Part shown: positions 1 to 64,000 of the stretch, one piece after another
How the letters are laid out: every line of letters begins with the position of its first letter
Position numbering within the stretch: position 1 is the first letter of the stretch
Assembly: GCF_019890725.1 (NCBI RefSeq)
Contig: NZ_JAINZZ010000037.1
Span: 1-64,000, forward strand
From: Actinacidiphila acidipaludis
Lineage (GTDB): Bacteria > Actinomycetota > Actinomycetes > Streptomycetales > Streptomycetaceae
DNA: 64,000 nucleotides
Direction: 5' to 3'
The notes under the pieces: model-generated
The model's database searches: none
Seen by the model: only the letters and a program-made list of their open reading frames with translations
What the model was told of the DNA's origin: nothing
Made by a program: the position numbers and the translations under genes

Positions 1-983
1 CCGCGACGCCCACCCCCACCCGCACGCCCACCGCCACGCCCACCCCCACGGCGACGCCCACCACCCCCACCGGCGGCGGCTCGTCCTCCGGCGGCGGCTT
101 CGCCCCCTACGTCGACACCTCGCTGTACCCGGCGTACGACCTCACCGGCGCGATGAAGGCCAACGGGGTGAAGCAGTTCAACCTCGCCTTCGTGGTGTCC
201 GGCGGCGGCTGCACCCCGAAGTGGGGCGGCGTCACCGACCTCGGCAGCGACGCGGTCGCCGCGCAGATCGGCGCGGTCCGGGCGGCCGGCGGCGACGTCC
301 GGGTCTCCTTCGGCGGTGCCAACGGCACCGAACTGGCCGCGGCCTGCTCCAGCGCCGCCGACCTGGCGGCCGCCTACGGCAAGGCCGTCGACCAGTACAA
401 GCTGACCAAGGTGGACTTCGACGTCGAGGGCGGGGCGCTGCCCGACACCGCGGCCAACACCCGCCGCGCACAGGCCATCGCCCAGCTCCAGCGCGCCCAC
501 AGCGGCCTGGAGGTGTCCTTCACCCTGCCCGCGATGCCCACCGGCCTCACCCAGGACGGCATCAACCTGCTGTCCGACGCCAAGAGCAACGGCGTGGACG
601 TGCACGCCGTCAACATCATGGCGATGGACTACGGCTCGTCCTTCGACGGCGACATGGGCCAGTACGCGATCGACGGCGCCACCGCCACGCAGGCCCAGGT
701 CAAGAGCGTGCTCGGGCTGTCGGACACCGCCGCCTGGCAGAAGATCGCCGTCACCCCGATGATCGGCGTCAACGACGTCAGCAGCGAGACGTTCACCGTG
801 GCGGACGCCGCCAAGCTGGTGGACTTCGCCAGGTCGAAGGGACTGGCCTGGCTGTCGATGTGGTCGGCGACCCGCGACAAGCAGTGCGCGGGCGGCGCCC
901 AGAGCTGGGCCGACGCGAGCTGCAGCTCGGTGGTGCAGAGCCCCGGCGCCTTCTCCCAGGCGTTCGCCGCGTACGGCCGCTGA
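1..983 (+). CDS. GH18 chitinase, C-terminal part (cut by window start)
   Basis: The first complete codon is at 3; the true start lies upstream. The visible part opens with a Thr/Pro linker (PTPTPTATPT type) and a Gly/Ser stretch, then a GH18 (beta/alpha)8 domain starting near APYVDTSLYP. The catalytic motif VDFDVEGG of the DxxDxDxE type is present, with the proton-donor Glu encoded at 426-428. The family hydrolyses chitin by substrate-assisted retention. A linker ahead of the catalytic domain implies an N-terminal binding module and a signal peptide outside the window, hence a secreted enzyme. It converges on bglC, separated by a strong hairpin. The exact subfamily is not resolved. Confidence 0.85.
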   Translation, partial: ATPTPTRTPTATPTPTATPTTPTGGGSSSGGGFAPYVDTSLYPAYDLTGAMKANGVKQFNLAFVVSGGGCTPKWGGVTDLGSDAVAAQIGAVRAAGGDVRVSFGGANGTELAAACSSAADLAAAYGKAVDQYKLTKVDFDVEGGALPDTAANTRRAQAIAQLQRAHSGLEVSFTLPAMPTGLTQDGINLLSDAKSNGVDVHAVNIMAMDYGSSFDGDMGQYAIDGATATQAQVKSVLGLSDTAAWQKIAVTPMIGVNDVSSETFTVADAAKLVDFARSKGLAWLSMWSATRDKQCAGGAQSWADASCSSVVQSPGAFSQAFAAYGR

Positions 984-1106
984 CGCGCGGCCCGGCCGGC
1001 GGGCACCGCGTTCCTCTCCCACCCCCACGGGAGAGGAGCGCGGGAGAAGCGGCAGAAGCGGGATACGCGGGATGAGCGGGAGAGGCCCGAAAGGGGCCCG
1101 GAAGAG

Positions 1107-1154
1107 GAAAGGAGCGGTACGGCAGCACCCTCGAACTGCCGCACCGCTCCTTTC
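1107..1154. terminator. Bidirectional terminator between chitinase and bglC
   Basis: Arms 1107-1125 and 1136-1154 form a 19-bp inverted repeat with one mismatch around a 10-nt loop. The outer ends give A-rich/T-rich flanks (aaagg/ccttt). It sits between two convergent genes and ends 9 nt before the bglC stop codon, so it probably ends transcription from both sides. Confidence 0.8.
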
Positions 1155-1163
1155 ACCGTGCCT

Positions 1164-2645
<1,482 letters not shown>

Positions 2646-2844
2646 GCGGGGACTCCACGGGAATCAGGGGGTCGTCGGGGTGAGAGGGGGGGGGAGGTGC
2701 CGGCGCGGCGGGCAGGCGGAGCCCGGCGGCCGGCCGCCGGGGGGAGGCGGGGCAGCGGCCGCGTGGAGCAGGGGCGGCAGCGGGGGTGCGGGGCGGCCGC
2801 AGGCGCGGGGGAGGGGCGTGCGTGCGGCCGCGGACACGGGGGTG

Positions 2845-3762
2845 TCAGCTCTTCACGGCGCCCGCCGTGATGCCGCTGACGATCTGCCGGCCCAGCACCG
2901 CGAAGACCAGCAGCAGCGGCAGCGTGGCGACCAGCGCCGCGCACACCACGACGGCGTGGTCGATCTGGTGGTTGCCGGATCCGACGCCGGCCAGGGCGAC
3001 CTGCACCGTCGGGTTCTGCTGGCTGAGGGCGATGAACGGCCAGAAGAAGTCGTTCCAGGACTGGACGAAGACCAGCATGCCGAGCACGGCCATGGCCGGC
3101 CGCGCCACCGGGAACACCACGTGCCAGATGATCCGCAGGCTGTGCGCGCCGTCCACCCGGGCGGCCTCGATCAGTTCGATCGGCAGCGCCTCGGAGAGGA
3201 ACTGCCGCATGAAGAACACGCCGAACGCGGCGACCAGCGACGGCAGGATGACCGACTGCAGATGGCCCACCCAGCCGACGTTGGTGATGATCTGGTAGAG
3301 CGGGATCACCGTGAGCTGCGGCGGGATCGTCATGGTGGCGACCACGATCGTCAGCAGCGCGTTGCGGCCGCGGAACCGCAGCTTGGCGAAGGCGAAACCG
3401 GCGAGCGTGGAGAAGAGCACCGTGCTCAGCGCCACACACCCGGCCACGATGGTCGAGTTGATCAGGGCCTTGGTCATGTCGACCTGGTCCCAGACGATCT
3501 TCAGATTGTCGATCAGGTGGCTGCCGGGCAGCAGCGGCGTGGGCGGCGTGACCAGCTCGGTGTCCGTGCGCGAGGCGGCCACCACCGTCCAGTACAGCGG
3601 GAACAGCGAGACGAGGGTCGCGACGATCAGGAACAGGTAGGCCAGCGGGCCGCCCTTGTTCTGCTGGCCCGCGCCGCCCGCCCGCAGCCGGCGCGTCCGG
3701 CGCTGGGGCGTGCTGGAGTGCCGGGGACCGGGGTACGCGACGGGCTCGGTGAGTTGTGCCAT
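2845..3762 (-). CDS. cebG: Cellobiose/cellotriose ABC transporter, permease CebG
   Basis: A 305-residue MalG-type inner permease. It has a short cytoplasmic N-terminus, a first hydrophobic helix at LAYLFLIVATLVSLFPLYW, and the EAA loop near the C-terminal third (EAARVDGAHS), which docks the ATPase. It starts 3 nt after the cebF stop, so the two are translationally coupled. No ATPase is encoded in the operon; the family normally uses the shared multi-sugar ATPase MsiK encoded elsewhere. The substrate is inferred from the neighbours CebE, CebR and BglC. Confidence 0.92.
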   Translation of the reverse strand: MAQLTEPVAYPGPRHSSTPQRRTRRLRAGGAGQQNKGGPLAYLFLIVATLVSLFPLYWTVVAASRTDTELVTPPTPLLPGSHLIDNLKIVWDQVDMTKALINSTIVAGCVALSTVLFSTLAGFAFAKLRFRGRNALLTIVVATMTIPPQLTVIPLYQIITNVGWVGHLQSVILPSLVAAFGVFFMRQFLSEALPIELIEAARVDGAHSLRIIWHVVFPVARPAMAVLGMLVFVQSWNDFFWPFIALSQQNPTVQVALAGVGSGNHQIDHAVVVCAALVATLPLLLVFAVLGRQIVSGITAGAVKS

Positions 3763-3765
3763 GGG

Positions 3766-4773
3766 TCAGCCTCCGAGCTTCCGTCGGTTGGACCGGATGA
3801 CGAGCAGCTGGACGGCCCCGATGAGCAGCAGGATCAGGAGCATGACCCAGGCCACGGCGGACGCCTGGCCGAGTTCGCCCACCTGCCAGCCCTTGTCGTA
3901 CATGTACAGGCTCAGCGTCTGGTACTGGTGGTCGGTGCCGCCGGTGACGCCGACGCCGCCGCCGTAGATCAGCGGCTCACCGAAGAGCTGGGTCGCGCCG
4001 ATGGTGGACACGATGATGGTGAAGAAGATCGTCGGCCGGATCGAGGGGATGGTGACGCTGATGAACTGCCGCCAGCGCGAGGCGCCGTCCAGCGCCGCAG
4101 CCTCGTACAGGTCCGCGGAGACCGCCTGCATCGCGGCCAGGTAGATCAGCGCGTTGTAGCCGGTCCAGCGCCAGGTGACGATCGTGGAGATGGCGATCTG
4201 CGCCGGCCACTTCGACGACGCCCACTGCACGTGGTCGACGCCCACGTGCCCGAGCAGCTGGTTGATCATGCCGTAGTCGGGGTTGAAGAGCTGGACGAAG
4301 ACCAGCGAGGCGGCGGCGATCGACGTCGCGTACGGCGCCAGGATCGCCACGCGGAAGAACCCCCGCGCCCGCAGGCGGTAGTTGAGCAGGTGCGCCAGGC
4401 CCAGGGCCATCAGGAGCTGTGGCACCGTGGAGATCACACCGAGGGTGAAGGTGTTGCGCAGCGCCTTCCAGAAGAACTCGTTGTCCCACAGCGACGTGTA
4501 GTTGTCGAAACCGACCCACTTGGCGTGACCGCCGAGCTGGACCTCGTTGAGCGAGAGCCAGCCGGTGTAGATCAGCGGGAAGAGGCCGAAGGCGGCGAAG
4601 CAGAGGAAGAAGGGAGCGATGTACGCGTACGGCGACGCCTTGGTGTCCAGCCGGTAGAGCCGGGAGCGCCATCCGGAGGAGGAGGCGGGTGCGCCGCGCC
4701 TGCCGGGCGGGCGGGGGGCGGTTCCGGAGGGCGGCGGGCCGCCGTCCGACGTCGCCCTGACGGAGGTGGCCAC
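3766..4773 (-). CDS. cebF: Cellobiose/cellotriose ABC transporter, permease CebF
   Basis: A 335-residue MalF-type permease starting at GTG. An approximately 50-residue Pro/Arg/Gly-rich cytoplasmic N-terminus precedes the first helix (APFFLCFAAFGLFPLIYTG). The EAA motif is EAAALDGASRWRQF. It lies between cebE and cebG in the same operon, after a 14-bp hairpin that follows cebE. With CebG it forms the membrane channel for oligosaccharides delivered by CebE. Confidence 0.92.
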   Translation of the reverse strand: MATSVRATSDGGPPPSGTAPRPPGRRGAPASSSGWRSRLYRLDTKASPYAYIAPFFLCFAAFGLFPLIYTGWLSLNEVQLGGHAKWVGFDNYTSLWDNEFFWKALRNTFTLGVISTVPQLLMALGLAHLLNYRLRARGFFRVAILAPYATSIAAASLVFVQLFNPDYGMINQLLGHVGVDHVQWASSKWPAQIAISTIVTWRWTGYNALIYLAAMQAVSADLYEAAALDGASRWRQFISVTIPSIRPTIFFTIIVSTIGATQLFGEPLIYGGGVGVTGGTDHQYQTLSLYMYDKGWQVGELGQASAVAWVMLLILLLIGAVQLLVIRSNRRKLGG

Positions 4774-4833
4774 GAGTGGCGTCCTTCCCGTAGGGATTCA
4801 GCGGGTTTCACACGGGGATGAACAGCGGAACGC

Positions 4834-4871
4834 GGGCCGCCCGGCAGGTGGGAGTCACTGCCGGGCGGCCC
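4834..4871 (-). terminator. Intercistronic hairpin between cebE and cebF
   Basis: A perfect 14-bp stem (4834-4847 with 4858-4871) with a 10-nt loop lies just downstream of the cebE stop. There is no U-tract. Such hairpins after binding-protein genes usually act as leaky terminators or 3' mRNA stabilisers that raise the binding protein over the permeases. That role is inferred here. Confidence 0.65.
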
Positions 4872-4880
4872 CGAGCGAGG

Positions 4881-6239
4881 TCAGCTGGCGTCGCCGACCT
4901 TGTCCTTGACCTGGGCCTGGACGTTCGACCAGGCCTTGTCCTTCGAGGTTCCGCGCTGCTCCATGTCCAGCAGGCCGTTCTTGGTGATGATGTCCTTCAC
5001 CGTGCCGTCGTCCGGGCCGATCGGCGCGGGCTGGATGCTGTTGGCGGTGGTGGAGAAGATCTTGCCGATCGGGGCGGGAGTGCTGCCGAAGTAGTCGTTC
5101 GTCGCGCTCTGCACCGCGGGGTCGGACAGACCGGCCTTGTTCGACGGGATGTTGCCGAACTTCTGGAAGACCTTGACCTCCTGGGCGGCGGCGGTCAGCC
5201 ACTGCGCCAGGGCGGTCGCCTCGGCCACGTGCTTGCCGGACTTCGGCACCGCCAGGAACGAACCGCCCCAGTTGCCGGCCTGCGGCGGCTGGGCGATGTT
5301 CCACTTGCCCTTGTTGGCCGGGCCCGCGTTACTGGAGATCTGGCCCAGCATCCAGCTCGGGCAGGCCACGGTGGCGAACTTGTTCGTCTTGAACGCCGCC
5401 GACCAGGTGTTGTTGGAGTCGAACTGCTGCAGCTTGGCGGTCAGCCCGTCCTGGATCGCCTGGGAGGCCAGGTCCCACGCCGTCTTCACACCGGCGCTGG
5501 TGGTGTAGACCAGCTTGCCGCTGGAGTCGGAGTACTGCTGGGGCTGGCTCGACAGCACCGCGTTGAACAGGCCGCCGGCCGAGTCGGTGAAGGCCACGCC
5601 CGCCGGCGCGTGCTGCTTGAACTGGTTGCCGACCGAGACGAACTTCGACCAGTCGCCCTGCCACAGCGCCGCGACCTTGTCCGGCTCGGACGGCAGACCG
5701 GCCTGCTTGAACAGGTCGGAGCGGTAGCACACGGCCGTCGGGCCGATGTCGGTGCCGACACCGATCACCTTGCCGTCGGAGGTCGTGGCCTCCTTCTCCT
5801 TGTAGCTGACCCAGTCGTCGACGTTGAAGCCCTTGACGGTCTTGAAGTCCTCGAACTTCGACGCGAGGTTGGGCTGGATCGCCTCGGCGATGTAGCCGAT
5901 CTCGATCGCCTGGATGTCGTCCAGGCCGCTGTTCTGGGACAGGTGCAGCTTGAGGGAGTCCCAGTACTGCTGGCCGTCGGAGACGTTGTCCTCGACGATC
6001 TTGATGTTCGGGTGCAGGGCCTCGTACTCCGAGAAGAGCTTGGCGCCCGTCTTGTCGTCGTAGCCGAAGGACCCGAAGTCACCGATGTGCAGCGTGATCT
6101 GCTCGTTCGAGGAGGAGGTGGACCCTCCCTTGCTGCCAGAGTCGCTGCTGCTGCTGCAGCCGGTGATCAGGGTCGCGCAGGTCGCGAGACCCGCGACCGC
6201 GATGACGGCGGCCTTGCGGGTTCTGCCGGAAGTGCGCAT
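4881..6239 (-). CDS. cebE: Cellobiose/cellotriose-binding lipoprotein CebE
   Basis: A solute-binding protein of 452 residues. The start at 6239 is preferred because AAGGAGAG stands just upstream and the protein then opens with a twin-Arg-like n-region, a hydrophobic stretch and the lipobox LITGC. The open frame extends upstream to 6359, but that would put the CebR operator inside the gene. After a Ser/Gly linker comes a family-1 extracellular binding fold (ITLHIGDFGSFGYDD onward). It captures cellobiose or cellotriose and passes it to CebFG. Confidence 0.93.
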   Translation of the reverse strand: MRTSGRTRKAAVIAVAGLATCATLITGCSSSSDSGSKGGSTSSSNEQITLHIGDFGSFGYDDKTGAKLFSEYEALHPNIKIVEDNVSDGQQYWDSLKLHLSQNSGLDDIQAIEIGYIAEAIQPNLASKFEDFKTVKGFNVDDWVSYKEKEATTSDGKVIGVGTDIGPTAVCYRSDLFKQAGLPSEPDKVAALWQGDWSKFVSVGNQFKQHAPAGVAFTDSAGGLFNAVLSSQPQQYSDSSGKLVYTTSAGVKTAWDLASQAIQDGLTAKLQQFDSNNTWSAAFKTNKFATVACPSWMLGQISSNAGPANKGKWNIAQPPQAGNWGGSFLAVPKSGKHVAEATALAQWLTAAAQEVKVFQKFGNIPSNKAGLSDPAVQSATNDYFGSTPAPIGKIFSTTANSIQPAPIGPDDGTVKDIITKNGLLDMEQRGTSKDKAWSNVQAQVKDKVGDAS

Positions 6240-6326
6240 TCCACTCTCCTTGTCAGGGTGGGTCAGCGTGCGGGTGGTGCGTCCCCGGGAAGGTGCTCGG
6301 ATTGGGGCCGTTGCGAGGGGCGCTTG

Positions 6327-6340
6327 TGGGAGCGCTCCCA
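6327..6340. promoter_or_regulatory. CebR operator upstream of cebE
   Basis: TGGGAGCGCTCCCA, a perfect 14-bp palindrome matching the published CebR/CelR box. Symmetry extends one base on each side (6326-6341). It lies 88 nt upstream of the cebE ATG and should repress cebEFG-bglC until cellobiose releases CebR. Confidence 0.93.
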
Positions 6341-6474
6341 CGTAGGCTTTCCGGAACATTCACGCCTCGGAGGGGTCAGTGTCAAGATGTGAAGTCCATT
6401 TCGTTGCCGGAACGTGTCCGGGGCGAAGCGGGCGTCACTTCTTGAACGGAGCGGCCTGCCTGGGGCTTGTATCG

Positions 6475-6488
6475 TGGGAGCGCTCTCA
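6475..6488. promoter_or_regulatory. CebR operator upstream of cebR (autoregulation)
   Basis: TGGGAGCGCTCTCA, one base from the perfect box. It lies 75 nt before the preferred cebR start, so CebR probably limits its own synthesis. Confidence 0.85.
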
Positions 6489-6562
6489 CGCGCTGTCGGA
6501 CGCGGGACGGGGCGGGCGCTAAGGTGGCGCGCAGCGGGAAGCAGCGGGAGGCGGAAGTGGCC

Positions 6563-7585
6563 ATGAACGGGCGGCACAGCGGACGGCCCACCCTGGAAGA
6601 GGTGGCCGTACGCGCCGGGGTCGGGCGCGGCACGGTCTCGCGCGTCATCAACGGCTCGCCCAGGGTGAGTGACCGCGCGAAAGCCGCGGTCGAGGCCGCG
6701 ATCGCGGAGCTCGGCTACGTGCCCAACCGCGCCGCCCGCGCGCTCGCCGGCAACCGCACCGACGCGATCGCGCTCGTCATCCCCGAGCCCGAGACCCGGC
6801 TCTTCGCCGAGCCCTACTTCTCCGACATCATCCGCGGTATCGGCGCCGAACTCGCCGACACCGACATGCAGTTGCTGCTCACCCTGATCCGCACCCCCAA
6901 GGAGCGGTCCCGCTTCGCCCAGTACCTCACCGCCCACCGCGTCGACGGCGTCCTCCTGGTCTCCGTCCACGAGGACGACCCGCTGCCCGACCTCCTGGAG
7001 CAGCTGGAGATGCCCGCGGTGCTCAACGGCCGCCGCAGCGACCTGGAGTCCGTCTCCTACGTCGACGCGGACAATGTCGGCGGCGCCCGCGCCGCGGTCG
7101 CCCACCTGCTGGCCCGCGGCCGCCGTGAGGTCGCCACCATCACCGGCCCCACCGACATGTACGTCGCCCGCTGCCGCCTCGACGGCTACCGCCAGGCCGT
7201 GGAGGCCGCCGGTCTCGGAGCCGACGACGACCTCGTGGCCCGCGGCGACTTCACCGAGGAGGGCGGCCGCCGCGCCATGCGCGAACTCCTCGCCCGCCGC
7301 CCCGGCATCGACGGCGTCTTCGCCGCCTCCGACGTCATGGCGGCCGGCGCCCGCGCGGTGCTCCGCGAGGAGGGCCGCCGCGTGCCGGACGACGTCGCCC
7401 TCGTCGGCTTCGAGGACTCGGCGATCGCCCGCCACATGGACCCGGCGCTCACCAGTGTCCGCCAGCCCACCGAGGAGATGGGCCGCACGATGGCCCGCGT
7501 CCTGCTCGAGGAGATCGCCGAGCGGGCGTCGGTCCGGCGGCATGTGGTGCTGGCGACGGAGCTGGTCCAGCGCGATTCGGTCTGA
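6563..7585 (+). CDS. cebR: LacI-family repressor of cellulose/cellobiose utilisation, CebR
   Basis: A 340-residue LacI-family regulator. The HTH (PTLEEVAVRAGVGRGTVSRV) is followed by the hinge (LGYVPNRAARALAG) and a periplasmic-binding-like sensor domain. The ATG at 6563 is used; a GTG at 6557 with GGGAGG 5-6 nt upstream is an equally good start. The longer frame from 6467 would contain the operator and is rejected. It is divergent from cebEFG-bglC. The known family is released from TGGGAGCGCTCCCA by cellobiose or cellotriose; copies of this site also stand before the secreted enzymes in this window. Confidence 0.94.
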   Translation: MNGRHSGRPTLEEVAVRAGVGRGTVSRVINGSPRVSDRAKAAVEAAIAELGYVPNRAARALAGNRTDAIALVIPEPETRLFAEPYFSDIIRGIGAELADTDMQLLLTLIRTPKERSRFAQYLTAHRVDGVLLVSVHEDDPLPDLLEQLEMPAVLNGRRSDLESVSYVDADNVGGARAAVAHLLARGRREVATITGPTDMYVARCRLDGYRQAVEAAGLGADDDLVARGDFTEEGGRRAMRELLARRPGIDGVFAASDVMAAGARAVLREEGRRVPDDVALVGFEDSAIARHMDPALTSVRQPTEEMGRTMARVLLEEIAERASVRRHVVLATELVQRDSV

Positions 7586-7618
7586 CGACCGGATGGGGGC
7601 TTTAGGGTTCGGGACTTT

Positions 7619-7646
7619 GGGGCTCGGGGCTCGGGGCTCGGGGCTC
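7619..7646. repeat. Tandem 7-bp repeat, GGGGCTC x4
   Basis: Four exact GGGGCTC units follow the cebR stop, with degenerate copies continuing to about 7665. It is G-rich, non-coding and probably length-variable. Confidence 0.85.
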
Positions 7647-7719
7647 AGAGCTCAGGGTTCGGGGCGGCGGGTGCGCGGGGGCCGGGCCGGGGGATGGGGA
7701 CTCCGGTGGGGGAACTAGG

Positions 7720-8673
7720 GTGGCGCGGGTGAGGGATGAAGGGGCGGGGGTGCCGCGGGGGAGGGTGCTGGCGGAGACGCTGGTGGACCTGGGGGTGCCG
7801 TATGCGGAGATCAACGGCGTTCTGGCGGCGGCGGAACGGCTCGCCCGGGACGAGGAGGCCGCAGCTCTGCTGAGCGGGGCTGTGCGGGACTTCGTCCGGG
7901 ACATGGGCGTGGTGGGCGGCGGCCCCGAAGGCGGCCCGCAACTCGGCCCCGATCTCGACGCCCTCCCGTCCCCCGACCGGTGGTTCACCCTGCTCGTCCT
8001 CGCCGCGACCCGGCCGCACACCGTCGCGTACCACCGGAGCATCGGCGTGCCGGAGGAGATCAGCCGCCGAACCCTCGCCGACGTCGGCCGCCACCTGGCG
8101 GTCCACCAGCGCCGTCACGGCACCCCGGGCCTTGCCAACACCCGGTGGCTGGCACGCCACTTCCGCGGCGTCCTCTACCAGCTCGGCCGGCTGCAGTTCG
8201 AACGGGTCCTCCTCGGCGGCAGGAGCGGGCGGCTGCTCGCCGACGCCGGCGTCGCCGAAGGGCCCGGGACTCTGGTCCTCAACGTCCACGTCCCCGACTT
8301 CACGGGTCCGCTCGACCCGGGGGAATGCGACGCCTCCTTCGACCGGGCCCGGGCGTTCTTCCCCCGCCATTTCCCCGGCGAGACCCATGCGGTGGCCATC
8401 TGCCATTCCTGGCTCCTGGACCCGCAACTCGCGGTCCACCTGCCACCGGATTCCCGCATCCTGGCTTTCCAGCGCCGTTTCACCCTCGTTTATCCGACGC
8501 CTTCCCACCCGGCCGCCGAACCTGATGACGCGTCCGTCCTCGGCTTCGTCTTCGGCGACCCGGAAGCCGATCCGGCCGGCCTGACCCCGCGCACCTCCAT
8601 CCAGCGCGTCGTCCTCGCCCACCTCTCCGCCGGCCACCACTGGACCGGCGGCACCGCCTGGCGCCCCCTCTGA
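7720..8673 (+). CDS. GNAT-like acyltransferase-domain protein, unknown substrate
   Basis: A 317-residue soluble protein starting at GTG. It resembles the actinobacterial two-domain family annotated as acyltransferase domain-containing, with an all-alpha N-terminal part of about 130 residues and a GNAT-like C-terminal part. That assignment is from memory of the sequence style (ISRRTLADVGRHLAVHQRRH; LNVHVPDFTGPLDP). There is no signal peptide or membrane segment. It stands alone between two different 7-bp tandem repeats, with no operon partner. The function cannot be named from the sequence. Confidence 0.6.
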   Translation: MARVRDEGAGVPRGRVLAETLVDLGVPYAEINGVLAAAERLARDEEAAALLSGAVRDFVRDMGVVGGGPEGGPQLGPDLDALPSPDRWFTLLVLAATRPHTVAYHRSIGVPEEISRRTLADVGRHLAVHQRRHGTPGLANTRWLARHFRGVLYQLGRLQFERVLLGGRSGRLLADAGVAEGPGTLVLNVHVPDFTGPLDPGECDASFDRARAFFPRHFPGETHAVAICHSWLLDPQLAVHLPPDSRILAFQRRFTLVYPTPSHPAAEPDDASVLGFVFGDPEADPAGLTPRTSIQRVVLAHLSAGHHWTGGTAWRPL

Positions 8674-8705
8674 CTCCAGCCGATCCCCCGCCCTGCCCCG
8701 CCCTG

Positions 8706-8747
8706 TCCCCTCTCCCCTCTCCCCTCTCCCCTCTCCCCTCTCCCCTC
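8706..8747. repeat. Tandem 7-bp repeat, TCCCCTC x6
   Basis: Six exact TCCCCTC units begin 32 nt after the stop of the preceding gene. The strong purine/pyrimidine strand asymmetry could favour slippage or G-quadruplex formation on the minus strand. Confidence 0.9.
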
Positions 8748-8787
8748 CCCTTGTCCCCGCCTTCCCGCCATCGCTCCGCACGACGGA

Positions 8788-8922
8788 GGGGGCCGGGGGC
8801 GCAGGGGGAGGGGTCCGAAATGCTGCCGTATATTTGTGGCCGACAAGAGGGTACGAAAACGGAAAACCCGCACGGCCGTAAATATACGATTTCGGACCCC
8901 TCCCCCGGAGCCCCCGGCCCCC
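8788..8922. repeat. Long imperfect inverted repeat (about 50-bp arms), intergenic
   Basis: The left arm 8788-8842 and right arm 8873-8922 are near-complementary. They share the outer GC-rich block, the core GGGGAGGGGTCCGAAAT and the AT block GTATATTT, then GGCCG. The left arm has a 5-nt insertion after GAAAT, plus a 3-nt and a 2-nt mismatch. The loop (8843-8872) is A-rich. No ORF fits. It lies between a plus-strand gene ending at 8673 and a minus-strand gene ending at 8972, so it may be a terminator, but it is far longer than the other terminators in the window. A MITE-like element or structured RNA are alternatives. Confidence 0.75.
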
Positions 8923-8971
8923 GGCCCAAAAGAACCCGGGCACGATGGTCCCCGCATGCCGACATAAAACC

Positions 8972-9253
8972 TCAGCGCAACCGCTGGTACACCGCCCCAT
9001 CCCGCGTACGCCCCAAAAACCCTTCCTCGACGAGATAGCGCCGCAGCGCCGACGTGTCGTCGTGGACGGAGGCCAGCGCCTCGTTCACCTCCTGCTCGGT
9101 GTACACGCGGCCGCCGGTGAAGAGGCTCGCCGCGAGGTAGGCCAGGAGCTGGGCGCGGCGGGCCGGGCGGCGGGGGACGGAGGTCAGGCGGCCGTGGGAG
9201 AACAGGTCGGTCACGCCGTGGGCCTGGCGTGCGGCTTCGTCGTCGGTACTCAT
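8972..9253 (-). CDS. DUF2087-like small protein
   Basis: A 93-residue protein starting at the ATG at 9253; the frame reaches a TTG at 9289 but with no support. The motif content (FSHGRLTSVPRRPARRAQLLAYLAASLF, then EQEVNEALASVHDDTSALRRYLVEEGFL, then YQRL) fits the DUF2087 family. That family is a small winged-helix-like fold, often fused to or near transcription regulators. It has no operon partner. The role is unknown; nucleic-acid binding is a guess. Confidence 0.65.
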   Translation of the reverse strand: MSTDDEAARQAHGVTDLFSHGRLTSVPRRPARRAQLLAYLAASLFTGGRVYTEQEVNEALASVHDDTSALRRYLVEEGFLGRTRDGAVYQRLR

Positions 9254-9393
9254 TCGGGCCACCCTGCCCGCGACCGCGGACGGCGGCAACGCAATAAGGG
9301 AACGGCCGCCGGGCGACGGGACCGCGGTGGTCCCGGCCCGGCGGCCGGTGGGGGGAGGGAAAATGGCTCACGTTCCCCTGAGGCGGCGCGGGC

Positions 9394-11196
9394 TCACCAG
9401 CCCACGGCGACCTCCATCCACTGGGGGTTCTGCAGGGAGGTGTACGCCGCCTGTCCGGCCACGTCGTCGTACGGGAAGCCGTACGCCAGCTTGTTGATCG
9501 CGTGGTCGTGCCAGAACTTGGCGTACCAGTTGGCCGGGTCGCCCGAGTAGAACTTCGTCGGGTCCTGCTGCTGGTCGGCGGGGAGCGTCGCGGTGTGGCG
9601 GTTGAGCGCCGCGCACATCGACGGGTTGCCGGCCAGGCTGCCCGCGCAGCCGAAGATGTTGGACGTGGGCTCGTTCACCCCGACCGAACTGGCGTACGCG
9701 GTGTAGTAGTTGGCATTGGCGCCGCCGGCCCGGAAGCTGGGGTCGCTGCCGGGGGCGATGATGCGGTACGGCGCCTGGGTCTGGGCCAGCACCTTGAACT
9801 GCTGCGGGACGGCGTTCTGGAACTGCTGGAACACCTGGTCGCGGCTGGTGTTGAAGAGGTCCTGGCTGTCACCGAGCTGGACGTCCTGGCCGGAGTGCGA
9901 GTGCAGGCGGATGGCCAGCGGCAGGCCCCACGCGTCGACGCGGGTCGTGTTGCCGTTGAAGACGTTCGGGCCGATGGTGAACTCGATGAAGTCGTAGTAC
10001 TGGCTCGCCGGGGAGCCGAGGTAGAAGTACATGCGGCCCGAGGAGTTGGCGGGCATGTCGAAGTACGGCTGGTCGGCGATGGAGTGCGTCTGGCCGTTGA
10101 AGCTCCAGTACACCTGGCTGTCCGGGTACTGGCCGTTCGTCCGGTTCAGGACCGCGATCTCCATCACGTTGCTCGCGGCCGGGATCTTGCTGGTGTCACC
10201 CCAGAAGGAGTCCGGCGGGGTGGTGGGGGGCGTGGTCGGCGGGGTGGTGGACCCGGCCGGGACGTGTACCTGGAACTCCCAGAGGGAGTAGCCGTAGGTG
10301 GTGGCGCGGGCCGTGCCGTAGACGCGGACGTAGCGGCCGGTGCCGGAGACCGTCAGGTTCTGGACGCCGCCGGTGCCGGTCGTCGTCGAGTAGACGTCCG
10401 TCCAGCTCGAGCCGTCCGCGGACGTCTGAATCCTGAACGCGGTGGCGTACGCGGCCTCCCAGTTGAGGGTCACGCCGCAGACGGCCTGCGAGGCGCCGAG
10501 GTCGACCTGGAGCCACTGCGGGTCGCTGAAGGCGCTGGACCAGCGGGTGCCGGTGTTGCCGTCGACGGCCGCGGAGGCGGGGGTGCCGGCGTTCTCGCTG
10601 GAGGACGCGGTGGCGGGCCGGTTCAGCGCGGCGTTGTCCGTGCCGCAGGCGCCCTGCGTCGGGCCGGTGCCGCCGTAGACCTGGAACTCCCAGAGGGAGT
10701 AGCCGTACGTGGTGGCGCGGGCCGTGCCGTACATCCGCACGTAGCGGCCGGAACCGTTTACGGCGAGGTTCTGCACGCCACCGGCACCCGTGGTGGTCGA
10801 GTAGACGTCCGTCCAGTTCGTGCCGTCGGCGGACGTCTGGATCTTGAACGACTTGGCGTACGCGGCTTCCCAGTTGAGGGTCACCTGGCTGATCGCCTGC
10901 GTCGAGCCGAGGTCGACCTGGAGCCACTGGGGGTCGCTGAAGGCGCTGGACCAGCGGGTGCCGGTGTCGCCGTCGACGGCGGCCGAGGCGGGGGTGCCGG
11001 CGTTCTCGGTGGAGGACGCGGTGGCCGGCTTGCCCTGGGAGAGCAGGGTCCCGGCCGCTCCGGCCGGGTTCTGGGCGGTGACGGTGAGCGCGATGCCCGC
11101 CAGCAGGGCGCAGAGCAGACCGAGGATCAGATACGGCCGGGATCTGTCGTGCCTGCCGTGCCGTCGGCGCACCACCGGGGATGTGCTGCCTGACAT
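9394..11196 (-). CDS. Secreted beta-1,3-glucanase-like protein (GH64/TLP fold) with two F5/8C domains
   Basis: A 600-residue exported protein. A basic n-region and hydrophobic helix form the signal peptide (cleavage near residue 49). F5/8 type C (discoidin, CBM32-like) domains follow at about 52-175 and 186-311. Next comes a TTPPTTPP linker to 328 and a C-terminal domain to 600 resembling the GH64/thaumatin-like superfamily (YYDFIEFTIG, RVDAWGLPLAIRL). The two F5/8C copies are nearly identical, a recent internal duplication; only the second has the Cys pair. The C-terminal domain is shorter than a typical GH64 catalytic domain of about 370 residues, so activity is not certain. A CebR-type box lies upstream. 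Confidence 0.72.
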   Translation of the reverse strand: MSGSTSPVVRRRHGRHDRSRPYLILGLLCALLAGIALTVTAQNPAGAAGTLLSQGKPATASSTENAGTPASAAVDGDTGTRWSSAFSDPQWLQVDLGSTQAISQVTLNWEAAYAKSFKIQTSADGTNWTDVYSTTTGAGGVQNLAVNGSGRYVRMYGTARATTYGYSLWEFQVYGGTGPTQGACGTDNAALNRPATASSSENAGTPASAAVDGNTGTRWSSAFSDPQWLQVDLGASQAVCGVTLNWEAAYATAFRIQTSADGSSWTDVYSTTTGTGGVQNLTVSGTGRYVRVYGTARATTYGYSLWEFQVHVPAGSTTPPTTPPTTPPDSFWGDTSKIPAASNVMEIAVLNRTNGQYPDSQVYWSFNGQTHSIADQPYFDMPANSSGRMYFYLGSPASQYYDFIEFTIGPNVFNGNTTRVDAWGLPLAIRLHSHSGQDVQLGDSQDLFNTSRDQVFQQFQNAVPQQFKVLAQTQAPYRIIAPGSDPSFRAGGANANYYTAYASSVGVNEPTSNIFGCAGSLAGNPSMCAALNRHTATLPADQQQDPTKFYSGDPANWYAKFWHDHAINKLAYGFPYDDVAGQAAYTSLQNPQWMEVAVGW

Positions 11197-11246
11197 GTGA
11201 ACTCCTCAACCGGGTGGGGGTCCGTGATGGAGACCGGGAGCGCACA

Positions 11247-11260
11247 TGAGAGCGCTCTCT
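11247..11260. promoter_or_regulatory. CebR-like operator upstream of the glucanase-like gene
   Basis: TGAGAGCGCTCTCT contains the perfect 12-bp palindrome GAGAGCGCTCTC. It keeps the AGCGCT core of the CebR box but differs in the outer bases. It lies 51 nt before the gene. CebR or another LacI-family protein could bind. Confidence 0.65.
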
Positions 11261-11395
11261 GGCGAGGTGATGTTTACAAGCGCCACAGAGTCCCGTCAAT
11301 AAGTTGTTCCAGACTGGCCTGTTGGCGCCTCGGTCGTTTCGAGTCCCGAACGGGCACCGCCGCCCCTGCGTCCCAGCTCACGCGGGCAACACGAA

Positions 11396-11436
11396 GGGAC
11401 GGCCCCGTGCACGCCATCCATGCACGGGACCGCCCC
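11396..11436 (-). terminator. Terminator-like hairpin downstream of GH5 cellulase
   Basis: Arms 11396-11411 and 11421-11436 pair over 16 bp with two mismatches around a 9-nt loop. It separates the cellulase gene from the glucanase-like gene. The rest of 11197-11514 holds only the operator, this hairpin and the 10-bp repeat hairpin. Confidence 0.65.
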
Positions 11437-11482
11437 GGTCCTGGGGGCCCGGATCGCGCCGGGCCGTCGTCAGGTCGGTTCA

Positions 11483-11519
11483 ACTGAGTTCGACTGAGTT
11501 CGACTCAGTTCAACTCAGT
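11483..11519 (-). repeat. 10-bp tandem units forming a hairpin across the GH5 stop codon
   Basis: Units of the type AACTGAGTTC repeat every 10 bp, first in one sense and then inverted. Arms 11483-11499 and 11503-11519 pair at 15 of 17 positions with a 3-nt loop. The hairpin contains the cellulase stop codon (11515-11517) and so could affect termination or mRNA decay. Confidence 0.75.
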
Positions 11520-13041
11520 TCAACGATGCCAGATGGTTCTTGAACCCGATGCCGAAGTTGGTCGGCGTGCCGTTCCAGTCCGAGACCAGGGACGGGCCCG
11601 AGCTGCAGTCCCAGTTGTTCCAGGTCCAGCCCAGATAGCCGAGCTGGTGGGCGTCGAGCCAGTTCATGAACGTGTCGATGAAGCCGTGCGCGCAGTCGTT
11701 CTCGCCGATCTCGGTGGCCACCAGCGGCACCTTCGCCGCGACCGGGGCCAGTTGGGAGTCCCAGCAGGACGACGACGAGCACGTGTTGAAGTTGTAGACG
11801 TGCACGACCGCACCGAGGTTGCCCGTCGGGTCGGTCGGCTCGTGGGCCAGCCACCCCGTCAGGTCGTTGGAGTACGCCAGCCCGCCCAGCAGGATGACAT
11901 TCTGGGCGCCCGTGCCGCGGACCGCGTTGACCAGGCTCTGCATTCCGGCCACCTGGTAGCCGATGCCCGGGCACGTGCCGCCGTCCCGCCAGCACGTCCA
12001 CGCCTGCTCGGTGGTCGAGGTGGCGCGGTCGGGGTAGGGCTCGTTGAACATCTCGAAGACGACCGAGGTGTTGTTCTTGAAGGTGTCGGCCACGCTGGTC
12101 CAGAACGGGATCGCGTACTGGGCGTCCGGCATCGGCTTCTGGCAGGTCGCGTTGACGTCGGAGCAGCCCGCCGAGTTGCCGGTGTACGTGCCGTGCGTCC
12201 AGTGGAGTTCGACGATCGGCGTGATGCCGTGCGCCACCAGGCGGTTGACCCAGTCGGTGACCGCGGCGATGTAGCTGGCGCCGCCGTCGGCCGCCGGCAC
12301 GTACGACAGCCCCTCCCAGCAGTCCTCGTTGAGCGGGACGCGGACCGCGGTGACGCCCTTCCAGCTCTGGATGGCGTTGATCGAGGCGTCGTCGACCGGC
12401 CCGTTGAAGATGCCGTTGCCCTGGGCGCAGGCGAACTCGGTGCCCGAGCGGTTCACCCCGTGCAGCAGGACCTGCTTGCCCGTGGAGTCCACCAGCTTGT
12501 TGCCGGACACGTGCAGTTTCGGCGGAGCGGTGTCGCCGCCGCCGGGCGGCGCGGTCGGGGGCGTGGTCGGAGGTGTGGTCGGCGGGGTCGTGGGGGGCGT
12601 GGTCGGCGGCGTGGTGCCGTCCACGTTGCAGGTCGTGCCGTTGAGCTTGAACGTCGTGGGCACCGGGTTGCTGCCGGACCAGCTTCCGAGGAAGCCGGCG
12701 CTGACGGTGCCCCCGGTGCCGATGGTCCCGTTGTAGGACATGGACGCCACCGTCACGGCCGTGCCGGACTGCGTCCAGGTGCCGTTCCAGCCCTGGGTCA
12801 CCTTCTGGCCACCGGCGAAGTCGAAGGTGAGCGTCCAACTGGACGTGGGCGCGGCGTTGTTGGTGATGACAACGTTGCCCTGAAATCCCGCGTCCCATTG
12901 GTTGGTCACGGAATACGCGACCGCGCAGGCGGGGGCGGCGCCGGAGGCGGTGGCGCCGAAGGTGGGCAGCAGTGCGGCAGCGGCCGCCGCGGTGGTCGCC
13001 GCGGCCGTGCCGAACACCGCGGTGCGCGTGCGTCGTCGCAT
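11515..13041 (-). CDS. Secreted CBM2-GH5 cellulase (endoglucanase)
   Basis: A 508-residue protein. The signal peptide runs to about residue 34, a CBM2 cellulose-binding module about 38-139 (bounded by Cys39 and Cys138), a (TTPP)n linker 143-167, and a GH5 catalytic domain 175-508. Catalytic Glu334 lies in FEMFNEP (acid/base) and Glu444 in VATEIGEND (nucleophile). It should cut internal beta-1,4 bonds in cellulose, complementing the GH48 enzyme encoded divergently. A CebR-like site lies in the shared upstream region. Confidence 0.93.
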   Translation of the reverse strand: MRRRTRTAVFGTAAATTAAAAAALLPTFGATASGAAPACAVAYSVTNQWDAGFQGNVVITNNAAPTSSWTLTFDFAGGQKVTQGWNGTWTQSGTAVTVASMSYNGTIGTGGTVSAGFLGSWSGSNPVPTTFKLNGTTCNVDGTTPPTTPPTTPPTTPPTTPPTAPPGGGDTAPPKLHVSGNKLVDSTGKQVLLHGVNRSGTEFACAQGNGIFNGPVDDASINAIQSWKGVTAVRVPLNEDCWEGLSYVPAADGGASYIAAVTDWVNRLVAHGITPIVELHWTHGTYTGNSAGCSDVNATCQKPMPDAQYAIPFWTSVADTFKNNTSVVFEMFNEPYPDRATSTTEQAWTCWRDGGTCPGIGYQVAGMQSLVNAVRGTGAQNVILLGGLAYSNDLTGWLAHEPTDPTGNLGAVVHVYNFNTCSSSSCWDSQLAPVAAKVPLVATEIGENDCAHGFIDTFMNWLDAHQLGYLGWTWNNWDCSSGPSLVSDWNGTPTNFGIGFKNHLASLN

Positions 13042-13094
13042 GTGCGACTCCTGGTGAGTGGGGGGTGAGTGGGGGGGTGGGGGGATACAACTCG

Positions 13095-13108
13095 TGGACG
13101 CGCTCCCA
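13095..13108. promoter_or_regulatory. Degenerate CebR-like operator upstream of GH5 cellulase
   Basis: TGGACGCGCTCCCA, with two differences from the perfect CebR box. It lies 54 nt upstream of the GH5 start. The right half-site is intact and the left is weakened, so binding may be weaker. Confidence 0.6.
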
Positions 13109-13267
13109 CTGGTCCGCGCCAGACCATAGCGGCCCCTGCCCGCGCTCGGTAGAGGGCCTGTGTCATCGCTTCGGGTCCCGAAGGCATCACATCCGTGGGA
13201 ATGCCCGGTGAATGACGGGAGAGCACCCCTGCAGACAAGTCATGAACATGCTCTTGGGGCGCAGCTC

Positions 13268-13296
13268 TTGACAGTCCTTCATCCCGCCTTGATTGT
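13268..13296 (+). promoter_or_regulatory. Promoter of the GH48 gene
   Basis: A perfect -35 hexamer TTGACA (13268-13273), a 17-nt spacer and a weak -10 hexamer GATTGT (13291-13296). The CebR operator starts at the end of the -10, the classic position for repression by blocking RNA polymerase. The 13042-13370 gap holds this promoter, both operators and the GH5 upstream region. Confidence 0.65.
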
Positions 13297-13309
13297 GGGA
13301 GCGCTCCCA
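13296..13309. promoter_or_regulatory. CebR operator upstream of GH48 cellulase
   Basis: A perfect TGGGAGCGCTCCCA palindrome, 61 nt before the GH48 ATG and overlapping the end of the -10 hexamer. Confidence 0.93.
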
Positions 13310-13370
13310 CTGGTTCAGTAGCGCAAGTTCTGGCATCCCCCCACCGAGAACCGCGAGGAGGACCTCTCGC

Positions 13371-16298
13371 ATGCCCAGAGGAAGACCGTTCAGGAAGCGG
13401 CTGCGACAGCTGGCGACCGCGTTCGCGGCGGCGCTCGCCGTCCCGCTGGCCATGACGGCCGCCGGCGGCGGGCCGGTCGCGCACGCCGACACGCTGCAGT
13501 GCAGCGTCGACTACTCGACGAACGACTGGGGCTCCGGCTTCACCGCGACCGCCAAGATCACCAACCTCGGCAGCGCGGCGATCAACGGCTGGACGCTCAC
13601 GTACTCCTACACCGGCAACCAGACGTTGCAGAACGGCTGGAACGGCACCTGGTCGCAGTCCGGGAAGAACGTCACGGTCGTCGCGCCCGACTGGGCCAAG
13701 ACCATCCCGGCCGGCGGCAACGCCTCCACCAGCGCCAACTTCGGCTACAGCGGCACCAACGCGGCGCCGACCGGGTTCGCGGTCAACGGCACCGTCTGCG
13801 GCGGCGCCCACCAGCCGCCGCTGCCCGTGCTGACCAGCCCGTCGGCCGGCGCCACCTACACCGCGGGCGCCACCATCCCGCTGGCCGCTACCGCGGTCGC
13901 TGCGGACAGCGCCACGATCACCAAGGTGGAGTTCTACAGCGACACCACGCTGCTGGGGACCGACACCACCGCGCCCTACAGCCTCAACTGGTCGGCGGTG
14001 CCCGCCGGTGACTACTCGGTCTACGCCAAGGCGTACGACAGCCTCGGCGCGTCCGGCGAGTCCACCCCGGTGGGCGTGCACGTCGCCGCCGGGCCGTCCG
14101 TCGTCGCCTCACCGGCGCAGGTCTCGGTGCAGCAGGGCAAGACCGGGACGTTCGGGGTGAAGCTGTCCGCGGCGCCGTCGTCCAACGTGACGGTCGCGGT
14201 CGCCCGCAGCTCCGGGAACACCGGCCTGAGCGTGCAGTCCGGCGCGAGCCTGACCTTCACGCCGAGCAACTGGAGCACCGCGCAGAACGTCACGGTGGCG
14301 GCCGACGCCTCCGGCACCGGCACGGCGACCTTCTCGGCCACCGCGACCGGCTACGCCAAGGCCGACGTCACGGTCACCGAGATCGGCGCGACCAGCGACT
14401 ACAACGCGCGCTTCCTGTCGCTCTACGGGAAGATCACCGACCCGGCGAACGGCTACTTCTCGCCGCAGGGCATTCCGTACCACTCGGTGGAGACACTGAT
14501 CGTCGAGGCGCCGGACTACGGCCACGAGACGACCTCCGAGGCGTACTCGTACATGATCTGGCTGCAGGCCATGTACGGCGAGGTCACCCAGGACTGGAGC
14601 AAGTTCAACGGGGCCTGGGGGACCATGGAGAAGTACATGATCCCCACCCACGCCGACCAGCCGACGAACTCCTTCTACAACGCCAGTTCACCGGCCACCT
14701 ACGCCCCCGAGCACCCGTTGCCCTCGGACTACCCGTCCAAGCTCGACAGCTCGGTCAAGGTGGGCGTGGACCCGATCGCCGCGGAGCTGAAGTCGGCCTA
14801 CGGCACGGACGACATCTACGGCATGCACTGGCTGGAGGACGTCGACAACGTCTACGGCTACGGCGACACCCCGGGCGGCGGCTGCGAGCTCGGCCCGACG
14901 GCCGCCGGACCGTCGTACATCAACACCTTCCAGCGCGGCGCGCAGGAGTCGGTGTGGGAGACGGTGCCGCAGCCGACCTGTGACGCCTTCAAGTACGGCG
15001 GCAAGAACGGCTACCTGGACCTGTTCACCGGGGACTCCAGCTACGCCCAGCAGTGGAAGTACACCGACGCCCCCGACGCCGACGCGCGCGCGATCCAGGC
15101 CGCCTACTGGGCCGACACCTGGGCCAAGGCGCAAGGCAAGAGCGCGGACGTGGCGGCCACCGTCGCCAAGGCCGGCAAGATGGGCGACTACCTGCGGTAC
15201 TCGTTCTTCGACAAGTACTTCAAGAAGATCGGCAACTGCACCAGCCCGAGCACCTGCGCGGCGGGCACCGGCAAGGACAGCGAGCACTACCTGCTGTCCT
15301 GGTACTACGCCTGGGGCGGCTCGTCCGGCTCCGGCGGCGGCTGGGCCTGGCGCATCGGCGACGGCGCGTCGCACTTCGGCTACCAGAACCCGCTGGCGGC
15401 CTACGCGCTGACCAACGACGCGGCGATGGCCCCCAAGTCGGCCACCGGCAAGGCGGACTGGACCACCAGCCTGTCGCGGCAGCTGGAGTTCTACCGCTGG
15501 CTGCAGTCGAGCGAGGGCGCGATCGCCGGCGGCGCCACCAACAGCTGGAACGGCGCGTACGAACAGCCCCCGGCCGGCACGTCCACCTTCTACGGGATGG
15601 CGTACGACTGGGAGCCCGTCTACCACGACCCGCCGTCGAACCAGTGGTTCGGCATGCAGGCCTGGTCGATGGAGCGCGTCGCGGAGTACTACCAGCAGAC
15701 CGGCAACGCCACCGCGAAGGCCATCCTCGACAAGTGGGTGACCTGGGCGATGTCGCAGACCACCATCAACGCGGACGGCACCTTCAAGATCCCGTCCGAC
15801 CTGCAGTGGTCCGGCCAGCCCGATACCTGGAACCCGTCGAGCCCCGGCGCCAACACGGGTCTTCACGTGACGGTGTCCGCGTACGGCAACGACCTCGGGG
15901 TGACCGCGGCCTACGCCAAGACGCTGGCCTACTACGCCGCCAAGTCCGGCAGCACCGCCGCCAAGACCATGGCCAAGCAGCTGCTCGACGGCATGTGGAA
16001 CAACTACCAGGACCCGCTGGGCATCGCCACGCCGGAGACCCGGACCGACTACAGCCGGTTCAACGACCCGGTCTACATCCCGTCCGGCTGGACGGGGACC
16101 ATGCCCAACGGCGACAAGATCGACAGCAACTCGACCTTCCTCGAGCTGCGGTCCTTCTACAAGAACGACCCCAACTGGTCGAAGGTGCAGGCGTACCTCA
16201 GCGGAGGCGCGGCCCCGTCCTTCACCTACCACCGCTTCTGGGCCCAGGCGGACATCGCCATGGCCATGGGAGCGTACGCGCTGCTGTTCAACGCGTGA
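13371..16298 (+). CDS. Secreted GH48 exocellulase (cellobiohydrolase) with CBM2 and two beta-sandwich modules
   Basis: A 975-residue protein. The start at 13371 follows GAGGAGGA by 8 nt; the frame is open further upstream but would overlap the operator. Order: signal peptide 1-39, CBM2 about 43-143, a bacterial Ig-like module about 152-238, a second beta-sandwich module about 242-337 (signature LTFTPSNW), and GH48 about 343-975. Glu390 in [10 protein letters not shown] is at the position of the family's catalytic acid. GH48 enzymes release cellobiose processively from reducing ends and are a hallmark of strong cellulose degraders. Cellobiose is the ligand system handled by CebEFG/BglC nearby. 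Confidence 0.95.
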
Positions 16299-16302
16299 CG
16301 TC

Positions 16303-16332
16303 CCGGCCGGGCGGTTCCCGCCGCCCGGCCGG
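16303..16332 (+). terminator. Terminator after GH48 gene
   Basis: A perfect 12-bp GC stem (16303-16314 with 16321-16332) with a 6-nt loop, 5 nt after the stop codon. Nothing else convincing was seen between here and the tRNA terminator at 16632. Confidence 0.75.
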
Positions 16333-16631
16333 CACGCGTGAGAACGGCGGCCCCGGCCCCCGGGAACGGGCGGCGGCGGGGAGATGACCCGGGTCGGCCC
16401 TGCCTGCCCCCGGCCCGCCGCCCACCCTTTCCCGGGCCCGCAGGCCCGCCCCCGCGGAGAGTGCGGAGGGCGGGCCTGCGGCGTGCCCGGGGCTGCCGGA
16501 GGCTGAGCATGACCGTTGTCCGCTGTCAGGCCGAAGCGCCGTGCCCACGACCGCTGCCGGGCCGGTGGCCCCGGAAGCCGTGGCGGGCACGGCCGCTGTC
16601 GCCTTGCCGCAGGCGCCCCCGGGGAACGACG

Positions 16632-16662
16632 AAGCCCCGGCTGCTCGCGCAGGCCGGGGCTT
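16632..16662 (-). terminator. Terminator downstream of tRNA-His
   Basis: A perfect 10-bp stem AAGCCCCGGC/GCCGGGGCTT with an 11-nt loop, 8 nt beyond the tRNA 3' end on the minus strand. Confidence 0.75.
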
Positions 16663-16669
16663 GATCGTA

Positions 16670-16746
16670 TGGGGTGAGTGACGGGACTCGAACCCGCGAC
16701 ATCCTGGACCACAACCAGGTGCTCTACCAGCTGAGCTACACCCACC
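16670..16746 (-). tRNA. tRNA-His (GTG anticodon)
   Basis: A complete cloverleaf on the minus strand. The anticodon loop TTGTGGT gives anticodon GTG. The T-loop GGTTCGAGTCC and D-loop AGCTCAGTTGGTAGAGC are canonical. Acceptor GTGGGTG pairs with CACTCAC (one G-T). The histidine-specific extra G at -1 (complement of 16746) is encoded and faces C73. The CCA end is encoded at 16672-16670. Confidence 0.97.
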
Positions 16747-16936
16747 ATCAGCGGCGCTTTCCCTGCCGGGGTGGCGCCGCCTGAAAAAGTGTACAGGGTG
16801 GCGAGGGGTGGTCGCGCACAGCTTTTCGCGTGGTGCCGGGCGGTGTCGTGCCCCGGCACCGGCGGGCGTCCGCGGACGCCCGCCTATCCCTCGGGGGAGG
16901 GGCCGGCCGCGCCCGGGAGCGCGGCCGCGGCCGTCC

Positions 16937-17563
16937 TCAGTGGGCGGCGCCGCCGGCCGGCTTCTCCGCGGGCACCACGTGCCGCGCGGCGATCGACCGC
17001 GCGGTGTCGGTGTCCGGGCCGGGCGCGGGCACGAAGACCGCCTCCCGGTAGTAGCGCAGCTCGGCGATGGACTCGCGGATGTCCGCCAGCGCCCGGTGGT
17101 TGCCGTTCTTCTCGGGGCTGTTGAAGTACGCCCGCGGGTACCAGCGGCGCGCCAGCTCCTTGATCGAGGACACGTCGACGATCCGGTAGTGCAGGTGCTG
17201 CTCCAGCGTCGGCATGTCCCGCGCCAGGAACCCGCGGTCGGTGGACACCGAGTTCCCGCACAGCGGGGCCTTGCGCGGCTCCGTGACGTGCTCGCGCACG
17301 TAGTCCAGGACGATCTTCTCCGCCTCGGACATGGTGACGCCGCCGGCCAGCTCGTCCAGCAGTCCGGAGGAGGTGTGCATCTGCCGGACGATCTCCGGCA
17401 TCGACTCCAGCGCCTCGGCGGGCGGGCGGATCACGATGTCCACCCCCTCGCCGAGGATGTTCAGCTCCGAGTCGGTGACGAGCGCGGCCACCTCGATGAG
17501 CGCGTCATGCGCCAGAGAGAGGCCGGTCATCTCACAGTCGATCCACACCATCCGGTCGTTCAT
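16937..17563 (-). CDS. orn: Oligoribonuclease (3'-5' exoribonuclease for 2-5 nt RNA)
   Basis: A 208-residue DEDDh exonuclease. WIDCEMTGL gives the first Asp and Glu, and [12 protein letters not shown] the catalytic His and last Asp. It degrades nanoRNAs and pGpG from c-di-GMP turnover. It starts 5 nt after the adpA stop; an in-frame GTG at 17572 would overlap adpA. The adpA-orn arrangement is well known in Streptomyces, where loss of orn impairs aerial growth. Confidence 0.96.
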
Positions 17564-17568
17564 GCGTC

Positions 17569-18858
17569 TCACCCTACGGGTCGATCACGCGGGCCGGGCA
17601 GTGCGGCGCCGAGCCCCCGCGCGGTCCGCAGCCTGGTACGTCCCGGGCCGTCCGTCATGTCGCCCCGCCCGGGCTGGTCCGGCACCCGCGCGTACGCCTC
17701 GCCGTCGCCCTTGCCGGGGACGGCCAGGATCTGCGCCACGGGGCCGCGGCGCAGCGCCGGGATCTCCGGGGACGGCAGCGGCCGGTCCGGCTCGTCCTGC
17801 GGCCGCCTGGCCCGGTACGCGGCCCGGTACGAGGCGGGGGAGGACCCGAGCTGCCGCCGGAAGTGCCCGCGCAGCGCCACCGGGGAGCGGAACCCGCACC
17901 GGCCGGCGACCTCGTCCACCGAGTAGTCGGACGTCTCCAGCAGCCGCTGCGCCTGCAGCACCCGCTGGGTGATCAGCCACTGCAGGGGCGCGCTGCCGGT
18001 GAGCGACCGGAAACGGCGGTCGAACGTGCGGCGGCTCATGTAGGCGCGCGCGGCCAGCGCCTCCACGTCGAACTGCTCGTGGAGGTGCTCCAGCGCCCAG
18101 GCGACGACCTCGGCCAGCGGGTCGGCCCCGATCTCCTCCGGTAAAGACCTGTCGAGGTGCCGCTGCCCGGTCTGCCAGTCGGCGCGCCGCGGCGGCACCA
18201 CCAGCCGCCGGGCGAGCGCGGCCGCCGCGTCCGTGCCGTGGTCGGTGCGCACCACGTGCAGGCACAGGTCGATGCCGGCGGCGGTGCCCGCGGAGGTCAG
18301 CACGTCGCCGTCGTCCACGAACAGCTCGCGCGGGTCGACGTGCACCGACGGGTAGCGCTTGGCGAGCGTCGGCGCGTACATCCAGTGGGTGGTCGCCGGA
18401 CGGCCGTCCAGCAGTCCGGCGGCGGCGAGCACGAACGCGCCCGTGCACAGGCCGATGATGCGGGCGCCCTCCTCGTGCGCCCGGCGGATCGCGTCCAGCG
18501 CCTCCGGCGGCGGCGCCTGCGAGATCGAGCGCCACGTCGGCACGACGACCGTGCCGGCCCGCGACAGCGCCTCGAGGCCGTACGGAGCGGTCAACTCCAG
18601 GCCTCCGGTGGTGCGCAGCGGGCCCTCCTCACCGGCGCACACCAGGAGCCGGTAGCGGGGCACGCCGGCGTCCTGGCGGTCGATGCCGAACACCGACAGC
18701 GGTATGGAGCTCTCGAATATCGGGCCACCGCTGAAGAGCAGCACCGCGACGACCTCGGGCCGGCGCCGCGCGGAGAGTTTACGGATGGCGCGAGGCGATG
18801 CGGATGGTGCTTGCGACGAAGTGTCCGTCGCCGTACCGGAACCGGACTCCTGGCTCAT
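17569..18858 (-). CDS. adpA: AdpA, AraC-family master regulator of development and secondary metabolism
   Basis: A 429-residue protein. The N-terminal DJ-1/PfpI-like domain (about 34-220, [35 protein letters not shown]) mediates dimerisation. A C-terminal AraC/XylS pair of HTH motifs (about 245-345, [32 protein letters not shown]) binds DNA. Leu239 between the domains is encoded by TTA, making translation dependent on bldA tRNA. In Streptomyces, AdpA activates sporulation, extracellular hydrolases and antibiotics. It is followed directly by orn. Confidence 0.97.
18142..18144 (-). promoter_or_regulatory. TTA (bldA-dependent) codon in adpA
   Basis: On the plus strand this reads taa; on the coding strand it is the Leu239 codon TTA in the context R-S-L-P-E-E. 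TTA is the rarest codon in streptomycetes and is read only by the bldA tRNA. Its position between the two AdpA domains matches the conserved site known for adpA. Confidence 0.95.
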
Positions 18859-19683
18859 GGAGCTCTAGCCCCCCTCGTATCGACGCGTCGTGCCCTCGGT
18901 CCTGCACGTGCTCCCCCGTCTTCTGGGCGCAGCCGCCTCATGATCAAATCTACTGTGCCAGGTGGGACGTTAGTGACAACTTCCACATCTGACGCTAAGT
19001 CGACAAGACAACGTGGCGTAAAGCATTCGATCACGAAGCGTTTCACTCACGGAGCCCGCTGGGAAGTACGCCTCGCGTCGCACCGGCCCCGGCGGACGCC
19101 TGACGCGCCGTCCGGAGCCGATGTGCATCGTAGAACCGCAGGTCGCGGAGGTGTTAGCCGGTGCGGGCTCCAACAGCAGTGCGAGAAAGGGAAGTTGGCC
19201 GAAAATCATCGCACGGGTGGTCGGCCGGCGCGAAGTGCGCCACCGGATGCGCCGGAGCCTGCAACGGTGGTGTGCGGTCCGGGAGTCCGCCGGCGGTCCG
19301 CTCTCCGGTCGTCCTGTCCTGCGGGGTCGTCCCCGTGGCCGCCGCGGGCCCGCCGCCCGCGCCCTGACCTCGCCGGGGAGGCGCCCGGCCGGGGGTCTGT
19401 GATGCGCCCCCGCGGTGCGCCGATGCGCCGAACCGTGCCACGGGTTGGCGTGATGGCGTTGCACTCCGGGCCGGGGTCCGGCATTCTCCTGGGAACTCCG
19501 GGTACGGAGACGCATGAGGGGCCCGCTGAGCCTGTGCAGGCGGATCCCACGGCCGTACCCTGGAGAGAGTGGGACGGGAAGTGGCGAACTGGCCGAAACC
19601 GGCTGCTGCGGCGGCCCGACCCGCACGAACCGTCCTGTCCGCTGCTCGGCGCGTCAGCGCCGCCCTCGCCGAGAATCCGCATC
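18859..19683. other. Long non-coding interval upstream of adpA and the stress-protein gene
   Basis: 825 nt without a convincing gene. The part nearest adpA (about 18940-19050) is clearly less GC-rich than the surroundings and probably holds the adpA promoter and long leader, as in other streptomycetes. No clear -35/-10 pair could be fixed. Frames open across 19100-19680 lack a ribosome binding site and family resemblance, and look like chance openings. Confidence 0.6.
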
Positions 19684-20202
19684 ATGGCCGGTCATGACTT
19701 TCCCGAGCCCGCCGACGGCAGGCCGCTCGCCGAGTCGGCGTTGCCCGAGGAGGCCCCAGCGCTGCACCACGCGTGCGACCCTGCCTTCCGGCACGGCGTG
19801 GTGGTGGGCTTCGACGGTTCCCTCTCCAGCGAGCGCGCCCTGGCGTACGCCATCGGCATGTCCCGCAGAACGCACTCCGCGCTGATCATCGTGCATGTGG
19901 CCAACCGCCTCCCGGCCACCGTCTGGGCGGGCTGCGAGCCCCCCGTCTTCGTGGACGTCCCCGACCACCGCACCGAGGTGCTCGGCCTCGAACTGGCCTG
20001 CGCCGACCACCTGGCGGAGATCTCCTGGGTGCTGGTGGAGCGCGGCGGCGACATCTGCCACGAACTGGAGGAGGTCGGCCGGGAGTACGAGGCGGACGCG
20101 ATCGTGGTCGGCGGCACCCACGGCCTCGTCGGCCGGATCTTCGGCTCGGTCGCCGGCCGGCTGGCCCGCCGCGCCCAGCGGCCCGTGGTCGTCATCCCCT
20201 GA
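19684..20202 (+). CDS. Universal stress protein (UspA family)
   Basis: 172 residues, one Usp domain. The core begins HGVVVGFDGSLSSERALAYA and ends with VGGTHGLVGRIFGSVAGRLARRAQRPVVVIP, containing the G-2x-G-9x-G-S/T-type nucleotide loop. The start ATG at 19684 gives the N-terminus MAGHDFPEP typical for this position in streptomycetes; the upstream open frame is ignored. The cellular role is not specific. Confidence 0.85.
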   Translation: MAGHDFPEPADGRPLAESALPEEAPALHHACDPAFRHGVVVGFDGSLSSERALAYAIGMSRRTHSALIIVHVANRLPATVWAGCEPPVFVDVPDHRTEVLGLELACADHLAEISWVLVERGGDICHELEEVGREYEADAIVVGGTHGLVGRIFGSVAGRLARRAQRPVVVIP

Positions 20203-20281
20203 CCCTGGACGTCCGCCCGATTCGTCCGCGCGATTCGTCCGTGCGATTCCCCGGAAGCCCGCGCCCGCTACGGCCCACGCG

Positions 20282-20317
20282 CGAGACGGGCCCCGCCGAT
20301 CGGCGGGGCCCGTCTCG
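20282..20317. terminator. Perfect 36-nt palindrome, bidirectional terminator
   Basis: Every base of 20282-20317 is symmetric; it folds as a 16-bp stem with a 4-nt GATC loop. It lies between the convergent stress-protein and glmS genes. Confidence 0.85.
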
Positions 20318-20323
20318 TACCGT

Positions 20324-20387
20324 CCGGCTCCGGCGACTACTCGACGGTGACGGATCCGGCTCCGGCGACTACTCGACGGTGACGGAT
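20324..20387. repeat. Perfect tandem duplication of 32 bp at the 3' end of glmS
   Basis: Copies 20324-20355 and 20356-20387 are identical. The inner copy holds the last codons (S-V-T-V-E) and TAG stop of glmS. The outer copy repeats the same codons and a second TAG beyond the stop. It looks like a recent slippage event. Confidence 0.93.
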
Positions 20388-22183
20388 TTGGCCAGGTTCC
20401 GCGGCTTGTCGATGTCCCGGCCCAGCGCCAGCGCGGTGTGGTACGCGAAGAGCTGCAGCGGGATGCCCATGAGGATCGGGTCGAGCTCGTCCTCGTTCTT
20501 CGGGACGACGATCGTGTGGTCGGCCTTCTCCTGAACCTGGTGGGCGACAGCGAGGATGCGGCCGCTGCGGGCCTTGATCTCCTCCATCGCCGCGCGGTTC
20601 TTCTCCAGCAGGTCGTCGTCGGGCACGATCGCCACGGTCGGCATGGCCGGCTCGATCAGCGCCAGCGGGCCGTGCTTGAGCTCGGACGCCGGGTACGCCT
20701 CGGCGTGGATGTAGCTGACCTCCTTGAGCTTCAGCGACGCCTCGCGGGCCACCGGGTAGCCGCGCACCCGGCCGATGAAGAGCATCGACCTGGCGTCCGC
20801 GTACTGCTTGGCGAGCTGCTTGATCTCCGGCTCGGTCTTGAGGATCTCGTCGATCTGCCCGGGCAGCCGGCGCAGGCCGTCGATGATCCGCTTGCCGTCG
20901 GCCACCGACAGGTCCCGGATGCGGCCGAGGTGCAGCGCCAGCAGCGCGAAGGCCACCACGGTGTTGGTGAAGCACTTGGTGGAGACCACGCACACCTCCG
21001 GCCCGGCGTGCACGTAGGTGCCGCCGTCCGCCTCACGGGCGATGGCCGAGCCCACCACGTTGACGATGCCCAGCACGCGGGCGCCCTTGCGCTTGAGCTC
21101 CTGCACGGCGGCCAGCACGTCGTAGGTCTCACCGGACTGCGAGACCGCGACGTACAGTGTGTCGGGGTCCACCACCGGGTTGCGGTAGCGGAACTCCGAG
21201 GCCGGCTCGGCGTCCGCGGGGATCCGGGCCAGCTCCTCGATGAGCTGCGCGCCGATCTGGCCCGCGTGGTAGCTGGTGCCGCAGCCGAGGATCTTGATCC
21301 GGCGGACCCGGCGGGCCTCGCCCGGCTCCAGGTTCAGGCCGCCCAGGTGCACGGTGGCGAACCGGTCGTCGATCCGGCCGCGCAGCACGCGGTCGACCGC
21401 CTCGGCCTGCTCGGAGATCTCCTTGTGCATGTAGGTGTCGTGGCCGCCCATGTCGTACGACTCGGCCTCCCACTCCACCGTGGTCGGCGTCGCCGTGGTC
21501 AGCGAGCCCTCGGTGGTGTAGGTGCGGAAGTCGTCGGCCTTGAGGGTGGCCATCTCGCCGTCGCCGAGGGTGACGACCTGGCGGGTGTGGGTGACCAGCG
21601 CGGCGACGTCGGAGGCGACGAACATCTCCTTCTCGCCGATGCCGAGGACCACGGGCGAGCCGTTGCGGGCCACCACGATCCGGTCGGGGAACTCCTTGTG
21701 CATCACGGCGATGCCGTAGGTGCCCTCGACCGCGCGCAGCGCCTCGCTGACCCTCTTCTCCAGCGTGTCCGCCTCGGAGCGGGAGATCAGGTGGGCGAGC
21801 ACCTCGGTGTCGGTCTCGGAGGCGAAGACGACGCCGTCCACGGTCAGCTTGGCGCGCAGCTCGGAGGCGTTGTCGATGATGCCGTTGTGGACGACCGCGA
21901 CGGTGCCCTCGGCGTCCAGGTGGGGGTGCGCGTTCTCGTCGCTCGGGGCGCCGTGGGTGGCCCAGCGGGTGTGGGCGATGCCGGTGGTGCCGGCGAAGCG
22001 CTTGGGGATCCGCGCCTCCAGCTCACGTACGCGGCCCTTGGCCTTGACCGTGCGGAGGTCGCCGGACTTCCCGCTGATGACGACGCCGGCCGAGTCGTAG
22101 CCCCGGTACTCCAGCCGCTGCAGACCTTCCAGCAGCAGTGGCGCGACGTCGCGCCTGCCGATGTATCCGACGATTCCGCACAT
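20369..22183 (-). CDS. glmS: Glutamine-fructose-6-phosphate aminotransferase (isomerising)
   Basis: A 604-residue GlmS of normal length. Cys2 (MCGIVGYIG) is the glutaminase nucleophile of the Ntn domain (1-240). Two SIS sugar-isomerase domains follow (about 280-600; VSQSGETYDV phosphosugar-binding loop). It makes glucosamine-6-phosphate for peptidoglycan and amino sugars. Many streptomycetes carry two glmS genes; which paralogue this is cannot be fixed from one copy. The small gene upstream may be co-transcribed (97-nt gap). Confidence 0.95.
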   Translation of the reverse strand: MCGIVGYIGRRDVAPLLLEGLQRLEYRGYDSAGVVISGKSGDLRTVKAKGRVRELEARIPKRFAGTTGIAHTRWATHGAPSDENAHPHLDAEGTVAVVHNGIIDNASELRAKLTVDGVVFASETDTEVLAHLISRSEADTLEKRVSEALRAVEGTYGIAVMHKEFPDRIVVARNGSPVVLGIGEKEMFVASDVAALVTHTRQVVTLGDGEMATLKADDFRTYTTEGSLTTATPTTVEWEAESYDMGGHDTYMHKEISEQAEAVDRVLRGRIDDRFATVHLGGLNLEPGEARRVRRIKILGCGTSYHAGQIGAQLIEELARIPADAEPASEFRYRNPVVDPDTLYVAVSQSGETYDVLAAVQELKRKGARVLGIVNVVGSAIAREADGGTYVHAGPEVCVVSTKCFTNTVVAFALLALHLGRIRDLSVADGKRIIDGLRRLPGQIDEILKTEPEIKQLAKQYADARSMLFIGRVRGYPVAREASLKLKEVSYIHAEAYPASELKHGPLALIEPAMPTVAIVPDDDLLEKNRAAMEEIKARSGRILAVAHQVQEKADHTIVVPKNEDELDPILMGIPLQLFAYHTALALGRDIDKPRNLAKSVTVE

Positions 22184-22280
22184 ATGCCGTCCCTCTCCGT
22201 CGTCCTGCTTCGTCCTGAGTCCCTGCCCGCTCCGAGGTGCGCGAGCCGTCCGCGGCCGGGTCCTGCCCGGCGGGAACGGC

Positions 22281-22556
22281 TCAGCCGTAGACGATCCGGC
22301 GGAGCTGGCGCTGGGACAGTGCCGCGGGGGCCACCGCCCGGTGCGGCAGCTCCTCGGCGATCCGCTCGAAGATCTCCGCGTTCACCAGGCCCTTCGCCTG
22401 GAGCTCACGGTGTCTGCGGCGGACGAACTCCTCGGTCGTCTCGTCGAAGTACGCCAGGACGTCCAGGACCACCCGGGTGGCCTCGCCGCGGTGCAGCGAC
22501 GTGGTGCGCACCAGGTGGTCGATCAGGTCCTCGTAGGACGTCCGGCGTTCGAGCAC
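22281..22556 (-). CDS. Small conserved-looking protein of unknown function
   Basis: A 91-residue soluble, mostly helical protein starting at GTG (TSYEDLIDHLVRTTSLHRGE, ending QRQLRRIVYG). There are no recognised catalytic motifs and no membrane segment. Length and codon bias look genuine, and the gene precedes glmS in the same direction. The function is unknown. Confidence 0.6.
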   Translation of the reverse strand: MLERRTSYEDLIDHLVRTTSLHRGEATRVVLDVLAYFDETTEEFVRRRHRELQAKGLVNAEIFERIAEELPHRAVAPAALSQRQLRRIVYG

Positions 22557-22596
22557 GCGTTGATACTGGTGTGATCATCTTTGGTTTGCAAGAATT

Positions 22597-22614
22597 CTGC
22601 CCGATTTCGGGCAG
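22597..22614. other. Short hairpin in the divergent promoter region of the GH20 gene
   Basis: CTGCCCG-ATTT-CGGGCAG, in the relatively AT-rich 22557-22729 gap between two divergent genes. It may be an operator or attenuator. ACTGGTGTGATCAT just upstream (22565-22578) is only a poor match to a DasR site. Confidence 0.35.
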
Positions 22615-22729
22615 GCTGACCGGACAAGCGCGGCCAAATGAGTGATCTGTGCGCGGCAGGGGAGTGGCGCGGCGCCGTCCCCGCGGGGCCGTCTTGACCG
22701 CGCGGGACCGCGCGGGTTAGTCGTGGTGC

Positions 22730-24430
22730 GTGAGACGACTGGACGCCGCAGGCCCCGGTGCGGACCCGCCCGCCCGGGCCCGGACCGCGCGCGGCACGCT
22801 GCCGCGGGTGCTGTGCGCGCTGATGCTCGCCGCGGGCGCCGGCGCGGCCGGGGCCAGGAGCGCCTCCTCCTCCGAGCCCGCCGCCGCGCCGGCCGCTGCC
22901 ACCGTCGGATCCCGGGTGGTGCCCGTCCCGGCCGCCGTCCGCGCCGGCGGCGGCACGTTCCGGATCACCCGCGGCACCGCCGTCGAGGTGACCCGCGGGT
23001 CCGCCGACGCCGGCCGGGTCGCCGGCTACGCCGCGGCCCTGCTGCGGCCCTCCACCGGCTATCCGCTGCCCGTGGTGCCGGTGCCGGCCGGGACGCGGAG
23101 CGGCGCCGCCGCGGCGGCCCCCGGCGCGATCGTGCTGGCCCTCGGCGACACCGACCGCGGCCTCGGCGACGAGGGCTACCGGCTGCGCACCACCCCGCGC
23201 GCGGTGACCATCAGCGCCCGCACCGCCGCCGGGCTCTTCCACGGCGTGCAGACCCTGCGCCAGCTCCTGCCCGCGCGGGTGGAGAGCCGCACCGCGGTGC
23301 CCGGCGCCGCCTGGACGGTGCCCGACGCCGACATCCGCGACGTCCCCCGGTACGCCTACCGCGGCGCGATGCTCGACGTCGCCCGGCACTTCCTCACCGT
23401 CGCCCAGGTCGAGCGGTACATCGACGAACTCGCGCTGTACAAGGTCAACACGCTGCACCTGCACCTCACCGACGACCAGGGCTGGCGGATCGCGATCGGC
23501 TCCCGCCCCCGGCTCGCGCTGTACGGCGGCAGCACCGGGGTCGGCGGCGGCCCCGGCGGCTCCTACACCCAGGACGACTACCGGCGGATCGTCCGCTACG
23601 CCGCGAGCCGCTTCCTCACCGTCGTCCCCGAGATCGACGGCCCCAGCCACACCAACGCGGCCCTCGCCTCGTACCCCGAGCTGAACTGCGACGGCACCGC
23701 CCCGCCGCTCTACACCGGCACCAAGGTCGGCTTCAGCTCGCTGTGCGTGCCCAAGGCCGAGACGTACGCGTTCCTCGACGCGGTGATCCGCGAGGTCGCC
23801 GCGCTGACCCCGGGCCCGTACCTGCACATCGGCGGCGACGAGGCGCACTCCACCAGCGCCGCGGACTACGTCACGTACATGGACAAGGTCCAGCCGATCG
23901 TCACCGCCCAGGGCAAGACCGTCATCGGCTGGCACCAGCTCGACTCCGCGCACCCGGTGCCCGGCGCCCTCGTCCAGTACTGGGGGACCGCCGGCAACGA
24001 GACCGCGGTCGTGGACGCGGCGAAGCACGGCACCCGGGTCATCATGTCCCCGGCCAACCGCGCCTACCTCGACATGCAGTACACCTCCACCACCCCGCTC
24101 GGCCAGCACTGGGCGGGCTACGTCGACGTGCGCACCTCCTACGACTGGGACCCGGCGACCTTCATCGCCGGCCTGCCCGCGGGCGCGGTGGCCGGGGTCG
24201 AGGCCCCGCTGTGGACCGAGACGATCAGGACCGACGCCGACGTGGACTACATGGCCTTCCCGCGGCTGCCGGGGATCGCCGAACTCGGCTGGTCCCCGGC
24301 GGCCGCCCACGACTGGAACGCCTACCGGGTGCGGCTGGCCGCGCAGGGACCGCGGTGGCAGGAGCTGGGCATCGGCTTCTACCGGTCGCCCGAGGTGGAC
24401 TGGGCGGCGGCGGGCACTGACGCGCCGTGA
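22730..24430 (+). CDS. Secreted GH20 beta-N-acetylhexosaminidase
   Basis: A 566-residue protein from GTG. The N-terminus has basic residues, then a hydrophobic stretch (VLCALMLAAGAGAAGA) as export signal. A GH20b-like N-terminal domain (to about 195) leads to the catalytic barrel. The signature HIGGDEAH contains the Asp-Glu pair, with Glu as acid and Asp assisting the substrate N-acetyl group. It should release GlcNAc from chitin oligomers, consistent with GlmS next door and the chitinase at the window start. It converges on desD. Confidence 0.93.
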   Translation: MRRLDAAGPGADPPARARTARGTLPRVLCALMLAAGAGAAGARSASSSEPAAAPAAATVGSRVVPVPAAVRAGGGTFRITRGTAVEVTRGSADAGRVAGYAAALLRPSTGYPLPVVPVPAGTRSGAAAAAPGAIVLALGDTDRGLGDEGYRLRTTPRAVTISARTAAGLFHGVQTLRQLLPARVESRTAVPGAAWTVPDADIRDVPRYAYRGAMLDVARHFLTVAQVERYIDELALYKVNTLHLHLTDDQGWRIAIGSRPRLALYGGSTGVGGGPGGSYTQDDYRRIVRYAASRFLTVVPEIDGPSHTNAALASYPELNCDGTAPPLYTGTKVGFSSLCVPKAETYAFLDAVIREVAALTPGPYLHIGGDEAHSTSAADYVTYMDKVQPIVTAQGKTVIGWHQLDSAHPVPGALVQYWGTAGNETAVVDAAKHGTRVIMSPANRAYLDMQYTSTTPLGQHWAGYVDVRTSYDWDPATFIAGLPAGAVAGVEAPLWTETIRTDADVDYMAFPRLPGIAELGWSPAAAHDWNAYRVRLAAQGPRWQELGIGFYRSPEVDWAAAGTDAP

Positions 24431-24480
24431 CGTGTGCTGACGTGTGCTGACGTGTGCTGACGTGTGCTGACGCGTGCTGA
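24431..24480. repeat. 10-bp tandem repeat, CGTGTGCTGA x5
   Basis: Four exact CGTGTGCTGA units plus CGCGTGCTGA begin immediately after the GH20 stop codon. The stop itself (GTGA) fits the repeat phase, so the array may have grown from the gene end. Confidence 0.93.
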
Positions 24481-24511
24481 CGGGCACGGACGCCGACGGA
24501 CGGGCCGGTCT

Positions 24512-26422
24512 TCAGGCGGACCGGGAGACCGGGGCCTCCTTGCGGGCCGGGGGCCGGTGTGCGGCCAGCGGGTTGGCGAGGGTCCCCGCGAACTGCAGCG
24601 CCGCCGACGGGTCGGCCAGGTCCACCATCTGCTGGTTGTCCCGCAGTTGGAGCCGGTTCAGGCACGACAGGGCGAACCGCGGCGCGAACAGGTCGTAGCG
24701 CGCGAACTTCTCCGCCAGCGCCGGATGCGCCTCCTGGTAGCCCGTCACGCAGTCCGCGACCGTACGCCAGAACGCCGCCTCGTCCAGCACGCCCGCGGTG
24801 TGCAGCGTCGCGCCGAGGAACCGCAGGAAGCAGTCGAAGACGTCGGTGAACACCGACAGCGCCCGCAGCTCCTCCGGGACCTCCGCCCTGATCCGCGCCA
24901 CCTCCGGCGGCAGTGCGGCGGCCGGGTCCATCACCACGATCTCCTCGGCGATGTCCTTGAACACCGCGCGCTCCACGCTCCCGCCGTCCTCGCCGAGCAC
25001 CAGGATGACGTTCTCGCCGTGCGGCATGTACGCCAGGTCGTAGGCGAAGAGACTGTGCAGCACCGGCACCAGGTACGCGTCCAGGTAGCCGCGCAGCCAC
25101 GCCTCCGGTGACCGGCCCGACCGGGCGACGAGCACCGCCGCCAGCGAGCCGCCGGCCGCGTCGACGTGGAGCAGCGACGCCATGGTGACGAGCGAACGTC
25201 CCGGTTCCAGGCCGGCGATTGGGCTCTCCCGCCACAGCGCCGCCAGCATCTTCCGGTACGGCGATCCCTTCTGCGTGGCCTCCTCGAAGGGCCGGTGACG
25301 GTAACCGACCGCGGCCCGCTCGCGGATGATCGAGAAGCGTGCGGCGGTCAGCGTCGGGTCGGCCGCGATCAGTGCGGCCAGCCAGTCGTTGATCGCCGGG
25401 GTGGCGGCCATGTAGGCGGCGGACAGGCCGCGCAGGAAGCCCATGTTGAGCACGGACAGGGCGGTCTTGACGTAGTGGCGGTCGGGCCGGGAGACGTTGA
25501 AGAACGTGCGGACGGACTGCTGGGCCAGGTGGTCGTCGTCGCCCGGCCCGAGCAGCACCAGGTGCTCCCGGGCCACCTCGCCGGCGAAGGTCACCGCGAG
25601 CCGGTGCTCCCACTGCCAGGGGTGGACGGGGATGAGCAGATAGCCGTCCGGGTCCAGGCCGCGGGCCGAGAGCACCGCGGCGAACCGTGCGCGGGTCGCC
25701 CGATCCAGCTCGGCGGCGATCAGCGTCGCGTAGTCCAGACCGGCCCCGGCGCTGAAGTCCGCGAGGTCACGGCGGGCCGCCACCCAGGTCAGCCGCACCG
25801 GCGCGCCCGCCTCGGGCGCGTACCGCACCAGGTCCCGCGCGCCGAAGCCGATGCGGCCGCTGTTCGCCACGAAGCAGGGGTGGCCCTCGGTCATGCCGCT
25901 CTCCACGGCCTGGAACCCGGCCGCCAGCAGGTCGGCCGCCGTCCGCCGGTGCACGACGTCCTTGAACGCGAGCGAGGACAGCGTCGCGGTGATCTCCTCC
26001 AGATAGAGGGGGAGTACGCGGTGGCCCAGGCCCAGGGTCGCCCGCAGATCGGTGAAGAACGCGAGGGCGTCGAGGGGGAGTTCGCTCTCCCCGCCGGCCG
26101 GGGCGTCCCCTGCTTCTTCCGCTGCCTCTCCGGCTGCCCGCCGGGTGATCGAGGCCGGGTCGATGTGCCAGTGGTCCAGGGCGAGGAGCTCGGCGGTGAA
26201 GCGGTAGGCGGTGCGGCCGTCGTCGCTGGTGACGCGGTAGCCGCGGGGCCCGCCGGGGGTGGAGGGCGCCGGGCCGAGCGGGACCGGTGTGAGCAGGCGC
26301 TCGTGGGAGAACTCGGCGAGGGCCTTGCGGATCAGATGGCGGGTGGCCCGCTGCCACCTCTCGGGAGTGAGGTGGGCGGTGGCGCCGTCGGTGTCGACTG
26401 TCCCGGCAGGGGCGGCGGTCAC
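24512..26422 (-). CDS. desD: Desferrioxamine synthetase DesD (NRPS-independent siderophore synthetase)
   Basis: A 636-residue IucA/IucC-type NIS synthetase. Conserved blocks include HPCFVANSGRIGFG, HPWQWEHRL and the FhuF-like C-terminal region. It adenylates and condenses N-hydroxy-N-succinyl/acetyl-cadaverine units and cyclises them to desferrioxamine. The start is GTG and overlaps the desC stop by 4 nt (GTGA), so the two are translationally coupled. It is the last gene of desABCD. Confidence 0.96.
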   Translation of the reverse strand: MTAAPAGTVDTDGATAHLTPERWQRATRHLIRKALAEFSHERLLTPVPLGPAPSTPGGPRGYRVTSDDGRTAYRFTAELLALDHWHIDPASITRRAAGEAAEEAGDAPAGGESELPLDALAFFTDLRATLGLGHRVLPLYLEEITATLSSLAFKDVVHRRTAADLLAAGFQAVESGMTEGHPCFVANSGRIGFGARDLVRYAPEAGAPVRLTWVAARRDLADFSAGAGLDYATLIAAELDRATRARFAAVLSARGLDPDGYLLIPVHPWQWEHRLAVTFAGEVAREHLVLLGPGDDDHLAQQSVRTFFNVSRPDRHYVKTALSVLNMGFLRGLSAAYMAATPAINDWLAALIAADPTLTAARFSIIRERAAVGYRHRPFEEATQKGSPYRKMLAALWRESPIAGLEPGRSLVTMASLLHVDAAGGSLAAVLVARSGRSPEAWLRGYLDAYLVPVLHSLFAYDLAYMPHGENVILVLGEDGGSVERAVFKDIAEEIVVMDPAAALPPEVARIRAEVPEELRALSVFTDVFDCFLRFLGATLHTAGVLDEAAFWRTVADCVTGYQEAHPALAEKFARYDLFAPRFALSCLNRLQLRDNQQMVDLADPSAALQFAGTLANPLAAHRPPARKEAPVSRSA

Positions 26423-27018
26423 CGGGTCGCCTCGAACTGCGCGCGGGTGCAGAAGCTGAGCAGGGCTTCCTTGTGCGGGGTGGTGATGCGGGCGGCGGGT
26501 TCGAAGCCGACCGTCCGGTTGAGCGCGTGGACGGCGGTGTTGCGGACGTCCGGCTCGACCACCACCCGGCGGGTCGCCGGATCGGCGAACAGTTCCGTCA
26601 TCACCGCGCGGATCACGGCACGCGTGAAGCCGTGCACCGGCTGTTCCGCCGGCGCGACCAGGAAGTGCATGCCGACGTCGCCGGGTTCCGCCGGGTACAG
26701 CCCGGCGAGTTCCACCCGCGCCGGGTCGTAGCGCTCCATCAGGAAAGCGGGCCTTCCGTCGGACAGGCCGACGAAGGCGTCCTGGTGGGGCGCCTGCGCG
26801 ATGTCGGCGTAGGCGCGTTCCACGTCGTACGGGTTGGCGTCGGCCATCAGCCAGAAGACGGCCTTGGGGTGCGTGACCCAGCGGTGCAGCAGGGCGGCGT
26901 CGGCGCGCGGGTCGACCGGGCGGAAGGTGAAGCCGGCGGGGGAGTGGAGGGCGGGTGCGCGTTCGGATACCGGCGGGGGCGCGGCCGTGGTCGGGCGGGG
27001 GGCCGGGGTGGCGGTCAT
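26419..27018 (-). CDS. desC: N-hydroxycadaverine acyltransferase DesC
   Basis: A 199-residue GNAT-like, IucB/AcsD-partner acyltransferase ([36 protein letters not shown]). It transfers succinyl, acetyl or other acyl groups to N-hydroxycadaverine. ATGA overlaps join it to both desB and desD. Confidence 0.94.
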
Positions 27019-28307
27019 GCGGTGAACTCCTGGAAGGCGATGGCCGTCTCGATGCGGTACGGCTCGCGGCCGCCGAGCAGCTCGCGGATGATGCGGGAGT
27101 TGCGGTAGGCGGCCATGCCGAGGTCGGGCGCGGCGAAGCCGTGGGTGTGCAGCTCCGCGTTCTGGACGTAGACGCCGTGACCGGTGACGTCGATCGCGTA
27201 GTCGCGGGTGACGTCGTAGCGGCCCTGGGCGTCCCAGCGGATGCGGTCGCGGACCGGGGTCAGGAACTCCGGTACCCGGTAGCGGTATCCGGTGGCCAGC
27301 ACCAGGCCCTCGGTGGTCAGCGTGTGGTCGCGGCCCTGCTCGCGCTGGCGCAGCTCCAGCGTGTAGCCGCCGGTGGCGGCGTCGTGGCGCACACGGTCGA
27401 GGGAAGTGTTGGTGAGCAGCCGGGTCGGCACCTTGCCCTTGCGGTTCTTGGCGTAGAGCAGGTCGAAGATCGCATTGATCAGCTCGGTGCTGATGCCCTT
27501 GTACAGGTTCTTCTGGGAGGCGCCGAGCCGCTCGCGGACCGCCGGCGGCAGGGCGTGGAAGTAGTCCACGTACTCCGGGGAGGTCATCTCCAGGGTGAGC
27601 TTGGTGTATTCGAGCGGGAAGAACCGCGGTGAGCGGGTCACCCAGTTCAGCGTGTAGCCGTGGGTGTCGATGTCCTGGAGCAGGTCGTGGTAGATCTCGG
27701 CGGCGCTCTGCCCGCTGCCGACGACGGTGACGCTGCTCTTGGCGCGCAGCCGCTCCCGGGCGGCCAGGTATCCGGAGGCGTGCACGGCGTCGCCGCCGAT
27801 GCCCTCGGCAGCGGGCGGCACATACGGCGGGGTCCCGGTGCCCAGCACGAGCCGCGGCGCGCGGTACTCCTCGCCGTCGCCGGTGGTCACCGTGTAGCGG
27901 CCGTCGCCCTCGTCGTAGGTGACGCGGGTGACGGTCCTGCCGAAGCGCACCGAGGGCAGGCGGGCGGCGGCCCAGCGGCAGTAGTCGTTGAACTCCTCGC
28001 GCAGCGGATAGAAGCTCTCGCGGATGTAGAAGGAGTACAACCGCCCGGATTCCTTGAGGTAGTTCAGGAAGCTGTAGGGCGAGGTGGGGTCGGCGAGCGT
28101 CACCAGGTCGGAGAGGAACGGCGTCTGCAGGGTGGCGCCCTCGATGAACATCCCGGAGTGCCAGTCGACATCGGGCTTGCTCTCCAGGAAGACGCCGGTC
28201 AGGCCGTCGATCGGCTCGGTCAGGCAGGCCAGGCCCAGATTGAACGGTCCGAGGCCGATGCCGATGAAGTCCGGTTCGCGCGGGGCCGCGTCACGAGGCG
28301 TGGGCAA
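27015..28307 (-). CDS. desB: Cadaverine N-monooxygenase DesB
   Basis: A 430-residue FAD/NADPH-dependent N-hydroxylase. The FAD site is [12 protein letters not shown] near the N-terminus, the NADPH site [11 protein letters not shown] near residue 195, and the C-terminal ATG-type motif [13 protein letters not shown]. It hydroxylates cadaverine. The start is TTG: GGGAGAG lies 5 nt upstream inside desA, and no in-frame ATG or GTG precedes the FAD motif. It overlaps desA by 17 nt. Confidence 0.95.
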
Positions 28308-29802
28308 GGGTCTCTCCCAGGTTGAGGCAGCGGGCGGCGTGCCCGGCGATCAGGTCGAGGACGGCCGCGATGTCGTCGGTGGTGGTCACCGGGTTGAGCA
28401 GGGTGAACTTCAGGTGATGGCGGCCGTGCACGGTGGTGCCCGCGACGACCGCCTCGCCCGAGGCGGCCAGGGCCTTGCGGGCCTGGAGGTTCGCGCGGTC
28501 GACGTCGGCGGGGGTGACGGCGGAGGTGCCGGCGGGCGCGACGGCGGCGGAGGTGCCGGCGGCCGTCACGGCGTCGGACTCCGGCGGGATCCAGCGGAAG
28601 ACCAGCGTGGACAGAGTGGGCCGGGTGACGACCTCGAACCGCGGGTCCGCGTCCAGCATCAGCCACCCCCGCTCGGCGAGGTCCAGTACCTCGTCGAAGA
28701 GTTCGCCCACGCCCTCGGCGCCCATGACCCGCAGCGTCATCCACAGCTTGAGCGCGTCGAACCGGCGGGTGGTCTGCAGGGACTTGTCCACCTGGTTGGG
28801 GATGCGCTCGGCCACGGCCCGGCGCGGGTTGAGGTAGTCGGAGTGATGGGTGGCGTGGCGCAGGGTCGCGGCGTCCCGCACCAGCACGGCGCTCGAACTG
28901 ACCGGCTGGAAGAAGGACTTGTGGAAGTCCACGGTCACCGAGTCGGCGTGCTCGATGCCGTTCAGCAGGTGGCGACGGGTGCGGGAGACCAGCAGCCCGC
29001 AGCCGTAGGCGGCGTCGACGTGCAGCCACACGCGGTGCCGGCCGCAGAGCGCGGCGATGGCGGGCAGCGGATCGACGGAGCCGAAGTCGGTGGTCCCGGC
29101 GGTGGCGACGACGGCCATCGGCGTCAGGCCTTCGCGGGCGCAGCGTTCGAGTTCGGCGGCGAGGGCGTCGGTCCGCATCCGCTTGCCGGCGTCGCAGGGG
29201 ACGGTGACGACGGCTCCTGCGGGCAGCCCGAGCAGGGCGGCGGACTTCTGCACGCTGAAGTGGCCGCACTCGCTCGCCAGGACGCGCAGCCGGGCCGGGT
29301 CGGCGCCGGCGGCGAGCGCCTCGTCGCGGGCCAGCAGCAGTGCCTGCAGGTTCGACTGGGTGCCGCCGCTGGTGAACACGCCGTCGGCCCGCGGGCCCAG
29401 GCCGAGGCGGGCCGCGGTCCAGTCGACGAGCCGGCGTTCGATGAGGGTGGCGCCGGCGCTCTGGTCCCAGGTGTCGAGCGAGGAGTTGACGGCGCTCAGC
29501 ACGGCCTCGGCGGTCACCGCGGGGATGACCACCGGGCAGTTGAGGTGGGCGAGGTAGCGGGGGTGGTGGAAGTAGACGGCGTCCCGCAGATAGACCGACT
29601 CGAGTTCGTCCAGGGCGGCGGTGGTGTCGCCCAGGGGCCGGTCGAGGTCGATCGCGTCGATCCGGGGTGCGAGCGCCTGGGGGGTGATGCCGGTGAACGG
29701 CCGGTCGGTCGCGGCGAGGGTGGCCGCCACCCGCTCGACTCCCCGGGTGACGGAGCGTCGATAGTGCTCCGTCGTGGTGTCGTTGAGCAGGTGTGAGCGC
29801 AT
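28291..29802 (-). CDS. desA: Lysine decarboxylase DesA (PLP-dependent)
   Basis: A 503-residue group II pyridoxal-phosphate decarboxylase. HVDAAYGCG holds the Asp that contacts the PLP ring; [10 protein letters not shown] holds the Schiff-base Lys. It converts L-lysine to cadaverine, the first step of desferrioxamine synthesis. It is first in the operon, 28 nt after a perfect iron box. Confidence 0.96.
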
Positions 29803-29829
29803 GGGCGGACCTCTCGTTGGTCGGTCGAG

Positions 29830-29848
29830 TTAGGTTAGCCTAACCTAA
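29830..29848. promoter_or_regulatory. Iron box (DmdR1/IdeR operator) upstream of desA
   Basis: TTAGGTTAGCCTAACCTAA, an exact 19-bp palindrome around a central C, with dyad symmetry extending to 29826-29852. It matches the TTAGGTTAGGCTAACCTAA-type box bound by Fe-loaded DmdR1. desABCD should therefore be induced by iron starvation. Confidence 0.95.
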
Positions 29849-29955
29849 CTCGACGTCCCGGAGGTCCCGTCCGTCACCCTCGCCGCGCTGTGCCTGTCCG
29901 GCGGCGGTTGTTCAGTTGTTCGGTGTCCGGGCGACGTCGCTTGCCGGACTCTCAC

Positions 29956-29997
29956 GGCCCGGTCGCCCAGGGCCCGGTCGCCCAGGCCCGGTCGCCC
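29956..29997. repeat. 14-15-bp tandem repeat (GGCCCGGTCGCCCA x3)
   Basis: Three direct copies lie in the gap between the des promoter and the end of the acyl-CoA dehydrogenase gene. The third copy lacks the last base. No gene fits. Confidence 0.85.
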
Positions 29998-30007
29998 GGC
30001 CCCGGCG

Positions 30008-31177
30008 TTATCCGGCGGCCAGGCCCAACTCCCGGGCGATCAGCATGCGCTGGACCTCGCTGGTGCCCTCGCCGATCTCCAGGATCTTCGAGTCCCGCCA
30101 CATCCGGGCCACCGGGTACTCGTTCATGAACCCGTACCCGCCGTGGATCTGCGTGGCCTCACGGGCGTTGGTCACCGCGACCTCGGAGGAGTACAGCTTG
30201 GCCAGCGCCGCCTCCTTCTTGAACGGCTCCCCGCTCACCAGCCGGGATGCGGCGTCCCGCCAGGCAAGGCGCGCGGTGTGGGCCCGCATCTCCATGTCGG
30301 CGATCTTGAACTGGATCGCCTGGTTGGCCCCGATCGGCCGCCCGAAGGCCTCCCGCTCCTGCGCGTACTTCAGCGACTCGTCGACGCAGCCCTGCGCGAG
30401 ACCGGTGGCCAGCGCGGAGATCGCGATCCGGCCCTCGTCGAGGATCCGCAGGAACTGCGCGTAGCCCCGGCCCTCCTCGCCCAGCAGGTTCGCCGCCGGG
30501 ACGCGGCAGTCGATGAACGACAGCTCCCGGGTGTCGGAGGCGTTCCAGCCGACCTTGCTGTACTTCTTCGACACCGTGAAGCCGGGGGTGCCGGACGGCA
30601 CGATGATGGACGAGATCCGCGGCCGGCCCTCGGATGTGCGGCCGGTCACCGCGGTCACCGTGACCAGGCCGGTGATGTCGGTACCGGAGTTGGTGATGAA
30701 GCACTTGGTGCCGTTGATCACCCATTCGCCGGTGGACTCGTCCAGCCGCGCGGTGGTGCGGGTGCCGCCGGCGTCGGAGCCGCACTCGGGCTCGGTCAGC
30801 CCGAACGCGCCCAGCATCTCGCCGGAGCAGAGTTTCGGCAGCCAGGTGCGCTTCTGCTCCTCGGTGCCGAAGCGGAAGACCGGCATGGCGCCCAGCGACA
30901 CCCCGGCCTCCAGGGTGATGGCCACCGAGGAGTCGACCCGGGCCAGTTCCTCCAGGGCGAGGCCGAGTGCGAGGTAGTCACCGCCCATGCCGCCGTACTC
31001 CTCGGGGAACGGCAGCCCGAACAGGCCCATCCGCCCCATCTCCCGCACGATCTCGTACGGGAACTCCTCCTGCTCGTAGAACTGGCCGATCTTGGGCGCG
31101 ACGACGTCCTGGGCGAACTCCGCCACGGTGGCGCGCAGTTGCTCGTGCTCGTCGGACAGACGGTGATCGATCGACAT
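30008..31177 (-). CDS. Acyl-CoA dehydrogenase of the leucine pathway (isovaleryl-CoA type)
   Basis: A 389-residue FAD-dependent dehydrogenase. Family blocks seen: FGLTEPECGSDAGGTRTTA, GTKCFITNSGTDITG, and the C-terminal IHGGYGFMNEYPVARMWRD. Its neighbours are HMG-CoA lyase and methylcrotonyl-CoA carboxylase subunits, so isovaleryl-CoA to 3-methylcrotonyl-CoA is the likely reaction. It starts 2 nt after the lyase stop. The longer open frame upstream is a shadow of the neighbouring gene. Confidence 0.88.
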   Translation of the reverse strand: MSIDHRLSDEHEQLRATVAEFAQDVVAPKIGQFYEQEEFPYEIVREMGRMGLFGLPFPEEYGGMGGDYLALGLALEELARVDSSVAITLEAGVSLGAMPVFRFGTEEQKRTWLPKLCSGEMLGAFGLTEPECGSDAGGTRTTARLDESTGEWVINGTKCFITNSGTDITGLVTVTAVTGRTSEGRPRISSIIVPSGTPGFTVSKKYSKVGWNASDTRELSFIDCRVPAANLLGEEGRGYAQFLRILDEGRIAISALATGLAQGCVDESLKYAQEREAFGRPIGANQAIQFKIADMEMRAHTARLAWRDAASRLVSGEPFKKEAALAKLYSSEVAVTNAREATQIHGGYGFMNEYPVARMWRDSKILEIGEGTSEVQRMLIARELGLAAG

Positions 31178-31179
31178 GA

Positions 31180-32187
31180 CTACTGCTCCTGGTGGGTCAG
31201 GGCGCGGACGGTACGGGACGGGCTGGGCCGTCCCAGCTGCTCCGCCATCCAGACGCTTGTGGCGCTGAGGCGGTCGAGGTCGACCCCGGTGCGGACGCCG
31301 AGGCCGTGCAGCATCCAGACGAGGTCTTCGGTGGCGAGGTTGCCGGTGGCGCTCTTGGCGTAGGGGCATCCCCCGAGGCCGCCGGCGGAGGCGTCGACGA
31401 CCGTGACACCGCACCGGAGCGCGGCCAGGGTGTTGGCCAGTGCCTGGCCGTAGGTGTCGTGGAAGTGGACGGCGAGGTGCTCGACCGGAACGGGTGTGGC
31501 ATCCGCGCCGTCCGGGGTGCGGCCGCCGGTGAGGGCGTCGAGCAGGGCCGTGACGTGGCCGGGCGTGGCCACGCCGATGGTGTCGCCCAGGCTCAGCTCG
31601 TCGCAGCCCATCGCGTACAGGCGGCGGGCGACGGCCGCGACCTGGGCGATGGGCACCGGACCTTCCCAGGGGTCGCCGAAGCACATCGACAGGTAGCCCC
31701 GCACCCGGACGCCGGCCTCCTTGGCGCGGGTCACGACGGGCTCCGACATCGCCAGCGCCTCGTCGACCGTCCGGTTGAGATTGGCCCGGGCGAAGGACTC
31801 GGTGGCGCTGGCGAACACGGCGACCTCGCGGACCCCCAGGTCCAGGGCACGCCCCAGCCCGCGCACGTTCGGCACCAGTACGGGCAGCCGCACCTCGGGG
31901 TCCCGCCCGGCGAGACCGGAGAGCATCGGCATCAGCTCGTCGGCGTCCGCCAGCTGGGGCACCCAGCCGGGGTGCACGAAGCTCGTCGCCTCGATCGTGG
32001 ACAGTCCGGCGTCCGCCAGGCGGTGCACGAACTCGGCCTTGATCTTGGTCGGCACGGTGGCCTTCTCGTTCTGCAGGCCGTCGCGCGCCCCCACCTCGTG
32101 GATGCGGACCCGCTCCGGCAGCCCCTCCTGGGGTACGGCCATCGGCAGCCCCGCGGGCAGCGCGGACGACGCGCCGGTTCCGGTCAT
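31180..32187 (-). CDS. Hydroxymethylglutaryl-CoA lyase
   Basis: A 335-residue DRE-TIM lyase. [10 protein letters not shown] near residue 32 carries the metal/catalytic Arg-Asp, and [14 protein letters not shown] the active-site Cys loop. It splits HMG-CoA into acetoacetate and acetyl-CoA, the last step of leucine breakdown. It overlaps the carboxylase alpha gene by 4 nt (ATGA). Confidence 0.94.
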
Positions 32188-34223
32188 GACGCCTCCTCGT
32201 TCAGCGCCGTGGGCGTGACGACCGCCAGGATCTGGTCCATGGCGACGGTCGCCCCCACCACGACGTCGATCTCGGCGACCGTCCCGTCGTGCGGTGCGGT
32301 GATCACGTGTTCCATCTTCATCGCCTCGACCACGAGCAGGCTCTGACCCGCCGTGACCTCGTCCCCCTTGGCGGCCTTGACCACCGTGACGGTCCCCGGC
32401 ATGGGCGCCGTCAGGGTGTCGGCGCCCGCGCCGGCCGCGGCGCCGCGCAGGGCGGCGGCCACCGGGTCGTAGGACTGGACCCGCCAGCTGTCGCCCTCCC
32501 GGCCGAGCCACTCGCCGCCCGCCTGGTGGAAAGTCGTCACGGTGCCGCCGGCGTGCAGCCGCACCCGCGAGCCGTCCGCGTCGGCCGTCAGCGTCGCCGC
32601 GAACGGCGCGTCGTCGCCGATCCGCACCAGGCCGGGCCGCACCCGCACGGTCACCGGGTCATGGCCCGGCACCCGCAGGTGGTGCACCGTCCACGCCGGT
32701 TCGCCGCCGAGCCGGAAGCCGCTGGGCACCGCGAACGGGTCGGTCCAGCCGTCCTGTCCCGGAGCCGGCTCCAGTGCCCGCTGCCGCAGCAGGGCCGCCG
32801 TCGCGTAGACCTCCGTGGGCACTCCGTCCGGCAGCAGTCCCGCGGCGTCCCGGTCGATCAGGCCGGTGTCCAGCTCTCCGGCGACCACGGCCGGGTGGGC
32901 CAGCAGGCGGCGCAGGAACCCGGTGTTGGTGTCCAGGCCCAGCACCACGGTGTCGGCCAGGGCCGCCCGCAGCCGACGCAGCGCGGTCGCCCGGTCCGGG
33001 CCGTGGGCGATGACCTTGGCCAGCATCGGGTCGTAGGCGGTGCCCACCTCGGTGCCCGCGGCCAGGCCGGAGTCGACCCGCACGCCGGGGCCGTCCGCGT
33101 CGTGCAGCCGCAGCACGGTGCCGGCCGAGGGCAGGAAGTCCACCCGTCCGTCGCCCGCCCGCGCGGTCTCCGCGCAGATCCGCGCCTCGACGGCGTGCCC
33201 GGTGAGGGTGACGTCCTGCTGGGCGAAGTCCAGCGGCTGCCCGCAGGCGACCCGCAGCTGCCACGCCACCAGGTCCAGGCCGGTGACCAGTTCCGTCACC
33301 GGGTGCTCGACCTGCAGCCGGGTGTTCATCTCCATGAAGTAGTAGGCGCCGGGGTCGGCTCCGGGCACGATGAACTCCACCGTGCCGGCGCCGGTGTAGC
33401 CGCAGGACCGGGCCGCCTGTACAGCCGCCTCGCCCATGGCGGCACGGGTCGCCTCGTCCAGCAGGACCGAGGGGGCCTCCTCGATCACCTTCTGGTGGCG
33501 GCGCTGCAGCGAGCACTCGCGCTCGCCCAGGTGCACCACGTTGCCGTGGCCGTCGGCCAGCACCTGGATCTCGATGTGCCGCGGTCGGTCGACCCAGCGC
33601 TCCACCAGCAGGGTGTCGTCGCCGAAGGACCCGAGGGCCTCGCGACGGGCCGCGGCGATCTCCTCGGGGAGCGCGGCGGCGTCCCGCACCAGGCGCATGC
33701 CCTTGCCGCCGCCGCCCGCGGACGGCTTGAGCAGTACGGGCATGCCGATCTCCCGTGCCGCGTCGGCCAGTTCGGCGTCGCTCAGGCCGCTGCCGCTGCT
33801 GCCGGGCACGACCGGGACCCCGGCGGCCCGGACCGTCTCCTTGGCCCGGATCTTGTCGCCCATCAGCTCGATCGCCTCGGCCGGGGGACCGATGAAGACC
33901 AGCCCCGCCTCGGTGCAGGCGCGGGCGAACGCGGCGTTCTCGGCGAGGAAGCCGTATCCGGGGTGAACGGCCTGGGCGCACGCGACCTCGGCGGCCCGCA
34001 CCAGGTCGGCGGCCGACAGGTAACTGCCCACCCGCACCGCGGTGTCGGCCTCGCGGACGTGCCGGGCGTCGGCGTCCGCGTCGGTGAACACCGCCGCCGA
34101 GCGCACGCCCAGCTCGCGCAGGGTGCGCAGCACCCGGACCGCGATCTCACCGCGGTTGGCGACGAGGACGGTGTCGAGCAGGGAGGGCGCCGTGGCGCCA
34201 GGGGTGATCGTCACGGCACTCAC
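32184..34223 (-). CDS. Methylcrotonyl-CoA carboxylase alpha subunit (biotin carboxylase + BCCP)
   Basis: A 679-residue protein from GTG overlapping the beta-subunit stop (GTGA). The biotin-carboxylase domain begins [19 protein letters not shown], with the ATP-grasp loop [12 protein letters not shown] and [17 protein letters not shown] linker leads to the C-terminal biotinyl domain EAMKMEHVI, where the second Lys is biotinylated. The leucine-pathway role is inferred from the neighbouring HMG-CoA lyase; other acyl-CoA specificities are possible. Confidence 0.9.
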
Positions 34224-35848
34224 ATCCGGAAGACGCCGTAGCCCGGCGCGGTCGGGTCGGCGGTGGGCAGGGGGGCGTTGGCGCAGGCGGTCAGGGCCAG
34301 GCCGAGGACGGTGCGGGTCTCCAGCGGGTCGATCACGCCGTCGTCCCACAGCCGGGCGGTGGCGTAGTAGGCGTTGCCCTGGGTCTCGTACTGCTCGCGG
34401 ACCGGGGCCTTGAACGCCTCCTCCTCGTCCTCGCCCCATTTCTCGCCGGCCGCGGCGAGCTGGTCGCGCTTGACGGTGGCCAGCACGGAGGCGGCCTGTT
34501 CGCCGCCCATCACCGAGATCTTGGCGTTGGGCCACATCCACAGGAAGCGGGGACTGTAGGCGCGCCCGCACATCGAGTAGTTGCCGGCGCCGTAGGAACC
34601 GCCGATGACCACGGTGAGCTTGGGCACCCGGGCACAGGCGACCGCCGTGACCATCTTGGCGCCGTGCTTGGCGATGCCGCCGGCCTCGTACTGCCGGCCC
34701 ACCATGAACCCGGAGATGTTCTGCAGGAACAGCAGCGGGATGCCGCGCTGGTCGCACAGCTCGATGAAGTGCGCGCCCTTGAGGGCGGACTCGGCGAACA
34801 GGATGCCGTTGTTGGCCACGATGCCCACCGGATGGCCCTGCACATGGGCGAAGCCGGTGACCAGCGTGGTGCCGTACTCCGCCTTGAACTCCGCGAAGCG
34901 GCTGCCGTCCACCAGACGCGCGATGACCTCCCGCACGTCGTACGGCGTACGGGAGTCCACCGGCACCACCCCGTACAGCCCGGCCGGGTCCACGGCCGGC
35001 GGCTCGGCGGGCCGCACCGTCCACGGCGCCGCGCCGCGCACCGGCAGTGTCGCCACGATGTCGCGGACGATGCTCAGCGCGTGGGCGTCGTCCTCGGCGA
35101 GGTGGTCGGTGACGCCAGAGGTCCGCGCGTGCACCTCGCCGCCGCCCAGCTCCTCCGCGGTGACGACCTCGCCGGTGGCCGCCTTCACCAGCGGGGGGCC
35201 GCCGAGGAAGATCGTGCCCTGGTTCCGCACGATCACCGCCTCGTCGCTCATCGCCGGCACATAGGCGCCGCCCGCGGTGCACGAGCCGAGGACGGCGGCG
35301 ATCTGCGGGATGCCGCGGGCGGACATGGTGGCCTGGTTGTAGAAGATCCGGCCGAAGTGGTCGCGGTCGGGGAAGACCTCGTCCTGGCGGGGGAGGAAGG
35401 CGCCGCCGGAGTCCACCAGGTAGACGCAGGGCAGGCGGTTGTCGAGCGCCACCTCCTGGGCCCGCAGATGCTTCTTCACCGTCATGGGGTAGTAGGTGCC
35501 GCCCTTGACGGTGGCGTCGTTGGCCACGACCACCACCTCGCGGCCCGCCACGCGGCCGATCCCGGCGATGACGCCGGCAGCGGGGGCCTGCCCGTCGTAC
35601 ATCCCGTCGGCGGCCAACGGCGCGAGCTCCAGGAAGGGGGAGCCGGGGTCGAGCAGGTGGTCCACCCGGTCGCGGGGCAGCAGCTTGCCGCGCGCGGTGT
35701 GCCGTGCGCGGGCCTTCTCGCCGCCGCCGAGGCGGGCGGTGGCGAGTTTCTCGCGCAGCGATTCGCTGAGCGAGGTGTGCGCCTGGGTGTTGACGCGGTA
35801 AGCCTCCGACGCCGGATCTGCGGCGCTGGACAAGGCGGGTGCTGCCAT
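34220..35848 (-). CDS. Methylcrotonyl-CoA carboxylase beta subunit (carboxyltransferase)
   Basis: A 542-residue crotonase-fold carboxyltransferase. [24 protein letters not shown], the acyl-CoA site [27 protein letters not shown] and the C-terminal biotin site [16 protein letters not shown] resemble the MCC beta type. It is the first gene of the operon, divergent from a TetR regulator across two operators. Confidence 0.92.
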
Positions 35849-35865
35849 GGTTCGGCCCCCCGGAT

Positions 35866-35881
35866 GTTAGCGAGCGTTAAC
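35866..35881. promoter_or_regulatory. TetR-type operator, copy 1 (leucine-pathway promoter)
   Basis: GTTAGCGAGCGTTAAC, an imperfect palindrome of type GTTANCG-N2-CGNTAAC, 18 nt before the carboxyltransferase start. With copy 2 it forms an 18-bp inverted pair with one mismatch around a 9-nt spacer. Confidence 0.8.
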
Positions 35882-35894
35882 GTGATGACTCCAC

Positions 35895-35910
35895 GTTAAC
35901 GGTCGCTAAC
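35895..35910. promoter_or_regulatory. TetR-type operator, copy 2
   Basis: GTTAACGGTCGCTAAC, the near-mirror of copy 1, 23 nt before the TetR start codon. The two sites fill the divergent promoter, so both genes are probably repressed together. Confidence 0.8.
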
Positions 35911-35932
35911 CCGGTTGTCTAGACTCGATCGT

Positions 35933-36553
35933 ATGAACCCGACGAAGACGGCCGGTGGCAGGCGCGAGCAGATCCTCAGGGAGGCCGCGCGGCTCTTCGC
36001 CGAGCGTGGATTCCACGGCGTCGGCGTCGACGAGATAGGGGCCGCGGTCGGCATCAGCGGCCCCGGGCTCTACCGTCACTTCGCCGGCAAGGACGCCATG
36101 CTGGCCGAACTGCTCGTCGGGATCAGCGACCGCTTGCTGACCGCCGGGCGGATGCGGGTCGCGGAGACCGACGACCCGGTCGCGGCGCTCGACGCGCTGA
36201 TCCGCGGCCACATCGACTTCGCCATCGACGACCGCCCGCTCATCACCCTGCACGACCGCGAACTGGACCGGCTGCGCGAGTCCGACCGCAAACTGGTGCG
36301 CCAGCTGCAGCGCCAGTACGTCGAGGAGTGGGTCGGCGTCGTGCGCCGGGTCTACCCGCGGGCCACCGAGCTGGAGGCCCGGGCGGCCGTGCACGCCGTG
36401 TTCGGCCTGATCAACTCCACCCCGCACCTCGGCGCGCGCAGCAGTGTGCCGGACCGGGCTGCGATGGCGGCCCTGCTGCGCCGCCTGGCGCTGGGCGCGC
36501 TGGCCACTCTCGACGACGGGCTGCCCTGGACAGCTCCGCGGACCGACCGGTAA
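35933..36553 (+). CDS. TetR-family regulator of the leucine/acyl-CoA operon
   Basis: 206 residues. The N-terminal HTH (ILREAARLFAERGFHGVGVD; GPGLYRHFAGK) is typical of TetR, followed by a helical ligand domain. The ATG at 35933 is used rather than an in-frame TTG at 35915. Divergence from the carboxylase operon and the paired palindromes suggest it represses that operon and itself, probably relieved by an acyl-CoA. Confidence 0.88.
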   Translation: MNPTKTAGGRREQILREAARLFAERGFHGVGVDEIGAAVGISGPGLYRHFAGKDAMLAELLVGISDRLLTAGRMRVAETDDPVAALDALIRGHIDFAIDDRPLITLHDRELDRLRESDRKLVRQLQRQYVEEWVGVVRRVYPRATELEARAAVHAVFGLINSTPHLGARSSVPDRAAMAALLRRLALGALATLDDGLPWTAPRTDR

Positions 36554-36615
36554 CTTACTGAGCGCTTGCTTAATCCGGTGTCCAGGTCCGCTCGCTCGTC
36601 GATGGGAGGCGCGCT

Positions 36616-37773
36616 GTGCGTCGTACGGTGTTCAACGAGGACCACGAGGCGTTCCGCGAGACGATACGCGCCTTCATCGAGGCCGAGGTCGTCCCGGTGT
36701 ACGACCAGTGGCTGGAGGCGGGGCAGGCCCCGCGCGAGTTCTACTACAAGCTCGGTGAGCTGGGCGTCTTCGGCATCGAGGTCCCCGAGGAGTTCGGCGG
36801 CGCGGGCGAGGAGAGCTTCAAGTTCCAGGCCGTCATGAGCGAGGAGTGCGCCCGCGCGGGCGTCAGCTTCGGCGGCAGCAGCGTCCACACCGGCCTGTGC
36901 CTGCCCTACGTGATGGCCTACGCCACCGACGAGCAGAAGAAGCGCTGGCTGCCCGGCTTCGTCAGCGGCGAGACCATGTTCGCCATCGCCATGACCGAAC
37001 CCGGCACCGGCTCCGACCTGGCGGGCATGAAGACCACCGCGAAGCTGTCCGCCGACGGCACCCACTACCTGCTCAACGGCGCCAAGACCTTCATCACCGG
37101 CGGCGTGCACGCCGACCGCGTCATCGTCTGCGCCCGCACCGCGCCGGCCACCCCCGAGGACCGCCGCGCCGGCATCTCCCTGTTCGTCGTCGACACCAAG
37201 TCCGCCGGCTACGCCGTCGGCCGCAAGCTCGACAAGCTCGGCCTGAAGACCTCCGACACCGCCGAGCTGTCCTTCTCCGACGTCCAGGTGCCCGTCGAGG
37301 ACCTCCTCGGCGAGGAGGGCAAGGGCTTCTCCTACCTCGGCCAGAACCTGCCGCAGGAGCGCCTGGCCATCGCCGTGGGCGCCTACGCCCAGGCCGCCGC
37401 CGCCATCCGCTTCGCCCAGAACTACGTCCAGGACCGGACCGTCTTCGGCAAGACCGTGGCCTCCTTCCAGAACACGAAGTTCGAACTCGCCGCCTGCAAG
37501 GCCGAGGTGGACGCCGCCGAAGCGGTCGTCGACCGCGCCCTGGACGCCCACGACCGGCGCGAGCTGACCGCCGCCGACGCCGCCTCCGCGAAGCTGTTCT
37601 GCACCGAGGTCGCCTCCCGCGTCATCGACCGCTGCCTGCAGCTCCACGGCGGATACGGTTACATGAACGAGTACCCGATCGCCCGCCTGTACGCCGACAA
37701 CCGGGTCAACCGCATCTACGGCGGCACCAGCGAGGTCATGAAGTCGATCATCGCCAAGTCGATGGGGCTGTGA
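36616..37773 (+). CDS. Acyl-CoA dehydrogenase
   Basis: 385 residues from GTG with GGGAGGCG upstream. Contains AMTEPGTGSDLAGMKTTA and C-terminal LHGGYGYMNEYPIARLYAD; FAD and substrate contacts are conserved. It follows the TetR gene after 62 nt. A degenerate inverted motif around AGCGCTTGCTTAA (36561-36573) in that gap may be a fatty-acid-type TetR site, unproven. Probably oxidises medium or long-chain acyl-CoA; chain length cannot be read off. Confidence 0.9.
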   Translation: MRRTVFNEDHEAFRETIRAFIEAEVVPVYDQWLEAGQAPREFYYKLGELGVFGIEVPEEFGGAGEESFKFQAVMSEECARAGVSFGGSSVHTGLCLPYVMAYATDEQKKRWLPGFVSGETMFAIAMTEPGTGSDLAGMKTTAKLSADGTHYLLNGAKTFITGGVHADRVIVCARTAPATPEDRRAGISLFVVDTKSAGYAVGRKLDKLGLKTSDTAELSFSDVQVPVEDLLGEEGKGFSYLGQNLPQERLAIAVGAYAQAAAAIRFAQNYVQDRTVFGKTVASFQNTKFELAACKAEVDAAEAVVDRALDAHDRRELTAADAASAKLFCTEVASRVIDRCLQLHGGYGYMNEYPIARLYADNRVNRIYGGTSEVMKSIIAKSMGL

Positions 37774-37856
37774 CCGGCGCCGCCGGCTGATCCGGCCCGA
37801 GGACAAGCGGAACGCCCCCGTACGGCCAGTCCGTACGACGACGAACGGACCATCCT

Positions 37857-38759
37857 GTGAACGGCACCCCCGCGGACGGCGATCCGCAGCCGCTGGAGTC
37901 CCTGCTCGCCCTGCTCGACCTGGAGCGCATCGAGCAGGACATCTTCCGCGGGGTGAGCCGTTCCGCGGTGGTGCCGCGGGTCTTCGGCGGCCAGGTCGCC
38001 GCCCAGGCCCTGGTCGCCGCCGGCCGCACCGTGCCCGAGGAGCGCCTCGCGCACTCCCTGCACGCCTACTTCCTGCGGCCCGGCGACCCCGGCGCGCCCA
38101 TCGTCTACGAGGTCGACCGCATCCGCGACGGCCGCTCCTTCACCACCCGGCGCGTCGTCGCCATCCAGCACGGCCAGCCGATCTTCCATCTCTCGGCGTC
38201 GTTCCAGGTCCACGAGGAGGGCCTGGAGCACCAGGAGCCGATGCCGGACGCCCCGGACCCCGAGACGCTGCCCAGCGCCGAGGAACTCCTGCCCGCCCAC
38301 GCCGACAAGTTCCCCGACCGGCGCGTCGTGGACCGCCTGCTGGAGGCACGCGCGGCCATCGACCTGCGCTACGTCGAGGACCCGCCGTTCCTCACCGCGG
38401 GCGTCACCCGCGAACCCCGCTCCCAGGTGTGGTTCCGCGCCCGCGGCAAGCTCGCCGACGACCCCATGCTGCACATCTGCCTGGCAACCTATGTGTCGGA
38501 CATGACGCTGCTGGACTCGGTGCTGCTCGCCCACGGCCGCGGCGGCTGGGCCGTCGGCGACGTCGTCGGCGCCAGCCTGGACCACGCCATGTGGTTCCAC
38601 CGCCCCCTGCGCGCCGACGAATGGCTGCTGTACGACCAGCAGAGCCCCTCCGCCTCCGGCGGCCGGGGCCTGGGCACCGCCCGCATCTACACCAGGGACG
38701 GCCGCCTCGCGGTCTCCGTCATCCAGGAGGGCCTGGTCAGGGTGCCGCGCACGCTGTGA
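37857..38759 (+). CDS. Acyl-CoA thioesterase II (TesB family)
   Basis: A 300-residue double hot-dog thioesterase from GTG. The start LESLLALLDLERIEQDIFRG, the core RVFGGQVAAQALVAA, and the C-terminal block LDHAMWFHRPLRADEWLLYDQQSPSASGGRG are TesB hallmarks. It hydrolyses acyl-CoA to free acid and CoA. It follows the dehydrogenase in the same direction after 83 nt. Confidence 0.93.
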   Translation: MNGTPADGDPQPLESLLALLDLERIEQDIFRGVSRSAVVPRVFGGQVAAQALVAAGRTVPEERLAHSLHAYFLRPGDPGAPIVYEVDRIRDGRSFTTRRVVAIQHGQPIFHLSASFQVHEEGLEHQEPMPDAPDPETLPSAEELLPAHADKFPDRRVVDRLLEARAAIDLRYVEDPPFLTAGVTREPRSQVWFRARGKLADDPMLHICLATYVSDMTLLDSVLLAHGRGGWAVGDVVGASLDHAMWFHRPLRADEWLLYDQQSPSASGGRGLGTARIYTRDGRLAVSVIQEGLVRVPRTL

Positions 38760-38832
38760 AGCCGCGGTCCCTGTGAGGCCGCGCGGCCTGTGAATTCGAG
38801 CAGCCCGTGACGCCGCGCCGCGCCCCTGGGGG

Positions 38833-39636
38833 TCAGGCGGGCCGGGGCAGCCTCGCCCGGGTCAGCAGGTAGGCGGTGAGCGGCGCGTACAGCTGCGGCG
38901 CCACATTGTCGTCCAGCGGGACGCTCACCCTGATGCTGCCCTCGGCCTCCCCGACGAACAGCGCCGGGTCGTTGCAGTCGGCGAACCCCACCGTCTCGAT
39001 GCCCCGGGACCCGGCGTGCCCGGCCCATCCGTGGTCGGCTACCACGAGATCGGGCAGCGGCTCGCCGTCGCGCTCCAGCGCGTCCAGGACCCGCTGCATG
39101 GGCTCGGGGGAGTGCGTGTGCACCAGCCCGCCGCCCCGGTGCAGCATGAACACGCCCGCCAGCTGCCGCACCTCCCCGCCGTCGGCGTACAGCGGCTCCG
39201 CCGGACCGGCCACCGTGCAGCCCGCCTCCCGCAGCGCCGCCGCCAGCACATGGTGGACCGCGAACATCCCGGCCGGGTGCCCGGTCGCCAGCAGCACCCG
39301 GGAGCGGTTCTCCGCCGCCTTGCGCAGCACGTCCGCCATCCGGTCCAGCGCGTCCAGGGTGAGCTGCGGGCCGATGGTGTCCTGGCCGCTCAGGTGCGCC
39401 GGGTCGGCGACCACCCCGCAGCGCTCCACCATCAGCTCCAGAACCGCGGACGGGTCGCTCCAGCGGTCGCCGAAGTCCAGCCCCAGCCAGTAGTAGCGGT
39501 CACCCGCCGCGAGCGCCCGGTAGTGGTCGAGGTTGTTCTCCCGGCTGGTCGCGACGTCCCCGGCTATCCGGGTGCGGACGAGGTGCTCGGCGAGGTCACG
39601 GCGCGAGGGCGCGGCAGGCGCGGGATCCAGTGGCAT
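38833..39636 (-). CDS. Phosphatase-family protein (PF15698-like), substrate unknown
   Basis: A 267-residue soluble protein. Notable conserved-looking blocks are RENNLDHYRALAAGDRYYWL, LLATGHPAGMFAVHHVLAAA and LVVADHGWAGHAGSRGIETVGFADCNDPALF. The general resemblance to the bacterial family named phosphatase is recalled, not computed. The ATG at 39636 is used. Divergent from the ureohydrolase gene. Confidence 0.6.
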   Translation of the reverse strand: MPLDPAPAAPSRRDLAEHLVRTRIAGDVATSRENNLDHYRALAAGDRYYWLGLDFGDRWSDPSAVLELMVERCGVVADPAHLSGQDTIGPQLTLDALDRMADVLRKAAENRSRVLLATGHPAGMFAVHHVLAAALREAGCTVAGPAEPLYADGGEVRQLAGVFMLHRGGGLVHTHSPEPMQRVLDALERDGEPLPDLVVADHGWAGHAGSRGIETVGFADCNDPALFVGEAEGSIRVSVPLDDNVAPQLYAPLTAYLLTRARLPRPA

Positions 39637-39795
39637 GCACACATTGTCCCGTCCCCGCCGGGCGGCCGTCCGCGCACCCTCCTGATCGACGCGGAGGCGT
39701 AATCGGCCCGGCCGATTGGAGGAAACGTACATTCCGGCGCGATCGGGCAGAGACGTAGGGTCGGCCGCTGAACCCCGAGCAGAGAGAGGCCTGCC

Positions 39796-40809
39796 ATGAC
39801 CAGCGCCCAGCCGCGCGGCCCCGTCGACTCCTCCCGCATCCCCCGCTACGCCGGGCCGGCGACCTTCGCCCGGCTGCCGAGGCTGGACGAGGTCGGCACC
39901 GCGGACGTGGCCGTCGTCGGCGTGCCCTTCGACGCCGGCGTGTCGTACCGGCCCGGCGCGCGCTTCGGCGGCAACGCCGTCCGTGAGGCCTCCCGCCTGC
40001 TGCGCCCCTACAACCCCGCGCAGGACGCCTCGCCGTTCGCGCTGGCCCAGGTCGCGGACGCCGGCGACATCGCCGCCAACCCGTTCGACATCAACGAGGC
40101 CGTCGAGACGATCGAGGCCGCCGCCGACGGGCTGCTCGGCACCGGCGCGCGCCTGATGACCCTCGGCGGCGACCACACCATCGCCCTGCCCCTGCTGCGC
40201 GCCGTCGCCCGCCGTCACGGCCCGGTGGCCCTGCTGCACTTCGACGCGCACCTGGACACCTGGGACACCTACTTCGGCGCCGCCTACACCCACGGCACGC
40301 CCTTCCGGCGAGCCGTCGAGGAAGGCATCCTCGACACCTCCGCGCTGTCCCACGTCGGCACCCGCGGCCCGCTCTACGGCAAGCAGGACCTCGACGACGA
40401 CGCCAAGATGGGCTTCGGCATCGTCACCTCGGCCGACGTGATGCGCCGCGGTGTCGACGAGGTGGCCCAGCAGCTGCGCGAGCGGATCGGCGACCGCCCG
40501 CTGTACGTCTCGGTCGACATCGACGTCCTGGACCCCGCGCACGCGCCCGGCACCGGCACCCCGGAGGCCGGCGGACTGACCTCCCGCGAACTGCTGGAGA
40601 TCCTGCGCTGCCTGGCCGGCTGCCGGCTGGTGTCCGCCGACGTGGTCGAGGTCGCCCCGGCCTACGACCACGCCGAGATCACGTCCGTGGCCGCCTCGCA
40701 CACCGCGTACGAGCTGACGACGATCATGACGCGGCAGATCGCCGCCGCCGCGACGACCGCGGACGCGGAGACCGGCCGGGCGGCGGCCACGGGCGCCGCG
40801 GGAGCCTGA
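39796..40809 (+). CDS. Agmatinase-family ureohydrolase
   Basis: 337 residues of the arginase/agmatinase fold. Two-Mn ligands are visible: the His of [18 protein letters not shown], and [23 protein letters not shown]. It hydrolyses a guanidino compound to an amine and urea. Agmatine, guanidinobutyrate or guanidinopropionate cannot be told apart here. The gene is labelled speB in many genomes, but the specificity is untested, so no symbol is given. A strong terminator follows. Confidence 0.9.
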
Positions 40810-40848
40810 GCGTCAACGCACGCACCCTCCGAATCACCCCGAAGGACT

Positions 40849-40884
40849 ACGACCAAGGTCGCACGGATGTGCGACCTTGGTCGT
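40849..40884 (+). terminator. Terminator after the ureohydrolase gene
   Basis: A perfect 16-bp stem (ACGACCAAGGTCGCAC with its complement) and 4-nt GGAT loop, 39 nt after the stop. Confidence 0.85.
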
Positions 40885-40998
40885 TGATGGTGGTGGGGGA
40901 GGATGAAATGCGCAGCCCGGCGTGTTCCAGCCTCGGTGAAGAAGAGCGGTGAGCGGGGCAGCCGACGGAGAGTGCCCGATGATCGGTGGGAGGACCGC

Positions 40999-43900
40999 GT
41001 GAGGACGGCGAAAGCGCAGCGAACGGCCGAGCAGACCCCGGAACCGGGGTGGCTGCGGCGGCTGCTCGCGTACTGCTGGCGGTACAGGCGCAACGTATGG
41101 CTGTCCCTCGGCGCGTCCCTCGGAGGCATGGCCGTCACCGCCCTGGTGCCGCTGGTGCCCAAGGTGATCATCGACGACGTCATCGTCAAGCACGACAAGC
41201 CTCTCGCGCCCTGGGCCGTCGCCCTGGTGGCCGCGGCCGTCGTGGTGTACGTCCTCACCTATGTGCGCCGCTACTACGGCGGGCGCCTCGCGCTGGACGT
41301 GCAGCACGACATGCGCAACGAGATGTTCGGCACGATCATGCGGCTCGACGGCCGCCGTCAGGACGAGCTGAGCACCGGCCAGGTCGTCGGCCGCGCCACC
41401 AGCGACCTGCAGCTCATCCAGGGCCTGCTGTTCATGACGCCCATGATGATCGGCAACCTGCTGCTGTTCCTGCTCTCGCTCGTCGTCATGCTCGTCCTGT
41501 CGCCCCTGCTCACCCTGATCGCCCTGGCCGTCGCGCCGGCGCTGTGGTTCATCGCCGACCGGTCCCGCAAACGGCTCTTCCCCGCCACCTGGTACGCCCA
41601 GGGCCAGGCCGCGGCCGTCGCCGGCATCGTCGACGGCTCCGTCACCGGCGTGCGCGTGGTCAAGGGCTTCGGCCAGGAACAGCAGGAGATGGACAAGCTG
41701 CGCACCGTCAGCCGGCGCCTGTTCGCCGGACGGCTGCGCACCGTCAAGCTGACCGCCCGCTACACCCCCGCGCTCCAGGCCGTCCCGTCGTTCGGGCAGA
41801 TCGGCATGCTGGCGCTCGGCGGCTGGCTCGCCGCACGCCACCAGATCACCCTCGGCACCTTCGTGGCCTTCTCCACCTACCTCGCCCAGCTCACCGGGCC
41901 GGTCCGGATGCTCACCATGATGCTGACCGTCGGCCAGCAGGCGCGCGCCGGCGTCGAACGCGTCCTCGAACTCATCGACACCCGGCCCACCCTCCAGGAG
42001 GGCGGCACCACCCTCGCGCCCGACGCCCCCGCCACCGTCGAGTTCGACCACGTCACCTTCGGCTACACCGCCGACCGGCCGGTCCTCGACGGCTTCGACC
42101 TCACCATCGAACCCGGCGAGACCGTCGCCGTCGTCGGCGCCTCCGGCTCCGGCAAGTCCACCCTGTCGCTGCTGCTGCCCCGCCTCTACGACGTCACCGG
42201 CGGCGCCGTGCGCATCGGCGGCACCGACGTCCGCGACCTGACCTTCGACTCCCTGCGGTCCGTGATCGGCCTGGTCCCCGAGGACAGCTTCCTGTTCTCC
42301 GACACCGTCCGCGCCAACATCGCCTACGGCAGGCCCGACGCCACCGACGAGGAGATCACCGCGGCCGCCGTGGCCGCCCAGGCCCACGGCTTCATCACCG
42401 ATCTGCCCGACGGCTACGCCACCGTCGTCGGCGAACAGGGCCTGACCCTGTCCGGCGGCCAGCGGCAGCGCATGGCCCTGGCCCGCGCCATCCTCACCGA
42501 CCCCCGGCTGCTGCTGCTCGACGACGCCACCTCCGCGATCGACGCCCGCGTCGAGGCCGAGATCTTCGAGGCGCTCACCGAGGTCATGCGCGACCGCACC
42601 ACCCTGCTGATCGCCCACCGCCGCTCCACCCTCGCGCTCGCCGACCGCATTGCCGTCCTCGACTCCGGACGGCTCTCCGACGTCGGCACCCACGAGGAAC
42701 TCGAAGCGCGCAGCCCCCTGTACCGGGCGCTGCTCACCGACCCCGACGCCCTCGGCGCCGACGTCGTCACCCTCGACCCGGCCGGCGCGGCCGCGGCCCG
42801 GACCGGCGCCGGAACCAGCACTGAAGCCGAAGGAGGCATCGAGGCCGCCACCGGCGCGGGACCCGGGACCGGCGACGGGCGGCTCGCGGGCGGCGTCACC
42901 CCCGAACTGTGGCCGGCCGACCGCCGCCCCACGGGCGAGCCGCGCCCCGGCTCACCCGCCACTCCCGCACCCGCCGGCGGCCCCGGCCACGGAGGGATGG
43001 CCGGGGCCCTCGCCGGGATGCCCGCCACCCCCGAGCTGCTCGCCAAGGTGGAGGCCCTGCCCCCCGCCGACGACACCCCCGACATCGACGAGAACGCCGC
43101 CCGCGCCGCCGACCAGCGGTTCGGCCTCGGCAGCCTGCTGAAGGGCTTCCGCGCCCCCCTCCTGCTCAGCCTGCTGCTGGTGGCCGTCGACGCCCTGGCC
43201 GGCCTGCTGCTCCCCGTCCTCATCCGCCACGGCATCGACGCCGGGGTGCGCCGCCAGGCCCTCAGCGCCGTCTGGGTCGCGTCCCTGGTCGGCCTCGGCC
43301 TGGTCCTGGCCCAGTGGGCCGCCGAATGGGGCTCCACGCTGCTCACCGGACGCACCGGCGAACGCGTCCTGTACACCCTGCGCGTCAAGATCTTCGCCCA
43401 CCTGCACCGGCTCGGCCTCGACTACTACGAACGCGAACTCACCGGCCGGATCATGACCCGCATGACCACCGACGTGGACGCCCTGTCCACGTTCCTGCAG
43501 ACCGGCCTGGTCACCGCCCTGGTCAGCGTGCTCACCTTCGCCGGCATCCTCGTGGCGCTCCTCGCCATCGACGTCGAACTCGCCCTGCTGGTCTTCGCCA
43601 CCCTCCCCGTGCTCATCGCCGCCACCTGGATCTTCCGCCGCAAGTCGGTGAAGGCCTACGAACTCGCCCGCGAGCGCGTCGCCGTCGTCAACGCCGACCT
43701 GCAGGAGCACGTCGCCGGGCTGCGCGTCGTCCAGGCCTTCCGCGGCGAGCGGAACGGCGCCGCGCGCTTCAGCGACCGCAGCGACGACTACCGCAAGGCC
43801 CGCGTACGCGGCCAGTTCTTCATCTCGGTCTACTTCCCGTTCGTGCAGCTGCTGTCCAGCGTCGCCGCCGCCCTCGTGCTGATCGTCGGCGCCCACCGCG

Positions 43901-44856
43901 TCAGCGCCGGCACCCTGAGCGCGGGCGCCCTGGTCGCCTACCTGCTCTACATCGACCTGTTCTTCTCGCCCGTCCAGCAGCTCTCGCAGGTCTTCGACGG
44001 CTACCAGCAGGCCAGCGTGTCCCTGGGCCGCATCCGGCAACTGCTGCGGGAACCCACCGCCACCCCGGCCGCCACCACGCCGCGCGCCGTCAGCGCCCTC
44101 GGCGGCGACATCGAGTTCCGCGACGTGCACTTCCGCTACGGCGGCCCCGACGCCGACGGCACCGAGGCCCTCGGCGGCATCGACCTGCACATCCCGGCAG
44201 GGCAGACCGTCGCGTTCGTCGGCGAGACCGGCGCCGGCAAGTCCACCCTCGTCAAGATGGTCGCCCGCTACTACGACCCCACCGCGGGCGCGGTCGTCGT
44301 CGACGGCACCGACATCCGCGACCTCGACCTCACCGGCTACCGGCAGCGTCTCGGCGTCGTCCCCCAGGAGCCCTACCTGTTCCCGGGGACCGTGCGCGAC
44401 GCCATCGCCTACGGCCGGATGGACGCCACCGACGCCGAAGTGGAGGCCGCCGCGCGGGCCGTGGGCGCCGACGCGATGATCGCCACCCTCGACGGCGGCT
44501 ACCTCCACCAGGTCGCCGAACGCGGCCGCAACCTGTCCGCCGGGCAGCGGCAGCTCATCGCCCTCGCCCGCGCCCAGCTCGTCGACCCCGCGATCCTCCT
44601 CCTCGACGAGGCCACCGCCGCCCTCGACCTCGCCACCGAGGCCATGGTCAACCGGGCCGCGGACCGGCTCGCGATACGCCGCACCACCCTCGTCGTCGCC
44701 CACCGCCTCAGCACAGCGGCCCGGGCCGACCGCGTGGTGGTCCTCGACCACGGCCGCGTCGTCGAGGACGGGACGCACGAGGCGCTGCTCGCCCGCGACG
44801 GCCACTACGCCGAACTGTGGCGCACCTTCAGCGGCGAGGTGGCGGCCGCCGCCTGA
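40999..44856 (+). CDS. Fused heterodimer-type ABC exporter (TMD-NBD-TMD-NBD)
   Basis: 1285 residues, twice the normal half-transporter. Start GTG 40999 follows GGGAGGA by 4-5 nt; the frame is open upstream but unsupported. Order: TMD1, NBD1 (Walker A GASGSGKST at 42136-42162, signature LSGGQRQR), a Pro/Ala/Gly-rich linker of about 100 residues, TMD2, NBD2 (Walker A GETGAGKST, signature LSAGQRQL). NBD1 Walker B reads LLLLDDATSAID, with Asp509 where the catalytic Glu belongs; NBD2 has Glu1204 (ILLLDEATAALD). This matches asymmetric multidrug exporters such as BmrCD. The substrate is unknown. Confidence 0.92.
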   Translation: MRTAKAQRTAEQTPEPGWLRRLLAYCWRYRRNVWLSLGASLGGMAVTALVPLVPKVIIDDVIVKHDKPLAPWAVALVAAAVVVYVLTYVRRYYGGRLALDVQHDMRNEMFGTIMRLDGRRQDELSTGQVVGRATSDLQLIQGLLFMTPMMIGNLLLFLLSLVVMLVLSPLLTLIALAVAPALWFIADRSRKRLFPATWYAQGQAAAVAGIVDGSVTGVRVVKGFGQEQQEMDKLRTVSRRLFAGRLRTVKLTARYTPALQAVPSFGQIGMLALGGWLAARHQITLGTFVAFSTYLAQLTGPVRMLTMMLTVGQQARAGVERVLELIDTRPTLQEGGTTLAPDAPATVEFDHVTFGYTADRPVLDGFDLTIEPGETVAVVGASGSGKSTLSLLLPRLYDVTGGAVRIGGTDVRDLTFDSLRSVIGLVPEDSFLFSDTVRANIAYGRPDATDEEITAAAVAAQAHGFITDLPDGYATVVGEQGLTLSGGQRQRMALARAILTDPRLLLLDDATSAIDARVEAEIFEALTEVMRDRTTLLIAHRRSTLALADRIAVLDSGRLSDVGTHEELEARSPLYRALLTDPDALGADVVTLDPAGAAAARTGAGTSTEAEGGIEAATGAGPGTGDGRLAGGVTPELWPADRRPTGEPRPGSPATPAPAGGPGHGGMAGALAGMPATPELLAKVEALPPADDTPDIDENAARAADQRFGLGSLLKGFRAPLLLSLLLVAVDALAGLLLPVLIRHGIDAGVRRQALSAVWVASLVGLGLVLAQWAAEWGSTLLTGRTGERVLYTLRVKIFAHLHRLGLDYYERELTGRIMTRMTTDVDALSTFLQTGLVTALVSVLTFAGILVALLAIDVELALLVFATLPVLIAATWIFRRKSVKAYELARERVAVVNADLQEHVAGLRVVQAFRGERNGAARFSDRSDDYRKARVRGQFFISVYFPFVQLLSSVAAALVLIVGAHRVSAGTLSAGALVAYLLYIDLFFSPVQQLSQVFDGYQQASVSLGRIRQLLREPTATPAATTPRAVSALGGDIEFRDVHFRYGGPDADGTEALGGIDLHIPAGQTVAFVGETGAGKSTLVKMVARYYDPTAGAVVVDGTDIRDLDLTGYRQRLGVVPQEPYLFPGTVRDAIAYGRMDATDAEVEAAARAVGADAMIATLDGGYLHQVAERGRNLSAGQRQLIALARAQLVDPAILLLDEATAALDLATEAMVNRAADRLAIRRTTLVVAHRLSTAARADRVVVLDHGRVVEDGTHEALLARDGHYAELWRTFSGEVAAAA

Positions 44857-44874
44857 CGGTCACCCGTCCTTCCC

Positions 44875-44907
44875 GGTTGACCGCCGGTCAGGCACCGGCG
44901 GTCAACC
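44875..44907. terminator. Bidirectional terminator overlapping the GH3 gene end
   Basis: A perfect 14-bp stem (44875-44888 with 44894-44907), 5-nt loop, between convergent genes. One arm contains the last codons of the GH3 gene. Confidence 0.8.
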
Positions 44908-46747
44908 CGAAGCCGACCGGCAGCAGGACGTCGTCCGGGTCGCCGGCCCGGGGAACCGCCACGGGCAGGCGGCCGGCCGGCGACGCCACACCCGCGAGAA
45001 CCCGCGCGGCGGCACGCATCGACACGTCCGTCCAGCCGTAGGTCGCCAGCGACGCCGCCACCGGCGGCAGGAACGCGATGTCGTACGGATTGCGGATCGC
45101 CACGGTGACCACCGGGACGCCCGTCGCCACCAGGGCCTCCACCAGGGCGATCTGCCCGGTCCCGTCCGCCGTCACGTTGTACGTGGCGACGACGACGGCC
45201 CCCGCGCCGTCGCGCGCCGCGGCCACCGCCGCGTCGATCCGGTCGCCGGTGGGCGCACCGCCGGTGGACAACGCCCGAGCGGAAAGCCCGAGTTCGGACA
45301 GTGCTCGCGCCAGCACCGCCGTCGGGGGACCGCCCGTGCCCGAGGGAGCCGCCGGGTCCGCGCCCACCACCAGCACCTCACGATCCGCATGGCGCGTCAG
45401 CGGCAGCACCCCCGCGTCGGCGGCGAGCAGCGTGACGCCGCGCTCGGTGATCGCGTCCGCCGCCTGCTGGTGCGGCCGCGAACCCACGACCTCGTCGACC
45501 CGTTCGCGCGTCGTGGGCGGCCTGTCGAACAGGCCCCTGCGGACCTTCAGCGTCAGCAGCCGCGCGACGGACTCGTCCAGGCGTTCCTCGGTCAGCTCGC
45601 CCGACCGCACGGCAGCCAGCACACTCCGGTACGCCACCTCCAGATCCGGCGGATCCAGCAGTTGGTCCGCACCCGCCCGCAGCGCGAGCACCGGAACCCG
45701 GTCGTCGCCGTACTTCTCCCGCACGCCCCGCATGTTCAGCGCGTCGGTGACCACCACCCCGTCGTAGCCGAGCCGCTCACGCAGCAGACCGGTGAGGACC
45801 GGACGGGACAGCGTCGCCGGATCATCCGAACCGTCCAGCTCCGGAACCAGGATGTGCGCGGTCATGACCGAGTCGACGCCCGCGGCGACCGCCGCCCGGA
45901 AGGGGGTCGCGTCCACGCTCTCCCACCGGTCGGGGGAGTGGGTGATGACCGGGAGGGCGACATGGCTGTCCGCGACGGTGTCGCCGTGCCCGGGGAAATG
46001 CTTGGCCGCGGTCACGATCCCGGCCGCCTGGTACCCGCGGATCTGCGCCGCGGCCAACGCCGCCACGCGGTCAGGATCGGCGCCGAAGGAACGCACCCCG
46101 ATCACCGGATTCGCCGGATTGACGTTGACGTCGCACACCGGCGCGTAGGTCTGGTTGACGCCCATCGCGGCCAGTTCCGCGCCGACGATCCGCGCCGCGG
46201 TGAAGGCGTCGTCCGGGCTGCCGTTCGCGCCGAGCGCCATCGCGCCGCCGAAGCGTGTGGCCGGCGCCCCGATCCGCTCGACCGCGCCCTGCTCCTGGTC
46301 GATCGCCACCAGCAGCGGGACGGGAGTGGCGGCGGCCAGCCCCGCCCGCTGGATCCCGTTGGACAGCTCCGCGATCTGGTGCGGGTCACGGGTGTTGTGG
46401 GCCCAGGCGAAGTAGACGATCCCGCCCAGGTGGTAGCGGGCGATCAGCTCCGCGGCGCTGTCCACCCCCATGTCGGCCTGATTCGCCGCGACGTCGGCAG
46501 GGTCCGGCTCGGTCGCGGACGCTCCGAAGACCCGCATCACGAACAACTGGCCGACCTTCTCCTCCAGCGTCATCCGCTCGATCAGCGCGCGGACCGTTTG
46601 GCGCTCGGTGTCGGTCAGGCCCGACACCGGCAGGCCGCCCGGACCCGGCGCCTCGGTCTCGGGTGAAGAGAACAGAGGGGACAGAGGGGACAGAGGGGAG
46701 GGGCGGTTGTGGGAGGTGACGGGTGAGAGGGAGGTGGGACGGTCCAC
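44888..46747 (-). CDS. GH3 beta-N-acetylglucosaminidase (NagZ-like), cytosolic
   Basis: 619 residues from a GTG with AAGGAG 7 nt upstream. A 45-residue Ser/Pro-rich N-terminal extension contains an LSP repeat and is not a signal peptide. The GH3 domain carries the NagZ loop KHFPGHGDT (His-Asp acid/base pair) and the nucleophile Asp in VVTDALNM. A GH3-C-like domain follows (about 410-619), which classical NagZ lacks. It may recycle GlcNAc from wall fragments or chitobiose. A cytosolic location is inferred. Confidence 0.87.
   Translation of the reverse strand: MDRPTSLSPVTSHNRPSPLSPLSPLFSSPETEAPGPGGLPVSGLTDTERQTVRALIERMTLEEKVGQLFVMRVFGASATEPDPADVAANQADMGVDSAAELIARYHLGGIVYFAWAHNTRDPHQIAELSNGIQRAGLAAATPVPLLVAIDQEQGAVERIGAPATRFGGAMALGANGSPDDAFTAARIVGAELAAMGVNQTYAPVCDVNVNPANPVIGVRSFGADPDRVAALAAAQIRGYQAAGIVTAAKHFPGHGDTVADSHVALPVITHSPDRWESVDATPFRAAVAAGVDSVMTAHILVPELDGSDDPATLSRPVLTGLLRERLGYDGVVVTDALNMRGVREKYGDDRVPVLALRAGADQLLDPPDLEVAYRSVLAAVRSGELTEERLDESVARLLTLKVRRGLFDRPPTTRERVDEVVGSRPHQQAADAITERGVTLLAADAGVLPLTRHADREVLVVGADPAAPSGTGGPPTAVLARALSELGLSARALSTGGAPTGDRIDAAVAAARDGAGAVVVATYNVTADGTGQIALVEALVATGVPVVTVAIRNPYDIAFLPPVAASLATYGWTDVSMRAAARVLAGVASPAGRLPVAVPRAGDPDDVLLPVGFGLTAGA
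46672..46698 (-). repeat. In-frame 9-bp tandem repeat coding Leu-Ser-Pro
   Basis: Three copies of ACAGAGGGG on the plus strand encode the repeated tripeptide near the N-terminus of the GH3 protein. The array is 3n in length, so copy changes would keep frame. Confidence 0.85.
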
Positions 46748-46973
46748 GGCGGACTCCTTCCGGACGGGAAGAGTGTGCCCGTCGGATGAAAGTGAGTACC
46801 AGGGTGCCCTGCTGATCCGGGAAGTTTCTGCCGAAGGCTCCCCGGGCGGGCTTGCGGGTCGGCGGGCTTGTGGGTTGGCGGACCGGTGGGCTGGCGGGCG
46901 GCTCGGTGCGGCCCAGCGCGGGAGGTGCGCCGGGAGCCGCGACCGGTGACTGGCTGCCCGCGCCCACAGCCGG

Positions 46974-47606
46974 TTACCCGTGCGAGTGGAGACCTGATGC
47001 CGCGAACACCGGGTGCGCCGGCACCCGCTCCTTCGGCACCTCGAACACCACCGTCACGCGGTCCGCGGCGAAGCACTCCGGCAGTGGCTTCGGCTGGTTC
47101 ACGAGCAGGACCAGCCGGTCACCGACCACGCCCAGCCCCGCCGACGTCGCCCGACTGCACCCCGTGACCTGCACCCACGCCACCAGCACCGAACGCGAGA
47201 AGTCCGTCGTGCGTGTCCCCGCGGTGATCGCCGCAGCCGCCCGCCCGTCACGCGCCGCGACACGGCCCACCAGGGTCTGCAACGCAGCTCGCGACCGCAC
47301 CACTTCACGCAGATCGCCGGGCGCCGCGTCCGAGGCTGAGAAGTACGCCACGCGGGAGGCCACACCTACGGTCCCGGACGGGTCCGGCGTGCCCGAGGGC
47401 GTGGGCGGGTCGGTTGGGCTTGTCGCGCCGGTCGGGTTCGAGGCGCCGGCCGACGTGGGGGAGTGAGACCCGGGCGACCCCGGCACCGAATCGTCCGACG
47501 ACGCGCCCTGCGAGGACCCACCGGAACCGCACCCCGCGGCCGTCACCGCCACCGACACGGCCAGCACCACAGCCGACACGGCCCTGCGCCCCGTTGCCTT
47601 CGCCAT
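46974..47606 (-). CDS. Secreted lipoprotein of unknown function
   Basis: A 210-residue protein starting at the ATG at 47606. A basic n-region, hydrophobic core (AVVLAVSVAVTAAG) and Cys in TAAGC give a lipoprotein signal. A 60-residue Ser/Thr/Pro/Gly linker follows, then a compact C-terminal domain of about 125 residues. That domain has two Cys (TGCSRATS, LPECFAADR) that could form a disulfide. No family recognised. Confidence 0.7.
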   Translation of the reverse strand: MAKATGRRAVSAVVLAVSVAVTAAGCGSGGSSQGASSDDSVPGSPGSHSPTSAGASNPTGATSPTDPPTPSGTPDPSGTVGVASRVAYFSASDAAPGDLREVVRSRAALQTLVGRVAARDGRAAAAITAGTRTTDFSRSVLVAWVQVTGCSRATSAGLGVVGDRLVLLVNQPKPLPECFAADRVTVVFEVPKERVPAHPVFAASGLHSHG

Positions 47607-47680
47607 GCCCCTTGGACGAGCCCGGCCGCCGCACGGTTCCGCGGGGGCGGGGCAGTCACGCGAACGGCCCAGTCTCCCGC

Positions 47681-48673
47681 TCAGCCCGAGACCGCCACGG
47701 GCGCAGAGGTGGGCTCGGACGCCGAGAGAGGGGGAGGCGCCGCGTGCCCGGGTGAGGCGGGCGCGGGTGCCCCTCCCGAGGTCTGCCACTGCTCCCGCAG
47801 CATCCGTACGGCCACCGCGATCGACGGCCGCCGCGCCGCCCCTGCCCGCCACAGCGCGTAGAGCGTCCGCGTCGGTGCCGGTTCCAGCGGCACCATCACC
47901 GCGCCCTCCGGCAGCGGCCCACGACCCAGCCGCGGCACCAGTGCGATCCCCAGACCCGCCGCGACCAGGGCCAGATGCGTGGCGTACTCCCCGGACTGGA
48001 AGGCCAGGTCCGGCTCCGTCCTCACCTCCCGCAGGGTGCGCACCAGCCAGGCGTGGCACGTCGACCCGGGCGGCTGGCAGATCCACCGCTCCCGCGCCAC
48101 GTCCGACCGGACCAGCGACGTCCGGGTGGCCAGTCGATGCCCGGCAGGCACCAGCACATCGCACCGGTCCTCGCCGATCACCTGCCGCTCCACGCCTTCG
48201 GTGGCGGGCAGGGGCGCGATGTCCCAGTCGTGCGTCACCGCGAGATCGACGGCGCCGCGCGCGACCATGTCGACGGACTGCCGGCTGTCCACCTCCGTCA
48301 GCCGCAGGTTCAGCGCCGGGTGCTCCCGCGCGAGCCGTGCCAGCACCGGCGGCATCAGCCCGCAGGCCGCTGTCGGAAACGCCGCCATCGTCAACTGGCC
48401 GGTCGGCTGCCCTCGTTGCTCCTCCAGGGCGACCTCGGCCGACTCCACGATGTCCATCAGCTTCTGCGCCGTGGACACCAGCAGATGGGCGGCGTCCGTC
48501 AGCGCCACCCCACGGCCCTGACGCTCCAGCAGCGTCGTGCCGGTCTCCCGCTCCAGCTTCGCGATCTGCTGCGAGACCGCGGAGGGGGTGTAGCCGAGGG
48601 CCATCGCCGCGGCGCCCACCGAACCGTGCGTGTACACCGCATGCAGTGCCCTGAGCCGGGCGAGATCCAGCAT
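47681..48673 (-). CDS. LysR-family transcriptional regulator
   Basis: 330 residues. The winged HTH (LRALHAVYTHGSVGAAAMALGYTPSAVSQQI) is followed by a LysR substrate-binding domain (LTMAAFPTAACGLMPPVLARL). The target is unknown; no divergent partner is present, since both flanking genes run the same way. The C-terminus is Pro/Ala-rich. Confidence 0.92.
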   Translation of the reverse strand: MLDLARLRALHAVYTHGSVGAAAMALGYTPSAVSQQIAKLERETGTTLLERQGRGVALTDAAHLLVSTAQKLMDIVESAEVALEEQRGQPTGQLTMAAFPTAACGLMPPVLARLAREHPALNLRLTEVDSRQSVDMVARGAVDLAVTHDWDIAPLPATEGVERQVIGEDRCDVLVPAGHRLATRTSLVRSDVARERWICQPPGSTCHAWLVRTLREVRTEPDLAFQSGEYATHLALVAAGLGIALVPRLGRGPLPEGAVMVPLEPAPTRTLYALWRAGAARRPSIAVAVRMLREQWQTSGGAPAPASPGHAAPPPLSASEPTSAPVAVSG

Positions 48674-48772
48674 GTCCGCTCCTCCGTTCTCAGCCTCCCC
48701 TGGGGGCCCCTCCCCCCCCGCCCCCTCCCCGCCCCCCTGTTGCCGTTCCGCGGTACGTCCCGCCGCCCGGCC

Positions 48773-49570
48773 TCAGGCGGACTCGGACAGCAGCCGGGTC
48801 AGATGCTCCCGGGCAGGGCCGAGCAGACCCGGCAGGTCCGCCGCTGCCTCGTACCAGCGCTTCTCGTACTCCCAGCACAGCCAGCCGTCCCAGTCGGCGC
48901 GGCTGAGCACCTCGACGGTCTCGGCCAGCGGCAGCACACCGGCGCCCAGCGGCAGCGGGGTGGGGTCGGCGGCCGACGCGATGTCCTTGACCTGGACGTA
49001 GCCCAGGTAGGGCGCCAGCGCCGCGTAGGTGACCGACGGCTGCTCGCCCGCCAGCCAGGTGTGCATGACGTCCCAGATGGCCCCGGTGGCCCGGTGACCG
49101 ACCAGACCCAGCACCCGGGCGACGTCCACTCCCGCGCGATGCGAGTCGTGGGTCTCCAGCAGCACCCGCACCCCGAGGCGGTCCGCCGACTCCGCCGCCG
49201 CGGCCAGCCGGCGCGCCGCGAGGGCATCGGCTTCCTCGGCGGGCTGGTCGCCCCCGCCCGGGAATACCCGCACGAACGAGGCCCCGAGGTCGGCTGCCAA
49301 CTGGAGAGCCGCGTCGATCTCCTCCAGTACGGGGCCGTCGTCACCGGGAGCGGCGACCTTGGCGTAGGCCGCGACCGTCAGGACGTCGATCCCGGCCTTG
49401 CCGAACTGCTCCGCGATATGGGCGCGTTCGGCTGCCGGCAGCCCGGTGTGCACCGGGCCTTCGGCGCTCGCACGCAGTTCGACGCCGTGGTAGTCGTTTT
49501 CCGATGCCAGCCGGAGGACCTCGTCGACCGGCATGGTGGGGACCCCGAGGGTGGAGAAGGCGAGTCTCAT
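48773..49570 (-). CDS. Sugar phosphate isomerase/epimerase-like TIM barrel
   Basis: A 265-residue AP endonuclease-2-type TIM barrel. MRLAFSTLGVPTMPVDEVL opens the barrel; metal-binding-type residues occur in NDYHGVELR, LLETHDSHRAG, AIWDVMHTW, VQVKDI and WEYEKRW. The ATG at 49570 is chosen for the canonical N-terminus; no clear ribosome binding site. Substrate unknown. It is a second member of the family in this window, besides 55138-55983. Confidence 0.85.
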   Translation of the reverse strand: MRLAFSTLGVPTMPVDEVLRLASENDYHGVELRASAEGPVHTGLPAAERAHIAEQFGKAGIDVLTVAAYAKVAAPGDDGPVLEEIDAALQLAADLGASFVRVFPGGGDQPAEEADALAARRLAAAAESADRLGVRVLLETHDSHRAGVDVARVLGLVGHRATGAIWDVMHTWLAGEQPSVTYAALAPYLGYVQVKDIASAADPTPLPLGAGVLPLAETVEVLSRADWDGWLCWEYEKRWYEAAADLPGLLGPAREHLTRLLSESA

Positions 49571-49612
49571 TCGGCCGACGCTAGGCACCCCTCCCGGCCG
49601 GGTCAACCGGGA

Positions 49613-50323
49613 TCAGCCGCTGACAATGCCCTGGGCGCGGGCTGCCGTCAGCCACTCGGGGAACTCTGCCATGAGACGGTCGTACAACTCGGCGTCGGTT
49701 ATGGAGCGCGGATCCTTGCCCGCCGCGAAGAATCCCGCGTTGTCGACCACTCGTTTGGCGGGCACCGGCAGGTCGTCCAGGCGCCGCAGGAAACGGAACT
49801 CGTCGTCGCCGAATCCGATGAACTGCCAGAACAGGGGCAGCTCGGCGGCTTTGCACAGCACCTGGGTGGCGGCGCTCTTGCTGCTCGGGCCGCCGTCGGT
49901 CTGGAAGACCACGAATCCCGGGGCCTGTGTGCCGGACCGCTGGTAGTGCTCGATGACGGCGGTCATGGCCGCCGCGTAGTCGGTGCGGCCCATGTGCCCA
50001 TAGCTGTCGTTGAGGGCGCTGATCCGTCCGGCGTACGCTGTCAGCGACACTTCGTCGATGCCGTCGACGCCGGTGGAGAAGAACACCACGGGCACGGTGC
50101 CGTCGTCGTCGAAGTGCGCGGCCAGGCCGAGGGTCTGTTCGGCGAGGTGCTGCACCGAGCCGTCGCGGTAGTAGTTGCGCATGCTGCCGGAGCGGTCGAG
50201 CACCAGGTAGACGGCGGCGCGCTCCCCGGACAGCCCGTGCTTGTCGAGACTGACCGCGGCGTGCCTGTAGAGGCTGACCAGGCCGGGCGCCGCCTGTTCC
50301 ACCTTCTCCAGTGAGATGGGCAT
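49613..50323 (-). CDS. VWA-domain protein (TerF/TerY-like)
   Basis: 236 residues with a von Willebrand factor A fold. The MIDAS DxSxS motif is VLDRSGSM near residue 42, with the further metal-site Thr and Asp in MGRTDYAAAM and VFQTDGG. Such cytosolic VWA proteins accompany tellurite/phage-stress loci, but no TerD homologue is nearby. Function unassigned. Confidence 0.85.
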   Translation of the reverse strand: MPISLEKVEQAAPGLVSLYRHAAVSLDKHGLSGERAAVYLVLDRSGSMRNYYRDGSVQHLAEQTLGLAAHFDDDGTVPVVFFSTGVDGIDEVSLTAYAGRISALNDSYGHMGRTDYAAAMTAVIEHYQRSGTQAPGFVVFQTDGGPSSKSAATQVLCKAAELPLFWQFIGFGDDEFRFLRRLDDLPVPAKRVVDNAGFFAAGKDPRSITDAELYDRLMAEFPEWLTAARAQGIVSG

Positions 50324-50350
50324 CCTTTTCCCCCTTGTCGTCGCCGTGCC

Positions 50351-51337
50351 TCAGGCGTCGTTGTGCGTTGCGCCGGCCGAGGGCCGCTCGCCGTCCCTGC
50401 CGGGCGCGGTGGCGTCCAGAGAAAGGCGCCAGTCCTGGCCGACCAGGTCGTGTCCGAAGCTGTGGTGCGGCTTCTCCGCGGCCAGTTCGAATCCGGCGCG
50501 CTGGTAGATCCTGCGGGCGTCACCGAGTATGTCGTTGGTCCACAGCACCATCTGCCGGTACCCCGCCTCCTTGGCGAAGGCGATGCAGGTGTCCACCAGC
50601 ATCCGGCCGATGCCGTGGCCGCGAGCGGCGGGGTCGACGACGAGCAGCCGCAGGCGGGCGGTGTCCGGCTGGTCGTCGCGCATGCAGAACACGCAGCCCA
50701 CGCGTTCACCGTCGAGTTCGGCGATCCAGGCGGCTTCGGCCTGCGGGTCGTGGTCGGTCGCATACCCGGCGACGATCGTGGCGACGAGCGCCTCGTACTC
50801 CTCGTTCCAGCCGAACTGCTCCGCATACACGGCGGCGTTGCACTCGATGGTCCAGCCGAGGTCGCCGGGGCGGGGAGCCCGCAGTACCGCGGGGTGGGCC
50901 TCCGCGCCGCGGGGGTGGTCCTCGCGCAGGATCTCCCGCACGGTGCGCATGGCGTCGGTCAGCCGGCCGCGCTCCTCGCGCGGTATGCCGCCGACGAGAG
51001 TGCCCACAGCTTCCTGGGAGCGTTCCTCCAGCAACGAGGCCGCTTCCCGGCCGTGTGACGTCAGCTCTATCCGCTGCCGCCGCGCGTCCCGTTCCGACGG
51101 CCTGCGGGTGACCAGTTGCTGCTGCTCGAACTTGGCGAGCATGCGGCTGAGGTGCCCGGCGTCTATCGACAGCTCGACCCGCAGGTCGGCGGCGTCCGTG
51201 TGGGGTGCGTGCGCGAGTTCGTACAGCACGCGCGCCTCGGTCAGCGTGAACGGAGTGTGCAGGTGGCGGCTGTAGTCGAGCGCGCCGATGAGATTGGTGT
51301 AGAAGCGGTTGAACTCGCGGATCTCCTTGACGGCCAT
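50351..51337 (-). CDS. MarR-family HTH fused to a GNAT acetyltransferase
   Basis: 328 residues. The N-terminal 140 residues are a MarR winged helix (LTEARVLYELAHAP; LSIDAGHLSRMLAKFEQQQLV; RRQRIELTSHGREAA). The C-terminal half is a GNAT domain with the acetyl-CoA loop RLLVVDPAARGHGIGRMLV. Such fusions occur widely in bacteria; the acceptor substrate is unknown. It ends 27 nt before the VWA gene and may be co-transcribed with it. Confidence 0.93.
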   Translation of the reverse strand: MAVKEIREFNRFYTNLIGALDYSRHLHTPFTLTEARVLYELAHAPHTDAADLRVELSIDAGHLSRMLAKFEQQQLVTRRPSERDARRQRIELTSHGREAASLLEERSQEAVGTLVGGIPREERGRLTDAMRTVREILREDHPRGAEAHPAVLRAPRPGDLGWTIECNAAVYAEQFGWNEEYEALVATIVAGYATDHDPQAEAAWIAELDGERVGCVFCMRDDQPDTARLRLLVVDPAARGHGIGRMLVDTCIAFAKEAGYRQMVLWTNDILGDARRIYQRAGFELAAEKPHHSFGHDLVGQDWRLSLDATAPGRDGERPSAGATHNDA

Positions 51338-51442
51338 GTCCCCCTCCGGTGGTGCGCGGCCTTGCGGAATTTCTTTGCCTAAGTCAAAGGTAGGCGGGTG
51401 GCGGGGCTGGAGGGAAGGGGGTGGGAGCAGGCTGTGGATAAC

Positions 51443-52528
51443 TCAGGGACGGTTGCTCGGCGGGGCGGTCGAGGCCCGGACCATGAGCTCGGTCGGGATG
51501 GTGGACAGACCGCCCGGCGGCGGGGCCTGCCGGCCCATCACGAGCCGCCCGGCCCGTGCGCCGGCTTCCTGCAGCGGGATGCGGACCGTGGTCAGGGCCG
51601 GCGCGGCGTCGACGCTGAACGGGAGGTCGTCGAAGCCGGCGACCGAGACGTCGCCCGGAATGCTCCGCCCCTGGTCCCGCAGTGCCGCGCACACCCCGAG
51701 CGCCACCGTGTCGTTGGCGGCCACTATCGCTGTCACGCCGGGGTCCCTCCGCAGGAGTTCCAGCGTGGCGTCGTAGCCGGACGCGCGGTCGTAGCCGCCG
51801 TGAACGGTGAGCCGCAGCGCGTTGTCGCCCTCGCCGGTGCCCGGTCCCATGCCGTGTGCCTCCAGCGCGGCCCGATGGCCTTCCAGCCGGTGCCGGGTCG
51901 TGCTGCGCTCCACCGGGCCGGTCACACAGCCGATCCGGCGGTGCCCGAGGGACAGCAGGTGCTCGGTCAGCCGCCGGGCGCCGCCGCGGTTGTCGAAGGC
52001 GACGGTCGTCACCTGACCCGAATCGTCGGGCAGCGTCAGCGGCGGCCGCCCGCACAGCACCACGTGCGTTCCAGAGGTGGCGAGCCGGGCCAGGCGTGCG
52101 GCGACCGCGGCGGTGTGCGTGTCGTCCTCGACCGCCCCGCCCGTCAGTACCACGCCCGCGGCGCGCTGCCGTTCGAGGAGCGTCAGATAGGTGAGTTCGG
52201 CCTCGGGTGAGCCGCCGGTGTTGCACACCACGGCGAGCTTTCCACCGACCGGGCCCGCGCCTCCGGCGCCGATCTCCGCCTGGAGCGCGCTCGCGATGAG
52301 GCCGAAGAAGGGGTCGGCGACGTCGTTGACGAGCACGCCGACCAGGTCGGACGTGGCGGCGGCAAGGGCGCGGGCCTGCCCGTTCACGACGTAGTCGAGT
52401 TCCTCGACCGCGCGCTTGACCCGTTCCCTGGTGTTGCCCGCCACGGGGTAGTTGCCGTTCAGCACACGTGAGACCGTCGCCGAGGACACCCCGGCGCGCG
52501 CGGCGACGTCCGCCAGAGTCACTGCCAT
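51443..52528 (-). CDS. LacI-family repressor of the oxidoreductase-DUF993-epimerase operon
   Basis: 361 residues. The HTH MAVTLADVAARAGVSSATVS and hinge VVNGQARALAAAT are typical LacI; a sugar-binding-like effector domain follows. It is divergent from the three-gene operon, and the shared promoter carries two AAGCGCTT sites. The effector is presumably the sugar or sugar acid catabolised by that operon. Confidence 0.92.
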   Translation of the reverse strand: MAVTLADVAARAGVSSATVSRVLNGNYPVAGNTRERVKRAVEELDYVVNGQARALAAATSDLVGVLVNDVADPFFGLIASALQAEIGAGGAGPVGGKLAVVCNTGGSPEAELTYLTLLERQRAAGVVLTGGAVEDDTHTAAVAARLARLATSGTHVVLCGRPPLTLPDDSGQVTTVAFDNRGGARRLTEHLLSLGHRRIGCVTGPVERSTTRHRLEGHRAALEAHGMGPGTGEGDNALRLTVHGGYDRASGYDATLELLRRDPGVTAIVAANDTVALGVCAALRDQGRSIPGDVSVAGFDDLPFSVDAAPALTTVRIPLQEAGARAGRLVMGRQAPPPGGLSTIPTELMVRASTAPPSNRP

Positions 52529-52685
52529 CCGGATCCGGTCCTCTCCTGCACTGCCGCGCCACTGCGTGCGCGACGGCGGTCGGCGCCCGCCCGCGGACCG
52601 CGCTTGTAGCCGCTCATGCTCTCACCGAGCGGCCCCGAGCGGGAGCGGTCCTGGGGCAGGTGTGGGGAGTGACTCATCAGTAGCC

Positions 52686-52699
52686 AGAAAGCGCTTACT
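52686..52699. promoter_or_regulatory. LacI-type operator 1 (AGAAAGCGCTTACT)
   Basis: The core AAGCGCTT palindrome at 52689-52696 lies in the divergent promoter. The core matches other LacI-family sites. The rest of the 52529-52838 gap shows only the second operator. Confidence 0.75.
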
Positions 52700-52761
52700 C
52701 GCGGTGGGCTATGGATGGCACCTTGCCGCACAGGCCGCCCACGGGCTAGCGTGAAGCGCGC

Positions 52762-52775
52762 AGAAAGCGCTTGCT
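52762..52775. promoter_or_regulatory. LacI-type operator 2 (AGAAAGCGCTTGCT)
   Basis: Shares 13 of 14 bases with operator 1. The cores are 76 bp apart, close to seven helical turns, so looping by a repressor tetramer or dimer pair is possible. Confidence 0.75.
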
Positions 52776-52838
52776 ACACCCTCTACTGCACCCCTGGCCA
52801 TGTCGCCTTCCCGCGACCGTCTGTCGAGGAGACTCCCC

Positions 52839-53990
52839 GTGACACGCAGAGCAGTGCGGATCGCCATGAACGGCGTCACCGGGCGGATGGGATATCGGCA
52901 GCACCTGGTGAGGTCGCTGCTCGAACTGCGGAGCCAGGGCGGCCTCGACCTCGGGAACGGCACCACCCTGTGGCCGGAACCGGTGCTCGTCGGACGGCGC
53001 GACCACGCCCTGCGTGCGATGGCGGAACAGCACGGGGTCGAGCGCTGGAGCACCGACCTCGACGCCGTGCTCGCCGACCCGTCGATCGAGATCTACTTCG
53101 ACGCCCAGGTCACCTCCGCGCGTGAGGAGGCGGTGAAGAAGGCCATCGCAGCCGGCAAGCACATCTACTGCGAGAAGCCCACCGGCACCACCCTGGCCGG
53201 TGCCCTGGAGCTCGCGCGGCTCGCCGACGCGGCCGGTGTCAAGCACGGCGTGGTCCAGGACAAGCTCTTCCTGCCCGGGCTGCTGAAACTGCGACGGCTG
53301 GTGGAGGGCGGCTTCTTCGGCCGGATCCTGTCGGTGCGCGGCGAGTTCGGCTACTGGGTCTTCGAAGGCGACTGGCAGAGCGCCCAGCGGCCGTCGTGGA
53401 ACTACCGCGCCGAGGACGGCGGCGGCATCGTCGTGGACATGTTCCCGCACTGGGAATACGTGCTCCATGAGCTGTTCGGCCGCGTGCGCACCGTGCAGGC
53501 GGTCACCGCCACGCACATCCCGCAGCGCTGGGACGAGCAGGGCAAGCCGTACGACGCGACCGCCGACGACGCCGCCTACGGCATCTTCGAGTTGGACGGT
53601 GGGGTGATCGCACAGATCAACTCCTCCTGGGCCGTGCGCGTCAACCGTGACGAACTCGTGGAGTTCCAGGTCGACGGCACCCACGGCTCGGCCGTCGCCG
53701 GCCTGCGCAACTGCCGCGTCCAGCACCGCTCGTCCACACCGAAGCCGGTGTGGAACCCCGACCTGCCGGCCACCGAGGCCTTCCGCGACCAGTGGCAGGA
53801 GGTGCCGGACAACGGCGAGTTCGACAACGGCTTCAAGGCCCAGTGGGAGCTGTTCCTGCGCCATGTCGTGCTCGACGAACCCTGGCGCTGGGACATGACC
53901 GCGGGCGCCCGCGGGGTGCAGCTCGCCGAACTCGGCCTGAGATCCGCGGCCGAGGGCCGCCGATTCGACGTCCCGGAGCTGGCGCTGTGA
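52839..53990 (+). CDS. Gfo/Idh/MocA-family oxidoreductase
   Basis: 383 residues from a GTG after GAGGAGAC. The dinucleotide-binding N-terminus is VRIAMNGVTGRMGYRQHL, diverged from the usual GxGxxG. The catalytic Lys of family motif EKP is present (HIYCEKPTGTTLAGALE). NAD(P)-dependent oxidation of a sugar, inositol or sugar-derived alcohol is likely. It is the first gene of the operon and overlaps the next by 4 nt (GTGA). Confidence 0.9.
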   Translation: MTRRAVRIAMNGVTGRMGYRQHLVRSLLELRSQGGLDLGNGTTLWPEPVLVGRRDHALRAMAEQHGVERWSTDLDAVLADPSIEIYFDAQVTSAREEAVKKAIAAGKHIYCEKPTGTTLAGALELARLADAAGVKHGVVQDKLFLPGLLKLRRLVEGGFFGRILSVRGEFGYWVFEGDWQSAQRPSWNYRAEDGGGIVVDMFPHWEYVLHELFGRVRTVQAVTATHIPQRWDEQGKPYDATADDAAYGIFELDGGVIAQINSSWAVRVNRDELVEFQVDGTHGSAVAGLRNCRVQHRSSTPKPVWNPDLPATEAFRDQWQEVPDNGEFDNGFKAQWELFLRHVVLDEPWRWDMTAGARGVQLAELGLRSAAEGRRFDVPELAL

Positions 53991-55141
53991 GCATCCTGCT
54001 GCCCGGTGAGTCCGGCGAGCCCCGCACCTATGTGCCGAGGACCGAACCCGTCACCTGTGCGACGGAACTGCCGCTGCGCAGCCGCGTGGTGTACTCCGCG
54101 GCGCATGTCGTGGCCGACCCGTTGCGGACAGCCGCGGACGCGCCCGCGGCGGTGGACTGGGACGCCACCCTCGCCTTCCGGCGGCACCTGTGGGCGCACG
54201 GACTGGGCGTCGCCGAGGCGATGGACACCGCGCAACGCGGGATGGGCCTGGACTGGGCGGGCGCGGCCGAGCTGATCCGGCGGTCCTCCGCCGAGGCCCG
54301 TGCCGTGGGTGGGCGCATCGCCTGCGGTGTCGGCACCGACCAGCTCACGGCCCCGGCAGCCACCCTCGCCGAGGTCGGCGCCGCCTATGAGGAGCAACTG
54401 GCCGTGGTGGAGGAGGCCGGGTCGCAGGCCGTGCTGATGGCTTCCCGGGCGCTGGTGGCCGTGGCCAAGGGCCCGGACGACTACCTGGAGGTCTACGGGG
54501 GTCTGCTGCGGCAGGCCGCGGAGCCGGTGATCCTGCACTGGCTCGGTCCGATGTTCGACCCCGCGCTCGCCGGTTACTGGGGCGGCGACGACCTGGACGC
54601 GGCGACCGAGACACTCCTCGAGCTCATCGCCGCCCACCCGGACAAGGTCGACGGTGTGAAGATCTCCCTGCTGGACGCCGGACGGGAGGTGGGACTGCGG
54701 CGGCGTCTGCCGGAAGGGGTGCGCTGTTACACCGGCGACGACTTCCACTACCCCGAGCTCGTCGAGGGTGACGAGCACGGATTCAGTCACGCCCTCCTCG
54801 GCATCTTCGACCCGCTCGCACCGGTCGCGGCCGCCGCCGTCAGCACCCTCGACACCGGCGACAGCGCGGGCTTCCGCGCCCTCCTCGACCCCACCGTGGA
54901 ACTGTCCCGGCACCTGTTCGGCGCGCCCACCCGCTTCTACAAGACCGGTGTGGTGCTGCTCGCCTGGCTGGCCGGACACCAGGACCACTTCGCCATGGTG
55001 GGCGGTCTGCAGTCCGCGCGTTCCCTGCCGCACCTGGCGCGCGCCTACGAACTGGCCGACCGTCTGGGCCTGTTCCCCGATCCCGCGCTCGCCGAGTCCC
55101 GGATGCGCGGCCTGCTCGCGGTGTACGGGGTGGACGCGTGA
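53987..55141 (+). CDS. DUF993 / dihydrodipicolinate-synthase-like protein
   Basis: 384 residues. Resembles the DUF993 family of DapA/aldolase-type TIM barrels (SRALVAVAKGPDDYLEVYGGLLRQAAEPVILHWLG, DKVDGVKISLLDA with a Lys at the Schiff-base-type position). Expected chemistry is aldol cleavage or dehydration of a 2-keto acid, but the family has no established reaction known to me. Overlaps both neighbours by GTGA, so the three proteins are made together. Confidence 0.85.
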   Translation: MSILLPGESGEPRTYVPRTEPVTCATELPLRSRVVYSAAHVVADPLRTAADAPAAVDWDATLAFRRHLWAHGLGVAEAMDTAQRGMGLDWAGAAELIRRSSAEARAVGGRIACGVGTDQLTAPAATLAEVGAAYEEQLAVVEEAGSQAVLMASRALVAVAKGPDDYLEVYGGLLRQAAEPVILHWLGPMFDPALAGYWGGDDLDAATETLLELIAAHPDKVDGVKISLLDAGREVGLRRRLPEGVRCYTGDDFHYPELVEGDEHGFSHALLGIFDPLAPVAAAAVSTLDTGDSAGFRALLDPTVELSRHLFGAPTRFYKTGVVLLAWLAGHQDHFAMVGGLQSARSLPHLARAYELADRLGLFPDPALAESRMRGLLAVYGVDA

Positions 55142-55983
55142 GCGCCCCGGCCGGCGGGGATTTGGACCGCCTCAGCCTCAACCAGGAGACCCTCAAGCAG
55201 TGGTCGCTGCCCGACCTCGTCGACGGGTGCGCCGCCGCGGGCGTCACCCGGGTCGGCCTGTGGCGGGCGCCCGTCCAGGAGTACGGCGTCGAGCGGGCCG
55301 CACGCCTCATGCGCGACAGCGGACTGACGGTCACGTCCCTGTGCCGCGGCGGGTTCTTCACCGCGTCCGAGCCCAAGGCGCGGGCGGCGGCCCTGGACGA
55401 CAACCGTGCGGCTGTCGACGAGGCCGCGGCGCTGGGCACCGGCACCCTGGTGCTGGTCTCCGGCGGCCTGCCCGAAGGCGACCGTGACATCGCGGCGGCG
55501 CGGCAGCGGGTCGCCGACGCCATCGCCGAACTGGCTCCCTACGCGGCCGGGCGCGGCGTGCGCCTCGCGATCGAGCCACTGCACCCGATGTACGCGTCGG
55601 ACCGCTGCGTGGTCTCCACCCTCGACCAGGCCCTCGACATCGCCGAACTGTTCCCCGCCGGCCAGGTCGGCGTCGTGGTCGACACCTACCACCTGTGGTG
55701 GGACGACCGGGCGCCCAAGGCGATCGCCAGGGCCGGGGCGGGCGGCAGGATCGCCTGCTTCCAGGTCGCCGACTGGGTGACGCCGCTGCCCGAAGGCGTG
55801 CTGCTGGGACGCGGACAGCTCGGCGACGGATGCGTCGACCTGCGCGGATTCCGTGAGCTGGTCGACGGCGCCGGCTACGCGGGCGACATCGAGGTCGAGA
55901 TCTTCAGTCCCGCGCTTTGGGCCAGGAACGGCCGCGAGGTCCTGGCCGAGGTCGTCGACCGCTACCGGCGGCACGTGCTCTGA
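55138..55983 (+). CDS. Sugar phosphate isomerase/epimerase-like TIM barrel
   Basis: 281 residues from GTG. Barrel strands with metal-ligand residues: RLAIEPLHPMYASDR, VGVVVDTYHLWWDD, ACFQVADW and IEVEIFSP. Similar to hydroxypyruvate isomerase/2-keto-myo-inositol dehydratase-like proteins. Third gene of the coupled operon; a product of the oxidoreductase is the natural substrate. Confidence 0.9.
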   Translation: MSAPAGGDLDRLSLNQETLKQWSLPDLVDGCAAAGVTRVGLWRAPVQEYGVERAARLMRDSGLTVTSLCRGGFFTASEPKARAAALDDNRAAVDEAAALGTGTLVLVSGGLPEGDRDIAAARQRVADAIAELAPYAAGRGVRLAIEPLHPMYASDRCVVSTLDQALDIAELFPAGQVGVVVDTYHLWWDDRAPKAIARAGAGGRIACFQVADWVTPLPEGVLLGRGQLGDGCVDLRGFRELVDGAGYAGDIEVEIFSPALWARNGREVLAEVVDRYRRHVL

Positions 55984-56127
55984 AAGTTCCCCGGAAAATT
56001 TCTGGTTGGGCGTACAACCCTTGCCGGTGGTGGTCGGTCATACATGGCATCACGGCTCCAGGGAGGGGTTCAGGGGGCCAGGAGGGTAAGTACGCCCGAG
56101 GGGGGCTTCGGGGGTATGGGGGGGAAC

Positions 56128-56163
56128 GCGCAAGGGGTCCGGCCGGTGCCGGACCCCTTGCGC
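56128..56163 (+). terminator. Terminator after the oxidoreductase operon
   Basis: A perfect 16-bp stem (56128-56143 with 56148-56163) with a 4-nt CGGT loop. The gap 55984-56379 otherwise has a G-rich stretch (56050-56125) and the helicase promoter region with no further clear signal. Confidence 0.85.
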
Positions 56164-56379
56164 ATTCCCGGACCGCCGCTCTCGCGCCCGCGCTGAACGC
56201 GGGGGTCCCGACGCGCGCTGCCGGGACGCTCTCCTCCGGCCGGCGGCAGAGCGGGGGCCGGGGACGGACGCAGCGGCAGCGGGTTGTCCACAGGCTCGTG
56301 GAGCGGCCCCGGCGCGCTGTCCGCGGCGGACGGTACCTTCGAATCGTCCAACCGCCGCAGCCGGGAAGGGAGGCCGGAG

Positions 56380-58602
56380 ATGGGGGAGTCGGCACACCTG
56401 TCCGTGCTCGAAGGCGTCCTGGAACGGATCACGTACGCGAACGAGGACAACGGCTACACCGTCGCGCGGGTGGACACCGGGCGCGGTTCCGGGGACCTGC
56501 TCACCGTCGTCGGCGCGCTGCTGGGAGCACAGCCGGGCGAGTCCCTGCGGATGCACGGCCGCTGGGGGTCCCACCCGCAGTACGGCAAGCAGTTCACCGT
56601 CGAGAACTACACGACCGTGCTGCCCGCCACGATCCAGGGCATCCGCCGCTACCTCGGATCGGGGCTGATCAAGGGCATCGGACCGAGGATCGCCGAGCGC
56701 ATCGTCGACCACTTCGGCGTCGGGACCCTGGACGTCATCGAGAGCGAGCCGACCCGGCTGGTCGAGGTGCCCGGACTCGGCCCGAAGCGGACCAAGCTGA
56801 TCGCCGGCGCCTGGGAGGAGCAGAAGGCGATCAAGGAGGTCATGGTCTTCCTGCAGGGCGTCGGCGTCTCGACGTCCATCGCGGTGCGGATCTACAAGAC
56901 CTACCAGGACGCGTCGATCTCGGTGGTGAAGAACCAGCCCTACCGGCTGGCGTCGGACGTGTGGGGCATCGGCTTTCTGACCGCCGACCGGCTGGCCAAG
57001 GCCGTCGGGATACCGCACGACAGCCCCGAGCGGGTCAAGGCCGGACTGCAGTACGCCCTGTCGCAGGCCACCGACAGCGGCAACTGCTACCTGCCGCAGG
57101 AGCAACTGATCGCCGACGCGGTGAAACTGCTCCAGGTCGACACGGGCCTGGTCATCGACTGCCTCGGGGAGCTCGCCGACGAGGAGGGCGTCGTCCGTGA
57201 GGACGTCCCCTCGCGGGAGGGTGACGGGCAGCCGGCCAAGGCCGTCTACCTGGTGCCGTTCCACCGGGCGGAGATCTCCCTGGCCGCCCAGTTGATGCGG
57301 CTGCTGCGCGGTCCCGAGGACCGGCTCCCGGTCTTCGCCGACGTGGACTGGGACAAGGCCCTGGCCTGGCTCACCCGCACCACCGGCGCCGACCTGGCAC
57401 CCGAGCAGGAGCAGGCGGTGCGGCTGGCGCTGACCGAGAAGGTGGCGGTCCTCACCGGCGGCCCCGGCTGCGGCAAGTCCTTCACCGTGCGCTCGGTGGT
57501 GGCCCTGGCGCGGGCCAAGAAGGCCAAGGTGGTGCTCGCCGCGCCGACCGGGCGGGCCGCCAAGCGCCTGGCGGAGCTGACCGGGGCCGAGGCCTCGACC
57601 GTGCACCGCCTGCTGGAGCTGAAACCCGGCGGCGACGCCGCCTACGACCGCGACCGGCCGCTGGACGCGGACCTGGTGGTGGTCGACGAGGCGTCGATGC
57701 TGGACCTGCTGCTGGCGAACAAGCTGGTCAAGGCCGTCCCGCCCGGCGCGCACCTGCTGTTCGTCGGTGACGTCGACCAGTTGCCCAGCGTCGGCGCCGG
57801 CGAGGTACTGCGCGACCTGCTCGCCCCCGAGAGCCCGGTGCCCGCGGTGCGGCTGACCCGGATCTTCCGGCAGGCCCAGCAGTCCGGCGTGGTCACCAAC
57901 GCGCACCGGATCAACGCCGGTACGCCGCCGCTCACCCAGGGCCTGCCGGACTTCTTCCTCTTCGCCGAGGAGGACGCCGAGGAAGCGGCCCGGCTCACCG
58001 TCGACGTGGTGGCCCGGCGCATCCCCGCCCGGTTCGGCCTGGACCCGCGGCGCGACGTGCAGGTGCTCGCGCCCATGCACCGCGGCCCGGCAGGGGCCGG
58101 CGTGCTCAACGGCCTGCTGCAGCAGGCCGTCACCCCGGCCCGTCCGGACCTGCCCGAGCGCCGCTTCGGCGGCCGGACCTTCCGCGTCGGCGACAAGGTC
58201 ACCCAGATCAGGAACAACTATGACAAGGGGGCGAACGGGGTCTTCAACGGCACCGTAGGCGTCGTCACCGCGCTGGACACCGTCGAGCAGCGGCTGACCG
58301 TCCGGACCGACGAGGACGAGGAGATCCCGTACGACTTCGACGAACTGGACGAGCTGGTGCACGCGTATGCGGTGACCATCCACCGATCGCAGGGCAGCGA
58401 GTACCCGGCGGTGGTGATCCCCGTCACCACCGGGGCCTGGATGATGCTCCAGCGGAACCTGCTCTACACCGCCGTCACCCGGGCGAAACGGCTGGTCGTA
58501 CTGGTCGGGTCGCGGCGCGCCATCGGTCAGGCGGTACGGACCGTGTCCGCCGGAAAGCGCTTCACGGCACTCGACCACCGGCTGTCCCAGGGCGCAAAAT
58601 AG
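56380..58602 (+). CDS. recD2: RecD2-type ATP-dependent 5'-3' DNA helicase
   Basis: 740 residues from an ATG after AAGGGAGG. The N-terminal OB-like region and tandem helix-hairpin-helix motifs (LIKGIGPRIAERIV; VPGLGPKRTKLI) mark the RecD2 type that acts without RecBC. Walker A is TGGPGCGKSFT, Walker B VVDEASMLD; the C-terminal UvrD-like block includes VHAYAVTIHRSQGSEYP. A genome-maintenance role is inferred. The upstream frame open from 56284 has no start support. Confidence 0.93.
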   Translation: MGESAHLSVLEGVLERITYANEDNGYTVARVDTGRGSGDLLTVVGALLGAQPGESLRMHGRWGSHPQYGKQFTVENYTTVLPATIQGIRRYLGSGLIKGIGPRIAERIVDHFGVGTLDVIESEPTRLVEVPGLGPKRTKLIAGAWEEQKAIKEVMVFLQGVGVSTSIAVRIYKTYQDASISVVKNQPYRLASDVWGIGFLTADRLAKAVGIPHDSPERVKAGLQYALSQATDSGNCYLPQEQLIADAVKLLQVDTGLVIDCLGELADEEGVVREDVPSREGDGQPAKAVYLVPFHRAEISLAAQLMRLLRGPEDRLPVFADVDWDKALAWLTRTTGADLAPEQEQAVRLALTEKVAVLTGGPGCGKSFTVRSVVALARAKKAKVVLAAPTGRAAKRLAELTGAEASTVHRLLELKPGGDAAYDRDRPLDADLVVVDEASMLDLLLANKLVKAVPPGAHLLFVGDVDQLPSVGAGEVLRDLLAPESPVPAVRLTRIFRQAQQSGVVTNAHRINAGTPPLTQGLPDFFLFAEEDAEEAARLTVDVVARRIPARFGLDPRRDVQVLAPMHRGPAGAGVLNGLLQQAVTPARPDLPERRFGGRTFRVGDKVTQIRNNYDKGANGVFNGTVGVVTALDTVEQRLTVRTDEDEEIPYDFDELDELVHAYAVTIHRSQGSEYPAVVIPVTTGAWMMLQRNLLYTAVTRAKRLVVLVGSRRAIGQAVRTVSAGKRFTALDHRLSQGAK

Positions 58603-58726
58603 GCACTCCGTGCCACATTTCGGCCCGATGGCCGACCCCGAGTGCACACCACAGTGCCAAATGGGGGACAGTGGACGTAGTCAGGGCACCTCGATGAAGA
58701 GGCAACACCGTCGGTGAGGGAATGAC

Positions 58727-60016
58727 GTGAGCGACAACTCTGTAGTACTGCGGTACGGGGACAGCGAACACAGCTACCCCGTTGTGGACAGCACCGTCGG
58801 CGACAAGGGATTCGACATCGGCAAGCTGCGTGCCGACACGGGTCTGGTCACCCTGGACAGCGGCTACGGCAACACCGCGGCCTACAAGTCCGCGATCACC
58901 TTCCTCGACGGCGAGCAGGGCATCCTGCGCTACCGCGGATACCCGATCGAGCAGCTCGCCGAGCGCGGCACCTTCCTGGAAACCGCGTACCTGCTGATCA
59001 ACGGTGAGCTCCCGACCGTGGACCAGCTGTCCGAGTTCAAGGGGCAGATCACGCAGCACACCTTGCTGCACGAGGACGTCAAACGGTTCTACGACGGCTT
59101 CCCGCGTGACGCGCACCCCATGGCGATGCTCTCGTCCGTGGTCAGCGCGCTGTCGACGTTCTACCAGGACAGCCACAACCCGTTCGACCCCGAGCAGCGC
59201 CACCTGTCCACGATCCGGCTGCTCGCCAAGCTGCCGACGATCGCGGCCTACGCGTACAAGAAGTCCGTCGGCCAGCCGGTGGTCTACCCGCGCAACGACC
59301 TCGGCTACGTCGAGAACTTCCTGCGCATGACGTTCTCGGTCCCGGCCGAGGAGTACCAGCTCGACCCGGTCGTGGTCAGCGCACTGGACAAGCTGTTCAT
59401 CCTGCACGCGGACCACGAGCAGAACTGCTCGACGTCCACCGTGCGCCTGGTCGGCTCCTCGCAGGCCAACCTGTTCGCGTCGATCTCCGCCGGCATCAGC
59501 GCCCTGTGGGGCCCCCTGCACGGCGGCGCCAACCAGTCGGTGCTGGAGATGCTGGAGCGCATCCAGACCGACGGCGGCGACGTGGACTCCTTCATCCGCA
59601 AGGTGAAGGACAAGCAGGACGGCGTGAAGCTCATGGGCTTCGGCCACCGCGTCTACAAGAACTTCGACCCCCGGGCGAAGATCATCAAGGCCGCGGCGCA
59701 CGACGTGCTCTCCGCGCTCGGCAAGTCCGACGAGCTGCTCGACATCGCGCTCAAGCTCGAGGAGCACGCGCTCAGCGACGACTACTTCGTCTCGCGCAAG
59801 CTCTACCCGAACGTCGACTTCTACACCGGTCTGATCTACCGGGCGATGGGCTTCCCGACCAGCATGTTCACCGTGCTGTTCGCGATCGGCCGACTGCCGG
59901 GTTGGATCGCCCAGTGGCACGAGATGATCAAGGAGCCCGGTTCCCGGATCGGCCGCCCGCGGCAGATCTACACCGGCGTCGTCGAGCGCGACTACATCCC
60001 GGTCGAGGCCCGCTGA
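58727..60016 (+). CDS. gltA: Citrate synthase (type II, hexameric type)
   Basis: 429 residues from GTG after GTGAGGGA. Active-site His of GPLHGGANQ, His of GFGHRVYKNFDPRA, and the following Asp are all present. Condenses acetyl-CoA and oxaloacetate at the TCA entry. Also called citA in streptomycetes. Followed by two hairpin terminators. Confidence 0.97.
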   Translation: MSDNSVVLRYGDSEHSYPVVDSTVGDKGFDIGKLRADTGLVTLDSGYGNTAAYKSAITFLDGEQGILRYRGYPIEQLAERGTFLETAYLLINGELPTVDQLSEFKGQITQHTLLHEDVKRFYDGFPRDAHPMAMLSSVVSALSTFYQDSHNPFDPEQRHLSTIRLLAKLPTIAAYAYKKSVGQPVVYPRNDLGYVENFLRMTFSVPAEEYQLDPVVVSALDKLFILHADHEQNCSTSTVRLVGSSQANLFASISAGISALWGPLHGGANQSVLEMLERIQTDGGDVDSFIRKVKDKQDGVKLMGFGHRVYKNFDPRAKIIKAAAHDVLSALGKSDELLDIALKLEEHALSDDYFVSRKLYPNVDFYTGLIYRAMGFPTSMFTVLFAIGRLPGWIAQWHEMIKEPGSRIGRPRQIYTGVVERDYIPVEAR

Positions 60017-60073
60017 CCCACGCCTTCCGGAGCCGCGGGCCCCGGGCCCACGGCTGCGCCGGGTGAACGAAGA

Positions 60074-60117
60074 AGCGCCCCGCGACGGATCCCCCCACGG
60101 GTCCGGCACGGGGCGCT
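60074..60117 (+). terminator. Terminator 1 after citrate synthase
   Basis: Outer stem AGCGCCCCG/CGGGGCGCT (60074-60082 with 60109-60117) enclosing an inner hairpin built from a 20-bp element, CGGATCCCCCCACGGGTCCG (60086-60105). Confidence 0.75.
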
Positions 60118-60124
60118 CCCGTTT

Positions 60125-60158
60125 CCCGGCGCGGATCCCCCCACGGGTCCGTACCGGG
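60125..60158 (+). terminator. Terminator 2 after citrate synthase, sharing a duplicated 20-bp element
   Basis: Stem CCCGG/CCGGG (60125-60129 with 60154-60158) encloses a second exact copy of the same 20-bp element at 60132-60151. Confidence 0.7.
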
Positions 60159-60462
60159 CGTTTGTGGCGGCCGCGCCGTAGCCGGGACGAAGGGCCCGGG
60201 AGGGCCGCTCAAAGCTCCCCGGACGTCGCCCCGGCGACGCAACCCGGACCGTCCCCCAAGACGATCCGTACCCGCAGTCTCCCACTCGGGCGAGCCGGGA
60301 GTGCGGTGCTCAAGACATAAGACCCACGAACCACCGTAATGGTTACGTTCCAAGCTATGTGATCTACGTCTCCGAAGGGAAGCTGTTTTCGCAGGCTACC
60401 CCCGCGCGCTGCCGGTCCGGACCCATCCCGTAGCGTGCTGAACCTCTCGAGGGGCGGAGCAC
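60159..60462. other. Intergenic interval before the SDR gene
   Basis: 304 nt with no supportable gene. An AT-enriched stretch at about 60310-60370 may hold the SDR promoter; no clear hexamers could be fixed. A short GAGGGGCGGAG just before 60463 is the likely ribosome binding site. Confidence 0.4.
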
Positions 60463-61209
60463 ATGGCAGAGAACGGGACAGCGGTCCGCAACATCGTGGT
60501 GACGGGCGGGGGCACGGGCATCGGTCTGGCCGTCGCGACCCGGTTCGCGTCGGACGGCCATCACGTCACGATCGTCGGCCGCCGCCGTGAGGTGCTGCAC
60601 GCCACAGTCCGGGAGCTGCGCGAGGAGAGCGGGCTGGACGTCACCCCCGTGGTGTGCGACCTCGCCGACCCCGACGACGTGGAGGCCGTACTCCCGCACC
60701 TGCCCGAACGTGTCGACGTCCTGGTGAACAACGCGGGCAGCCGCGAGCTGGCGGTCGGCGCCGGCCCCCACGGTGTGCTGGCCCGGTGGCGCGGCGACTT
60801 CGAGCGCAACGTGCTGACCGCGGTCCTGATCACCGAGTCGCTGCGTGACCGCTTCAGTGAGGACGGCCGGGTCGTGACCGTCACCTCCGTGGCGGCCCTG
60901 CGCGGCGGCGGCTCCTACGGCGCCTCCAAGGCCGCCTTGCACGCCTGGAACCACTCGCTGGCCGCCCAGCTCGGACCGCAGGGCGTGACGTGCAACATCG
61001 TGGCGCCCGGCACCGTCGCGGGCACCGAGTTCTTCGGGGCCCGGCTCAACGAGGCGGAGCTGACCCGCAGGGCCGGCCGGACCCTCGTCGGGCGCGTCGG
61101 CCGCCCGGCGGACGTCGCCGCGGCCGTGCTCTTCCTCGCCTCGCCCGAAGCGGGCTTCATCACCGGCGAGATCCTCCAGTGCAACGGCGGCGAGTTGCTG
61201 GGCCGCTGA
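60463..61209 (+). CDS. Short-chain dehydrogenase/reductase (SDR)
   Basis: 248 residues. The cofactor loop is TGGGTGIG (residues 15-22), followed by IVGRR, which suggests NADP(H). NNAG occurs near residue 90, and the catalytic Ser, Tyr and Lys lie in VTSVAALRGGGSYGASK. Similar to 3-oxoacyl-ACP reductase-like SDRs; the substrate is unknown. Monocistronic between citrate synthase and DedA genes. Confidence 0.92.
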   Translation: MAENGTAVRNIVVTGGGTGIGLAVATRFASDGHHVTIVGRRREVLHATVRELREESGLDVTPVVCDLADPDDVEAVLPHLPERVDVLVNNAGSRELAVGAGPHGVLARWRGDFERNVLTAVLITESLRDRFSEDGRVVTVTSVAALRGGGSYGASKAALHAWNHSLAAQLGPQGVTCNIVAPGTVAGTEFFGARLNEAELTRRAGRTLVGRVGRPADVAAAVLFLASPEAGFITGEILQCNGGELLGR

Positions 61210-61394
61210 CGGCCCGGACTTCCGCGTTGCCGGCACACCGGCCGCTCCACCCAGGGGAGTACGGCGCGTGCGCCCGCAGGATGAGTTTTCCGGGGAATCC
61301 CCGGTGAGTTCCCTGATCCCCGGCAAACCCGGTTGCCGCCTCTCCCGCACGCTGTCAGCGTTGAAGGACGGGGTGGGGAAGAGGGGCGGGGAGG

Positions 61395-62132
61395 ATGGAC
61401 GTTGCACTGAGCGTGTCGTCACTCGACTTCACCTCTGGTCTCGCGGAGCACCTCAGAGGTGGGAACGTCCTGTGGGCCTATGCGCTCCTCGCCGCCACCA
61501 CGGCGCCCCCGCTCGTGCCCAACTCCGTGCTCCTGGTGACCGGTGGCGTCTTGGCCGCCGAGGGGCGGCTCGACATCGCCCTGGTCCTGCTCGTGGTGGC
61601 CGGCAGCGCGGTCGTCGGCGACCTGCTGGTGCACCGGGCGGGACGGGCCATGAGCGGCCGGGTCGTGGCACGCATGCGCCGCCGCCCGCAGCGCGCCGCC
61701 CTGCTGCACTGGGCCGCGCTGCGCATACAGCGGCACGGCATACCCTTCGTCGTGGGGGTGCGTTTCCTGCCCAGCGGCCGTGTGATCGGCGGACTGGCGG
61801 CTGGGGTGATGCGTTATCCGGCCCGCAAGTACGCGATCGGCGCCGGGCTTGCCGAGGCCGTCTGGGCCTCGTACTCCGTCGGCGCCGGTTATCTGAGCGG
61901 GCGCGCCGCCTCGAACTCCTTCTTCGCTCTCTGCCTGGGCCTGGGCATCTCGCTGCTGGTGGCCGGCGTCGGGGCCCTGGCCCAGTGGGCGTCCAGCAGG
62001 CGCGACCGGCGCCGCGACGGCGGAGCGGCCAAGCCCTCGACGGTCGTGGCCGCGCGACGTGCCGACCCCAGCGAGACGGGGGAGGCGGACGCCGGGACGT
62101 TCGTGTGCCCGACCCATCGGCCGGGAGGCTGA
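61395..62132 (+). CDS. DedA-family integral membrane protein
   Basis: 245 residues with about five hydrophobic segments. Conserved DedA blocks are APPLVPNSVLLVTGG near residue 40 and RFLPSGRVIGGLAAGVMRYP near residue 125. The family includes phospholipid and undecaprenyl-phosphate flippases; this member's role is unknown. GGGGAGG abuts the ATG directly, so a slightly later start (GTG at 61410) is possible. The C-terminal tail is charged and cytosolic. Confidence 0.85.
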   Translation: MDVALSVSSLDFTSGLAEHLRGGNVLWAYALLAATTAPPLVPNSVLLVTGGVLAAEGRLDIALVLLVVAGSAVVGDLLVHRAGRAMSGRVVARMRRRPQRAALLHWAALRIQRHGIPFVVGVRFLPSGRVIGGLAAGVMRYPARKYAIGAGLAEAVWASYSVGAGYLSGRAASNSFFALCLGLGISLLVAGVGALAQWASSRRDRRRDGGAAKPSTVVAARRADPSETGEADAGTFVCPTHRPGG

Positions 62133-62201
62133 CCGCTCGGCGGTGAGGCTCCGCGTGCCGGCGCGCCTGCGCCCGATGCCGGGCCTCCGCCGGTTTCCGG
62201 G

Positions 62202-62897
62202 CTATCGCGCCTCTGTCGTGGCGGGGGACTGCGACGGCATCGCGGCGTTGGGGTCGGCCGGGCCGGCGGGCACCGCCTCGGTGCCGATGTGCGGCGCGAG
62301 GTAGCGGTAGAGCATGCTCTTCAGCTCCCGCACGTAGGGCTCGCGGTCGCCGTTGTCCTGCTGGACGACCAGATCCAGACCGGCCTTGAACATCGCGAAG
62401 CTCATCTGTGCGACCAGCGCCCGCTCCGCCGGCGACATCGCGGGTCGGCGGACCCCGATCAGCGTGGTGACCGACTCCAGCAGTGCCTGGTGCAGGACGT
62501 CGTGGTCCTCGGTGACCTTCCCCGGGGCGTCGGGTCCCTTGAGCAGCGCCAGGAACACCGGGTTGTCCTGGTTGAACTCGATGAACGGGTCCGTCACGGC
62601 GTCGATCAGCTCGCCGAGCGGCAGCCGGGCGTTGTCCTCGGTGAAGACCCGGCCGTGGGCCGCCTCCATCTCCTTGAGCAGCTGTCCGCTCAGCTCGATG
62701 GCGATGGCCTCCTTGTTCGGGAAGAACTGGTACAGCGTGCCGGGCGACACCCCGGCCTCGCGCGCGATGGCGTTGGTGCTGCTCGCGGTGTAGCCGAGCG
62801 TGCAGAACACGCTGGCCGCCGCCTGGAGCAGCTGCACGATGCGCCGCTCGCCGCGGGCCTGCCGGCGCCGCGGCGGCCTCTCGTCCGCCTCGGACAC
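62202..62897 (-). CDS. TetR-family repressor, probably of the adjacent MMPL exporter
   Basis: 231 residues from the GTG at 62897 with GGGAG 5 nt upstream. The HTH (ILQLLQ-type helix 1; NAIAREAGVSPGTLYQFFPNKE) is a typical TetR domain, then a helical effector domain. Divergent from the MMPL gene across two related operator sequences, which implies repression of the exporter and itself. Confidence 0.9.
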   Translation of the reverse strand: MSEADERPPRRRQARGERRIVQLLQAAASVFCTLGYTASSTNAIAREAGVSPGTLYQFFPNKEAIAIELSGQLLKEMEAAHGRVFTEDNARLPLGELIDAVTDPFIEFNQDNPVFLALLKGPDAPGKVTEDHDVLHQALLESVTTLIGVRRPAMSPAERALVAQMSFAMFKAGLDLVVQQDNGDREPYVRELKSMLYRYLAPHIGTEAVPAGPADPNAAMPSQSPATTEAR

Positions 62898-62925
62898 ATG
62901 AACTCCCAGGGAGGATTGACAAACA

Positions 62926-62939
62926 CGAGAGGTCGCTCG
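62926..62939. promoter_or_regulatory. Candidate TetR operator, copy 1 (CGAGAGGTCGCTCG)
   Basis: The first of two direct-repeat copies (12 of 14 identical) in the 62898-63036 divergent promoter; ends CGA/TCG are symmetric. Positioned near the TetR start. Confidence 0.65.
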
Positions 62940-62953
62940 CATTCTAGAAAACG

Positions 62954-62967
62954 CGAGCGGTCGTTCG
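62954..62967. promoter_or_regulatory. Candidate TetR operator, copy 2 (CGAGCGGTCGTTCG)
   Basis: The second copy, 28 bp further on. The two copies together also form a larger imperfect inverted repeat (15 of 19 bases) spanning 62922-62971, consistent with paired TetR dimers. Confidence 0.65.
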
Positions 62968-63036
62968 TGTTCGAGTCTAGTCGTGCTTGCAGGTCGTGTC
63001 GTCGGTCAGTCGTCTACGGGGAGAGGACACTCTGCC

Positions 63037-64000
63037 ATGTCCGAAGTCAACAGCGGGGCCGGCGTCGGGGGCTGGACGCGGGCCGTCACCGCCAGACCGC
63101 GGCTGACGCTGCTGATGGCCCTGCTGTTCACCGCGCTCGCGGTGGTCGCCGGCAACGGGGTGGCCGACCGGCTGTCCAGCGGCGGCTGGGAGGCCCCGCA
63201 CTCCCAGTCGTCGTACGCCACGGCCGCTCTGGCCGAGCACTTCCCGGCCTCCCAGCCCAACCTCGTCCTGCTGGTCGCCGGCCGCGGAGCCGGAGTGGAC
63301 AGCCCGGCCGTCGCCGCCGAGGGGCAGGACCTGGCACGCCGGCTCGCCGCCGACCCCGACGTGACCGGGGTGACCTCCTACTGGGGTACGCACGCACCCG
63401 TGCTGCGGGCCAAGGACGGTCGCTCGGCGATGATCACCGCCAGGCTGCGCGGTGACGACAACGCCGTCGCCGAGGAGATCAAACGGATAGCGCCCGCCTA
63501 CCGCGGCACGCACGGCCCGGTCGGGGTGAGCGTCGGCGGCTCGTCGGCCGTCCGCCACGACCTCCAGACCACCATCCAGCAGGACCTGGTGCGCGCGGAG
63601 ATGATCGCCCTGCCCGTCACCCTGGTGCTCCTCGTGATGGTCTTCGGCAGCGCCGTCGCGGCCCTGCTGCCCCTCGGGGTGGGCTTCATCGCCATCCTCG
63701 GCACCAGCTCGGTGCTGCGCGGCGTCACCGAGCTGACCAGCGTCTCCGTCTTCGCCGAGAACCTGACCACGGCGCTGGGCCTGGGGCTGGCCATCGACTA
63801 CGCCCTGTTCATCGTGCGCCGCTTCCGCGAGGAGCTGGCCTCGGGGCTGCCCCCGCTGGCCGCGGTCGGCAGGACCCTGCGGACCGCCGGCCGCACGGTG
63901 ATGTTCTCCGCCCTGACGGTCGCCGCCTCGCTCTCGGCGATGCTGGTCTTCCCGCAGTACTTCCTGCGCTCCTTCGCCTATGCCGGCATCGCCGTGGTCC
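63037..64000 (+). CDS. MMPL-family (RND-type) transporter, N-terminal part (cut by window end)
   Basis: 321 codons visible from the ATG at 63037 after GGGGAGAGG. TM1 (LTLLMALLFTALAVVAG) is followed by an extracytoplasmic porter loop to about residue 180, then a helix bundle with the MMPL block TTALGLGLAIDYALFIVRRFREEL. Members export lipids or drugs using the proton gradient. Control by the divergent TetR is likely. Substrate unknown. Confidence 0.93.
   Translation, partial: MSEVNSGAGVGGWTRAVTARPRLTLLMALLFTALAVVAGNGVADRLSSGGWEAPHSQSSYATAALAEHFPASQPNLVLLVAGRGAGVDSPAVAAEGQDLARRLAADPDVTGVTSYWGTHAPVLRAKDGRSAMITARLRGDDNAVAEEIKRIAPAYRGTHGPVGVSVGGSSAVRHDLQTTIQQDLVRAEMIALPVTLVLLVMVFGSAVAALLPLGVGFIAILGTSSVLRGVTELTSVSVFAENLTTALGLGLAIDYALFIVRRFREELASGLPPLAAVGRTLRTAGRTVMFSALTVAASLSAMLVFPQYFLRSFAYAGIAVV

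Follow-up and report, generated by a model that had tools for sequence, protein, structure and literature searches.

A LacI-linked Gfo/Idh, DUF993 and PF01261 operon of Actinacidiphila acidipaludis as a candidate sugar or polyol breakdown pathway

The window analysed here, a stretch of 64,000 nucleotides from Actinacidiphila acidipaludis, carries a three-gene set that we read, with a probability of about 0.5, as a LacI-repressed operon for breaking down a small sugar or polyol through oxidation, carbonyl shift and retro-aldol cleavage towards a glycerate-level fragment. The operon is the Streptomycetaceae form of a widespread, poorly characterised gene set, and its middle protein, DUF993, looks like an unusual aldolase from a family that has apparently had no enzymatic test. 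The reading is built on gene order and overlaps, an operator past a promoter-like pattern, enzyme families and conserved residues, all taken from the sequence. Feature coordinates are listed in Table 1.

Table 1. Features of the operon and its control region, in window coordinates
Feature	Position	Strand	Evidence
LacI-family repressor	51443..52528	-	Pfam LacI PF00356 5e-17 and Peripla_BP_3; divergent from operon
Distal operator AGAAAGCGCTTACT	52686..52699	+	Site search
Putative promoter	52723..52752	+	-35 TTGCCG 52723-52728, 18-bp spacer, -10 TAGCGT 52747-52752
Proximal operator AGAAAGCGCTTGCT	52762..52775	+	10-23 bases past -10 box
Gfo/Idh/MocA oxidoreductase, sugar dehydrogenase type	52839..53990	+	GFO_IDH_MocA_C3 PF22725 3e-24
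DUF993, DHDPS-like barrel	53987..55141	+	PF06187 6e-180
TIM-barrel isomerase/epimerase	55138..55983	+	AP_endonuc_2 PF01261 3e-41

Operon structure and control region

ORF coordinates and Pfam matches bear out the initial annotation's description of three genes divergent from lacI and joined by GTGA overlaps, at both the Gfo/Idh-DUF993 and the DUF993-TIM barrel junctions. The Gfo/Idh start was placed at a GTG behind an AGGAGA-like site, with an in-frame ATG at 52800 as the alternative. On one flank, Pfam assigned the neighbouring genes to a further PF01261 protein, a TerF-type vWA protein and a fusion of MarR with an acetyltransferase; on the opposite flank, a family scan gave a helicase of RecD2 type and a citrate synthase.

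The two operators AGAAAGCGCTTACT and AGAAAGCGCTTGCT are, as previously claimed, identical at 13 of 14 positions and 76 bp apart, and they are the sole sites in the whole 8.48 Mb genome that match AGAAAGCGCTTRCT with at most one mismatch (reversed control, one site). With 72 genomic occurrences against 99 for its reversed control, the pattern AAGCGCTT shows no overall enrichment; two occurrences within the 310-bp intergenic stretch have a P of about 3e-6 (Poisson, from the genome-wide density). Its distance from the -10 box places the proximal operator over or just past the expected transcription start.

Orthologous promoters were compared in 101 rows whose LacI is at least 60% identical; they comprise 96 distinct loci, the window counted, and 5 duplicates. 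The operator core stands upstream of Gfo in all 101, in support of the initial annotation, so that a palindromic predicted operator at the promoter is conserved alongside the repressor. A promoter-like pattern, picked post hoc (TTGN, 16-22 bases, TARSNT, at most 50 bases 5' of the proximal core), was present in 94/101 rows and in 1/101 control stretches. Two operator cores were found in 20 of 119 rows, and 18 of those 20 belong to the window's genus or its named near relatives. Judged from these rows, the second operator is a lineage-specific trait, and the proposed 'dual-operator switch' does not extend to the gene set in general. The repressor itself reached no NCBIfam model above its cut-off.

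A transporter under the same operator elsewhere in the genome was considered and dropped, no third site being present at up to one mismatch. Further exact or near sites in relatives were viewed in 16 regions with ORFs judged by eye; several adjoin long secreted-looking proteins, and no shared transporter emerged. Similar sites are probably used by other LacI proteins.

Properties of the encoded enzymes

DUF993 matches PF06187 over its full length (598.7 bits, positions 2-382 of 382, gathering score 24). K225 and H184, each invariant in 22/22 DUF993 rows, pair in the hhalign alignment (E 1.7e-4, modest probability of 49%) with the Schiff-base lysine and the catalytic tyrosine of DHDPS, the latter being Y133 of E. 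coli DapA. These pairings point to a DHDPS fold with K225 as predicted Schiff-base lysine and an invariant histidine for the catalytic tyrosine, and at the sequence level they uphold the lysine pocket proposed earlier. The structure model (pLDDT 65.8) has PDB 4dnh as its best match, followed by DHDPS-type structures (VIA Z about 18-19).

DUF993 thus resembles the DHDPS / N-acetylneuraminate lyase (NAL) superfamily in barrel fold and predicted lysine, but differs from it in the histidine, in a length greater by about 90 residues and in an identity of 11-17% over the listed structure alignments. A further apparent difference concerns G-T/S-T-G-E, the carboxylate-binding motif of the DHDPS/NAL pyruvate-dependent class I aldolases: when the sequences are aligned by hand without gaps, outside the stretch covered by hhalign, GTTGE reads D-T-A-Q-R in DUF993. 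Because the catalytic tyrosine is changed and GTTGE seemingly so, an assay restricted to 2-keto-3-deoxy acids may miss the substrate.

At least 558 relatives were found encoded in one scan, commonly annotated as 'dihydrodipicolinate synthase family protein'. The family has had a solved structure since 2012, yet a full-text search for the name 'DUF993' found no paper in the collection searched; those found through PF06187 and the PDB codes concern other subjects by title and abstract. Combined annotation words gave nothing on this operon among the papers listed, and PMC11778176, retrieved in this way, concerns YagE. With a conserved trio, predicted residues and an operator to work from, DUF993 is open to a well-defined enzymatic test, and its outcome could name the family.

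The Gfo/Idh protein has the NAD-binding and C-terminal domains of its family. EKP and D..H are the catalytic residues of Gfo/Idh/MocA oxidoreductases, and K113 (of EKP), D200 and H204 are unchanged in 10/10 sequences. Its closest PDB match is 3oqb (517 bits), an entry named only 'Oxidoreductase'. Among NCBIfam models the top match is the levoglucosan dehydrogenase LgdA (NF052479), at 65.3 bits far under the cut-off of 650, and the inositol 2-dehydrogenase IolG (TIGR04380) scores 55 bits against a cut-off of 355; neither the levoglucosan nor the inositol model of NCBIfam is reached, which supports the initial annotation.

In the PF01261 protein E146, D182 and E254 are invariant in 12/12 sequences and the third ligand position is His or Gln, giving a four-ligand metal site (Glu, Asp, His/Gln, Glu) that resembles IolI; metal-ligand roles in PF01261 isomerases and epimerases are as in IolI. 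Inositol or cyclitol catabolism by IolG/IolE/IolI-like enzymes would draw on the same superfamilies, and this protein distantly matches IolI in the PDB, but the low IolG score and the annotation tables for relatives on plasmids, in which no gene named as an iol enzyme was seen, make that route very improbable.

Conservation and genomic neighbourhood

Gfo/Idh, DUF993 and PF01261 occur in this order at 112 of 114 distinct actinobacterial loci, gene calls at unannotated loci being simple GC-frame calls with rough start positions. The co-occurrence expected from the initial annotation therefore holds within actinobacteria. Among Pseudomonadota plasmid regions with DUF993, 4/17 contain this Gfo type, whose place is often taken by an SDR; many of the 13 regions without it carry SDR and acyl-CoA enzymes. 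Three haloarchaeal regions hold Gfo homologues (57-60%) with no DUF993 or epimerase match, and the Gfo gene of one haloarchaeon directly follows an ABC transporter and a DUF4147 gene (a glycerate-kinase type). DUF993 alone, without its trio partners, is also found beside polyketide synthase genes.

No transporter or kinase was detected by Pfam among the scanned neighbour genes on either side of the operon, as had been noted; the description of this as unusual did not stand, since the absence of an adjacent transporter is the normal state in Streptomycetaceae. A nearby glycerate kinase was found in 0/80 named Streptomycetaceae loci (family panel). Ribose-type (CUT2) transporter parts are present in the flanks of 25 (ATPase) to 29 (permease) of the 80 Streptomycetaceae loci; they were set aside as an uptake system because by eye they probably reflect synteny with a convergent ribose operon, whose neighbours in L088 and L180 resemble ribokinase and pyranase. 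L180 also has three genes that separate lacI from Gfo, and these were likewise dropped as a transporter, Pfam assigning them to an additional Gfo/Idh, DUF6807 and a weak cupin.

The search for an attached transporter in related genomes was more productive outside Streptomycetaceae, with an ABC transporter near DUF993 in 10 of 15 other actinobacterial loci. Glycerate kinase is near DUF993 in 6 of these 15 and in 10/20 plasmid regions; the 8.48 Mb genome itself has one PF02595 glycerate kinase, on another contig, and none of PF13660 type. Transporter types near the set are mixed (CUT1, CUT2, NMT1-type, branched-chain-amino-acid type, tripartite tricarboxylate, TRAP and MFS), so substrates may differ among loci.

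Proposed pathway

For sugar or polyol breakdown, LacI on the proximal operator would block transcription until the sugar or a pathway intermediate binds the repressor, and the distal operator, where present, could strengthen repression or act on lacI itself. Gfo/Idh would oxidise one sugar hydroxyl with NAD(P), and the PF01261 enzyme would shift or epimerise the resulting carbonyl via an enediol at its metal site. K225 of DUF993 would then form a Schiff base with the ketone and cleave a C-C bond, with H184 replacing the usual tyrosine; retro-aldol cleavage is the favoured reaction, and dehydration a less favoured variant. One product at the glycerate or hydroxypyruvate level would enter glycolysis via a glycerate kinase, adjacent in many relatives and encoded on another contig here, and uptake in Streptomycetaceae would rely on a transporter encoded elsewhere. 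In favour of this breakdown reading are the fixed gene order, the unique and conserved operator, the K225 and H184 pairings, the structure matches of DUF993, the invariant Gfo and metal-site residues, the glycerate kinases and ABC transporters near DUF993 outside Streptomycetaceae, the pAO1 gene row and the haloarchaeal gene group with DUF4147. Counting against it are the pLDDT of the DUF993 model, the modest hhalign probability, the predicted nature of the chemistry, the 0/80 count for glycerate kinase in Streptomycetaceae, the pAO1 DUF993, which stands without an epimerase, the 13/17 plasmid regions without this Gfo type, the DUF993 genes that stand alone by polyketide synthase genes, the haloarchaeal Gfo homologues that lack both partners, and the mixture of transporter types.

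A broader proposal is tentative, with the odds somewhat against it: DUF993 may represent a new Schiff-base lyase branch that cleaves a keto-sugar and not a 2-keto-3-deoxy acid, with His for Tyr. It would be central to a so far uncharacterised route for sugars or polyols that Actinomycetota and Pseudomonadota have in common, with Gfo/Idh or an SDR as first enzyme, and certain polyketide clusters would have recruited it for making or trimming one of their building blocks.

Relation to known systems

In the levoglucosan pathway LgdA-LgdB1-LgdB2-LgdC, a Gfo/Idh oxidation is followed by a PF01261 enzyme (PMC7676230), and the LgdA/LgdB pattern recurs in PMC10066097. Glycoside or anhydrosugar catabolism of this style, in which a 3-keto sugar would undergo beta-elimination and the PF01261 protein would act as eliminase or hydratase, gains from the identity of the top NCBIfam match and from the additional genes of the L180 operon. 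The score so far under the LgdA cut-off speaks against it, as does the main text of PMC7676230, which names no DHDPS-type enzyme and does not contain 'dihydrodipicolinate', and we consider it improbable.

Sinorhizobium meliloti provides solved homologues of two of the proteins, SMc04132 for DUF993 (4dnh, 2012) and SMc04130 for PF01261 (3ju2). Together with SMc04133 they are listed in PMC12542648 as uncharacterised or putative, their adjacency being judged from locus tags; according to Table 2 of that paper, SMc04132, SMc04133 (putative oxidoreductase) and the solute-binding SMc04135 fall in the phbC phaR mutant versus the phbC mutant in TY medium. A literature search with the pSymA tags SMa1400-1415 found nothing.

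A close counterpart is the pAO1 region of Paenarthrobacter nicotinovorans, where CUT2-type transporter, GMC, AldH, Gfo, DUF993 and glycerate kinase genes stand in a row. Gfo/Idh (66.8% identity) and DUF993 (52.9%) are adjacent in both. pAO1 has a GntR regulator, a CUT2-type ABC transporter, a GMC oxidoreductase, an aldehyde dehydrogenase and a glycerate kinase, whereas the window has LacI and the epimerase and, among the scanned neighbours, none of the transporter, GMC, AldH or glycerate kinase genes; a homology search with the window's epimerase found no match in the pAO1 region. Mihasan et al. 2013 (Res. Microbiol. 164:22-30) reportedly described a xylose pathway of pAO1, with its Gfo/Idh said to be a sugar dehydrogenase preferring xylose, in an operon that we take to be this Gfo and DUF993 carbohydrate operon.

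D-xylose or a similar aldose is, by this analogy, the sole substrate candidate with outside support. An oxidative D-xylose route of Weimberg/Dahms-like type, in which Gfo/Idh would be a xylose 1-dehydrogenase and DUF993 would act on a xylonate-derived 2-keto-3-deoxy acid, fits the two pAO1 identities, the published pathway study and the KdgD-type dehydratase that adjoins the trio in L093 and L098. It is nevertheless rather unlikely: a full XylA is encoded in the genome (730 bits against a cut-off of 447), which would make the route redundant, the window operon has no xylonate dehydratase or aldehyde dehydrogenase by Pfam, and the D-T-A-Q-R reading and the missing epimerase match in pAO1 also speak against it. 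The initial annotation's term 'undescribed' nonetheless has to be given up for the gene set as a whole, since the pAO1 operon encodes a dehydrogenase of 67% identity, reportedly xylose-preferring, together with a DUF993 protein of 53% identity.

Organisation and distribution of the operon

The arrangement read from the sequence in the initial annotation, three overlapping genes divergent from a LacI gene with two operators, was confirmed by gene coordinates, Pfam matches, the sites themselves and a GTGA overlap at both junctions (Gfo/Idh-DUF993 and DUF993-PF01261). None of the NCBIfam models searched against the LacI, Gfo/Idh, DUF993 and PF01261 proteins scored over its cut-off. Among the matches listed, the closest named relative of DUF993 was that of Actinacidiphila rubida (91% identity). 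Many Streptomycetaceae loci have a homologue of the second PF01261 protein to the lacI side of the operon.

Coordinates of the operon genes, putative operators and a nearby protein in the window
Feature	Position	Strand	Basis or remark
Second PF01261 protein	48773-49606	minus	Pfam
LacI	51443-52528	minus	Pfam family match
Putative distal operator AGAAAGCGCTTACT	starts 52686		differs from proximal at 1/14 bases
Putative proximal operator AGAAAGCGCTTGCT	starts 52762		76 bp from distal
Gfo/Idh	52839-53990	plus	Pfam family match
DUF993	53987-55141	plus	Pfam family match
PF01261 TIM barrel	55138-55983	plus	Pfam family match

Within the genus, 34 of 35 genomes had DUF993, the single miss being a 71%-complete genome. 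In a phylum-wide sample of 396 genomes from 237 genera, it was detected in 29 genomes from 15 genera; one of these 29 (G328) had a 23-bit match only, and its locus search (L105) gave no confirmation. The three families do co-occur: in 112 of 114 distinct actinobacterial DUF993 loci, DUF993 is flanked on the same strand by Gfo immediately upstream and PF01261 immediately downstream. This count is weighted to Streptomycetaceae, since the 80 named loci, among the matches listed, are all close relatives (DUF993 74–91%); the complete trio was also present in all 15 actinobacterial loci outside the family (L090-L104). The two exceptions were L143, where Gfo lies farther off, and L078, a genome's second copy beside ketosynthase genes. 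A near, divergent LacI-like gene of any identity accompanied 101 of the 114 loci; the other 13 comprised nine outside Streptomycetaceae, two at contig ends (L148 and L166), L184 and L078.

Matches were in pieces for DUF993 in L084 (G020) and for Gfo and DUF993 in L090 (G042), reflecting either decay or sequencing error. Pfam identified a second Gfo/Idh, a DUF6807 and a weak cupin between lacI and the trio in Actinacidiphila oryziradicis (L180:5180-8282); L073 has homologues of all three, and L071 one of DUF6807. In some actinobacteria (L093:516-1523, L098:11654-13511 and L100) the trio adjoins a 5-dehydro-4-deoxyglucarate dehydratase-type protein, which scored over a subfamily cut-off in L093 and L098, and an NAD-dependent epimerase-type SDR, neighbours hinting at uronate or aldarate handling.

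Operators and promoter

Across the whole 8.48 Mb genome, the two operators were the only sites at one mismatch or fewer (reversed control: 1). The 420 bp before Gfo were surveyed in 119 rows (118 loci and the window), including five loci that duplicate others and leaving out L078 and L105, which have no Gfo. Each of the 101 rows whose LacI was 60% or more identical had at least one operator core, AAGCGCTT, before Gfo, a count separate from the LacI-like total of 101/114; the operator core does recur in orthologous promoters. The core was missing in 12 of the 119 rows, 11 outside Streptomycetaceae and one (L166) cut by a contig end. Two cores were found in 20 of the 119 rows (67–76 bp apart in 19, 24 bp in one) and in 12 of 19 same-genus loci (L066-L085 without L078); the proposed dual-operator switch is thus not general. 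A promoter-like pattern (TTGN, 16–22 bases, TARSNT), selected only after in-register reading of these sequences, lay at most 50 bases before the proximal core in 94 of 101 rows, and in 1 of 101 control stretches 110–160 bases upstream. Core conservation, the preceding promoter-like pattern and the two-core counts together point to the proximal site as the conserved switch, predicted to sit where it would block initiation, and to the distal operator as mainly an addition of this lineage.

Operator-like sites with the AAGCGCTT core also precede long proteins, secreted-looking by eye, in same-genus genomes (L241-L246); other LacI regulators may share operator DNA specificity with this one.

Transporter and glycerate kinase genes

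Having no transporter or kinase nearby had been considered unusual; it is the rule in Streptomycetaceae, where the panel, among the matches listed, placed a glycerate kinase near the operon in 0/80 named loci and a full CUT1 set in 1/80. The window genome has one PF02595 gene, on another contig, and no PF13660-type gene in its 8.48 Mb.

The search for a transporter in relatives was productive: an ABC transporter lay inside the fetched stretch (20 kb; 6.7 kb for L099) in 10 of the 15 loci L090-L104. It was of NMT1 type in L091, L095 and L101, CUT1 type in L092, L097, L098, L100, L102 and L103, and branched-chain-amino-acid type in L104, as typed by Pfam (L091, L101, L102, L104) or the tblastn panel (others). 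Glycerate kinase was found by the panel in 6 of these 15 loci and 10 of 20 plasmid regions, and also on pAO1. These counts indicate that absence is normal in the family, and the wider set of relatives points to uptake and a glycerate-level product.

Active-site residues and proposed reactions

The window's DUF993 matches PDB 4dnh (S. meliloti SMc04132) over nearly its whole length (440 bits). With a middling AlphaFold model (pLDDT 65.8; best stretch about residues 91-250), Foldseek ranked 4dnh top and DHDPS structures next (E about 1e-9), suggesting a related fold; the VIA Z was 27.7 for 4dnh (rmsd 5.0, 330 aligned) and 17.8–19.0 for the 49 further rows listed beside it. Profile alignment to six DHDPS-family proteins covered query residues 136-323 (E 1.7e-4, probability 49%) and placed K225 at the position of the Schiff-base lysine and H184 at that of the tyrosine; DUF993 thus keeps the lysine but has a histidine where DHDPS has tyrosine. 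Only a hand alignment places D-T-A-Q-R opposite the GTTGE stretch. D80, T81, R84, H184, K225, D251 and K319 were invariant in 22 DUF993 proteins (49–91% identical to the window's, two polyketide-cluster copies included). No assay of DUF993 was found in the literature searched.

K113 (EKP motif), D200 and H204 of Gfo/Idh were invariant (10/10), as were the metal-site Glu, Asp and Glu of the PF01261 protein (12/12), with His or Gln as third ligand; these metal-site residues are in register with IolI. The catalytic roles given to the residues cited in the three proteins follow general background on these enzyme families.

The best-supported reading is that the substrate would be oxidised, its carbonyl then shifted and a C-C bond finally cleaved through a Schiff base, under local LacI control. 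We infer the substrate, step order and products from the observed families and residues.

Settings outside Actinomycetota and beside polyketide genes

The association of the trio is looser outside Actinomycetota. Among 20 annotated plasmid regions, 17 of them from Pseudomonadota, Gfo of this type was present in 5, a PF01261 gene in 16 and all three genes in 4. An SDR annotated '3-ketoacyl-ACP reductase' directly preceded DUF993 in 11, in most cases accompanied by genes for acyl-CoA dehydrogenase, CoA-transferase, enoyl-CoA hydratase, GMC oxidoreductase or ETF. Gfo at 57–60% identity was present in three haloarchaeal plasmid regions (19 kb) with no DUF993 or epimerase match; one of these has ABC transporter and DUF4147 genes immediately upstream of Gfo.

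The setting of DUF993 differs between two S. meliloti records, Ak57 (L190, named pSymB) and R28 pSymA (L031); the L190 copy has LacI and CoA-transferase genes in divergent orientation to it, with no epimerase match there. DUF993 copies without Gfo or epimerase, 53–57% identical to the window's, lie near polyketide genes in same-genus G026 (L078:9154-10386, a ketosynthase fragment beside it) and on a plasmid of Streptomyces sp. NBC_00557 (L194:8998-10185, where it immediately precedes an annotated type I PKS and has AMP-binding and ACP S-malonyltransferase genes near). A building-block or tailoring aldolase is a possible role for these copies.

Comparison with S. meliloti and pAO1

In a comparison of S. 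meliloti phbC phaR and phbC mutants in TY medium, Table 2 of PMC12542648 gives lower levels in phbC phaR than in phbC, with log2 values of -1.69 for SMc04132, -3.65 for SMc04133 and -1.23 for the solute-binding SMc04135, and lists all three as not detected in low-phosphate medium.

On Paenarthrobacter nicotinovorans pAO1, a row of GntR, four-gene ABC transporter, small ORF, GMC and AldH (annotated for D-xylose catabolism) continues with Gfo/Idh, DUF993 and glycerate kinase. ORF40 is reportedly a sugar dehydrogenase with a preference for D-xylose, and ORF39 is reported as an aldehyde dehydrogenase; counting from GntR as ORF32, we take ORF40 to be the Gfo related to the window's. Xylose need not be the substrate of the operon, since the window genome has a complete xylose isomerase. 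The initial annotation's reading as a candidate undescribed catabolic pathway is thus supported in part: the operon is real and conserved and is probably catabolic, but it is not wholly undescribed, given its pAO1 homologues, which share 66.8% (Gfo) and 52.9% (DUF993) identity with the window's proteins.
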